NCBI GenBank assembly: GCA_002753395.1
Contig: PEAB01000035.1
Location: forward strand, 1-34,837
Length of the DNA stretch: 34,837 nt
Origin: Nitrospirae bacterium MYbinv3
Lineage (GTDB): Bacteria; Nitrospirota; Thermodesulfovibrionia; Thermodesulfovibrionales; Magnetobacteriaceae
Direction of reading: 5' to 3'
Below are positions 1 through 34,837 of this stretch, in pieces (the stretch's first letter is position 1; every line of letters begins with the position of its first letter). Made by a program: the position numbers and the translations under genes. Below the pieces are notes generated by a model, which was not told where the DNA came from, did no database searches, and saw only the letters and a program-made list of their open reading frames with translations.

Positions 1-9
1 TGAAAAAAA

Positions 10-70
10 GGAGGGCTTTGCCCTCCCTTAGACCCTCCCACAAGGGAACTTGTTCCCTTGACCCTGTAAA
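10..70 (+). repeat. Two-hairpin intergenic repeat module A, copy 1
   Basis: This is a copy of the roughly 60-bp module found about ten times in the window. The first hairpin is GGAGGGC-TTT-GCCCTCC. A linker CTTAGACCCTCCCAC follows, then a second hairpin AAGGGAAC-TT-GTTCCCTT and the tail GACCCTGTAAA. Stop-free frames through it produce spurious ORFs. Stretch 1-341 holds this copy, a partial copy and a terminal-repeat fragment, but no convincing gene. Confidence 0.85.
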
Positions 71-136
71 TGTCAGGCGTGGCTGCTTAAAATGTCGCCC
101 ATGTGCATACATGTTAATGCTTAAGTCAACAGCATT

Positions 137-215
137 ACCCCTCAGACCCCGCAAGGGGACCAGCCCCATTGACCCAATTAAAGTATGTTTTCGTTCCCAT
201 AAGTTTCTTATGCGC
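137..215 (+). repeat. Partial module A plus element-end fragment
   Basis: Positions 137-183 match the 3' half of module A (ACCCCTCAGACCCC, then AAGGGGACCAGCCCC, then GACCCAATTAAAG). At 195-215, CCCATAAGTTTCTTATGCGCC is the inverted form of the GGCGCATAAGAAACTTATGGG end sequence that borders the MITE-like elements elsewhere. The 71-136 stretch is shared with 2131-2195, so copies 1 and 2 belong to a longer version of the element. Confidence 0.65.
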
Positions 216-341
216 CATTTGCTGGCATCCTCGCGTAAGCGGGAATCTGTTTTCAAAAGCTATATAAAACGCTGGTTTATAAAAAAGTGCAAAAGTATAG
301 AAAGTTGTATAATAAAGTTAATAAAGAAGGAGGATTGAGAG

Positions 342-647
342 ATGGAGTTTTATGTGGTCTTAATAACCGCGCCGGATGAGCAGTCAGCTCAGGACATGGC
401 GCTTAAGATTGTGGAGGAAGAGCTTGCAAAATGCGTAAACATCGTTAAGAACATCACATCTGTCTATTCCTGGAAAGGCAAGATTGAAACGGACTCTGAA
501 GCGCTAATGATTGCAAAAACGACAAAAGATAAATTCCAAACCCTTATGCAGCGCGTCAAGGAGCTTCATCCATACGAGGTTGCCGAGATCATCGCCTTGC
601 CCATCGTGGAGGGTTCAGAGGCCTATCTGTCCTGGCTGCGTATGTAG
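342..647 (+). CDS. cutA: Divalent-cation tolerance protein CutA
   Basis: This is a small cytosolic protein of the CutA1 family, which forms very stable trimers and is linked to copper and other divalent-metal tolerance. Its exact biochemical role is unsettled. At 101 residues it has the usual family length. Family marks visible are the N-terminal VLITAPDEQSA strand, the ELAKCVNI segment, SVYSWKGKIE near residues 42-51, and the C-terminal signature HPYEVAEIIALPI followed by YLSWL. The ATG has a strong Shine-Dalgarno, AAGGAGG at 327-333. A TATAAT-like box lies at 308-313, without a convincing -35. No operon partner follows on this strand. The assignment is secure; the physiological role is inferred from the family only. 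Confidence 0.95.
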   Translation: MEFYVVLITAPDEQSAQDMALKIVEEELAKCVNIVKNITSVYSWKGKIETDSEALMIAKTTKDKFQTLMQRVKELHPYEVAEIIALPIVEGSEAYLSWLRM

Positions 648-710
648 AATGGCGGTGTTCAGAACGAAAGGAGTCTAAACCTATGCAACATAACAAAGCA
701 AATCTTAAAA

Positions 711-729
711 GGGAGGCGGACTGCCTCCC
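711..729 (-). terminator. Rho-independent terminator of the Nfu-like gene
   Basis: There is a perfect 7-bp stem GGGAGGC-GGACT-GCCTCCC. On the minus strand it is followed directly by TTTTAAG, 14 nt after the Nfu-like stop codon. It lies between two converging genes but has the T run only on the minus strand. Confidence 0.75.
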
Positions 730-743
730 CTTCAATGCCCTCT

Positions 744-971
744 TTATACGGCCTCCACTGCCTTGACCCCAGGAACGCCTCTCCTAAGCTCAACCTCTAT
801 ACCACCCTTAAGCGTCATTATCGACATAGGACAACTGCCACAGGCTCCAAGAAGTTTAACCTTTACAACACCGTCATCGGTTATATCTACAAGTTCCACG
901 TTTCCGCCATCTCTCATAAGAGCAGGCCTCATTTGATTTAAGGCGCTCTCTACTTTTTCTCTGTCAACCAT
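744..971 (-). CDS. NifU C-terminal (Nfu) domain Fe-S scaffold protein
   Basis: This is a stand-alone Nfu domain of 75 residues, a size typical of the single-domain forms. Nfu proteins bind a labile 4Fe-4S cluster across a dimer through a CxxC motif and pass it to target enzymes. The motif is visible as GACGSCPMS at about residues 42-50. It is preceded by the conserved RPALMRDGGNVELV and followed by TLKGGIE. The start ATG has an AGGAGG ribosome-binding site (981-986 on the complementary strand). A Rho-independent terminator follows at 711-729. The upstream minus-strand gene is a Cys-rich small protein 76 nt away, so co-transcription is possible but not shown. The family call is firm, but the specific client proteins cannot be told from sequence. 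Confidence 0.93.
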   Translation of the reverse strand: MVDREKVESALNQMRPALMRDGGNVELVDITDDGVVKVKLLGACGSCPMSIMTLKGGIEVELRRGVPGVKAVEAV

Positions 972-1047
972 ATTAAAAACCCTCCTAAATTTATTTAATT
1001 TAATATTTCACATCTCTATCTAAATGCGAAATCAGCTCTTTCTGTTA

Positions 1048-1299
1048 TCATATCTTATAAAGATTATATATCTCCTTTCTAACTAGACACTCACACACAA
1101 AGATATCACCAAAGGGGAGTCTGAAGCTACAGTAACTGCTATTAAGACAGCGCACAAACAGGATCTTATTGTTTAAAAAAGTATCCACCTTACACAACCC
1201 TTCACCCCTGTTCTTAAGACAACGCAAATCCTTCTTACAATCTGCTGCCTCATTAACAATTTCATCCTTTATGTTTAGCTTTGGCTGCTCTTCGCTCAT
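1048..1299 (-). CDS. Small cysteine-rich hypothetical protein
   Basis: This is an 83-residue protein I cannot place in a named family. It has seven cysteines: C21, C27 and C36, then C51, C57, C69 and C71, the last two forming CEC. The N-terminal 20 residues are acidic and polar. There is no signal peptide or membrane segment, so it should be cytosolic. The cysteine spacing suggests a metal-binding or Fe-S fold, or a disulfide-rich one, but no standard zinc-ribbon pair is obvious. The start is set by ATG after AAAGTAAAAAG, with only a weak purine-rich leader. It is divergent from endonuclease V across a 64-nt AT-rich spacer that contains promoter-like boxes for both genes. Codon composition and a clean reading frame favour a real gene. 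Confidence 0.65.
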   Translation of the reverse strand: MSEEQPKLNIKDEIVNEAADCKKDLRCLKNRGEGLCKVDTFLNNKILFVRCLNSSYCSFRLPFGDIFVCECLVRKEIYNLYKI

Positions 1300-1310
1300 C
1301 TTTTTACTTT

Positions 1311-1342
1311 TTGTTTTTTACCTATATGTTATATATTATAAC
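1311..1342. promoter_or_regulatory. Divergent promoter region for Cys-rich gene and nfi
   Basis: The spacer carries the 15-nt palindrome GTTATA-TAT-TATAAC (1328-1342). On the plus strand TTGTTT (1311-1316), 17 nt, then TATTAT (1334-1339) can serve nfi. On the minus strand TATAAT (1340-1335) can serve the 83-aa gene. The two -10 boxes share the palindrome, so the promoters may compete. Confidence 0.5.
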
Positions 1343-1363
1343 TTAAAAGTATAGACATTTAAA

Positions 1364-2128
1364 ATGATGAAAGATATAAAACTATCGGCGAACCTCAAGG
1401 AAGGGTTTCTTAAGGAGGCAAGACAGAGGCAAATGGAGCTTGCCATACGGGTAGAGGTCGTTGCGTTATCCATCGTTCCCCGTCTTGTTGCAGGCGTGGA
1501 TGCTGCGTTTTTAGGCGATAAGATCATCGGCAGCGCCTGTCTTCATAGATACGAGGGGTTAGACAGGCTGGAAGCGGCCTCGGTCGTACAGGATGTTGAG
1601 TTTCCATACGTGCCTGGGTTTCTTTCCTTTCGAGAGTCGCCTGTAATGCTCAATGCCCTAAAGGCGTTAAGTACGCTGCCTGATCTTATAATTGTCGACG
1701 GTCAGGGTATCGCACATCCCCGTCGCATAGGGCTGGCTTCTCACATAGGGGTACTTTTAGGCATTCCAACAATAGGCTGTGCCAAGTCGCTGTTAATCGG
1801 TACGCACGACAATCCCGGTCCGCTTAAGGGTGATTGGCAGTATCTATACGACAGAGGTCAGGTGATCGGGGCAGCGCTCAGGAGTCGAAAAAACGTAAAG
1901 CCGCTTTATATCTCACCAGGACACCTTATCAATATCGCCGATTCTATAAGCGTAATCCTGCATACCACCACACGCTACAGACTCCCAGAGCCAATCCGCT
2001 GCGCCCACAACCTCTCAGCAGAAGAGAAGGGAAGGAGGAGAAGGGAGGGCTCTGCCCTCCCTCAGACCCCTCCCACAAGGGGAGGGGTGAGGCACCCCGG
2101 CCACAAAGAAGTCCCCTTGACCTCGTAA
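1364..2128 (+). CDS. nfi: Endonuclease V (deoxyinosine 3' endonuclease)
   Basis: Endonuclease V nicks DNA or RNA one nucleotide 3' of inosine in repair of deaminated adenine. Family motifs are clear: AGVDAAF (first catalytic Asp, about residue 45), FPYVPGFLSFRE (wedge and catalytic Glu, about 80-91), IIVDGQGIAHPRRIGLASHIG (Asp near 111) and GCAKSLLIG. The family normally ends soon after the RLPEPIR-AH-LS segment, at about residues 207-218. Here the frame runs on for about 35 more residues, ending 254 aa long. The added tail (from GRRRREG to HKEVPLTS) and the stop codon are encoded by the intergenic repeat at 2043-2130. The enzyme core is intact; the tail is unlikely to be part of the fold. 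The start could be ATG 1364 or 1367. Confidence 0.93.
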   Translation: MMKDIKLSANLKEGFLKEARQRQMELAIRVEVVALSIVPRLVAGVDAAFLGDKIIGSACLHRYEGLDRLEAASVVQDVEFPYVPGFLSFRESPVMLNALKALSTLPDLIIVDGQGIAHPRRIGLASHIGVLLGIPTIGCAKSLLIGTHDNPGPLKGDWQYLYDRGQVIGAALRSRKNVKPLYISPGHLINIADSISVILHTTTRYRLPEPIRCAHNLSAEEKGRRRREGSALPQTPPTRGGVRHPGHKEVPLTS

Positions 2129-2195
2129 ATGTCGGGCGTGGGTGCTTAATATGTACATTATGCTAAAGTCAACAGTATTAACCCTCAACGCCCGC
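2043..2195 (+). repeat. Module A copy 2, long form, overlapping the 3' end of nfi
   Basis: The hairpin GGGAGGGC-TCT-GCCCTCCC is followed by the CTCAGACCCCTCCCACAAGGGG linker region. An extra GGGGTGAGGCACCCC hairpin interrupts the second stem, and TCCCCTTGACCTCGTAAAT completes it. The stretch to 2195 (GTCGGGCGTGGGTGCTTAA, then AAGTCAACAGTATTAA) matches 71-137. The first 88 bp are translated as the tail of endonuclease V, and the TonB gene ends just beyond. Confidence 0.75.
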
Positions 2196-2201
2196 AACAA
2201 C

Positions 2202-3017
2202 CTAATTCAGCTTGTAGGCTACTGGGACTACGATTTGGGCTGTGATGGGCGGTTTGGGGAATGGTGCGGTCTTCTTTATCGTTTCGATTGCGCTGCTATC
2301 CAGTACCGGGAAGCCTGAGCTTTCAACAACCTTTACGCTATCCACTTCCCCGCTGCCGGTTACAACAAACGAGATTGTTACCTTGCCCGACCAACCCATC
2401 TTTCGTGCCATGTACGGGTAGGAAAGATTCTTAAGTATCAAATCCCTAATGTAGACAAAGTGCTCTTTTAGGTACTGTGCCTTTGCGTCCTCTTGTACGC
2501 CTTGCTGATTTACGTTTGAGGGGGCTGTGGCAGCCTCCTTAACAACGTCTGATGGGACAGCGTCTTTTACACCTGATGCAGCGACACCTTGAGAGCGGCT
2601 CTTCTGCTCCTGTGCCCCAAACTTGTCTGGTTCCGAGACGTCAGGGGCCGGGGGGGCTGTGGCAGCAACTGCAACGGGAGCATCAGCTTGCAGAGGTTGG
2701 TGAGGTGTGCTTGTGACAACTGGCTCATGCTGCAAACGCGTTTGAAGCGGTGCAGGTCTTTGCGCTGAGGGCTTAGGTCTCTGAGGTACAGCAACTGTAC
2801 GTTTTTCAAGCGACTGCCTGCTATGGTCTACAACAGGAGACACTGTGTCCTTGGCAGGAGGGGCGCTTACCTGTCTTTCTATGCTGAAGTCTATCATAAC
2901 CGGACGCTGTGGCATAACCATAAAGGCGTTGAGACCAACAAAGACCATCAAGATTATAGTATGAAAGGCGATGGAGAGACTGAACCCTTTGGCCTGATAC
3001 TGCCCCTGCTGTATCAT
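2202..3017 (-). CDS. tonB: TonB family energy transducer
   Basis: TonB spans the periplasm and passes proton-motive energy from ExbB/ExbD to outer-membrane receptors. This 271-residue protein has the expected order. A single N-terminal membrane anchor (FSLSIAFHTIILMVFVGLNAF, about 12-33) comes first. It is followed by a long Pro/Ala/Gln-rich spacer (about 45-175), rich in PAP and AAT-type runs. A C-terminal TonB domain (about 185-271) has YPYMARKMGWSGKV, then SFVVTGSGEVDSVKVVESSG and a final PVAYKLN. Its ATG overlaps the exbD stop by 4 nt (ATGA), which implies translational coupling. It is the last gene of the six-gene run. The partner outer-membrane receptor is not in the window, so the substrate is unknown. 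Confidence 0.92.
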   Translation of the reverse strand: MIQQGQYQAKGFSLSIAFHTIILMVFVGLNAFMVMPQRPVMIDFSIERQVSAPPAKDTVSPVVDHSRQSLEKRTVAVPQRPKPSAQRPAPLQTRLQHEPVVTSTPHQPLQADAPVAVAATAPPAPDVSEPDKFGAQEQKSRSQGVAASGVKDAVPSDVVKEAATAPSNVNQQGVQEDAKAQYLKEHFVYIRDLILKNLSYPYMARKMGWSGKVTISFVVTGSGEVDSVKVVESSGFPVLDSSAIETIKKTAPFPKPPITAQIVVPVAYKLN

Positions 3018-3394
3018 CCTTCCCCCTTAGTCTGAAGACTCACTTGTTTAAATCCCATCTGCTTTATAACGTCAAGGACGCTGACAAAAACCTGCAGGCG
3101 TATGTCCTTATCTGCCCTGATAAGCACAGGGGCTTCCCTGCTGATGGCCGTTATCCTGCCTTTCAAGGCGCCCAGGGTGGTGGGGGCTGCATCAACGTAG
3201 ATAACCCCTGCCTTATCGACCTCTATGGTAGTTGTCTTTAGAGCGCTTTCGTTGCCCTTAGACGCCCTTGGAAGCTCAACGGGTATCGCTCCTGTTGCGA
3301 TAAACGTTGACGTCGTAAGCACAATGGTAAGCAGCACCAGCATGATATCCACTAGCGGTATGACGTTTATATAATCAAACTCTTTCTCTTGCAT
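3014..3394 (-). CDS. exbD: ExbD/TolR family proton channel subunit
   Basis: ExbD works with ExbB as the inner-membrane proton channel that energises TonB. It is 126 residues long, the size of short type-2 ExbD proteins. The single transmembrane helix ([18 protein letters not shown], about 9-26) holds the conserved Asp in [10 protein letters not shown] that is needed for proton movement. The periplasmic part ends with the usual [27 protein letters not shown] pattern (broken here by no gaps). Its start overlaps the end of exbB by 20 nt, with GGGAG just upstream as the ribosome site, and its stop overlaps tonB by 4 nt. The family assignment is secure. TonB as the partner, rather than TolA, follows from the adjacent tonB gene. 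Confidence 0.93.
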
Positions 3395-3809
3395 TTCGTA
3401 TCTCCCATTGCATCAAGATAACCTTGACCCTCCTTAAGAGGAAATTATAGGTAGTGACCGCAGGGATTGCCACAACCAGCCCGATAGCAGTTGCCTTGAG
3501 TGCCAAGGCAAGGCCGGCCATAATCTTGCTGCTGTCCATAAAGCCATCCTTACCTATCGTGTAGAAGGACAACATTATGCCAAGCACCGTCCCCAACAGC
3601 CCTGTGTATGGAGCATTACTGCCTATAGTGGCTATTATATGGAGCTTCCTGGTAAGCTCTAACTCTAATTCCTGTTTGTCAGCAAATGCCTCTATCCTGA
3701 TCTTCCTGTAAAAGAGGAATCTCTCAATGGCTATAGCCACCGATACAACACTCATCACCGCTAACAATCCCTGTATACCGTAATCAATTGCAATACCAAG
3801 CCACTGCAT
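3375..3809 (-). CDS. exbB: ExbB/TolQ/MotA family proton channel subunit (short type)
   Basis: This is the inner-membrane scaffold of the TonB motor. At 144 residues it matches the short (type-2) ExbB proteins rather than the ~240-residue enterobacterial form. It has an N-terminal helix (about 10-30), a cytoplasmic stretch around [14 protein letters not shown], and two C-terminal helices. The latter carry the conserved [18 protein letters not shown] (about 65-82) and [16 protein letters not shown] (about 105-120), where pore-lining Thr residues sit. The ATG is preceded by GGAGG and overlaps the stop of the 71-aa gene upstream (TAATG). It overlaps exbD by 20 nt downstream. The gene order exbB-exbD-tonB is standard. 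Confidence 0.93.
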
Positions 3810-4024
3810 TACAACCCCTCCGCCTTTGGTGACTTCTCACATTGATCAGCACCCGTTGATGTAGGTCGCAGGAGAGCCATAGCCACAACAACAACCCCAA
3901 ACCCAGCACACCCAAGACAGGATGCACAGGCACTCCCTGAGCATCTCGAAAGTGGGATAAGCCCAGTCAACCCCCCTAAAAACCCTGCTGCGCCATACAG
4001 GACATTACGTTTGAACTTTTCCAT
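3809..4024 (-). CDS. Small cysteine-rich membrane protein
   Basis: This is a 71-residue protein with two hydrophobic stretches, about 8-24 ([18 protein letters not shown]) and 40-52 ([12 protein letters not shown]). They are separated by a compact cysteine cluster, [14 protein letters not shown] (about 28-41). A further Cys lies near the C-terminus. I do not recognise a named family. The cluster between two membrane segments suggests metal or Fe-S binding at the membrane. The ribosome site AGGAGG lies 9 nt before the ATG. The gene overlaps the NapH-like gene by 20 nt and touches exbB (TAATG), so it is locked into this operon and is very likely expressed with the Fe-S and TonB proteins. The function is unknown. 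Confidence 0.75.
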
Positions 4025-4841
4025 AACCTATAGCCTCCTGTGCACATATCTTTTGACACTGCCTGCATGGCATACACGACAGTTGATCTATAACAGCCTT
4101 CTCTTTTACATCTATTGCCCACAAAGGACAAACCTTTCCACAGGCGCCGCAGCCGTTACACTTATCGCCATCAACTCTGACCCGCCGGCCAACCCTGATG
4201 CCAAGACGGTTGAACAAGGCGTCAATAGCCCCGATGGGACACAACAGATTGCAGTACCCGCGCCCCCCCACGGCAAACACCCCAAGCACGGCCACAAGTC
4301 CGAGATTTACCAAGCCAGCCCCCCTTAAGAAGTTGGCCATGTCTGCCTGTGAAAAGGCCGCACCAAAGAGCCGTGGGATTGTGGCAAAGTTGCAGTAGTT
4401 ACAACACAGGTTGCCTATGCCAAGCGCTGGAGCTGCAAGATACACCAGCAGATAGCCGTACCGGATGGACGATGCAGGGGTATGCTTGTAGTCTATCTTT
4501 AGAGCCTTTGGTACCAACCTGTTACCGGTCTCCATCGCCCCGCCAACTGGGCAGAGATGGCTGCACCAGTATCTGCCAAAAAAGAAGGTGCTTACCATGA
4601 TACTCACAACGAGCGCCACTCCCATGTAGCTGCGTAGAAAACCCATAAAGAACTGACTGGCAGTTGCCCCCTTCTTCCAGACAAAGAACATCCGCGGACA
4701 CCACGTCCCACAGAAGCTGCTCTCCTGCGTCAGTTGAAAGAAAAACGAAAGAGGCGGAAGAAACAGGACTATCGCCGCAGCTATTATCCAGTACCTGTGC
4801 TGTACGATAAAACTCCTCTTAGTGCTGATGCTGGCCTGCAT
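4005..4841 (-). CDS. NapH/CcoG-like polytopic membrane 4Fe-4S ferredoxin protein
   Basis: This is an inner-membrane electron-transfer protein of the NapH/MauN-like group, about 278 residues. Four or more helices are visible (e.g. WIIAAAIVLFLPPLSFFFQL near the N-terminus). Two CxxxCP motifs face the membrane boundary, FGRYWCSHLCPVGG and GRGYCNLLCPIGAID. At the C-terminus there is one full 4Fe-4S ferredoxin motif, CNGCGACGKVCPLWAID, and a second, CMPCRQCQKICAQEAI. I prefer ATG 4841 to the upstream ATG at 4865 because GGGGGAGG sits 6 nt before it. It still overlaps the YHS gene by 23 nt. Such proteins often pass quinol electrons to periplasmic redox partners. The adjacent YHS and TonB genes hint at a metal-related role, which is inference. 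Confidence 0.88.
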   Translation of the reverse strand: MQASISTKRSFIVQHRYWIIAAAIVLFLPPLSFFFQLTQESSFCGTWCPRMFFVWKKGATASQFFMGFLRSYMGVALVVSIMVSTFFFGRYWCSHLCPVGGAMETGNRLVPKALKIDYKHTPASSIRYGYLLVYLAAPALGIGNLCCNYCNFATIPRLFGAAFSQADMANFLRGAGLVNLGLVAVLGVFAVGGRGYCNLLCPIGAIDALFNRLGIRVGRRVRVDGDKCNGCGACGKVCPLWAIDVKEKAVIDQLSCMPCRQCQKICAQEAIGYGKVQT

Positions 4842-5445
4842 GACTTGCCTCCCCCTTTGCCGCAAAAATTACCGGTACGCTCAAGACAGACTTATCGGTC
4901 TTTGTGTCATAAAATACGAGCTTATACTTACCCTCAACGTACCTGTCGTCTTTGTATTTGCCCGGGCTATTCTGAAACTCACTTAAACATCCCTCTGAGC
5001 AGAAGAAGTAATCCTTACCGTTGTGTGTATGCCTGATAAAGTTCTCTTGATGCGGCATCTTACACACGGGGTCAACCGTGGGAGGCTTAATCACTGCCCA
5101 CAGGGCTATCCTGTCGCCCGGCATAAGACCGTAGAATACATCGTCTTTAAACGTTGGAAGCCTCCGTAACCCAAGGTCAATCACGGGGTGTGAGGCATAT
5201 AGACTGTAGGACAGTTGCGGCTGCCCCTCTAACACTATGCGCACATCACCGCTATAGGGCGGGATAACGGTTGCTGTGGATATCAGGGTATAACCGCCCC
5301 ATCCGCTTTCAAGAAAGGCCGGATGGAGCGCCTTGCCGCCCTCTGCCTTGATCAGGCCCATAGAATGGGCAGAGTCTCCCCATCTGTACGTGGCGGCAAA
5401 AAGCGATATAAATACCGATAGAACAAAAAACACTACCTTTTTCAT
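4819..5445 (-). CDS. Secreted YHS-domain metal-binding protein
   Basis: This is a 208-residue exported protein. The N-terminal MKKVVFFVLSVFISLFAA is a signal peptide. The middle part (about 35-120) is beta-rich with no family I recognise. A YHS domain follows (about 125-170) with DPVCKMP, YFFCSEGCLSEFQ and PGKY. The two Cys sets are those known to bind copper or other soft metals in this family. After it comes a strand-rich tail that ends in a histidine-rich HAGQHQH. The gene heads a six-gene overlapping run with a NapH-like Fe-S protein and a TonB system. A periplasmic metal sensor, carrier or chaperone is plausible. The 166 nt upstream (5446-5611) show no clear promoter or operator. Confidence 0.82.
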   Translation of the reverse strand: MKKVVFFVLSVFISLFAATYRWGDSAHSMGLIKAEGGKALHPAFLESGWGGYTLISTATVIPPYSGDVRIVLEGQPQLSYSLYASHPVIDLGLRRLPTFKDDVFYGLMPGDRIALWAVIKPPTVDPVCKMPHQENFIRHTHNGKDYFFCSEGCLSEFQNSPGKYKDDRYVEGKYKLVFYDTKTDKSVLSVPVIFAAKGEASHAGQHQH

Positions 5446-5611
5446 CTCTGCTACCTACCTGTTATTTACTTAATAATGACTGCCAAATGCAATTTGTCTT
5501 GAACTCAAACTTATCTGTCTGCAACTGCAAGTGCGGCCTAATAAATCTAATGATGGACTGTGATCAGAACTATGGCGCTTTCAATCACAGACTTCATCTA
5601 ATCATTTCTAA

Positions 5612-5911
5612 TTAAAAGTATAAGGCAGTTCTAGGGGGTCTGTCTATTGTGAGGTCTAACAAGCGCCCACTGAGGTTATGTATGGATACATCATGGGTCT
5701 TAAAATACAGCGTATCAGTAGGTTCGTATCGCGCTTCACACACGCCGGGCATATCCATGCTCACCGACACTATCGGATCAGCCACACTGCATACATCAAG
5801 CATCAAAAACCGCGTCTCATCCTTATCAGCAATATGTGTGATGGTTAGACTCAATGGCATAGATATCGACATAACTATAAAGCACAGAACAACTAAACCT
5901 ACCTGCCGCAT
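5612..5911 (-). CDS. Small secreted hypothetical protein
   Basis: This is a protein of about 99 residues that I do not recognise. It begins with a good signal peptide (MRQVGLVVLCFIVMSISMPLSL) followed by a short, probably beta-rich mature part with two Cys (in LDVCSV and GVCEAR). These could form a disulfide in the periplasm. The frame extends upstream to a TTG at 5947, but that TTG is part of a TTGACA promoter box, so ATG 5911 is the better start. There is no Shine-Dalgarno. The -35/-10 pair at 5918-5947 predicts a transcript that starts at or next to the ATG. It is separate from accA by a repeat. Confidence 0.55.
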   Translation of the reverse strand: MRQVGLVVLCFIVMSISMPLSLTITHIADKDETRFLMLDVCSVADPIVSVSMDMPGVCEARYEPTDTLYFKTHDVSIHNLSGRLLDLTIDRPPRTALYF

Positions 5912-5917
5912 AATAAA

Positions 5918-5947
5918 AGTGTAATCAATAATATCAAAGACTGTCAA
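5918..5947 (-). promoter_or_regulatory. Sigma-70-like promoter, possible leaderless start
   Basis: On the minus strand the perfect -35 TTGACA (5947-5942) is followed by 18 nt and TACACT (5923-5918). Only TTTATT separates the -10 box from the ATG at 5911, so the transcript would have almost no leader. Confidence 0.5.
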
Positions 5948-5987
5948 GGCAGGGCATGATTAAAAATGGGAACAAAAACATACGTTT

Positions 5988-6050
5988 AATGGGGTCAAGG
6001 GGACCAGTCCCCTTGTAGGAGGGTCTGAGGGGGGACAAAGTCCCCCCTTC
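5988..6050 (-). repeat. Module A copy 3
   Basis: This is an inverted copy of module A. On the minus strand the order is GGGGGGAC-TTT-GTCCCCCC, the CTCAGACCCTCC linker, then AAGGGGAC-TG-GTCCCCTTGACCCC. It begins 8 bp after the accA stop codon, where the strong hairpin could end or protect the accA transcript. There is no T run, so it is not a classical terminator. Confidence 0.85.
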
Positions 6051-6057
6051 TATAGCA

Positions 6058-7047
6058 TTAGGACTGAGGGAGTACACTGGTACCATCTTTATATACCCCC
6101 ATGCTTGTGAACTTTCTGTAGCGCTCCTGTAACAGTACATCCCTTGACTGTCCTTTAAGTACCCTAAGTGTATCCACTATGCAGGTCTTGACAATCCGTG
6201 CGGCCTCGTCCAAGTCCATGTGAGCCCCGCCTGGGGGTTCCTCGATTATGCCGTCTATTACACTGAAAGATAAGAGATCGGAGGCCGTTAGCTTCAATGC
6301 CGATGCAGCCCTTGAAAAATCCTCCTGAGTGAGCTTGTCCGACTCCCAAAGGATGGCCGCGCAGCCCTCCGGCGATATCACGGAATATATAGAGTACTCA
6401 AGCATTAACAACCTGTCCGCAACACTCAGGGCAAGCGCACCGCCACTGCCTCCCTCGCCTATCACAATCGATACCACAGGTACTGCCAAGAGCGAAAGCT
6501 CTAGGAGATTGGTTGCAATGGCCTCGGCCTGTCCCCTCTCCTCAGCCCCAGTGCCGGGGAATGCACCAGGCGTGTCTATGAACGTTACAACGGGGATGTT
6601 GAACCTCTCGGCCAGCTTCATAAGTCTAAGCGCTTTTCTATAACCCTCTGGATGGGGTTGGCCAAAGTTCCTACTTATTCGCTCCTTTGTCCCGCGGCCT
6701 TTTTGATGACCTACTATTAGCACAGAGACGTTGTCTATGGTGCCAAAACCGCCTATGATCGCCGGATCGTCGGCAAACCTGCGGTCGCCATGAAACTCTA
6801 TGAAATCCTCAGTGATCCGGCTTATGTAATCAAGCGTGTATGGCCGCTCTGGGTGACGCGCCAACTGACATTTCTGCCACGGCGTTAGTTTTACGATCAA
6901 CTCCCGTCTGCGCTGGTTAAGTTCTTGTTGAAGCTGTTGCAGCTCAACCTCAATAACGGGATTATCATTGTTTCGACGACGCTGAAGCTCCTCGATCTTA
7001 AGCTCCAGCTCCTCAAGAGGCTTTTCAAATTCTAAATAAACTCGCAT
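6058..7047 (-). CDS. accA: Acetyl-CoA carboxylase carboxyltransferase subunit alpha
   Basis: AccA together with AccD transfers the carboxyl group from carboxybiotin to acetyl-CoA, giving malonyl-CoA for fatty-acid synthesis. The 329-residue length is normal. An N-terminal coiled-coil region ([19 protein letters not shown], about 7-25) precedes the crotonase-like core. Marks include [45 protein letters not shown], the [20 protein letters not shown] segment (about 160-178), [13 protein letters not shown] and [13 protein letters not shown]. It starts 11 nt after the dnaE stop with no clear ribosome site, so translation may be coupled to dnaE. The dnaE-accA order is common in several bacterial phyla. 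accD is not in the window. Confidence 0.97.
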
Positions 7048-7058
7048 ATTAGAGGTTA

Positions 7059-10000
7059 TTAATTAAATGTTATAGAACCTTTTTGTGTAATGCTTTCAAT
7101 CTCTTTAAAGAGTCCCTGGTCATAACCTATAGTGTAAGAGGTTTCTATGGTGGTATCCCTGCCATCCCTGCAAAGCCGCAGATACACCGATATCCTGCCT
7201 TTATTGCTGTGCAGCGTCCTTTTCAGACGCTCAAAGGTCTCATTGTTGCAGGGGGTACGCGTGAGGTCTATTTCGATCTTTGAGTAGCAGTCCGTAAGGA
7301 CTACCGATACGTCTGATACCTCGTTGACGATGATCTTGGTTCCCTTCTCTGAGGCCTCCAACTTGCCCCTTACAACGACTACTACATCCGTTTTAAGCAG
7401 CTCCTGCACCTTTAAAAGCGTCTCAGGATATATAACACACTCAACCCACCCATAATCGTCCTCTAACATAACAATGGCCATTATCCGCTTGTCCTTCAAC
7501 TGCTTCTTCTTAAGCGATGACACAATGCCTGCCACCCTGATCTCCGCACCGCTTATCGCTTCCTCAAGGGCTGAGGTCTTTGTGACCCTGAGCTGTCCTA
7601 AAAGGCCTTCATACTTTCTTAGTGGATGACCGGTGATGTAAAACCCAAGCGCCTGCTTTTCGTATTTGAGTTTGTCAGCCTCTTCCCACTCGTAAACGTT
7701 ACTTCCCAATGGAGCATCTGATATGTCTTGCGTTTTTTGATCAAAGCTGTCACCAAACAGTGACGGCATCATGTGGTTACCCGATAATAGTACATCAAGA
7801 CTCTCTACAGCCCCTGCCCTGCTGCGACACAGGGCGTCAAACGCACCGGCCTTTATCAGACTCTCAATCACCTTCTTGTTGACCTTGCGAGAGTCCACGC
7901 GCCGCACGAAATCATCGAGGCTCTTAAACGGCCCTTCTTTCCTGCACTGAAGTATTGACTCTATGGCGCTGCCACCAACGCCCTTTACGGCCTCCAGACC
8001 AAACAATATAGCCTTGCCGACTATCCTGAACTTGCTGCCGCTTCTGTTTATATCAGGAGCTAATATGTCTATGGACATCTCCTGGCATTCCTTGATGAAC
8101 TTAACTATCTTCTCTGTTGTGTCCTCGCAGGAGAGGTTGGCGGCCATGAACTCAACGGGGTAGTGGGTTTTGAGGTAGGCCGTCTGGTAGGCAAGATAGG
8201 CATACGCCGCCGAGTGTGACTTGTTAAACCCGTACTTGGCAAACAGGGCCATCAGATCAAATATCTTTATGGCCTTCTCTTCAGAGATGTTGTTTTTTGT
8301 AGCGCCGGAGACAAACTCGTCCTTCTGGCGGTCCATCTCCTGAGCGATCTTCTTACCCATCGCCTTTCTAAGGATATCGGCCTGTCCCATTGAGAAATTA
8401 GCCAGCTTGTTGGCTATCCTCATAACCTGTTCCTGGTACAAGATAACGCCATAGGTCTCATCCAGTATATCCTTTAACTGCGGAAGGTCATAGACGACAG
8501 GTGTCTGTCCCTTCTTACGTTTGATGAAGTCATCCACCATGCCGCTGCCAATGGGGCCGGGTCTGTACAGGGCAACCAGGGCGATGAGGTCCTCAAACCG
8601 GTTGGGAGACATCTTTATGAGGATGTCTCTCATACCAGGGCTTTCAAGCTGAAATACCCCCGTTGTAAGCCCGCTGCTTAACAGGTCGTATGTATTTTTA
8701 TCGTCAACGGGGATATCTTTAAGTATAATATCAATCCCGCGTTCCTTCAGGTACTCAAGAGTTCTTTTGATTACCGTGAGGGTTTTGAGGCCGAGGAAGT
8801 CAAACTTCAACAGGCCGATTTTTTCGATGGAGCTCATATCAAACTGGGTGATGGCGGCTTCTCCGGGGTGCTGGTACAGTGGTGTATAATCGGTCAACGG
8901 TGTGGGAGAGATGACAACCCCCGCGGCGTGGGTTGAGGCATGGCGGCAAAGCCCCTCTAAGCGCATGGCGATATCTATGAGGCGCTTTACGTCCTCGGAT
9001 TTTTCATAGGCGTTTCTTAGCTCAGCCTCAGCCTCCATAGCCTCCTTGATGGTTATGTTCAGCGTGGTTGGGATGAGCTTGGCTATCCTGTCAACCTCGG
9101 CATAGGGCATTCCCAGCGCCCTGCCCACATCCCTTACGGCTGCCTTGGCGGCCATTGTTCCAAAGGTTATGATCTGGGCAACGTGGTCTTTACCGTATCT
9201 CTCGGCTGTGTAGGTAATGACCTCTCCACGTTTGTCCTTGCAGAAGTCCACGTCTATATCAGGCATACTGATCCTGTCTGGGTTGAGGAAGCGCTCAAAG
9301 AGGAGGTTGTACTTGATCGGGTCTATGTCGGTAATATCCAGACAGTAGGCAATGAGTGAACCCGCCGCAGAGCCCCTGCCCGGGCCAACGGGTATGTCCC
9401 TGGTGCGGGCGAAGTTTATAAAGTCCCATACGATCAAAAAGTATGAGGCAAATCCCATCGAGTTTATCACCTTTAACTCGGTGTCAAAACGCTCAAGGTA
9501 CTGCGGGGCAGGCTCCTGGCCAACCTTTCTTTTTATTCCTTCTTGAGCGAGCTTCAGCAAATAAGTTTCGGCTGTCATAGAGCCTTCTATATGGTACTGG
9601 GGCAGCATGTTATTGTACAGATTAAATGAGAGGTTACATTTCTCTGCTATCTCAACGGTATTGAGGATGACCTCTGGGGTCTCTGAAAAGGCGTACTTCA
9701 TCTCATCAGGGGACTTGAAGTACAGCCCGTTTGTCTTGAACCTCATCCTGTCCGTATCGGTAATGGTCTTTCCCGTCTGGATGCACAGGAGTATGTCATG
9801 GGCGGTGTAGTCGTCCTTTTTTAGGTAGTGGCAGTCGTTTGTGGCCACTACCTTGAGATTCAGTTCTTTGGATAGGGCTATGAGTTTCTTGTTGACGTCG
9901 AGTTGTTCGGGGATGCCGTTGTCCTGTACCTCAAGGTATAAGTTATCGGGACCCAAGATATCTCTGTATCTAATAGCGGCCTCTTTAGCGGTGTCAAGCA

Positions 10001-10460
10001 TGTCTCGCTGTAGATAATAGGGGACCTCCCCCTTTAGACATGCAGTCAGGGCAATCAGCCCCTTACCGTGTTGCTGCAACAGCTCCATGTCGATACGTGG
10101 TTTGTGGTAGAAGCCTTCCGTGTAGGCCTTTGTAACAAGCATGACCAGGTTTTTATAGCCTTCCAGGTCCTTGGCTAAAAGGACGAGGTGAAAGTATGCG
10201 CCCTTAGTGTCGGTTTTATTTTTTTCATGGCGGCTGCCCTTGGCCACATAAAGTTCGCATCCAATGATAGGCTTAATACCAGCATCTTTGGCCTTTTTGT
10301 AGAAATCGATAGCGCCAAACAGGTTGCCGTGGTCAGTGATGGCAAGCGCCGGCATCTTATACTGCAAGCCCATCTCAATAAGCTCGCCAATCCGTATAGC
10401 TCCATCCAACAGGCTGTACTCGGTATGTAGATGAAGAGGGATATAATCTGCCTGGTGCAT
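7059..10460 (-). CDS. dnaE: DNA polymerase III subunit alpha
   Basis: This is the replicative polymerase catalytic subunit, 1133 residues, close to the usual ~1160. The N-terminal PHP domain shows [14 protein letters not shown] (about 8-21) and [14 protein letters not shown]. The polymerase core has [11 protein letters not shown] (about 355-365) and the catalytic pair [14 protein letters not shown] (about 398-411). The third Asp lies in [12 protein letters not shown] (about 552). Helix-hairpin-helix elements and the OB fold follow ([14 protein letters not shown], about 965-980), and the C-terminal tail is partly degenerate. There is no Shine-Dalgarno. A strong promoter (10469-10497) places the transcript start 0-3 nt before the ATG, suggesting leaderless translation. 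accA follows directly. No proofreading domain is present, as expected for DnaE1. Confidence 0.98.
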
Positions 10461-10468
10461 ACGACGCT

Positions 10469-10497
10469 ATTATACCGCTTACGGTAGTTTAAGTCAA
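10469..10497 (-). promoter_or_regulatory. Sigma-70-like promoter of dnaE-accA, leaderless geometry
   Basis: On the minus strand TTGACT (10497-10492), a 17-nt spacer, then a perfect TATAAT (10474-10469). Eight nucleotides separate the -10 box from the dnaE ATG at 10460, so the predicted transcript begins at or within a few bases of the start codon. Confidence 0.7.
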
Positions 10498-10510
10498 TGG
10501 GGGAGCTAAG

Positions 10511-10577
10511 AGAAGGGGGGACTTTGTCCCCCCTCAGACCCTCCTACAAGGGGACTAGTTCCCTTGACCCCGTAAAT
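10511..10577 (+). repeat. Module A copy 4
   Basis: AGAAGGGGGGAC-TTT-GTCCCCCCT, then CAGACCCTCCTAC, then AAGGGGAC-TA-GTTCCCTT and GACCCCGTAAAT. It lies between the dnaE promoter and the 3' end of the patatin-like gene. Confidence 0.85.
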
Positions 10578-10606
10578 ATTCTTACTCCCTATGTATTTCT
10601 TATTCC

Positions 10607-12694
10607 TTAGTTTCTGGAAATAACCAGTTTGATCAGCCATAGAAGTAGTCGTAACGGTATAAGCGCTATGTTTGCCTTAAACTTATATAACTGTTCGAAA
10701 AAGGGCTTTTCTTTGTACTTCTTGATCAATATACTGAATGTTTTCAATAGACTATTGATTGGAGGAATCACTTCACTGACTGGTAAATTGTCAATTTTTA
10801 ACTTGTCTAAGCTGTAAATCAGAACAATTTTTTGTTCCTCTATAGATAGCCATGTTTTATAACCAGGCCAGAAGTTGCCGTCAAAACCTTTTTTTATTCC
10901 TAATTTTCCTTCGAGCATCTGACGGGTATCTAATTTTCCCATAAGGTAGTCGTTTTTCCGGAAATCTCTGTCAAGAAAGCCGCTAAAGTGCCCAAGGGCA
11001 GCGCCTGCCAGCTTGCCGTGTGTTTTCTTGTCATGGTAAATTTTGACGACATTGATTGGTTCATCTACATTGACGCCTGATGCGTTACGCAGTGATTCGT
11101 CAAGGATGACATAGCAGTCAATCTTCTCTTTCAGGTTCTTGTCAAGTATTTTTATAAGCTCTTTACTAATCTCTTCATAAATACCGTTGAGTTGTGTCAG
11201 AGCCTCAATTAGTATAACCCGAGCTTTTATAAATTCATTCCATGTTGCGGATGATAGTTCATTGGAACTTTTGTCCTTGTAATCCTTCTCAATCCAAAAT
11301 GTAATCTGGCGAAAATCGAGTTGAATCTTCTTTATATCAGTTACTTTAGCGTTGTAACGGAGGAATAATTCGTTTATATCCTTACTTATATCCTCTTCTA
11401 TTAGATCCTTTAATCTACTGAACTCAGGATTGCTCTCATCGACTATGTTGTCGGTAAAACGATAGATCATGTCAATGTAATCAAATGGTCTCAAGATTTC
11501 TATCACCTTGGCATGTTCGGTTTCTACGTCTCTATCTTTTCCCAGAGTTGCTTTCTTTACAAATCGATACTTAAGCATTGTTACACATTTAAGGTAATCG
11601 GGCAGGTGCTTGTGTAATCTAGCGGTCTTTAAGTCCTCTATAAATTTAGTCAACATCTCTGAACAGCCTTGAGATGAGTCGATGTTTTTGCAGAGCGTAT
11701 GCCACAGTTGTTGAACAAGACTTTTAATCTGCATCGACTGGTGATTGATCCTCTGCAGGCGTTTGAGGTCATCGCAGATCGTCTCTGCCATTTTAACATT
11801 TAGTACGGTTAAGAGTGTCTGTATGGGATCGGGTGGGTCATCAGGGTTTACACTCCATTTTGTTTTTTTGCGTGTGTTATCGTCAGAGTCATCGTCTGGA
11901 TCAGGCTCGACGAAAAAGTACCACCATTGGCCATCAGCGCTTGATGCTTCTATGTAATCGATGGCATGACCGAGCGGTTTGTTGTCCAATACCCCGCCGT
12001 CAAAATACCAGAATTTAGCCACATTATTCCCTGATAAGCTAGGACTATCGGTAAGCTGAGGAGGAAATGCCGCAGGGAAGGAGGAGGTTATCCTGGCTGC
12101 CTTTGCAATATCTTGCCGGATTGTATCATTACCAATGGCACCTCTGATCTTGCCCTCATCAAAGGTAAAAACCTCCGTGTGACGAGTGGTAAGGAATGCC
12201 CGGTCGGCATATTTGCTCGTATTTACAAAGTCGCTCTCTATGGGTACCGCGTCAAAATACCCCTGCATATTTGTTCCTGTGACATATATTGTGAGGTCTC
12301 TATTGGGTGGGGGAGTAGTCGAAGGGAGCTGCAAAAACCCAGCAATCTCAGTCTCCAGTATGTCGTTATTTAAAAACGAGCGTATATTCTGCCCCCCTTT
12401 ATATTGTAAATTGGATATATCTGCAACGTCCAACCATATACGCCGCATCTCGTTGATATGGCTGCTTGGGTCTTGGGCATTCAGATAAGCAGCAGACATC
12501 AGAATCGCAGCCAGCCCGCCAGCCGACGACCCCGATATTACCTTGAGCTTCACATCTGGAATTGCACTGGTGTTTTCCTCTCTTTGCTTATCGCAGTACT
12601 GTATAAATCGTAAAAACTCCTCAGCCACACCGGCCTCATATACGGCAAGAGAAACCCCGCCGTAAAAGGTCATTCCAATATTGACAGTTTCCAT
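10607..12694 (-). CDS. Patatin-like phospholipase (large, with uncharacterised C-terminus)
   Basis: This is a predicted lipid acyl hydrolase with a Ser-Asp dyad. The N-terminal patatin domain (about 1-260) has the oxyanion-hole segment MTFYGGVSLAVYEAGVAEEF and the nucleophile elbow SGSSAGGLAAIL (Ser near 56). The catalytic Asp is in WYFDGGVLDNKPLG (near 232). Residues about 260-695 are alpha-helical and contain charged, coiled-coil-prone stretches. Part resembles patatin-related bacterial proteins with an extended C-terminal region (DUF3376-like). A C-terminal hydrophobic stretch (LIPLRLLLWLIKLVI) may attach it to the membrane. The 695-aa length is well above simple bacterial patatins (~300). 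The gene stands alone. AGAGGA occurs about 14 nt before the ATG, a poor ribosome site. The substrate is unknown. Confidence 0.85.
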   Translation of the reverse strand: METVNIGMTFYGGVSLAVYEAGVAEEFLRFIQYCDKQREENTSAIPDVKLKVISGSSAGGLAAILMSAAYLNAQDPSSHINEMRRIWLDVADISNLQYKGGQNIRSFLNNDILETEIAGFLQLPSTTPPPNRDLTIYVTGTNMQGYFDAVPIESDFVNTSKYADRAFLTTRHTEVFTFDEGKIRGAIGNDTIRQDIAKAARITSSFPAAFPPQLTDSPSLSGNNVAKFWYFDGGVLDNKPLGHAIDYIEASSADGQWWYFFVEPDPDDDSDDNTRKKTKWSVNPDDPPDPIQTLLTVLNVKMAETICDDLKRLQRINHQSMQIKSLVQQLWHTLCKNIDSSQGCSEMLTKFIEDLKTARLHKHLPDYLKCVTMLKYRFVKKATLGKDRDVETEHAKVIEILRPFDYIDMIYRFTDNIVDESNPEFSRLKDLIEEDISKDINELFLRYNAKVTDIKKIQLDFRQITFWIEKDYKDKSSNELSSATWNEFIKARVILIEALTQLNGIYEEISKELIKILDKNLKEKIDCYVILDESLRNASGVNVDEPINVVKIYHDKKTHGKLAGAALGHFSGFLDRDFRKNDYLMGKLDTRQMLEGKLGIKKGFDGNFWPGYKTWLSIEEQKIVLIYSLDKLKIDNLPVSEVIPPINSLLKTFSILIKKYKEKPFFEQLYKFKANIALIPLRLLLWLIKLVISRN

Positions 12695-12788
12695 AATACG
12701 TCAAACATCCTCTTTGTTAATCTAAACTCCCCTAAATATCTCATATAGAATCATAAAGATAGTTCAAACGTCAAGGTCTTCAGGGGAG

Positions 12789-12864
12789 CGGGCGCATAAG
12801 AAAGCCGTGGGAAATTATGTCATTCCTGCGAAAGCACATATGCGTCAACTTTAGGACTACCAAA
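12789..12864. repeat. Fragments of MITE-like element and of element D
   Basis: GGGCGCATAAGAAAGCCGTGGGAAATTATGTCATTCCTGCGAAAGC (from 12790) is nearly the reverse complement of the right half of the element at 25279-25411. TTTAGGACTACC at about 12850 matches the end of element D (34620-34677). The 274-nt gap 12695-12968 holds only these remnants. Confidence 0.65.
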
Positions 12865-12968
12865 TATTTTTCCTGTAAATCCTTTAACCTGTGTAATCCT
12901 AGTTCAGACAATCCCTATGTTTCCTTAAATCTGACATTGTCAAAATAACTATACGCGAAATAAAATCA

Positions 12969-14981
12969 CTATAGCTTTATCCTGAATTCACAGCCCTCTG
13001 CCGTGTTCACCGCCGTTATTGTACCATTCATGTACTTCTCTATTATGACCCTGGCAGCGTACAGACCCAGACCGGTACCTCTGCTCTTTTCCTTTGTTGT
13101 AAAGTACGGATCAAATATCTTTTCTAAGATATCATCACGGACGCCGCCTCCATTATCAGAGATGGTTAAGGTCACCCCCTCTGCCTGAGACCCTTGATAA
13201 GCGGTTACCCTTATTATACCGTTGGTAATCTTTCTTTCTTCAAATACATCCTTAATATTTGTCAAGAGATTGAGGATCACCTGTGAGAATTCGTTTGGAT
13301 AACCATAAAGAGTAATCTTGTCATCTACGTCAAAGTCTATTGTGGTATCGCTGCTCTTTAGATAATCCCGCATAAGAGATACGCTTTTCTCTACTGATGC
13401 TGCTAGACTAAACCATACTTTACTTTTATCAGTTACGTAGAAACTCTTAAAGTCATCTAAGGTCTTTGATAAGCCAGTTAGCTCGTTCATCATGGTCTTT
13501 ACGGAACGCTCTATATACTCTTTGTCCAACTCATCGTACATATAGGCGTCCTCGATGTCCTGCACCATTATGCCGATTGCACACAGCGGCTGCCTCCAGT
13601 GGTGGGCAATGTTGACAAGAAGCTCGCCTAATGCTGCATGTCGGGATTGCTCATACATGAGGACGTCCTTCAAGCGGTTTTTTTCAACCTCCTGTTCAAC
13701 CCTCTCCTTCAGTGTCATGTTGAGTTCTTCAAGCTGTTGTGTTGTCTTAAGAAGCTCGTTTTCGTAGCGCTTTCTCTCGCTTATGTCGCGTGCTACGGCC
13801 ACCATGTAGTGGTTTGTCTCAATTGCTATATACTTGACGTTTATCTCTACATTGAATAGTGAACCGTCCTTGCGTCTGTGTTTGCTTTCAAAGACTATAG
13901 GACCGCTGTTTCTAAGCTGGGCAACGTGCTTCCTCCAGTTTGGTTCATCCACTATGATGCCTTCAACATCAACCACGCTGAGACTGAGGAGTTCCTCCCT
14001 TGTGTAACCCAGGCTCTGGCAGGCCTTGTCGTTTACATCTAAAAATTTAGAGGTCTCAGGGTTTATAATGAAAATAGCGTCATTTACTTGATCTATTAAC
14101 TTCTTGAACAAAACCAAGGAATTTTGTGCCTTCACCCTTTCCGTTATGTCGTGAATCACTGAACAGATATGCAGTTTGCCCTGTATTTTCATAGGGCTGT
14201 CATAGCTTTCAACCTCTCTTATCTCACCACTTGCCAGTTTATGACGCGCAAAAAGATGATGGCTTTTACCGTTTTTCAATCTCTCAAATATTTCATGGAT
14301 CTTTTCTATCGGATAGATATTAATGTCCGATATATTCATGTTTAGGAGTTCTTCTCTATTGAAACCGTAAAAGCGACTTGCGGAGGCGTTTGCATCCACG
14401 ATTTTTAATGAGTCTACCTCGATTAAAAACATCACGGCGCTGGTATCGTAGAATATGCTTTTGTAACGCTCCTCGCTTTCTCTGAGTTGTTCGGTGCGCT
14501 GTAATACCCTTTGCTCAAGCTCGTTGCGGGCCTCTTGAAGTTCGAGATTGGCCTCCTCGAGTTTTTGCAGGCTCTCTCTGTTTTCAATAGTCCTGGACAA
14601 TACGTTGCAGATGTTTCTTAAAAATGGATCGTAAGGGGCAAATTGCTCGAAGTCTGTTAAGTCAAGTATGAGGTAGCCGCAAAAGGCGTTTAAGGTCCTC
14701 AGGGCCATTAACTTCATCCCCTGTATGTTTTCTATAGCACAGTCATGGTTGAGGTAATCGACCGGCCGCTGCACATTGCCAGAACAACAGGAGAACTCAA
14801 CACCTTCTGAAAGCACAAGACGCCCCTTATAGCATATGTAGATTGCAGACACACCAGGCACTTCCAAAAGCGCTTTATTAAGGAACTCAGCCATACCCTT
14901 AACGCTGGGCATGATGTCAAGCGTCTCCTGGATTACAAGCAGCTTGCCTACGACGTCTGCCTGCACCTCTGAAACACCCAC
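12969..14981 (-). CDS. PAS-domain sensor histidine kinase
   Basis: This is a soluble-looking sensor kinase of 670 residues with no transmembrane helix. Residues 1-135 resemble a GAF-type sensory domain. A coiled coil with [13 protein letters not shown] leads into two PAS/PAC domains (about 165-285 and 290-410), the first ending in [12 protein letters not shown] and the second in [12 protein letters not shown]. The kinase core has the H-box [15 protein letters not shown] (about 460-474), N-box [19 protein letters not shown]-box [27 protein letters not shown] and the C-terminal beta strand. It starts with GTG, 4 nt after the stop of the MEDS gene, so the two are translationally coupled. The MEDS protein probably provides or shares the input. 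No response regulator gene is adjacent. Confidence 0.93.
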
Positions 14982-14985
14982 TACG

Positions 14986-15618
14986 TTAATGTGCCCTTCT
15001 CGCTAAAAACACGTCCGGTTGTACGTAGTATGGGTTTCTAACGATCTGCCCGTGGACTATCATTAACGGGTGGACGCTGAGGACATCAAAGAGGGTAGCA
15101 CCGCTGTACATCTTTGCATCGTACTGGCAGAGAATACCGCTGAAGGGATAGTCCAAGACGAGCTTGTTGAGCATTGTTGCCTCGTATTCCACCCAGCGCT
15201 CGGAGCCGGGTACTCCCCGCTGTGTCCACCAGGTCTCACCCGTGCCACGCACCGCAGCATAGCCCTCGCTCTGGCTGAGATTATAAAAATCCTTCCACGT
15301 CTGTAGCATGGACTCAATATCGAAACTACCACTGGGACAATAACCCCTCATGGCCGTTTCCATAACTAGCTGCCCAGTACCTCTGGCCTCGTCAACAACA
15401 TCCAGTCCCATAACCTTGAGGTATTCATCTATATCTCCTGTTGTAGCAACATCCACAAGGTACACGACCTTTTCCTTTGCCAAAAGACCGCTTTCTACAA
15501 ACTTTGCCATGACCTTCCTGCGTTCCCTGTCGTCATTGTATATATAACACATGTGAGTACCAAGGGGGAAGGTCTCCTTTGTAAAACCATAATCTACTTG
15601 ATAGCTGCCCGTCTCCAT
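14986..15618 (-). CDS. MEDS (DcmR-type sensory) domain protein
   Basis: This is a 210-residue stand-alone MEDS domain, the sensory domain named from methanogens/methylotrophs and DcmR, thought to sense small organic or hydrocarbon ligands. Marks are FPLGTHMCYIYNDDRERRKV (about 17-36), KVVYLVDVATTGDIDEYL, the MRGYCPSGSFD turn, and the typical ending ILCQYDAKMYSGATLFDVL followed by VHPLMIVHGQIVRNPYY. It has an excellent ribosome site (AAGGAGG before CTACTATG). A promoter-like TTGGTA-N17-TAGATT lies about 40-70 nt upstream on the minus strand. The PAS histidine kinase follows after 4 nt, so the pair probably forms one sensing unit. The ligand is unknown. Confidence 0.88.
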   Translation of the reverse strand: METGSYQVDYGFTKETFPLGTHMCYIYNDDRERRKVMAKFVESGLLAKEKVVYLVDVATTGDIDEYLKVMGLDVVDEARGTGQLVMETAMRGYCPSGSFDIESMLQTWKDFYNLSQSEGYAAVRGTGETWWTQRGVPGSERWVEYEATMLNKLVLDYPFSGILCQYDAKMYSGATLFDVLSVHPLMIVHGQIVRNPYYVQPDVFLARRAH

Positions 15619-15695
15619 AGTAGCCTCCTTTATGCTTTTTCTAATCTATACATATAAGGCACTAATACCAAGTTGCGTTTATACCACATTAGTAT

Positions 15696-15763
15696 AGAAG
15701 GGGAGACCCTGTCTCCCCTCAGACCCCTCTGCAAGGGGACCAGTCCCCTTGACCCCATTAAAG
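15696..15763 (+). repeat. Module A copy 5
   Basis: AGAAGGGGAGAC-CCT-GTCTCCCCT, then CAGACCCCTCTGC, then AAGGGGAC-CA-GTCCCCTT and GACCCCATTAAAG. The stretch 15619-15963 upstream of the MEDS gene consists of the promoter region, this copy and the chimeric element at 15844-15963. Confidence 0.85.
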
Positions 15764-15843
15764 TTCAACTTTTTTGTATGCAACTTAGTATAACACTGCC
15801 TATATAATAATTATAGCAGTTTTCGTATAAATGCAAACACTGT

Positions 15844-15963
15844 GAGTACATAAGAAACTTATGGGTCGTCTTGTCATTGCCGTGCTCGACACGGCAATCC
15901 ACAAGCTAATAGTTTCCTGTCAAGGGAGGGGGATTGAATATCACTACCTCTGCAGGACTACCG
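15844..15963. repeat. Chimeric element: MITE-like left half joined to element D
   Basis: From 15844, GAGTACATAAGAAACTTATGGG and the perfect hairpin TTGCCGTG-CTCGA-CACGGCAA, through AATCCACAAGCTAATAG, match 25279-25362. At about 15913 the match ends. From 15923, AAGGGAGGGGGATTGAATA through CAGGACTACC matches element D (34637-34677). The element ends at the DUF2318 stop codon. Confidence 0.7.
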
Positions 15964-16386
15964 TTAAAACATGTCAGCCATATTTTCAAGTGTCGAGACA
16001 CTTATCATGTACGTATCATCTTCAAGCCTTCCCTCTATCCTTATAGGATAACAACTGCTTAATCCCTTTTCAATATCACGTATAGCATAACTGTTCTTAC
16101 ATGACCTGCACATAACATAGCCGTCGTGAAACTCAAACCCAAGCCTATTGTGATAACAGGCCTTACAGGCATCAAGAAATGATAGAACCCTACCATCTAT
16201 CTTTATAACAAAAAAATTAATCTTCTTATTCTTATACCTGTACGTATAAAATACCGGTATCTCAGGCGCTAACGACCTTACACTAAATACCAGATCTGCC
16301 CCTCGCTGAGCAGGTGTTAAAAAACCGGATTGTGAGCTGCATGAAAAAAGCATCAAACCCAATACGACTAATCCAACCCCTCTCAT
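15964..16386 (-). CDS. DUF2318-like cysteine-rich lipoprotein
   Basis: This is a predicted lipoprotein of 140 residues. The N-terminus MRGVGLVVLGLMLFSCSS is a lipobox signal (acylated Cys at 16). The body carries the DUF2318-like Fe-S membrane motif: FFVIKIDGRVLSFLDACKACY, later VMCRSCKNSYAI, and SSCYPI. The two CxxC pairs plus the final Cys suggest metal or Fe-S binding on the periplasmic side. The frame extends to a GTG at 16425, but that would bury the signal peptide, so ATG 16386 is preferred. No ribosome site is clear for it. The stop codon abuts the chimeric repeat. DUF2318 domains are often found near membrane iron or copper transport proteins, but no such partner is adjacent here. Confidence 0.75.
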   Translation of the reverse strand: MRGVGLVVLGLMLFSCSSQSGFLTPAQRGADLVFSVRSLAPEIPVFYTYRYKNKKINFFVIKIDGRVLSFLDACKACYHNRLGFEFHDGYVMCRSCKNSYAIRDIEKGLSSCYPIRIEGRLEDDTYMISVSTLENMADMF

Positions 16387-16460
16387 TGAAAGTTTAAGCC
16401 AGCTCTGCAGATGGTATATGCACACAGTAACAACTTAAACAATCCACGATTAACATGTAC

Positions 16461-16520
16461 GGGGTCAAGGGGACGAGTCCCCTTGCGAGGGGGTCTGAGG
16501 GGGAGCAGCGCTCCCCCTTC
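16461..16520 (-). repeat. Module A copy 6
   Basis: This is an inverted copy. On the minus strand it reads GGGGGAGC-GCT-GCTCCCCC, CTCAGACCCCCTCGC, AAGGGGAC-TC-GTCCCCTTGACCCC. It starts 4 bp after the stop codon of the HAD gene. Confidence 0.85.
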
Positions 16521-16524
16521 TTTC

Positions 16525-17235
16525 TTACACAAGAGCGCTGATGCCATCTATGCAACACATGGGTCGAGCCCATTGCCCGTTTAGCACCTTGATGAGAGCC
16601 TGACGCTCGTGCTCTAGCCTTGATAGCACCCAGATGGTCTTCATTCCTAGGGCCATAGCCGGCGCTATGTCGTTTTCATACGTATCGCCTACCATGAGCA
16701 CCTCTTGAGGGTCGAGCTTTAGAGCATCTAACGCCCTTAAAAACATCTCAGACGCTGGCTTCCTGTAACCCTCCCTAAAGCTCAGCGCCACGTAATCTAT
16801 GAGTGAGAGGAGATCTGGACAGGCCTCCCTAAAGGCTATGTAGTAGGGACTCCACATATTTGAGATAACCCCTGTCTTACAACCCGTATCCTTAAAACTC
16901 TTAACAACGTCATAAGCAGCGTCAATCCTTTCTAAAGACGCCGGCTGACTCTCCCACAACAGGGCGATCTTCTCCTTTGCGGCGGGGTCTATGCCGTTAA
17001 AGGCGGCCTTAAGACGCTCGTAGACCTCAGCGGGAGTTTGGAAATCCTCCTGCATGATGATATCGCCTACCGCAGCAGAGTCAACACCGGGTATATTGAC
17101 ATAGCCGGCAATCAAGGTGTTTGGCGAGCGCCCCGGGCTGTTTACTAACGTAGAACCTACGTCAAAAAAAACAGCTTTTAGACTATAGGTCTTCAACAGA
17201 GAGCTTGCTAGGTTCAACGGTGTCTTGCTTAACAT
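16525..17235 (-). CDS. HAD superfamily hydrolase
   Basis: This is a HAD phosphatase-like protein of about 236 residues. Motif I is KAVFFDVGSTLV, with the nucleophile Asp but Gly in place of the usual second Asp (DxG). This is common in one HAD branch and leaves its chemistry open. Motif II is GVISNMWSP, motif III has Lys in GYRKPASEMF, and motif IV is VLMVGDTYENDIAPA. A helical cap lies between motifs I and II. The frame extends far into dcd. ATG 17235 (weak AAGG 7 nt upstream) overlaps dcd by 53 nt. A TTG at 17196 would start the protein as MKTYSLKAVFF, the normal HAD beginning, and may be the true start. It is the last gene of the Tat-dcd run. The substrate is unknown. Confidence 0.85.
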   Translation of the reverse strand: MLSKTPLNLASSLLKTYSLKAVFFDVGSTLVNSPGRSPNTLIAGYVNIPGVDSAAVGDIIMQEDFQTPAEVYERLKAAFNGIDPAAKEKIALLWESQPASLERIDAAYDVVKSFKDTGCKTGVISNMWSPYYIAFREACPDLLSLIDYVALSFREGYRKPASEMFLRALDALKLDPQEVLMVGDTYENDIAPAMALGMKTIWVLSRLEHERQALIKVLNGQWARPMCCIDGISALV

Positions 17236-17755
17236 ACTTGGACCTTGGGTTTTTGTTGTAAGGCATCTCAGCGGCTGAGGATAGCAGCTCAAAGGTAAAG
17301 GCACAGATGCGCATGGTTGGATATAGGGCTATTGGCATTCGACCGATGTTGCTTAACTCCAGCGTGGCCTTGCCGCACCATCCGGGGTCAAACTTCGAGG
17401 CCGTTCCATGTATGATAAGCCCCAGTCTGCCCAGTGAACTACGCCCGTCTATGTGGCCTACCAGGTTGTCGGGGATCTCTAGACTCTCTATGGTTGTAGC
17501 CAGGACGAAATCCCCTGGCTGTATGATAAAGGGATCTGTGTCCTTTATCTCTACCCGTTTCATTATATCCTCCATATCCAGAGTACCCCGCAGGTCGATG
17601 AAAGGGTGCCTGCTGTACTCAAAGACACAAAACTCATTCCCCAGTCTCAGGTCGATCGAACACGGCCCTAATTGTCTTGACAGGTCGGGCATGGGGGTGA
17701 TCTTGAGTCTGCTCTCGGCCAGCCATTTCTTGATGTCCCTGTCTGATAGAATCAT
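17183..17755 (-). CDS. dcd: dCTP deaminase
   Basis: This enzyme deaminates dCTP to dUTP to supply dTMP synthesis (some homologues also hydrolyse dUTP to dUMP). It is a 190-residue trimeric dUTPase-fold enzyme. Marks are MILSDRDIKKWL at the start, QLGPCSIDLRLG, FIIQPGDFVLATT, GRSSLGRLGLIIHGTAS (about 114-130), FDPGWCGKATLELSN with the catalytic Glu, and the C-terminal KYVKQDTVEPSKL that closes over the nucleotide. Its ATG overlaps the tatC stop by 4 nt and its end overlaps the HAD gene. Which of the mono- or bifunctional types it is cannot be settled by eye. Confidence 0.95.
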   Translation of the reverse strand: MILSDRDIKKWLAESRLKITPMPDLSRQLGPCSIDLRLGNEFCVFEYSRHPFIDLRGTLDMEDIMKRVEIKDTDPFIIQPGDFVLATTIESLEIPDNLVGHIDGRSSLGRLGLIIHGTASKFDPGWCGKATLELSNIGRMPIALYPTMRICAFTFELLSSAAEMPYNKNPRSKYVKQDTVEPSKLSVEDL

Positions 17756-18570
17756 TTCGTCACCTCTTCTTTTATAACTACCAACTCTTTACTCTTTGGG
17801 AATATTATCTTGGATGCAATTATACCAATCTCATATAGAACAATCATAGGGACGGCCATCAATGTCTGGTTGAAGGCATCAGGGGTTGGTGTAAGTATAC
17901 CCGCTATGATGAAGGCAAAGACAAATGCGTATTTCCTGCTGCTGGCCAATCTCTCCGGCGTGACGATCCCAAACCTGGTCAGAAACAGTATCACTATGGG
18001 CAGTTCAAAGACTAACCCAAAGGCAAGAAGGAACTTTATATTGAAATCTATGTAGCTGCCGATGGATAACATGGCCGTAAGCGATTGCGTCTTATAGGTA
18101 AGCAGAAAGCCCAGGGCAAAGGGCAGGATTATAATGAAACAAAAGGCAGCGCCCATCAAAAAAAGCACTGAACCACTTACAATAAAAGGCAGCGCTAACT
18201 TCTTTTCCTTGGGCAACAGCCCTGGAGCAACAAACAGCCAGACCTGTGTTAGCACTACGGGCAAAGATACAATAAAAGCAGCAATCATCGAGAGCTTAAG
18301 GTGCATCCAAAACGCCTCAGCAGGCTGCAGAAATACGAGAGAGACATTTTTTAGATTCTTAGAAACAAAAAAGATAAAGGGCGTCTGCAGCTTGAAGACA
18401 AGCTCCTTTTCCATAGGAAACATGAGGATTTTTAGAAGCTCCTCGGAGTAGTTGAATATGACGATAAAAGAGACCAAGACTATCGTCAACGTTATAAGCA
18501 GGCGTTGTCGCAGTTCGCTCAGGTGGTCGATGAACGACATCTTATGATCTTCGACCGGGTTATTTTCCAT
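17752..18570 (-). CDS. tatC: Sec-independent translocase subunit TatC
   Basis: TatC is the receptor of the twin-arginine export system for folded proteins. It has about 272 residues and six predicted helices. The conserved N-terminus MSFIDHLSELRQRLL is present (about 11-25 from ATG 18570). So are PAEAFWMHLKLS, the LTQVWLFVAPGLLPKEKKL loop (FVAPGL motif), FELPIVILFLTRFG and AGILTPTPDAFNQTLMAVP. I chose ATG 18570, which overlaps tatB by 11 nt and has GGAGGA 15 nt upstream. The longer frame to 18633 lies inside tatB. Another possible start is ATG 18540, immediately before SFIDHL. dcd overlaps its stop. No Tat substrate with a clear RR motif was noticed in the window. Confidence 0.94.
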   Translation of the reverse strand: MENNPVEDHKMSFIDHLSELRQRLLITLTIVLVSFIVIFNYSEELLKILMFPMEKELVFKLQTPFIFFVSKNLKNVSLVFLQPAEAFWMHLKLSMIAAFIVSLPVVLTQVWLFVAPGLLPKEKKLALPFIVSGSVLFLMGAAFCFIIILPFALGFLLTYKTQSLTAMLSIGSYIDFNIKFLLAFGLVFELPIVILFLTRFGIVTPERLASSRKYAFVFAFIIAGILTPTPDAFNQTLMAVPMIVLYEIGIIASKIIFPKSKELVVIKEEVTK

Positions 18571-18937
18571 CGAGCTTACTGGATTCCTCCTTTTGTGCTG
18601 GCTTTTGTAGATCAGTCTGCTCCACACGGTCATGTGATGGATCAGCTTTCTCCCTAAGTTCGCTGGTGTTATGTTCTTGCGTCATTGCTGATGGGGCATC
18701 AGCCTTGATTCTAACGTCGTGGATCTCTCTCTGTATGCTGTTGAGTTCATCTTTTAAAGGGTTGTTATCTGCATACATCGTTGAATCTACGTGGCTTCTG
18801 ACGTCGGCCATAACCCTCTTGATTTGACCGAGGATCTTACCAACCTTTTTGGCAAGGTCAGGCAGGCTTTTGGGGCCAAAAACGAGCAGAGCTACGAAGA
18901 AAATCATAATAATCTCCTGGATACCTAAGTCAAACAT
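18560..18937 (-). CDS. tatB: Twin-arginine translocase TatA/TatB family protein (probably TatB)
   Basis: This is a single-span inner-membrane protein of 125 residues. MFDLGIQEIIMIFFVALLVFGPKSLPDLAKKVG shows the membrane helix, the FGPK/LP hinge and the amphipathic helix of the family (split here at about residue 20). The MFDLG start with a Glu in the helix and the long acidic/polar tail (about 50-125, coiled-coil-like) favour TatB over TatA. No second tatA-like gene lies nearby. The ATG is 12 nt after the outer-membrane protein gene, with GAGGAG about 14 nt upstream. tatC overlaps its end. Confidence 0.9.
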   Translation of the reverse strand: MFDLGIQEIIMIFFVALLVFGPKSLPDLAKKVGKILGQIKRVMADVRSHVDSTMYADNNPLKDELNSIQREIHDVRIKADAPSAMTQEHNTSELREKADPSHDRVEQTDLQKPAQKEESSKLDGK

Positions 18938-18949
18938 AAGCTATACCGT

Positions 18950-19732
18950 CTACTCCTCTTCATATAATCTCTTAATTTCCGGTTCTTTATAAGGATAGAC
19001 AAAGGTAATAGACAATAGGAACCTTAACTCAGGCGTTCGGCTCCTAAATTCGTAACCAGCGCCTAACGTCGTATATAGGTATTTGAGAGGTCTATACCTG
19101 TAACCCAGCCTTCCTTCCATAAAATCGAACCTGTTTGAGAAATGGCTTTTTCTGATAGACAACTCAGCCAGGATGTTGATGTTATTAGCGGCTGAAAGTT
19201 CCGTACCGAGGAGCATGTCCCACTCACTCTTAAGGGTTTTATCAAAGGGTGAGAAATAAAAGGCATTTATGTGTGCCATAAACGGTCCTATCTTCTTAGA
19301 TGCAATAAGTCCGCCCCCATAGCGTCCATTCGTTGTAACATCGCTGCCGTCTGAGGGTGGTGATACCGTCATCAACAGGGCCAACGACGGCAATAAGCCT
19401 CTTTCCTCCACAAACCGGTGTTTTAACCCGACACTCACGTCCTCAAACCCGTTCTGCTCCCTCTTCAGGCGAAACGGAACCGTTGCAAGAAGCTCTCTGT
19501 TGTCGTCAATACCGTATGCAATAGAGGTTGTAATACGATAAAACGTTGGATCGATACACTCCTCTAACTCGACCTCGTTGGAGAAGATACCAGGACCGTT
19601 TGTCGCTGTAGAAAACGATGAAAAAACTCCGTTAGGCTGGGTTGGCTTAAGCCCCTTTATGTCAAAACCATAGGCGTGCGCACTAACTAAAACTCCCAAT
19701 AGCAAGAAAGAGATGATCACAAATTTTTTCAT
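18950..19732 (-). CDS. Predicted outer-membrane beta-barrel protein
   Basis: This is a 260-residue exported protein. MKKFVIISFLLLGVLVSAHA is a clear signal peptide. The mature part is a series of alternating amphipathic strands with aromatic girdles (TSIAYGIDDNRELLATVPF, VSVGLKHRF, GYRYRPLKYLYTTLGAGYEF). It ends in a strand-like RFLLSITFVYPY plus a short charged tail. It resembles the uncharacterised transporter-like barrels (phenol MetA degradation-type), but I cannot name a substrate. The frame reaches back to TTG 19768, which is part of a TTGACA box, so ATG 19732 is used. It is the first gene of an operon with tatB, tatC, dcd and HAD. There is no good ribosome site, and the promoter is positioned for a leaderless message. 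Confidence 0.78.
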   Translation of the reverse strand: MKKFVIISFLLLGVLVSAHAYGFDIKGLKPTQPNGVFSSFSTATNGPGIFSNEVELEECIDPTFYRITTSIAYGIDDNRELLATVPFRLKREQNGFEDVSVGLKHRFVEERGLLPSLALLMTVSPPSDGSDVTTNGRYGGGLIASKKIGPFMAHINAFYFSPFDKTLKSEWDMLLGTELSAANNINILAELSIRKSHFSNRFDFMEGRLGYRYRPLKYLYTTLGAGYEFRSRTPELRFLLSITFVYPYKEPEIKRLYEEE

Positions 19733-19738
19733 CTCGTA

Positions 19739-19768
19739 AAAATAACAAAAAATAAGGTATACTGTCAA
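19739..19768 (-). promoter_or_regulatory. Promoter of the outer-membrane protein/tat/dcd operon
   Basis: On the minus strand a perfect TTGACA (19768-19763), 18 nt, then TATTTT (19744-19739). Only TACGAG lies between the -10 box and ATG 19732, so the message would start at or near the ATG. Confidence 0.5.
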
Positions 19769-19782
19769 TGTAAACTTTTATT

Positions 19783-19974
19783 GGGTGCATAAGAAATCAT
19801 GGGAACTAATGATATATTCTAATGGGGGTCAAGGGGACTGGTCCCCTTGCGGAGGGGTCTGAGGGGAGGCAGAGCTTCCCCTTCTTTGACAAAACTCATG
19901 AAACAGACATGAATAGGGTACATTCACCCCCTTGCACATGATAATGTATTTTCACGGTAAATTCTTATGCACCC
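19783..19974. mobile_element. MITE-like element (192 bp) with TIRs and target duplication
   Basis: The ends are perfect 13-bp inverted repeats, GGGTGCATAAGAA and TTCTTATGCACCC. The element is flanked by the direct repeat CTTTTATT (19775-19782 and 19975-19982). Because GGGTG follows the right copy as well, the direct repeat can be read as 13 bp (CTTTTATTGGGTG). An inverted module A copy lies inside (19822-19884: on the minus strand GGGGAAGC-TCT-GCCTCCCC, CTCAGACCCCTCCGC, AAGGGGAC-CA-GTCCCCTTGACCCC). There is no coding capacity. It sits between the promoter of the outer-membrane protein operon and that of trxA. Confidence 0.8.
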
Positions 19975-19989
19975 CTTTTATTGGGTGAT

Positions 19990-20019
19990 TTGACAAAAGA
20001 ATTAGTTTATAAATATAAT
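19990..20019 (+). promoter_or_regulatory. Consensus sigma-70 promoter of trxA
   Basis: Perfect TTGACA (19990-19995), an 18-nt AT-rich spacer and perfect TATAAT (20014-20019). The predicted start is near 20026, leaving a leader of about 25 nt that contains the GGAGG of trxA. Confidence 0.85.
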
Positions 20020-20050
20020 TTTGTAACCAAAACATTTATTGGAGGTAAGT

Positions 20051-20380
20051 ATGGCTGAAGGTGTAAATAACGCAACATCGCAAACGTGGGATACGGAGGT
20101 GATACAGGCAGAGGGATTAGTGTTAGTTGATTTCTGGGCAGTGTGGTGTGGACCGTGCAGGATGGTTGCACCTATTGTGGAGGACCTGGCGAAGGAGTAT
20201 GCAGGACGATTAAAAGTAGTAAAGTTAAACACGGACGAAAATCCCGATATCGCAAGTAAATACAAGATAATGGGGATTCCTACGCTGATGTTCTTTAAAA
20301 GTGGTGAGAGAGTTGACCAGCTTGTTGGTGCAGTGCCAAAGCAGCAGCTTAAGGATAAGATCGAAAACTTGTTAGGATAA
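20051..20380 (+). CDS. trxA: Thioredoxin
   Basis: This is a general protein-disulfide reductase of the cytosol, normally reduced by thioredoxin reductase (not in the window). The 109 residues are of family length. The active site is [17 protein letters not shown] (CGPC near 35-38), followed by [18 protein letters not shown], the cis-Pro loop GIPTLMFF and a C-terminal [12 protein letters not shown] helix. ATG 20051 is chosen because GGAGG lies 5 nt before it. The frame begins upstream at a TTG that is part of the ribosome-site region. It is driven by a perfect-consensus promoter, consistent with high expression, and is separated from ffh by 159 nt, in which I see no terminator. Confidence 0.96.
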
Positions 20381-20539
20381 AGAAAACCTTTAGGATAAAA
20401 ATGTACTGTAAGTCTTTGCTCCTTATAAACAATAAACTCAATTATTATGCTGCCAAAAGCAGGCTAAAAGCAGAGCTGTTAGCAAACAAACTGGGCTGGC
20501 ATAAGATGATTAGGGAGTAGGCAAGGAGTAGGGTAAACG

Positions 20540-21724
20540 ATGTTTAATTCCTTAAGCGAAAAGCTCGACTCTGTATTAAAGAAGCTAAAGGGCAAGGGAG
20601 TCCTCAAGAGCCAGGACATAGACGTTGCTATGAAGGAGATTCGTCTGGCTCTCCTGGAGGCTGACGTCAACTTCAAGGTCGTCAAAGGGTTTGTCGAAAG
20701 GGTAAGAGAGAAGGCCGTAGGCAATGACGTGCTTGAGAGCTTAACCCCAGGTCAACAGGTAGTAAAGATCGTAAATGAAGAGCTATGCTTACTGCTTGGC
20801 ACAGACAATGAAAAGATCCAGTTATCGCCTAATCCGCCAACCGTCTTGATGATGATAGGGCTGCACGGATCGGGTAAGACCACAACGGCCGCCAAACTCG
20901 CCAGGCACTATAAAGCTCAGGGAAGGCGGCCTATGATGGTAGCGGCAGACCTTCAAAGGCCAGCAGCCATAGATCAGTTGATCATGCTTGGCAAGCAGAT
21001 AGATGTGCCAGTGTTTTTTTCGAGGGAAGAGAAAAACCCAGTCGTTGTATGTAAAAACGCCCTGTCGGAGGCCAAAAAAGAGGCAAGAGACATATTAATC
21101 CTTGATACGGCAGGCCGTTTACACATCGACGAAGGTCTGATGACCGAGCTAAAGAACGTCAAAGACGCAATAGCCCCCAAGGAGTCGCTCTTCGTAGCCG
21201 ATGCGATGACGGGTCAGGACGCCGTCAACATAGCCAAGGCCTTTAATGAAAAGATTGGCATAGACGGTATAATCCTCACGAAGATGGACGGAGATGCCAG
21301 AGGCGGCGCAGCCCTTTCAATCAGGCAGGTGACGGGCAGACCTATCAAGTTCATAGGTGTGGGCGAAAAGATAGACATGCTTGAGCCGTTTTATCCACAG
21401 AGGGTTGCATCAAGGATACTCGGAATGGGGGACGTGTTGAGCTTCATCGAAAGGGCTCAACAGTCTTTTGACGACAGAGAGGCCGAATCACTTAAGAACA
21501 AAATCCTTGGCGATGGATTTACCTTAGATGACCTCAAGGAGCAGCTTAAAAAGATCCGATCCATGGGTCCCATTGAAAACCTTCTTTCAATGATCCCAGG
21601 GTTCAACAAAATGAAGGGCATAACCGTCGATGAGAAACAGTTTGTAAAGATAGAGGCCATCATCAATTCAAAACAAAAAAAGAGCGGAATAACCCGCAAA
21701 TCCTCAACGGCAGTAGAAAGATAA
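20540..21724 (+). CDS. ffh: Signal recognition particle protein Ffh (frame ends early; continues in -1 frame)
   Basis: Ffh binds 4.5S RNA and signal peptides and targets membrane proteins to FtsY. The N and GTPase domains are complete: [32 protein letters not shown] (P-loop, about 110-125), the [11 protein letters not shown] insertion, [26 protein letters not shown]. Most of the M domain follows ([17 protein letters not shown]). This frame stops at 394 residues with a non-family tail. In the -1 frame the sequence continues exactly as Ffh: [22 protein letters not shown], split over 21682-21747, then VNRLLKQY and a Met/Lys-rich end, to TAG at 21858. The joined protein would be 439 residues, the normal length. 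The switch is at A_AAA_AAG. Without it the RNA-binding part of the M domain is lost. Confidence 0.95.
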
Positions 21725-21858
21725 GGGTTGCCACAGGCAGCGGCACCGATGTCTCCGACGTAAACAGACTACTGAAGCAGTACAAGGATATGAAAAAGAT
21801 GATGAAGATGTTTAAAGGTAAAAAAGGCTTAAGACTGCCTAATATCCTGCCTTTTTAG
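21676..21858 (+). other. ffh: -1 frameshift site and downstream -1 frame of ffh
   Basis: The heptamer A_AAA_AAG (21676-21682) is phased so that zero-frame codons are AAA (21677-21679) and AAG (21680-21682). A -1 slip makes GAG at 21682 the next codon and gives a 58-codon extension ending at TAG 21856-21858. A short GCGG-AATAAC-CCGC hairpin lies just downstream (21684-21697). No strong internal Shine-Dalgarno lies at the usual distance upstream. Loss of one A from a run of eight would give the same picture. Confidence 0.8.
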
Positions 21859-21940
21859 TGATACTTTACAAATTTCTGTTTACTTTGACCATCTGGATAT
21901 ATTAAAATATCTAACTAGGTATTGAAATGGAGGTATCGTA

Positions 21941-22192
21941 TTGGTAAAGATAAGACTGACACGGATGGGTGCACACAAGAGACCTTTTTACAGGATAGTT
22001 GTGACCGATTCAAGGACAAGACGAGATGGTCGTTTTCTAGATATAGTAGGGAACTATAACCCCTTAAATGAGCCGTCGACAATTAACGTTGATATTGAGA
22101 AGTGCAAGAGCTGGCTTGGCAATGGTGCACAGCCTACTGATACTGTTAAAAAACTATTACGAAAGGCTGGCTTACAACTGCAGACAGCCTAA
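21941..22192 (+). CDS. rpsP: 30S ribosomal protein S16
   Basis: This is a small-subunit ribosomal protein, 83 residues, the normal size. [21 protein letters not shown] and the following [19 protein letters not shown] are the family signature; [16 protein letters not shown] is near the end. It begins with TTG at 21941, supported by GGAGG (21929-21933) 7 nt upstream and by the protein start. The in-between ATG at 21927 is out of frame. It follows ffh by 82 nt from the -1-frame stop. A weak AAAAAGGC/GCCTTTTT stem at the very end of the ffh -1 frame (21821-21856) might attenuate read-through. khpA follows after 17 nt. Confidence 0.96.
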
Positions 22193-22209
22193 TTCACTTG
22201 GAGGTGGTC

Positions 22210-22443
22210 ATGATGAAAGAATTAGTTGAGATTATGGCAAAGGCTTTGGTCGACAGACCTGAGGAGGTAGCAGTTAAGGAGATAGATGGGGAAAAAACGA
22301 CCGTTTTTGAATTGAGGGTAGCCGCAAGCGATCTCGGTAAAGTCATCGGAAAACAAGGAAAAACCGCCAGAGCAATGAGAACTATACTTTCTGCATCGGG
22401 CACAAAAATAGGTAAACGGGCAGTATTGGAGATTCTTGAATAA
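22210..22443 (+). CDS. khpA: KH-domain RNA-binding protein KhpA
   Basis: This is a single KH-domain protein of about 77 residues, known in other bacteria to bind RNA with its partner KhpB/Jag and affect cell division and sRNA metabolism. The RNA-binding GxxG loop is in [19 protein letters not shown] (about 41-59). [19 protein letters not shown] is the typical start. GGAGG at 22200-22204 allows ATG 22210 or 22213. It sits between rpsP and trmD, its usual place, but the rimM gene normally found next is absent. A hairpin (22479-22508) follows. Confidence 0.93.
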
Positions 22444-22478
22444 AAATTATCTAAGTTGATAAAACTTTGATTTTATGT

Positions 22479-22508
22479 AAAGGGACGGGAAATAATCACT
22501 GTCCCTTT
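22479..22508 (+). terminator. Terminator-like hairpin after khpA
   Basis: AAAGGGAC and GTCCCTTT form a perfect 8-bp stem with a 14-nt loop, 35 nt after the khpA stop. It is followed by ATCAGTTTT, a weak T tract. It would split ffh-rpsP-khpA from trmD-rplS-rnhB. Confidence 0.55.
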
Positions 22509-22517
22509 ATCAGTTTT

Positions 22518-22672
22518 GGGTGCATAAGATTCATGGTGACCAAATATATATAAATGGGGTCAAGGGGGTGTGGCCCCCTGTCTCAAAGGGACTGGTCCCC
22601 TTGTGGAGGGGTCTGAGGGGAGACAGTGCCTCACCTTCTATTCCAATAAACCCATGAAAAGTTTATGTACCG
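22518..22672. mobile_element. MITE-like element (about 155 bp) between khpA and trmD
   Basis: The left end is GGGTGCATAAGATTCATGG. The right end, read on the opposite strand, is GGTACATAAACTTTTCATGGG, an imperfect inverted repeat. CAGTTTT occurs directly outside both ends (22511-22517 and 22673-22679), as expected for a 7-8 bp target duplication. Inside is an inverted module A copy (22553-22640) with an extra GGGGGTGTGGCCCCC-type hairpin and a partly decayed outer stem. Confidence 0.7.
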
Positions 22673-22683
22673 CAGTTTTTAGG

Positions 22684-22704
22684 CGCTCAGCTAAATGCTG
22701 AGCG
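22684..22704 (+). promoter_or_regulatory. Perfect hairpin 10 nt before trmD
   Basis: CGCTCAGC-TAAAT-GCTGAGCG is an 8-bp perfect inverted repeat. It ends 10 nt before the trmD ATG, where a Shine-Dalgarno would be expected but is missing. It could be a translation-control stem, an operator, or part of old element debris. Confidence 0.45.
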
Positions 22705-22714
22705 ATATTTGACA

Positions 22715-23470
22715 ATGAAGATAGATGTTCTTACCATATTTCCAGAGATGATCAGATCGTATATGACCCAGAGCATTATGGCAAGGGCTATACAAAAGGG
22801 TTTCGTCGAACTAAACGTAACCAACATCAGGGACTTTGCTGCCGACAAGGCACGCAGCGTGGACGACTACCCCTACGGCGGCGGCCCAGGAATGGTTATG
22901 AAGATAGAACCCGTCTTTAATGCCCTTAAAGCCCTGCACTTGGACGGTATAAAACGACACGTGGTGTTGACAACTCCCCAAGGCAGCGTGTTTGTTCAGT
23001 CAAAGGCACAAGAGATGGCTGCTGGAGCCAAACCCCTTGCCATAATCTGTGGCAGGTACGAGGGGATAGATGAGAGGATATTGGAGCTGGTCAACGAGGA
23101 GATATCCATTGGTGATTACGTCCTGACAGGCGGTGAACTGCCCGCATTGGTTATAATAGACAGCATAGTGAGGCTTATTCCAGGGGTGCTTGGCGACAGC
23201 CGCTCCGGTGTGGAGGACTCCTTCTCATCGGGCTACCTGGATTATCCACACTATACGCGCCCGGAGGAGTTTCAGGGACAACGTGTGCCCCCTGTACTGC
23301 TCTCCGGTCATCATAAGGAGATCAACAGATGGCGTATAAAGCAGGCGTTGAAAAAAACCCTTCAACACAAGCCTTCCCTTATTGATGCAGGCGTTCTAAA
23401 TGAAGAAGAACGCAAGACTTTGAAAGAAATCAAGGAGGAGATAGAAAATGAACTTAGTAACTGCATATGA
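22715..23470 (+). CDS. trmD: tRNA (guanine-N1)-methyltransferase TrmD
   Basis: TrmD methylates G37 next to the anticodon, using S-adenosylmethionine, and prevents +1 frameshifting. It is a knotted (SPOUT) dimer of 251 residues, the normal size. Marks are [25 protein letters not shown] (about 52-64), [22 protein letters not shown] (about 110-121), [16 protein letters not shown], and [28 protein letters not shown] 22715 is used rather than the TTG six nt upstream. No ribosome site is seen. Instead a hairpin precedes it. The 3' end overlaps rplS by 23 nt. Confidence 0.96.
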
Positions 23471-23825
23471 GGAACGATTTAAGAAAGAGATTCCTGTATT
23501 TAACATCGGAGATACCGTTAGGATCAGCGTGCGAGTCGTTGAAGGAGACAAAGAACGCATACAACCATACGAGGGCATCGTTATAGCACGTAAGCACGGT
23601 GGGCTGCGTGAGACCATCACCGTCAGAAAGATATCCTTTGGGGTTGGCGTTGAGAGGATATTCCCGCTACACTCCCCCATCATAAAGGATATACAACTGA
23701 TCAAGCGTGGAGACGTCAGAAGGGCAAAGCTCTACTACTTGAGGCACAAGAAAGGCAAGGATGCAAAGATTAAAGAGAAGGCAAGGGAGGTAAGGCAGCC
23801 TGCTGCAAAAAAAATGGCTAGTTGA
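23448..23825 (+). CDS. rplS: 50S ribosomal protein L19
   Basis: This is a large-subunit protein at the 30S-50S interface, 125 residues. [54 protein letters not shown] and [14 protein letters not shown] are the family pattern. A Lys/Ala-rich tail follows. The ATG lies inside the end of trmD with AAGGAGG (23432-23438) 9 nt upstream, so translation is coupled to trmD but independently initiated. rnhB overlaps its stop (TTGA). Confidence 0.97.
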
Positions 23826-24418
23826 AAGAGCTTTTCGTATACGACCGTACGTTTTATGACAACGGTCTAAGCTGTATAGCAGGGCTTGACGAGGCCGGCA
23901 GAGGCCCCTTAGCAGGCCCTGTTGTTGCCTCTGCGGTCGTACTTGGCGCTGATCTGTACATAGAGGGCGTTAATGACTCCAAGAAGCTCTCCGAGGGTAA
24001 GCGTCGGGAGTTGTTTTGGGAACTCGTCTGTTGTGCTAAGGACATTGGCGTGGGGATTGTAGACTCCGTTGAGATCGATAGGATCAATATCCTGAATGCC
24101 ACAAAGGCGGCAATGAAAGCAGCCATCCTGGACCTGAGCAGCACACCTGATATCCTGCTCATCGACGCCGTTAAACTCCAGGATCTCGATATAGCTCAGC
24201 ATTCTATAATCAGGGGGGATTCAAAGAGCGCCGCTATTGCAGCCGCCTCTATCGTAGCAAAGGTCTTACGGGATTCTATAATGTTATCATATCATCAACA
24301 GTACCCGCAGTACGGCTTCAATAAGCACAAAGGCTACGGCACAAAGCACCACATAGAGATGATCCTGGCACATGGACCATGCGCTATACATAGACGATCG
24401 TTTGCGCCTCTAAGGTAA
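23822..24418 (+). CDS. rnhB: Ribonuclease HII
   Basis: RNase HII cuts RNA in RNA-DNA hybrids and removes single ribonucleotides from DNA. The 198 residues are of normal length. The metal site is [20 protein letters not shown] (Asp-Glu near 22-23), INDSKKLSE-type [21 protein letters not shown] (Asp near 117) and [19 protein letters not shown] (Asp near 136); HKGYGTKHH follows. The only plausible start is the TTG that overlaps the rplS stop by 3 nt, with no clear ribosome site, so it is likely translated by coupling. It converges with the coiled-coil gene 13 nt downstream. Confidence 0.95.
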
Positions 24419-24431
24419 TAAAGAAAGAGAT

Positions 24432-24767
24432 TCAGTGTGAAGAGAGCTTAATCAACACGGCTATGGCCGCAACACCGGCTGTCATAATCGTGCCAAGCCG
24501 TATTGAAAGCCGTAATTCAAGCTCCTTGATATCTCTTGTAAGCCTGGCTTCAAGCTCCTTGATATCTCTTGTGAGCCTGGCTTCAAGCTCCTTGATATCT
24601 CTTGTGAGCCTGGCTTCAAGCTCTTTCAGGTCCCGTTTTGTTGCTAACCCCCCTTCTATTAGTTCGGACAGGGCTTCTGCCTGTACCTCGGCTTGTCCCT
24701 CTGTAAATCCAACAGACTTTAATTTTTTTACAAATAAGTGTGTGTCAAATATGAGTGTGTCTTTCAT
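24432..24767 (-). CDS. Coiled-coil protein with 11-residue repeats and C-terminal membrane helix
   Basis: This is a 111-residue protein resembling the DUF1640/CCDC90-type bacterial proteins. An N-terminal helical region (FVKKLKSVGFTEGQAEVQAEAL) is followed by LATKRDLKELEARLTRDIK. The 11-residue unit ELEARLTRDIK is then repeated three times before a diverged ELELRLSI. It ends in a membrane helix (GTIMTAGVAAIAVLIKL). The repeated units should form a long continuous coiled coil that may set the distance between the head and the membrane. The ribosome site GGAGG is good. The DNA repeats are almost identical, suggesting recent expansion. The function is unknown. Confidence 0.85.
   Translation of the reverse strand: MKDTLIFDTHLFVKKLKSVGFTEGQAEVQAEALSELIEGGLATKRDLKELEARLTRDIKELEARLTRDIKELEARLTRDIKELELRLSIRLGTIMTAGVAAIAVLIKLSSH
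24516..24632. repeat. 33-bp tandem repeat inside the coiled-coil gene
   Basis: The 33-bp units begin at 24516, 24549 and 24582, with a partial unit from 24615. They differ at only one or two positions (GTAAGCCTGG against GTGAGCCTGG). One unit encodes 11 residues (three heptad-like turns), so copy-number change keeps the frame. Confidence 0.9.
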
Positions 24768-24868
24768 AATCTACCTCCATAATCCATTATACCAATTAAT
24801 CAATTTGATTTTACCATAAATTGTCTTGTAAACTTTATATCATATCTATCAAGACAGGAGACTATGAA

Positions 24869-25111
24869 ATGGAGCTTGATACTAAAGACAGGATGTTTTT
24901 AAACCGGCTAATAAAGAGAAAGAAGTATTTTCTGACTTTCAGTATCCTGAGTACAATGATGGGGATTGGAATGTTGATCTACCATTTTGTCAGTAAAGAC
25001 TCAAATAGCTTGAGGTTGGTACTTGTCGTTTTTATATTACTGTCTGGAAGGGCTAACCTGCGTCAGTATAAGATATCCGTACTGCTGGATAAGATTAAGC
25101 TTCTTGATTGA
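24869..25111 (+). CDS. Small two-helix membrane protein, hypothetical
   Basis: This is an 80-residue protein not recognised as a named family. A charged N-terminus (MELDTKDRMFLNRLIKRKK) is followed by two membrane helices, YFLTFSILSTMMGIGMLIYHF and LRLVLVVFILLSG (each shown in part), and a basic C-terminus. ATG 24869 is chosen for its AGGAG site (24856-24860), 8 nt upstream. The longer frame from 24821 lacks one. It is divergent from the coiled-coil gene, which also ends in a membrane helix. No other context helps. Confidence 0.62.
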   Translation: MELDTKDRMFLNRLIKRKKYFLTFSILSTMMGIGMLIYHFVSKDSNSLRLVLVVFILLSGRANLRQYKISVLLDKIKLLD

Positions 25112-25126
25112 TGTTTCCAAGAAGAT

Positions 25127-25222
25127 AGGTGCATAAAAACTTCATGGGTTTTAAAAACAGAATGGAGGGCTTTGCCCTCCCTCAGACCCACCCACAAGGG
25201 GACCAGTCCTCTTGACCCCATT
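25127..25222 (+). repeat. Element end plus module A copy 9
   Basis: AGGTGCATAAAAACTTCATGGG at the left is an element-end sequence. It is followed by TGGAGGGC-TTT-GCCCTCCCT, CAGACCCACCCAC, AAGGGGAC-CA-GTCCTCTT and GACCCCATTA (25164-25222). No clear right end or target duplication was found. The 403-nt gap 25112-25514 holds this copy, the element at 25279-25411 and the kinase promoter. Confidence 0.75.
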
Positions 25223-25278
25223 ATATCGCATGTTTATACGCAATGTTCCAATCGTATACGGAACTATTACACAGCAAC

Positions 25279-25411
25279 GGGTGTATAAGAAACTTATGGG
25301 TCATCCTGTGGGGCATCTTGTCTTTGCCGTGCTCGACACGGCAATCCACAAGCTAATAGATTCCTGCTTTCGCAGGAATGACATAGTTTCCCACGACTTT
25401 CTTATGCACTC
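25279..25411. mobile_element. MITE-like element (133 bp) upstream of the kinase gene
   Basis: The ends are GGGTGTATAAGAAA and, on the other strand, GAGTGCATAAGAAA (12 of 14 match). The flanking sequences are ACAGCAAC (25271-25278) and ACTGCAAC (25412-25419), a near-perfect 8-bp duplication. Inside are the hairpin TTGCCGTG-CTCGA-CACGGCAA and a GATTCCTGC-TTTC-GCAGGAATGACA palindrome. No module A copy is inside this one. Confidence 0.75.
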
Positions 25412-25440
25412 ACTGCAACTAGAAATTAGATTTTTATATG

Positions 25441-25449
25441 TGATATAAT
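25441..25449 (+). promoter_or_regulatory. Extended -10 promoter of the kinase-WD40 gene
   Basis: TGATATAAT carries the TG extension and a perfect TATAAT (25444-25449). No good -35 is present. The predicted start is near 25456, giving a leader of about 59 nt with GAAGGT before ATG 25515. The MITE-like element ends 30 bp upstream. Confidence 0.6.
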
Positions 25450-25514
25450 GATAGAAAATATATGAAGTATAAATAACCTGCCAAATAGCCGTGAATAAAC
25501 ATAGAAGGTAACGG

Positions 25515-27983
25515 ATGAAGAAGACCGAGTGGGTTATCGGAGATGTGCTAATGGACCTCTACGAGATAAGGGAGGTCTATACCACTGGCGGGATGGGGGT
25601 GGTCTACAAGATATTTCATAGGGGTTGGAATGTTGAGTTGGCTATGAAAAGTCCAAGGCCTGAGTACTTTCAAACGGAGATACATAAGCGCAATTTCGAG
25701 CGTGAGGCTGAGACATGGATGGACCTCGGGCTGCATCCAAACATAGTAAGCTGCTACTACATAAGACGTATTGTTGACATCCCCCGCGTCTTTGCCGAAT
25801 TCCTCGATGGAGGCTGTCTAAGGGACTGGATACGCCAACGTAAACTAACTAGCCTGGAAACCATCATAGATATAGCGATACAGTTTGCCACAGGGCTGCA
25901 CTATGCACACGAACACGGACTGGTGCACCAGGATGTCAAACCTGCAAACGTTATGTTGTCCAAAGACGGCATGGTCAAGGTCACAGACTTTGGACTGGCA
26001 AAGGCAAGGGCAATGACTGACGGGGGTGCAGCAGCATCCCATCAAAATAAAGAAGATATGGATATGACCCTCCATCGAGGGGCGCTTGTGAGCTTTGGCG
26101 GTATGACGCAGGCCTACTGCTCCCCAGAACAGGCAAGCTTCAGCCCCCTGTCAAAAAAGACAGACATATGGTCATGGGGGGTATCCATATTAGAGGTCTT
26201 TGTTGGAGGAGTAACGTGGATGAGCGGAAACGTGGCCGCCACTGCATTAGAGGGATACATCAGTCAGGGGCCAACTGACCACGTCATACCGCTTATGCCC
26301 GCTGCCATCGTAGGCCTCCTTAAGAAATGCTTCAATAAGGACCCTAAAGATCGTCCTGAATCAATGCTTGAGATAACAAGCGAATTAAAAGATATCTATC
26401 ATAAGGTTACCGGCAAGAAGTATCCACGGACCCAATACCTGGCTGGACGTGCAACTGCCGATAGCATCAACAACAGGGTAATCTCACTCATAGACCTTAA
26501 GAAAACCAAAGGGCTCGCCTCTATCTGGAAGGATGCTCTAAAAACAGACCCTCATCACTTTGAATCCACATATAATCTGGCTCTGTATGAATGGAAAAAC
26601 AGCGTTATTACGGAGAGGGAAGTCTTTCGGAGGATCAATGCAATCACCCCAAAGAGCCATCTAAATTGGCGGCAACAGCACCTTTTAGGAAAACTATACT
26701 TGTTCTTCGGCAACTACTCAAACGCTGTTGAGACGCTGTGGAAGACTCAACGTCCAGAACAGGCGTCGGCTGCCGAGATAAAAGACCTGGTACTAGCCCT
26801 GTGTGCTGAGGGAAAAAACCTTAGTACCACGGTTGGTAATAAAGACAGCGCTGCCACACTCTTATGGAAAGACGTTGAAAAACAATGCAAGATAATCATA
26901 GACACCATGCCCACAAACATCGACCCTTACATAGTTACCGCCTACACATTGTCACTAACCAGACAAGGCAGACAGAGGGAGGCCCACGAGTTTTATGGCC
27001 AGTATAGCGAAAAGCTGTCTACTACTTCGTTACAGTTAGCCCCACCCGCGCTGCCTTCCTCCCTTACCGGTGTCTCTCATCGCTATCTACCCGGTTTTGA
27101 GGTGCTACACACCTTAGAGGAACACAACGGGCTTGTCAGCTCTATAGCAATTACCCCGGATGGCAAAAGGGCGCTTTCTGCAGGCAGCGACGACCGATCC
27201 GTGCGCGTGTGGGACATCGAGGAGGGGGTGTGTCTGTCCACCCTGTTTGGACACAACGACTGGGTTACCTCGGTGTGCGTTACCACCGATGGTAGGTTTG
27301 CCATCTCAGGCTCAAACGACAAGACCCTGCGCCTGTGGGATATAGGTACCAGCTGCGAAAACACCACAGGCAGATGTATCCGGGTTTTCAGCGGCTCTAC
27401 GGACAGGATAACGGCCGTAGCCGTTACCCCCGACAGCAAATACGTCTTAGCTGGGGGTAACGATGCGTTGCTGCGTATGTACAACATGTTGGATGGCAGG
27501 CTGGTACGGCTTTACAGTGGACACGAAAGCAGGATCACCTCCGTGGCAATCAGCCCGGACGGCCTGTATGCAATAAGCGGCAGCACGGATAAAAAGGTGT
27601 GTATGTTCAACATCGTTACAGGCAAACTGATCCGTACCTACACAGGCCACACGGAGGGTGTAACGTCTGTTGCCATTAGCCCTTCGGGGGGGTTAGTGCT
27701 ATCAGGGAGCGAGGACAAGACCCTGAGACTCTACAACACCCTAACAGGCCACCCAGTGCATACCTTCTACGGGCACACCGGGGGCGTTTTAAGCGTTGCA
27801 TTCTCCCCGGACGGCTCACAGGTCATATCCGGCAGCGTTGACGAGACGTTGTGCCTATGGGATATACATAACTACCAAAGGCTCCACCTATTTAAAAAAT
27901 TTGAAGGCCCTGCCGCTTGGCCATCACACCACCGGACAGCCACACATCTACAAGGGCAGTGTATAGCATCTGGAACGGTATAA
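25515..27983 (+). CDS. Ser/Thr protein kinase with WD40 propeller (first of three frames)
   Basis: This is an 822-residue Hanks-type kinase. Marks are the Gly loop VYTTGGMGVVYK, catalytic Lys in ELAMKSPRP, HEHGLVHQDVKPANVML (HQD in place of HRD), VTDFGLAKA, AYCSPEQASFSPLSKKTDIWSWG (split near residue 215) and DPKDRPESM. Residues about 290-510 are helical and TPR-like (GKLYLFFGNYSNAVETLW). From about 530 come six full WD40 blades of the GHxxxVxSVAISPDGxxxxSGSxDxTLRLWDI type. The last 22 residues are not WD40-like. The seventh blade is completed in the -1 frame at 27917 (LAITPPDSH, then VYSIWNGIKILEL), so this frame probably ends prematurely. There is no membrane helix. The targets are unknown. 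Confidence 0.9.
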   Translation: MKKTEWVIGDVLMDLYEIREVYTTGGMGVVYKIFHRGWNVELAMKSPRPEYFQTEIHKRNFEREAETWMDLGLHPNIVSCYYIRRIVDIPRVFAEFLDGGCLRDWIRQRKLTSLETIIDIAIQFATGLHYAHEHGLVHQDVKPANVMLSKDGMVKVTDFGLAKARAMTDGGAAASHQNKEDMDMTLHRGALVSFGGMTQAYCSPEQASFSPLSKKTDIWSWGVSILEVFVGGVTWMSGNVAATALEGYISQGPTDHVIPLMPAAIVGLLKKCFNKDPKDRPESMLEITSELKDIYHKVTGKKYPRTQYLAGRATADSINNRVISLIDLKKTKGLASIWKDALKTDPHHFESTYNLALYEWKNSVITEREVFRRINAITPKSHLNWRQQHLLGKLYLFFGNYSNAVETLWKTQRPEQASAAEIKDLVLALCAEGKNLSTTVGNKDSAATLLWKDVEKQCKIIIDTMPTNIDPYIVTAYTLSLTRQGRQREAHEFYGQYSEKLSTTSLQLAPPALPSSLTGVSHRYLPGFEVLHTLEEHNGLVSSIAITPDGKRALSAGSDDRSVRVWDIEEGVCLSTLFGHNDWVTSVCVTTDGRFAISGSNDKTLRLWDIGTSCENTTGRCIRVFSGSTDRITAVAVTPDSKYVLAGGNDALLRMYNMLDGRLVRLYSGHESRITSVAISPDGLYAISGSTDKKVCMFNIVTGKLIRTYTGHTEGVTSVAISPSGGLVLSGSEDKTLRLYNTLTGHPVHTFYGHTGGVLSVAFSPDGSQVISGSVDETLCLWDIHNYQRLHLFKKFEGPAAWPSHHRTATHLQGQCIASGTV

Positions 27984-30757
27984 AGATACTCGAACTGATC
28001 AACCACTACTCCTTACCATACGCCATAGCCACACCAGTGTCGTCGTTAGAGTCGGAGGAACGCGAGGGGGGCTTTCAGCAAGAGATAAAGCGTGCAAGAC
28101 TCCTCATACAGAGCAACAACATCAAGGACGTACCTGCAATAATAAAGAAGGCTCGCAGCATAAAGGGCTATGAGCGAGACAGAGAGGCCCTACAGATAAA
28201 GGAGACAGTAGCGGCCTATTTCCCCAAACACGTCCCTGGCTACGACCGGAAGGAAATACTTGGCGCATGGCTGCTCAACGTGCTTGAAGGTCACACAGGC
28301 GGGGTCAACTCGGTAGCAGTCACCGAGGATGACAGATACATCCTGTCAGGCTCAGAGGACAGAACCCTGCGCCTGTGGGAGCTGGCAGCCGCTGAGACCA
28401 AGGGCGTATTCCAAGGGCACGAGGACAGCGTCCGCTCCGTGGCCATTAGCGCTAATGGCAGATATGCCCTATCGGCATCCAACGACAGAACTCTCCGCCT
28501 GTGGGACATACCAACTGGAAAATGCAGGGGTGTCTTTAAAGGACACACTGCCAGCGTGGGCACAGTCCTTTTTGGAACAGACAACCGCTATGCCCTATCG
28601 CAAGACGACAATGGCATAATACACCTCTGGGACCTGCTCAAAAAGGATACCCTGCGAACAATATATGTAAATGAAGACTCAACGACCGTAGGGAGTTCAC
28701 TAATCACTGAGCACAGCGCAACCATAGGAAGCGGTCAACTAAATAACACAACCGTTGCCCTGTATCCTGACCTCAGATACGCTATCACCGGAAGAGGCGA
28801 CGGGGTCATCTCCGTGTGGGATATTGCCCTTGAAGAACGCCTACGCTCCTTTAAAATGTTAAACAACAGCATAACCGCCTTGGCAGTAAGCTCTGACGGG
28901 AGATTTATCCTCACGGGGGGACTCTATGAGGGAGCCATCCAGTTGTGGGGTTTTAGAAGCGGCAGGCTCATACGCAGCTTTAAAGGACACACTGGCGAAA
29001 TAACAACCGTTTGTTTCAGCTCTGACGTTAAGTGCATCCTGTCTGCGGGTACGGATGAAACTATTCGTATCTGGGATATAGAGACAAGCAGGGAACTGCG
29101 CAAGTTCATCTTACACGGCAGCAAGATAAGAACTGCCATCTTTAGTCCAAGCGGGTGGCTGGCAATTACAGGCGGAGCGGATAAGATGTTAAACTCGTTC
29201 TACCTGGACTGGGACATCGACGTCGTCAACTACGAGGACTGGGATGATAGGGCAAGCCCCTATGTCGAGACGTTTTTGACCCTTCACACCCCGCTTGAAC
29301 AAAACACGTTGATGCGAAAGGGTAAACCAAAGTTTCATCAAGAAGACTCCTATGCGCTCATCAAGCAGATGAGTTTGAGCGGCTTTGGCTGGCTTACACC
29401 AGAAGGTATCCTGCAAAAACTAAGACAGCTTGAAAAAAACGCTGTTGATAGATTAATTGAATCAGAGCAAACATTTAACAAACTCTTAGACCTCAGCAGG
29501 ACCCTTATGTCAACAGCAGACACAACCCGCTGCGACAAGGATAGCAACTCCCCCTGCACGTGGATGACCGCCCTTGAAACAATAATGAAGGCTCGTTCTA
29601 TAAAAGGTTATGCAAGACACGAGGAGTTGTTAAGGGCGTATGAGAAGATATCATCCGTCTTTCCAAAGAAGAATCTATTATCAGCATGGAAGGTTAGATA
29701 CCTGGCCAGGTTAAGCGCTGAGCGCAGCAGTGGCCGTGAGTCTGAGATCAACACAATGGCCTTTAGCCTGGACAACAGGTATGTCATAACAGGTGGCGCT
29801 GATAGAAACATCTTCCTGTGGGACCTGCAAACCCACAGGGCTGGATCGGATAACTCTTTTGCCGAAACACCCATAAGGGTCTACACTGGACACATGGCGG
29901 AGATTACCTCCACAGCCTTTATAAAGAATAAACGCTTTCTCTCAGGCAGCGCAGACAGAACCCTACGGCTATGGGATATAGATAGCGGGCAATGCCTCAA
30001 GGTCTTCAAAGAACACTCTGAGGCGATTACCTCGATCTGGGCAGATCGTAATGGTTTGATAGCCGTCTGTGGAAGCATTGACGGCAGCATCCGCATATGG
30101 GACATAGAAAGTGGGGATATCCTACAGATCTATAACAACCCTTCAGGCAGCGTCAACTCTCTTACTGTAAGCCCCGACATGGCGCTGATGCTAACCGGGG
30201 GTAACGACAGGTCGCTCACTCTGTGGCAACTGTGCACGGGGCAGCGTCTGTACACCATGCAGGGACACTCTGACGTAGTAAACTCAGTGGCCATTAGCCC
30301 CAACGGGAGATTTGCCATATCAGCCAGTGAGGACAGAACCATACGCACATGGGATATTACCTCTGGTAAGGCAATCTCTACTTACGAGGGGCATACGGCT
30401 GGCGTTACCGCCGTAGAGATAAGCCCTGATGGCGCCTTTGCGATATCTGCAGGCAGAGATAATAAACTCTGCCTGTGGACGCTGTCAGACAAAAACAAGG
30501 TACATACGCTTAAGGGCCACAACGCCCCTGTAACGGCCGCAGCGCTAAGCCCCAACGGCTTTCACCTAATCTCGGCAGCTCAGGACAGGTCTATATGTCT
30601 GTGGTACCTTCAGTGGGAAGTGGGCAGCGAAAGTTCTACGGATCTTAGCAGCGAGTGCCTGGTGTACATAGAAAACTTCCTTATCCAGTACAAACCCCTC
30701 ATGAAGGATTCCCTCTTGAGAAAGGGGGGAAACCCCTGTGGGGTAGAGGTGAGCTAA
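27917..30757 (+). CDS. WD40 repeat protein, two propellers (second of three frames)
   Basis: This is a 946-codon frame beginning at TTG, with no ribosome site, inside the 3' end of the kinase frame. It first finishes the seventh blade of propeller 1, then has a linker with IIKKARSIKGYER (about 75-87). Seven blades form propeller 2 (about 120-425; blade 4 is long and degenerate). A tail module with YVETFL and GFGWLTPEGI and a second linker with IMKARSIKGYAR follow. Propeller 3 has seven blades (about 600-910), then YIENFL. The frame then shifts at a G run near 30724. The final few residues (NPCGVEVS) do not match the family. I interpret it as the middle of one protein; the TTG is unlikely to be a real start. 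Confidence 0.8.
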   Translation: MAITPPDSHTSTRAVYSIWNGIKILELINHYSLPYAIATPVSSLESEEREGGFQQEIKRARLLIQSNNIKDVPAIIKKARSIKGYERDREALQIKETVAAYFPKHVPGYDRKEILGAWLLNVLEGHTGGVNSVAVTEDDRYILSGSEDRTLRLWELAAAETKGVFQGHEDSVRSVAISANGRYALSASNDRTLRLWDIPTGKCRGVFKGHTASVGTVLFGTDNRYALSQDDNGIIHLWDLLKKDTLRTIYVNEDSTTVGSSLITEHSATIGSGQLNNTTVALYPDLRYAITGRGDGVISVWDIALEERLRSFKMLNNSITALAVSSDGRFILTGGLYEGAIQLWGFRSGRLIRSFKGHTGEITTVCFSSDVKCILSAGTDETIRIWDIETSRELRKFILHGSKIRTAIFSPSGWLAITGGADKMLNSFYLDWDIDVVNYEDWDDRASPYVETFLTLHTPLEQNTLMRKGKPKFHQEDSYALIKQMSLSGFGWLTPEGILQKLRQLEKNAVDRLIESEQTFNKLLDLSRTLMSTADTTRCDKDSNSPCTWMTALETIMKARSIKGYARHEELLRAYEKISSVFPKKNLLSAWKVRYLARLSAERSSGRESEINTMAFSLDNRYVITGGADRNIFLWDLQTHRAGSDNSFAETPIRVYTGHMAEITSTAFIKNKRFLSGSADRTLRLWDIDSGQCLKVFKEHSEAITSIWADRNGLIAVCGSIDGSIRIWDIESGDILQIYNNPSGSVNSLTVSPDMALMLTGGNDRSLTLWQLCTGQRLYTMQGHSDVVNSVAISPNGRFAISASEDRTIRTWDITSGKAISTYEGHTAGVTAVEISPDGAFAISAGRDNKLCLWTLSDKNKVHTLKGHNAPVTAAALSPNGFHLISAAQDRSICLWYLQWEVGSESSTDLSSECLVYIENFLIQYKPLMKDSLLRKGGNPCGVEVS

Positions 30758-32286
30758 ACAGCTTCCTAAACGAGTTAAGATACAGAAACCTCGGAGGTAT
30801 AAGACCGGAGGAGGTTACGGGGAGGCTGGTACAGCTTAGCGATGAACACAGTCGTAGGGCTGTTGAGCTTGAGGACTCCTTTGTCAGACTGATAACCCTG
30901 GCAGACAGTTCCCTACGGTTACAAGAGTTATCAACCCATTCCGTACGGTCGCTGGTGGGAGCAGGGGATCCCTTAAACGAGAGATCTTACGAAAAGAGCT
31001 TGGAGCTTATAACCAAGGCCCGCAGCATCGAAGGCTACGACAGAGACGTCAGGGCGTTGCGCATCTCGGATGAGTTGTCAAACGTCTATCCTCGAAATAA
31101 GCTAAAAACCCTGTGGAAGCAAAAGACCTTGTCAGCAGGGGGCACAACAGGGTTCAATGCCATGACGTTTGCACCAAATGGCCGTTACTCAATCATAGCT
31201 GACTGCAATAAGACGCTGTCTCTGTGGGATATAGACACGGGGCAATCTTTTAGGGTATTTAAAGGCCACCAAGACGACGTTACCTCTTTAGATGTCACCG
31301 CAGATGGCAGACAGGTAGTCTCTGGCAGCAGAGACTCTACCCTGCGCATGTGGGACGCCTCAACAGGTCAGGAGATAAGGGTCTTTGAAGGTCATACAGG
31401 GGGTATCAACACCGTAGCAGTTACGGCAGAAGGCAAGCACGTCATCTCTGGGAGCGAGGACAGGACGCTGCGCCTGTGGGACACCTCAACAGGCACTCGG
31501 GTTAAGGTCTTTAAGAACAACAACATGATGGTTAAATCCTTGAAAATAAGCCCAGATGAGTCATATATCTTTTGTGGAAGCTCAGACGGGAGCATTGTCT
31601 TTTTGGACATAAGGTTGAAAGAAGTCATATACACGTTTAAAGGTCATCAGGGGGATGTAACATCGCTCGCCATCTCACCCAACGGACGTTACATATTCTC
31701 CGGCGCTGCAGATACGAAGATACGTCTCTGGGACATACCAACGGGGGAGTGTTTTCGCATCTTTGAGGGACATACGGGGGCAATAACAACGCTGGCAGCA
31801 ACACCCAACGGCCGCTATCTCGTCTCAGGCAGCGCTGACAAGACTGTACGTATTTGGGACATACAGACTGGCGAACTATTTCAAGTAATACAATGGCACA
31901 CTGGGCCGATAACCACCGTTGCTATCAGCCCCAGCGGGAGTCTGATGCTCACTGGCGGTATTGACGCCTTTGCATACCTGTGGTACATGGACTGGAGTCT
32001 TCAAGTAAGACCCATGACTACGAATTGGGATGATGGCGCTAAGGCATACTTAGAGGCGTTCCTCTGTATACAGATGCAAAAACTCAGCAGCCGCACTGTA
32101 TTTTCAAAAAAACCACAGTGGTCAGATGACGACTTCAACACCCTCCTGAAAAAACTCGCCCACGCAGGCTACGGATGGCTAACCCAACAAGGTGTTAAAC
32201 AAAAACTCAACGAAATGGCCAATAAATGGAAATCCCTACACACAGAAAAAAAACAATTCTTTGAAAAACAATTCAGAACTACATAG
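30655..32286 (+). CDS. WD40 repeat protein, fourth propeller (third of three frames)
   Basis: This is a 543-codon frame. Its first ~25 codons (from GTG 30655) overlap the previous gene and are not family-like. From KPLWGRGELNSFL onward it continues the tail module of propeller 3 (NLGGIRPEEV takes the place of GFGWLTPEGI). A linker with LITKARSIEGYDR follows, then seven WD40 blades (about 165-455) and a final tail module with YLEAFL and GYGWLTQQGV. It ends in a Lys-rich helix. There is no ribosome site at GTG. An antitoxin-like gene follows 17 nt after the stop with its own strong site. Confidence 0.8.
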   Translation: MPGVHRKLPYPVQTPHEGFPLEKGGKPLWGRGELNSFLNELRYRNLGGIRPEEVTGRLVQLSDEHSRRAVELEDSFVRLITLADSSLRLQELSTHSVRSLVGAGDPLNERSYEKSLELITKARSIEGYDRDVRALRISDELSNVYPRNKLKTLWKQKTLSAGGTTGFNAMTFAPNGRYSIIADCNKTLSLWDIDTGQSFRVFKGHQDDVTSLDVTADGRQVVSGSRDSTLRMWDASTGQEIRVFEGHTGGINTVAVTAEGKHVISGSEDRTLRLWDTSTGTRVKVFKNNNMMVKSLKISPDESYIFCGSSDGSIVFLDIRLKEVIYTFKGHQGDVTSLAISPNGRYIFSGAADTKIRLWDIPTGECFRIFEGHTGAITTLAATPNGRYLVSGSADKTVRIWDIQTGELFQVIQWHTGPITTVAISPSGSLMLTGGIDAFAYLWYMDWSLQVRPMTTNWDDGAKAYLEAFLCIQMQKLSSRTVFSKKPQWSDDDFNTLLKKLAHAGYGWLTQQGVKQKLNEMANKWKSLHTEKKQFFEKQFRTT

Positions 32287-32303
32287 ATAAGGAGGATGAC
32301 TTT

Positions 32304-32498
32304 ATGCTGGAAATAGTAAAAAAATACATTGTAGATGAGGGTAATAACAGGTTGGCATTAGAGATCGACATCGTGACATTCAATAAGATCGAGGAGATTT
32401 TGGAAGATTACGGACTTTACCATCTAATGATTGATGACAAGGATATGGAATCTCTTAGCCCTGAACAGGCAAAAGAATATTACCGCTCAATTTCTTGA
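32304..32498 (+). CDS. Antitoxin-like small protein (orphan)
   Basis: This is a 64-residue protein. KKYIVDEGNNRLALEIDIVTFNKIEEILEDYGL followed (after a break at about residue 40) by SLSPEQAKEYY resembles short type II antitoxins that pair with RelE/ParE-type toxins: an N-terminal dimer strand and helix, then a toxin-binding tail. AAGGAGG (32289-32295) 8 nt upstream makes the start secure. No toxin gene follows; downstream is a repeat pair. It is 17 nt after the WD40 gene and probably co-transcribed. The gene is well supported, but the antitoxin role is inference. Confidence 0.75.
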   Translation: MLEIVKKYIVDEGNNRLALEIDIVTFNKIEEILEDYGLYHLMIDDKDMESLSPEQAKEYYRSIS

Positions 32499-32564
32499 TA
32501 ATGGATTTATTGAAACTTTAGTATCTTTTTTATATTTCATGGTAACTATGCTTTTACTCTTTCT

Positions 32565-32636
32565 GGATTCCTGTTTACACAGGAATGACATATTAGAAAA
32601 CGGTCATTACTGTCATTCCCACGAAAGTGGGAATCC
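32565..32636. repeat. Inverted pair of REP-like palindromes
   Basis: GGATTCCTGTTTACACAGG then AATGACA (32565-32590), and in the opposite orientation TGTCATTCCCACGAAAGTGG then GAATCC (32611-32636). Each is itself a palindrome of the GGATTCC-GGAATGACA type also seen at 25363-25385 and 12820-12834. There is no gene in 32499-32694. Confidence 0.8.
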
Positions 32637-32694
32637 ATAGTCTTGAAACCATGAACATTTCACCATGCTTTTTAAAGAGGATACAAACTTTATA

Positions 32695-33231
32695 TTATTT
32701 CTTATCGGGCCTGGCGCTCACTGGCCATGCGTTTATTAAATAGGTTGGAAGGATGAACTGACTGAGGTCGTTCTTGAAATTATAGACCATGACTACGTGT
32801 AAGGATGTCTTTGCTTGAGCAGCATCGAGGTTTCTAGACCAGTACTGGTAGGGTTGGACACCTATAAAGCCATTAGCGTTTAACCATGCTGCGCATTTTT
32901 TTGGGCCGGTGCAGTAACCGCCGAGCTTTTCAAGTTCCCTTATATGTGGTAACCGCCAGTTGCTGTAGCCGCAGAGCCGGAGGTCTTTTATCTTCTGTTG
33001 TGCATTATTGAAATCCAAGGGTTCCCAGAGCTTTGCGTCTCTTGACCATATGAGGCCGGTTTGACTGTCCAGGACGATGTCGTTATTGTGGTTAGAATCA
33101 CAGTCCTGGGACTGATTTGGGCACTGTCCACCTTCGTTACAATAAACGACCTTAAGCTCTGCACTTAACCAGTCTGCGTAGAACAATATCAAACAAAGGG
33201 ATATCAGAAAGGCTTTAGCTAGTTTTATCAT
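32695..33231 (-). CDS. Secreted DUF1566 (Lcl C-terminal-type) protein
   Basis: This is a 178-residue exported protein. The signal peptide is MIKLAKAFLISLCLILFYADWLSA. The mature part is the DUF1566 pattern: VLDSQTGLIWSRDA, FNNAQQKIKDLRLCGYSNWRLPHIREL (in part), YQYWSRNLD, and the closing AWPVSARP. Six Cys in the first half may form disulfides. DUF1566 domains occur in surface and adhesin-like proteins of unclear function. The ATG overlaps the NDH-2 stop by 4 nt (ATGA), an unusual partnership. It is likely translated by coupling. Confidence 0.88.
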   Translation of the reverse strand: MIKLAKAFLISLCLILFYADWLSAELKVVYCNEGGQCPNQSQDCDSNHNNDIVLDSQTGLIWSRDAKLWEPLDFNNAQQKIKDLRLCGYSNWRLPHIRELEKLGGYCTGPKKCAAWLNANGFIGVQPYQYWSRNLDAAQAKTSLHVVMVYNFKNDLSQFILPTYLINAWPVSARPDKK

Positions 33232-34505
33232 TGTTCAGGACTTTTTCGGTATATAATCTTCTTAAAGGGCAAGATGATCCTGACAGCACGGTCAGAAAAC
33301 AGGTAATCCAGCGCCCAATTAAGCAGAACTATAATCCGGTTGCGAAAGCCGATGAGCTTAGCGAGGTGCACCACCAGCCACAGTATCCAGGCTATAAATC
33401 CGGTGAAGTTCCTGTCTCCCAGACGGGCAATGGCGGCGTTTTTACCGATGGTAACCATCGCCCCCATGTCCTTGTACGTAAAGGGAACGGGTCTCTGCTC
33501 GTTAAGCCTCAGGAGGATGTTCCTAGCGGCGTGTACCCCCTCCTGCATGGCAACAGGGGCGATCATAGGTAACAGGGGTCTACCGTCGTCGATGTTGGCC
33601 ATATCGCCCACAACATAGACGTTGTGGTATGTTTCAAGTTGAAGCGTGGGCAGCACGTTGACACGCCCGCTACGACCCGTCAGCAGTCCCCAGTTAGGGG
33701 AGACGGCGGCCGTAACCCCAGCAGTCCATAGGACAGTTTCTGAGGGCAGTACGCCCTTTTCCTTAAAGTGAACAGTCTGGTCGTTCATGTGACTTACCAT
33801 CGTCTGTAGCATCACGACAACACCCATAGAGCGCAGCCTCCGCAGTGCATACTCACGTTGCTGCCGAGGGAAACCTATAAGTATAGAGTTGGCAGCCTCT
33901 ATGAGCATAACGCGAGCGCAGCTTAGATCAAGACCTGGATAATCTTTCCTCAAAGGGCCATTTATGAGCTCGGCAAGCGCTCCGGCAAACTCTACCCCAG
34001 TAGGACCGCCTCCTACTATAGTAAACGTCAACAACTGCTGCCGGTACTCCTCATCGGTCTCCATTGAAGCCCTTTCAAAGCAGCTCAGGATATGGTTCCT
34101 AAGCTCTATTGCTTGATCAAGACTCTTCAACTGAAACGAATATTCCGCCGCCCCCTCAACCCCAAAATACTGTGTAACACTTCCTGTGGCAAGTATAAGG
34201 TAATCGTATGGGACGGTAATGTCGTCGCTTTTTACAAACCTGTTATCAAAATCAATACTATTTATATCTGTCATAACAAAGCGGACGTTAGGCATCTTCC
34301 TAATAATAGTCCGCAGAGGAAAGGCTATATCCTCTGGTTCAAGCTCTGCCGCTGCTACCTGATACAGGAGTGGATAGAATGTATGATAATTGTTCCTGTC
34401 GATTAGGGTAATATCAATCTCTGCTTTTGCAAGCTCTCGGATGGCCCATAAACCGCCAAAACCGCCCCCAACAATTACAACTCTTGTCCTACTTCTACCA
34501 GACAC
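33228..34505 (-). CDS. ndh: Type II NADH dehydrogenase (NDH-2)
   Basis: This is a non-proton-pumping NADH:quinone oxidoreductase at the inner face of the membrane, about 425 residues. The FAD-binding GGGFGGLWAIREL lies near the N-terminus, followed by DRNNYHTFYPLLYQVAAAEL, YDYLILATGS, the NADH-binding TIVGGGPTGVEFAGALAEL, TVLWTAGVTA, VYVVGDMA and PMIAPVAMQEG. The C-terminal FIAWILWLVVHLAKLIGFRNR is the membrane-anchoring segment. I prefer GTG 34505, with GGAGG 4 nt upstream. The longer TTG start at 34547 would lie upstream of the transcription start predicted from the promoter at 34549-34557. DUF1566 follows with a 4-nt overlap. Confidence 0.94.
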   Translation of the reverse strand: MSGRSRTRVVIVGGGFGGLWAIRELAKAEIDITLIDRNNYHTFYPLLYQVAAAELEPEDIAFPLRTIIRKMPNVRFVMTDINSIDFDNRFVKSDDITVPYDYLILATGSVTQYFGVEGAAEYSFQLKSLDQAIELRNHILSCFERASMETDEEYRQQLLTFTIVGGGPTGVEFAGALAELINGPLRKDYPGLDLSCARVMLIEAANSILIGFPRQQREYALRRLRSMGVVVMLQTMVSHMNDQTVHFKEKGVLPSETVLWTAGVTAAVSPNWGLLTGRSGRVNVLPTLQLETYHNVYVVGDMANIDDGRPLLPMIAPVAMQEGVHAARNILLRLNEQRPVPFTYKDMGAMVTIGKNAAIARLGDRNFTGFIAWILWLVVHLAKLIGFRNRIIVLLNWALDYLFSDRAVRIILPFKKIIYRKSPEQ

Positions 34506-34548
34506 TATACCTCCAGATGAATCACTCAAAATTTTCCTGTCTTGCAAG

Positions 34549-34557
34549 ATTATAGCA
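34549..34557 (-). promoter_or_regulatory. Extended -10 promoter of ndh
   Basis: On the minus strand TGCTATAAT has the TG extension and a perfect TATAAT (34554-34549). A weak -35 TTTATA lies about 18 nt upstream. The predicted start at about 34542 gives a leader of about 36 nt with GGAGG before GTG 34505. Confidence 0.6.
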
Positions 34558-34619
34558 CAATAACCCTCATTTTATAAACCATTAAAAGAAGAAGTCTGGT
34601 CAATCGCATTAGAAAGTCT

Positions 34620-34677
34620 GGTAGTCCTGCACAAGTAAGGGAGGGGGATTGAATATCACTACCTTTACAGGACTACC
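34620..34677. repeat. Element D, 58 bp with 10-bp terminal inverted repeats
   Basis: It begins GGTAGTCCTG and ends CAGGACTACC, a perfect 10-bp inverted repeat. The core is AAGTAAGGGAGGGGGATT and GAATATCACTACC. Flanks GAAAGTCT (34612-34619) and GAAAGCTT (34678-34685) agree at 6 of 8 positions. The right two-thirds recur at 15923-15963, and the last 10 bp at about 12853. Confidence 0.7.
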
Positions 34678-34733
34678 GAAAGCTTTATGCGTTGCAAATA
34701 GTCTGCCTTCATTTTAAACCCAAGTACGCGCAG

Positions 34734-34837
34734 GAAGGGGAGGCTCTGCCTCCCCTCAGACCTAATGCTGTTGACTTAAGGTTGTGAAGATGAAAAAAGG
34801 GAGGGCTTTGCCCTCCCTTAGACCCTCCCACACGGGG
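34734..34837 (+). repeat. Module A copies 10 (truncated) and 11 (cut by window end)
   Basis: GGGGAGGC-TCT-GCCTCCCCTCAGACC (34737-34762) breaks off into TAATGCTGTTGACTTAAG, the inverted form of 120-137. From 34799, GGGAGGGC-TTT-GCCCTCCCTTAGACCC runs to the end of the window. The last 47 bases resemble the first 47 of the window. The stretch 34506-34837 has no gene. Confidence 0.8.

Follow-up and report, generated by a model that had tools for sequence, protein, structure and literature searches.

The window, as we call the whole 34,837-nucleotide stretch of DNA from Nitrospirae bacterium MYbinv3 analysed here, carries three same-strand ORFs that cover positions 25515-32286 (+) in its ORF list and that belong to a single gene. 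Our preferred reading is that this gene probably encodes one soluble Hanks-type kinase of the architecture P1-(B-P-A)x3, in which P stands for a WD40 propeller and A and B for two linker modules, that the protein is a docking scaffold derived from a two-propeller ancestor, and that the copy found here was either split recently or misassembled. The expected size of the product, if the three frames are joined, is ~2,255 residues, and the full order of its parts is kinase, TPR-like region, P1, B, P2, A, B, P3, A, B, P4, A (Table 1). An AGAAGG-like ribosome site lies immediately 5' of the first ATG, and the start region of the gene is also kept in the relatives. Pfam reports WD40 repeats in all three frames (E 3.5e-64, 3.7e-114 and 7.2e-69 for frames 1, 2 and 3, respectively). 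Kinase and WD40 parts thus reside on a single polypeptide, since frame 1 alone holds the kinase and six blades and the arrangement is complete in the relatives.

Table 1. Features of the four-propeller kinase gene, in positions of the window.
Feature	Position	Strand	Detail
Frame 1	25515-27983	+	822 aa
Gene start and N-terminal leader WVIGDVLMDLYEI	25515..25583	+	ATG 25515
Protein kinase domain	25584..26360	+	Pfam PF00069, E 2.2e-37
TPR-like helical region, kinase to propeller 1	26445..27074	+	Pfam TPR models
Propeller 1	27099..27998	+	Blades 1-6 in frame 1, blade 7 spans the first junction
Frame 2	27905/27917-30757	+	946-950 codons
First frame change	27906..27920	+	Net +2 vs all intact relatives (codon comparison, seven relatives)
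Linker 1, module B only	28049..28231	+	Profile A2 positions 84-144, E 3.9e-9
Propeller 2, seven blades	28271..29194	+	WD40 profile; AlphaFold2, 28 strands
Linker 2, modules A + B	29201..29689	+	Profile A2, E 1.6e-59
Propeller 3, seven blades	29729..30604	+	WD40 profile; AlphaFold2, 28 strands
Linker 3, modules A + B, broken by the second frame change	30605..31116	+	Profile A2
Frame 3	30649/30655-32286	+	543-545 codons
Second frame change, at AAAGGGGGGAAA	30721..30732	+	Net +2 vs relatives, run of six G
Propeller 4, seven blades	31135..31983	+	WD40 profile; AlphaFold2, 28 strands, pLDDT mostly 85-95
C-terminal module A, protein end	31984..32283	+	Profile A2, E 7.8e-22

The search for orthologues covered 60 related genomes. 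An uninterrupted orthologue of 2143-2282 codons occurs in seven relatives of the same genus and family, namely G001 and G002 from the same genus, G005, G011 and G015 from one other genus, and G006 and G008. The sequence-only reading had taken the three frames as parts of one protein made of a kinase, a TPR-like region and 7+7+7+7 blades, with linker modules shared between the propellers. This reading of the domain plan is supported, seven relatives encoding such a protein in a single open frame. The profile returns 7/7/7/7 blades in five of the seven intact orthologues, and 25 and 26 blades in G006 and G008, with gaps where divergent blades would fit. Two further orthologues were met, one in G013 that is split once, into two frames (L041 5357-11640), and one in G017 that runs off its contig; the G013 split may indicate that the gene is prone to assembly errors or decay. 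Within the family, the search met the four-propeller form in genera g1, g3, g4 and g6 but not in g5, g7 or g2, the last represented by four genomes that are each at least 93% complete. Scanning named genomes with a WD40-rich piece reported distant WD40 matches only (25-31% identity), in cyanobacteria, a Clostridiaceae and a Myxococcota bin.

The Pkinase match spans residues 24-282 of frame 1 and includes a GGMG loop, K45, HQD(140)VKPAN, DFG at 158-160 and SPEQ. K45, D140, N145 and D158-F-G are invariant in all eight sequences, that is, the window and its seven relatives, and the domain has PDB matches to PknB/StkP kinases. Fold match and full catalytic residue set together identify the window protein as a predicted Hanks-type Ser/Thr kinase. 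In the catalytic loop, G006 has HRD, and the window and the other six relatives have HQD; lacking the HRD arginine, the window kinase is a non-RD variant, a subclass feature that leaves Hanks-type membership unaffected. Regarding the ensuing TPR-like region, the window scores E 0.001 and 19.6 bits, under the Pfam cut-off of 24.4, and TPR_1 reaches E 5.9e-11 in the relatives. The four-propeller kinase has no transmembrane segment, its peak 19-residue hydropathy staying below 1.9 as compared with 2.5 in a membrane-anchored paralogue.

Blades were counted with a WD40 profile built from the window's own sequence, which reports 6, 14 (7+7) and 7 blades in frames 1, 2 and 3. In P1, blade 7 is divided between the frames: frame 1 encodes its N-terminal part, frame 2 the C-terminal IWNGIKILEL. 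AlphaFold2 models of frames 2 and 3 give P2, P3 and P4 28 strands each, arranged as seven four-stranded blades with a blade pLDDT mostly between 70 and 95. Each closed ring therefore has seven blades, P2-P4 by profile and model and P1 from sequence with the frames joined. The earlier proposal that seven blades per propeller emerge only on joining the frames holds for P1, whose blade 7 is cut by the junction, but not for P2-P4, the second junction lying in linker 3. The propellers are mutually ~30-37% identical, and a tree of 56 propellers clusters them by position and not by species, with support of 0.998 for P1, 0.79 for P3 and 0.60 for P2, where one G008 propeller intrudes; P4 propellers also cluster together, G008 excepted. 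Because the propellers are orthologous by position, the array of four rings is old and its order has been kept. Recent blade amplification is ruled out by the identity between propellers and by their grouping by position.

The linkers are built from module A (~80 residues, WDDxAxPYLExFL...GFGWLxPEGVxxKL) and module B (~65 residues, KARSIKGYxRD, reading KARSIKGYERD in linker 1). Both are predicted, at low confidence, to be helical. No Pfam family matches them above cut-off, and their PDB matches, to TPR-like helical or designed proteins, are weak. In linker 3, profile A2 matches 30605-30730 and 30718-31116 in different frames. The A+B linker profile is matched in 17 of 19 genomes of the family; in a sample of 295 genomes of the phylum it is found in 8, every one from this family, with zero matches outside it. 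Within this phylum sample, the linker profile and the giant kinase are restricted to one family.

The window copy departs from its intact relatives at the two frame changes, the first of which adjoins a further in-frame insertion of 12 bases. When the three frames are compared with G001 and G002, dN/dS lies at 0.14-0.28 in all of them, similar to the 0.20-0.30 between these two intact genes, and extra stops are absent from all three pieces. The three window frames are thus under purifying selection, so that the break is recent if real, or else an assembly error. There is about an even chance that the living organism has an intact gene and that both frame changes arose as assembly or consensus errors, the draft being fragmented and this region rich in repeats. 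The two separate changes fall within one long repeat-rich gene, selection on the stop-free pieces is normal, the orthologue of the G013 draft genome is split too, and the assembly consists of 175 contigs. However, when compared with the relatives, neither change amounts to a plain slip of one base in a homopolymer, and comparable genes are seldom split elsewhere in the sampled assembly. To estimate how often, 498 kb of the assembly was compared with ~800 kb of G001: among 38 orthologue pairs scored, the kinase gene and one other are split (1/37 of the others). This argues mildly against an assembly that is rich in errors throughout, and does not separate a real lesion from a local error. The same figure, set against two independent frame changes in one gene, speaks for a genuine lesion that has recently turned the gene of this strain into a pseudogene, a reading that we regard as a serious possibility falling somewhat short of an even chance. 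The extra 12-base insertion beside the first change and the presence of a two-propeller paralogue in the same genome point the same way, although the dN/dS of the three pieces is not above that between intact relatives and no further stop has accumulated. If the frame changes are real, the product here would be limited to a truncated kinase-TPR-six-blade protein.

It is very improbable that programmed ribosomal frameshifting joins the frames. The sequence AAAGGGGGG at the second junction looks like a slippery run, but a slippery heptamer is absent at the first junction, from the frame-2 stop to the frame-1 stop, and the seven relatives are continuous without any shift; as a general mechanism it is ruled out, the shift site not being conserved. 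That the three open frames of the window are three separate genes has practically no chance of being correct and is ruled out by the seven single-frame relatives, the homologue search having met no trio of conserved genes, each with a start of its own, and frames 2 and 3 lack convincing ribosome sites and start inside a blade and inside a linker, respectively.

A shorter relative of this kinase is almost family-wide. This two-propeller paralogue, kinase-TPR-P-B-P-A, comprises ~1240-1280 aa with 7+7 blades and is found in at least 11 other genomes of the family; the MYbinv3 genome itself holds an intact copy of 1246 aa on contig C102. The paralogues (that of C102, L043, and L046-L060) share with the window protein the same kinase, TPR-like region, B/A modules and seven-bladed propellers, and likewise have no membrane anchor, but possess two propellers instead of four. 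In the kinase tree, the four-propeller clade (support 0.90) and the two-propeller clade (0.73) separate as sisters. Judging by the linker order common to both, the four-propeller kinase may have grown from a two-propeller ancestor through repetition of a B-P-A cassette. The neighbourhood of the two-propeller kinase on C102 (L043 1770-5080) includes genes for an FHA-kinase and for a PP2C phosphatase-FHA protein, a possible sign of a Ser/Thr phosphorylation network. Another gene of the same genome (L044 5944-10911) encodes a 1656-aa kinase with WD40 repeats, a module-B-like linker and one transmembrane segment, the C-terminal part of which appears HEAT-like by eye.

Fusions of kinases with WD40 repeats are already known. 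PkwA of Thermomonospora curvata combines, as here, a Ser/Thr kinase with a seven-bladed WD40 propeller (PMC6113231, PMC5587647), but has a single propeller (PMC6113231) as compared with four in the window kinase. The cyanobacterial STKs in the accessible part of PMC2176072 also place a WD40 array after the kinase, their entries reading WD40(7) or WD40(6), hence at most 7 repeats. The same order is found in the STKs of Ca. Uabimicrobium, whose arrays reach 19 WD40 per protein in a survey of Planctomycetota kinases (PMC11032199), a number exceeded by the 28 blades reported here. These are mostly membrane proteins with a WD40 part predicted to be periplasmic (PMC11032199), in contrast to the soluble window kinase. 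Prokaryotic WD40 proteins with fourteen repeats are common (PMC5587647). Among solved folds, the P2-P3 piece best matches the double propeller of Npun_R6612 (PDB 2ymu), which has 14 blades in two rings; its blades are highly repetitive, whereas the window propellers share only the modest identity given above. As far as the accessible part of PMC8546545 describes it, the bacterial kinase PknG is likewise soluble and uses a TPR part as scaffold. It is not known to carry WD40 propellers. A limited search of open-licence papers yielded zero reports of a 28-blade kinase.

Hu et al. argue in general terms that several WD40 domains make a larger scaffold (PMC5587647). The propellers and the TPR-like region would dock substrates or regulators close to the kinase, giving a cytosolic scaffold kinase on which several faces serve for docking; this putative multi-partner function is inferred from the domains. 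It is unlikely, in our judgement, that the propellers are instead sensors or autoinhibitors of the kinase and not docking platforms, a reading in line with the view that WD40 input faces of bacterial kinases receive diverse signals (PMC11032199) and with the coupling of signal detection to phosphorylation by the TPR part of PknG, as described in the accessible part of PMC8546545. Returning to the docking scaffold, its four-propeller form would have arisen from the two-propeller ancestor by repetition of the B-P-A cassette. More tentatively, and with rather limited confidence, it can be viewed as a lineage-specific expandable scaffold kinase, in which tandem B-P-A repeats provide four distinct, long-conserved docking rings that may gather partners in a signalling complex. 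The genomic context gives no pathway, because the neighbours differ between the window and the relatives: the window gene comes after ffh, trmD, rplS and rnhB (ribosomal operon), and in G001 and G002 the kinase gene adjoins a GGDEF response regulator and a chemotaxis receptor. No conserved operon context was found in this comparison.

The surroundings of the gene display several features of their own. A 27-base palindrome-like repeat, GATTCCTGCTTTCGCAGGAATGACATA, flanks it at 25359-25385 and 32566-32592 and has 223 matches in the MYbinv3 genome, on both strands (98 + 125, with at most 3 mismatches), as compared with zero for the reversed control. Downstream, 18 bases past the kinase stop, a gene at 32304-32498 encodes a 64-residue RelB-like antitoxin (Pfam PF18506, E 8.8e-24), beside which the ORF list holds no obvious toxin partner. 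Upstream, on the reverse strand, positions 24432-24767 encode a CCDC90-like coiled-coil protein with near-identical ELEARLTRDIK repeats.

Automatic annotation of the draft genome could show this gene as three unrelated proteins. Bacterial kinase-WD40 fusions are known, but few of their docking partners are. Two-ring and four-ring kinases with matching cassettes coexist in one family, which makes the contribution of each ring testable, and the same two forms allow testing how large scaffold kinases grow.
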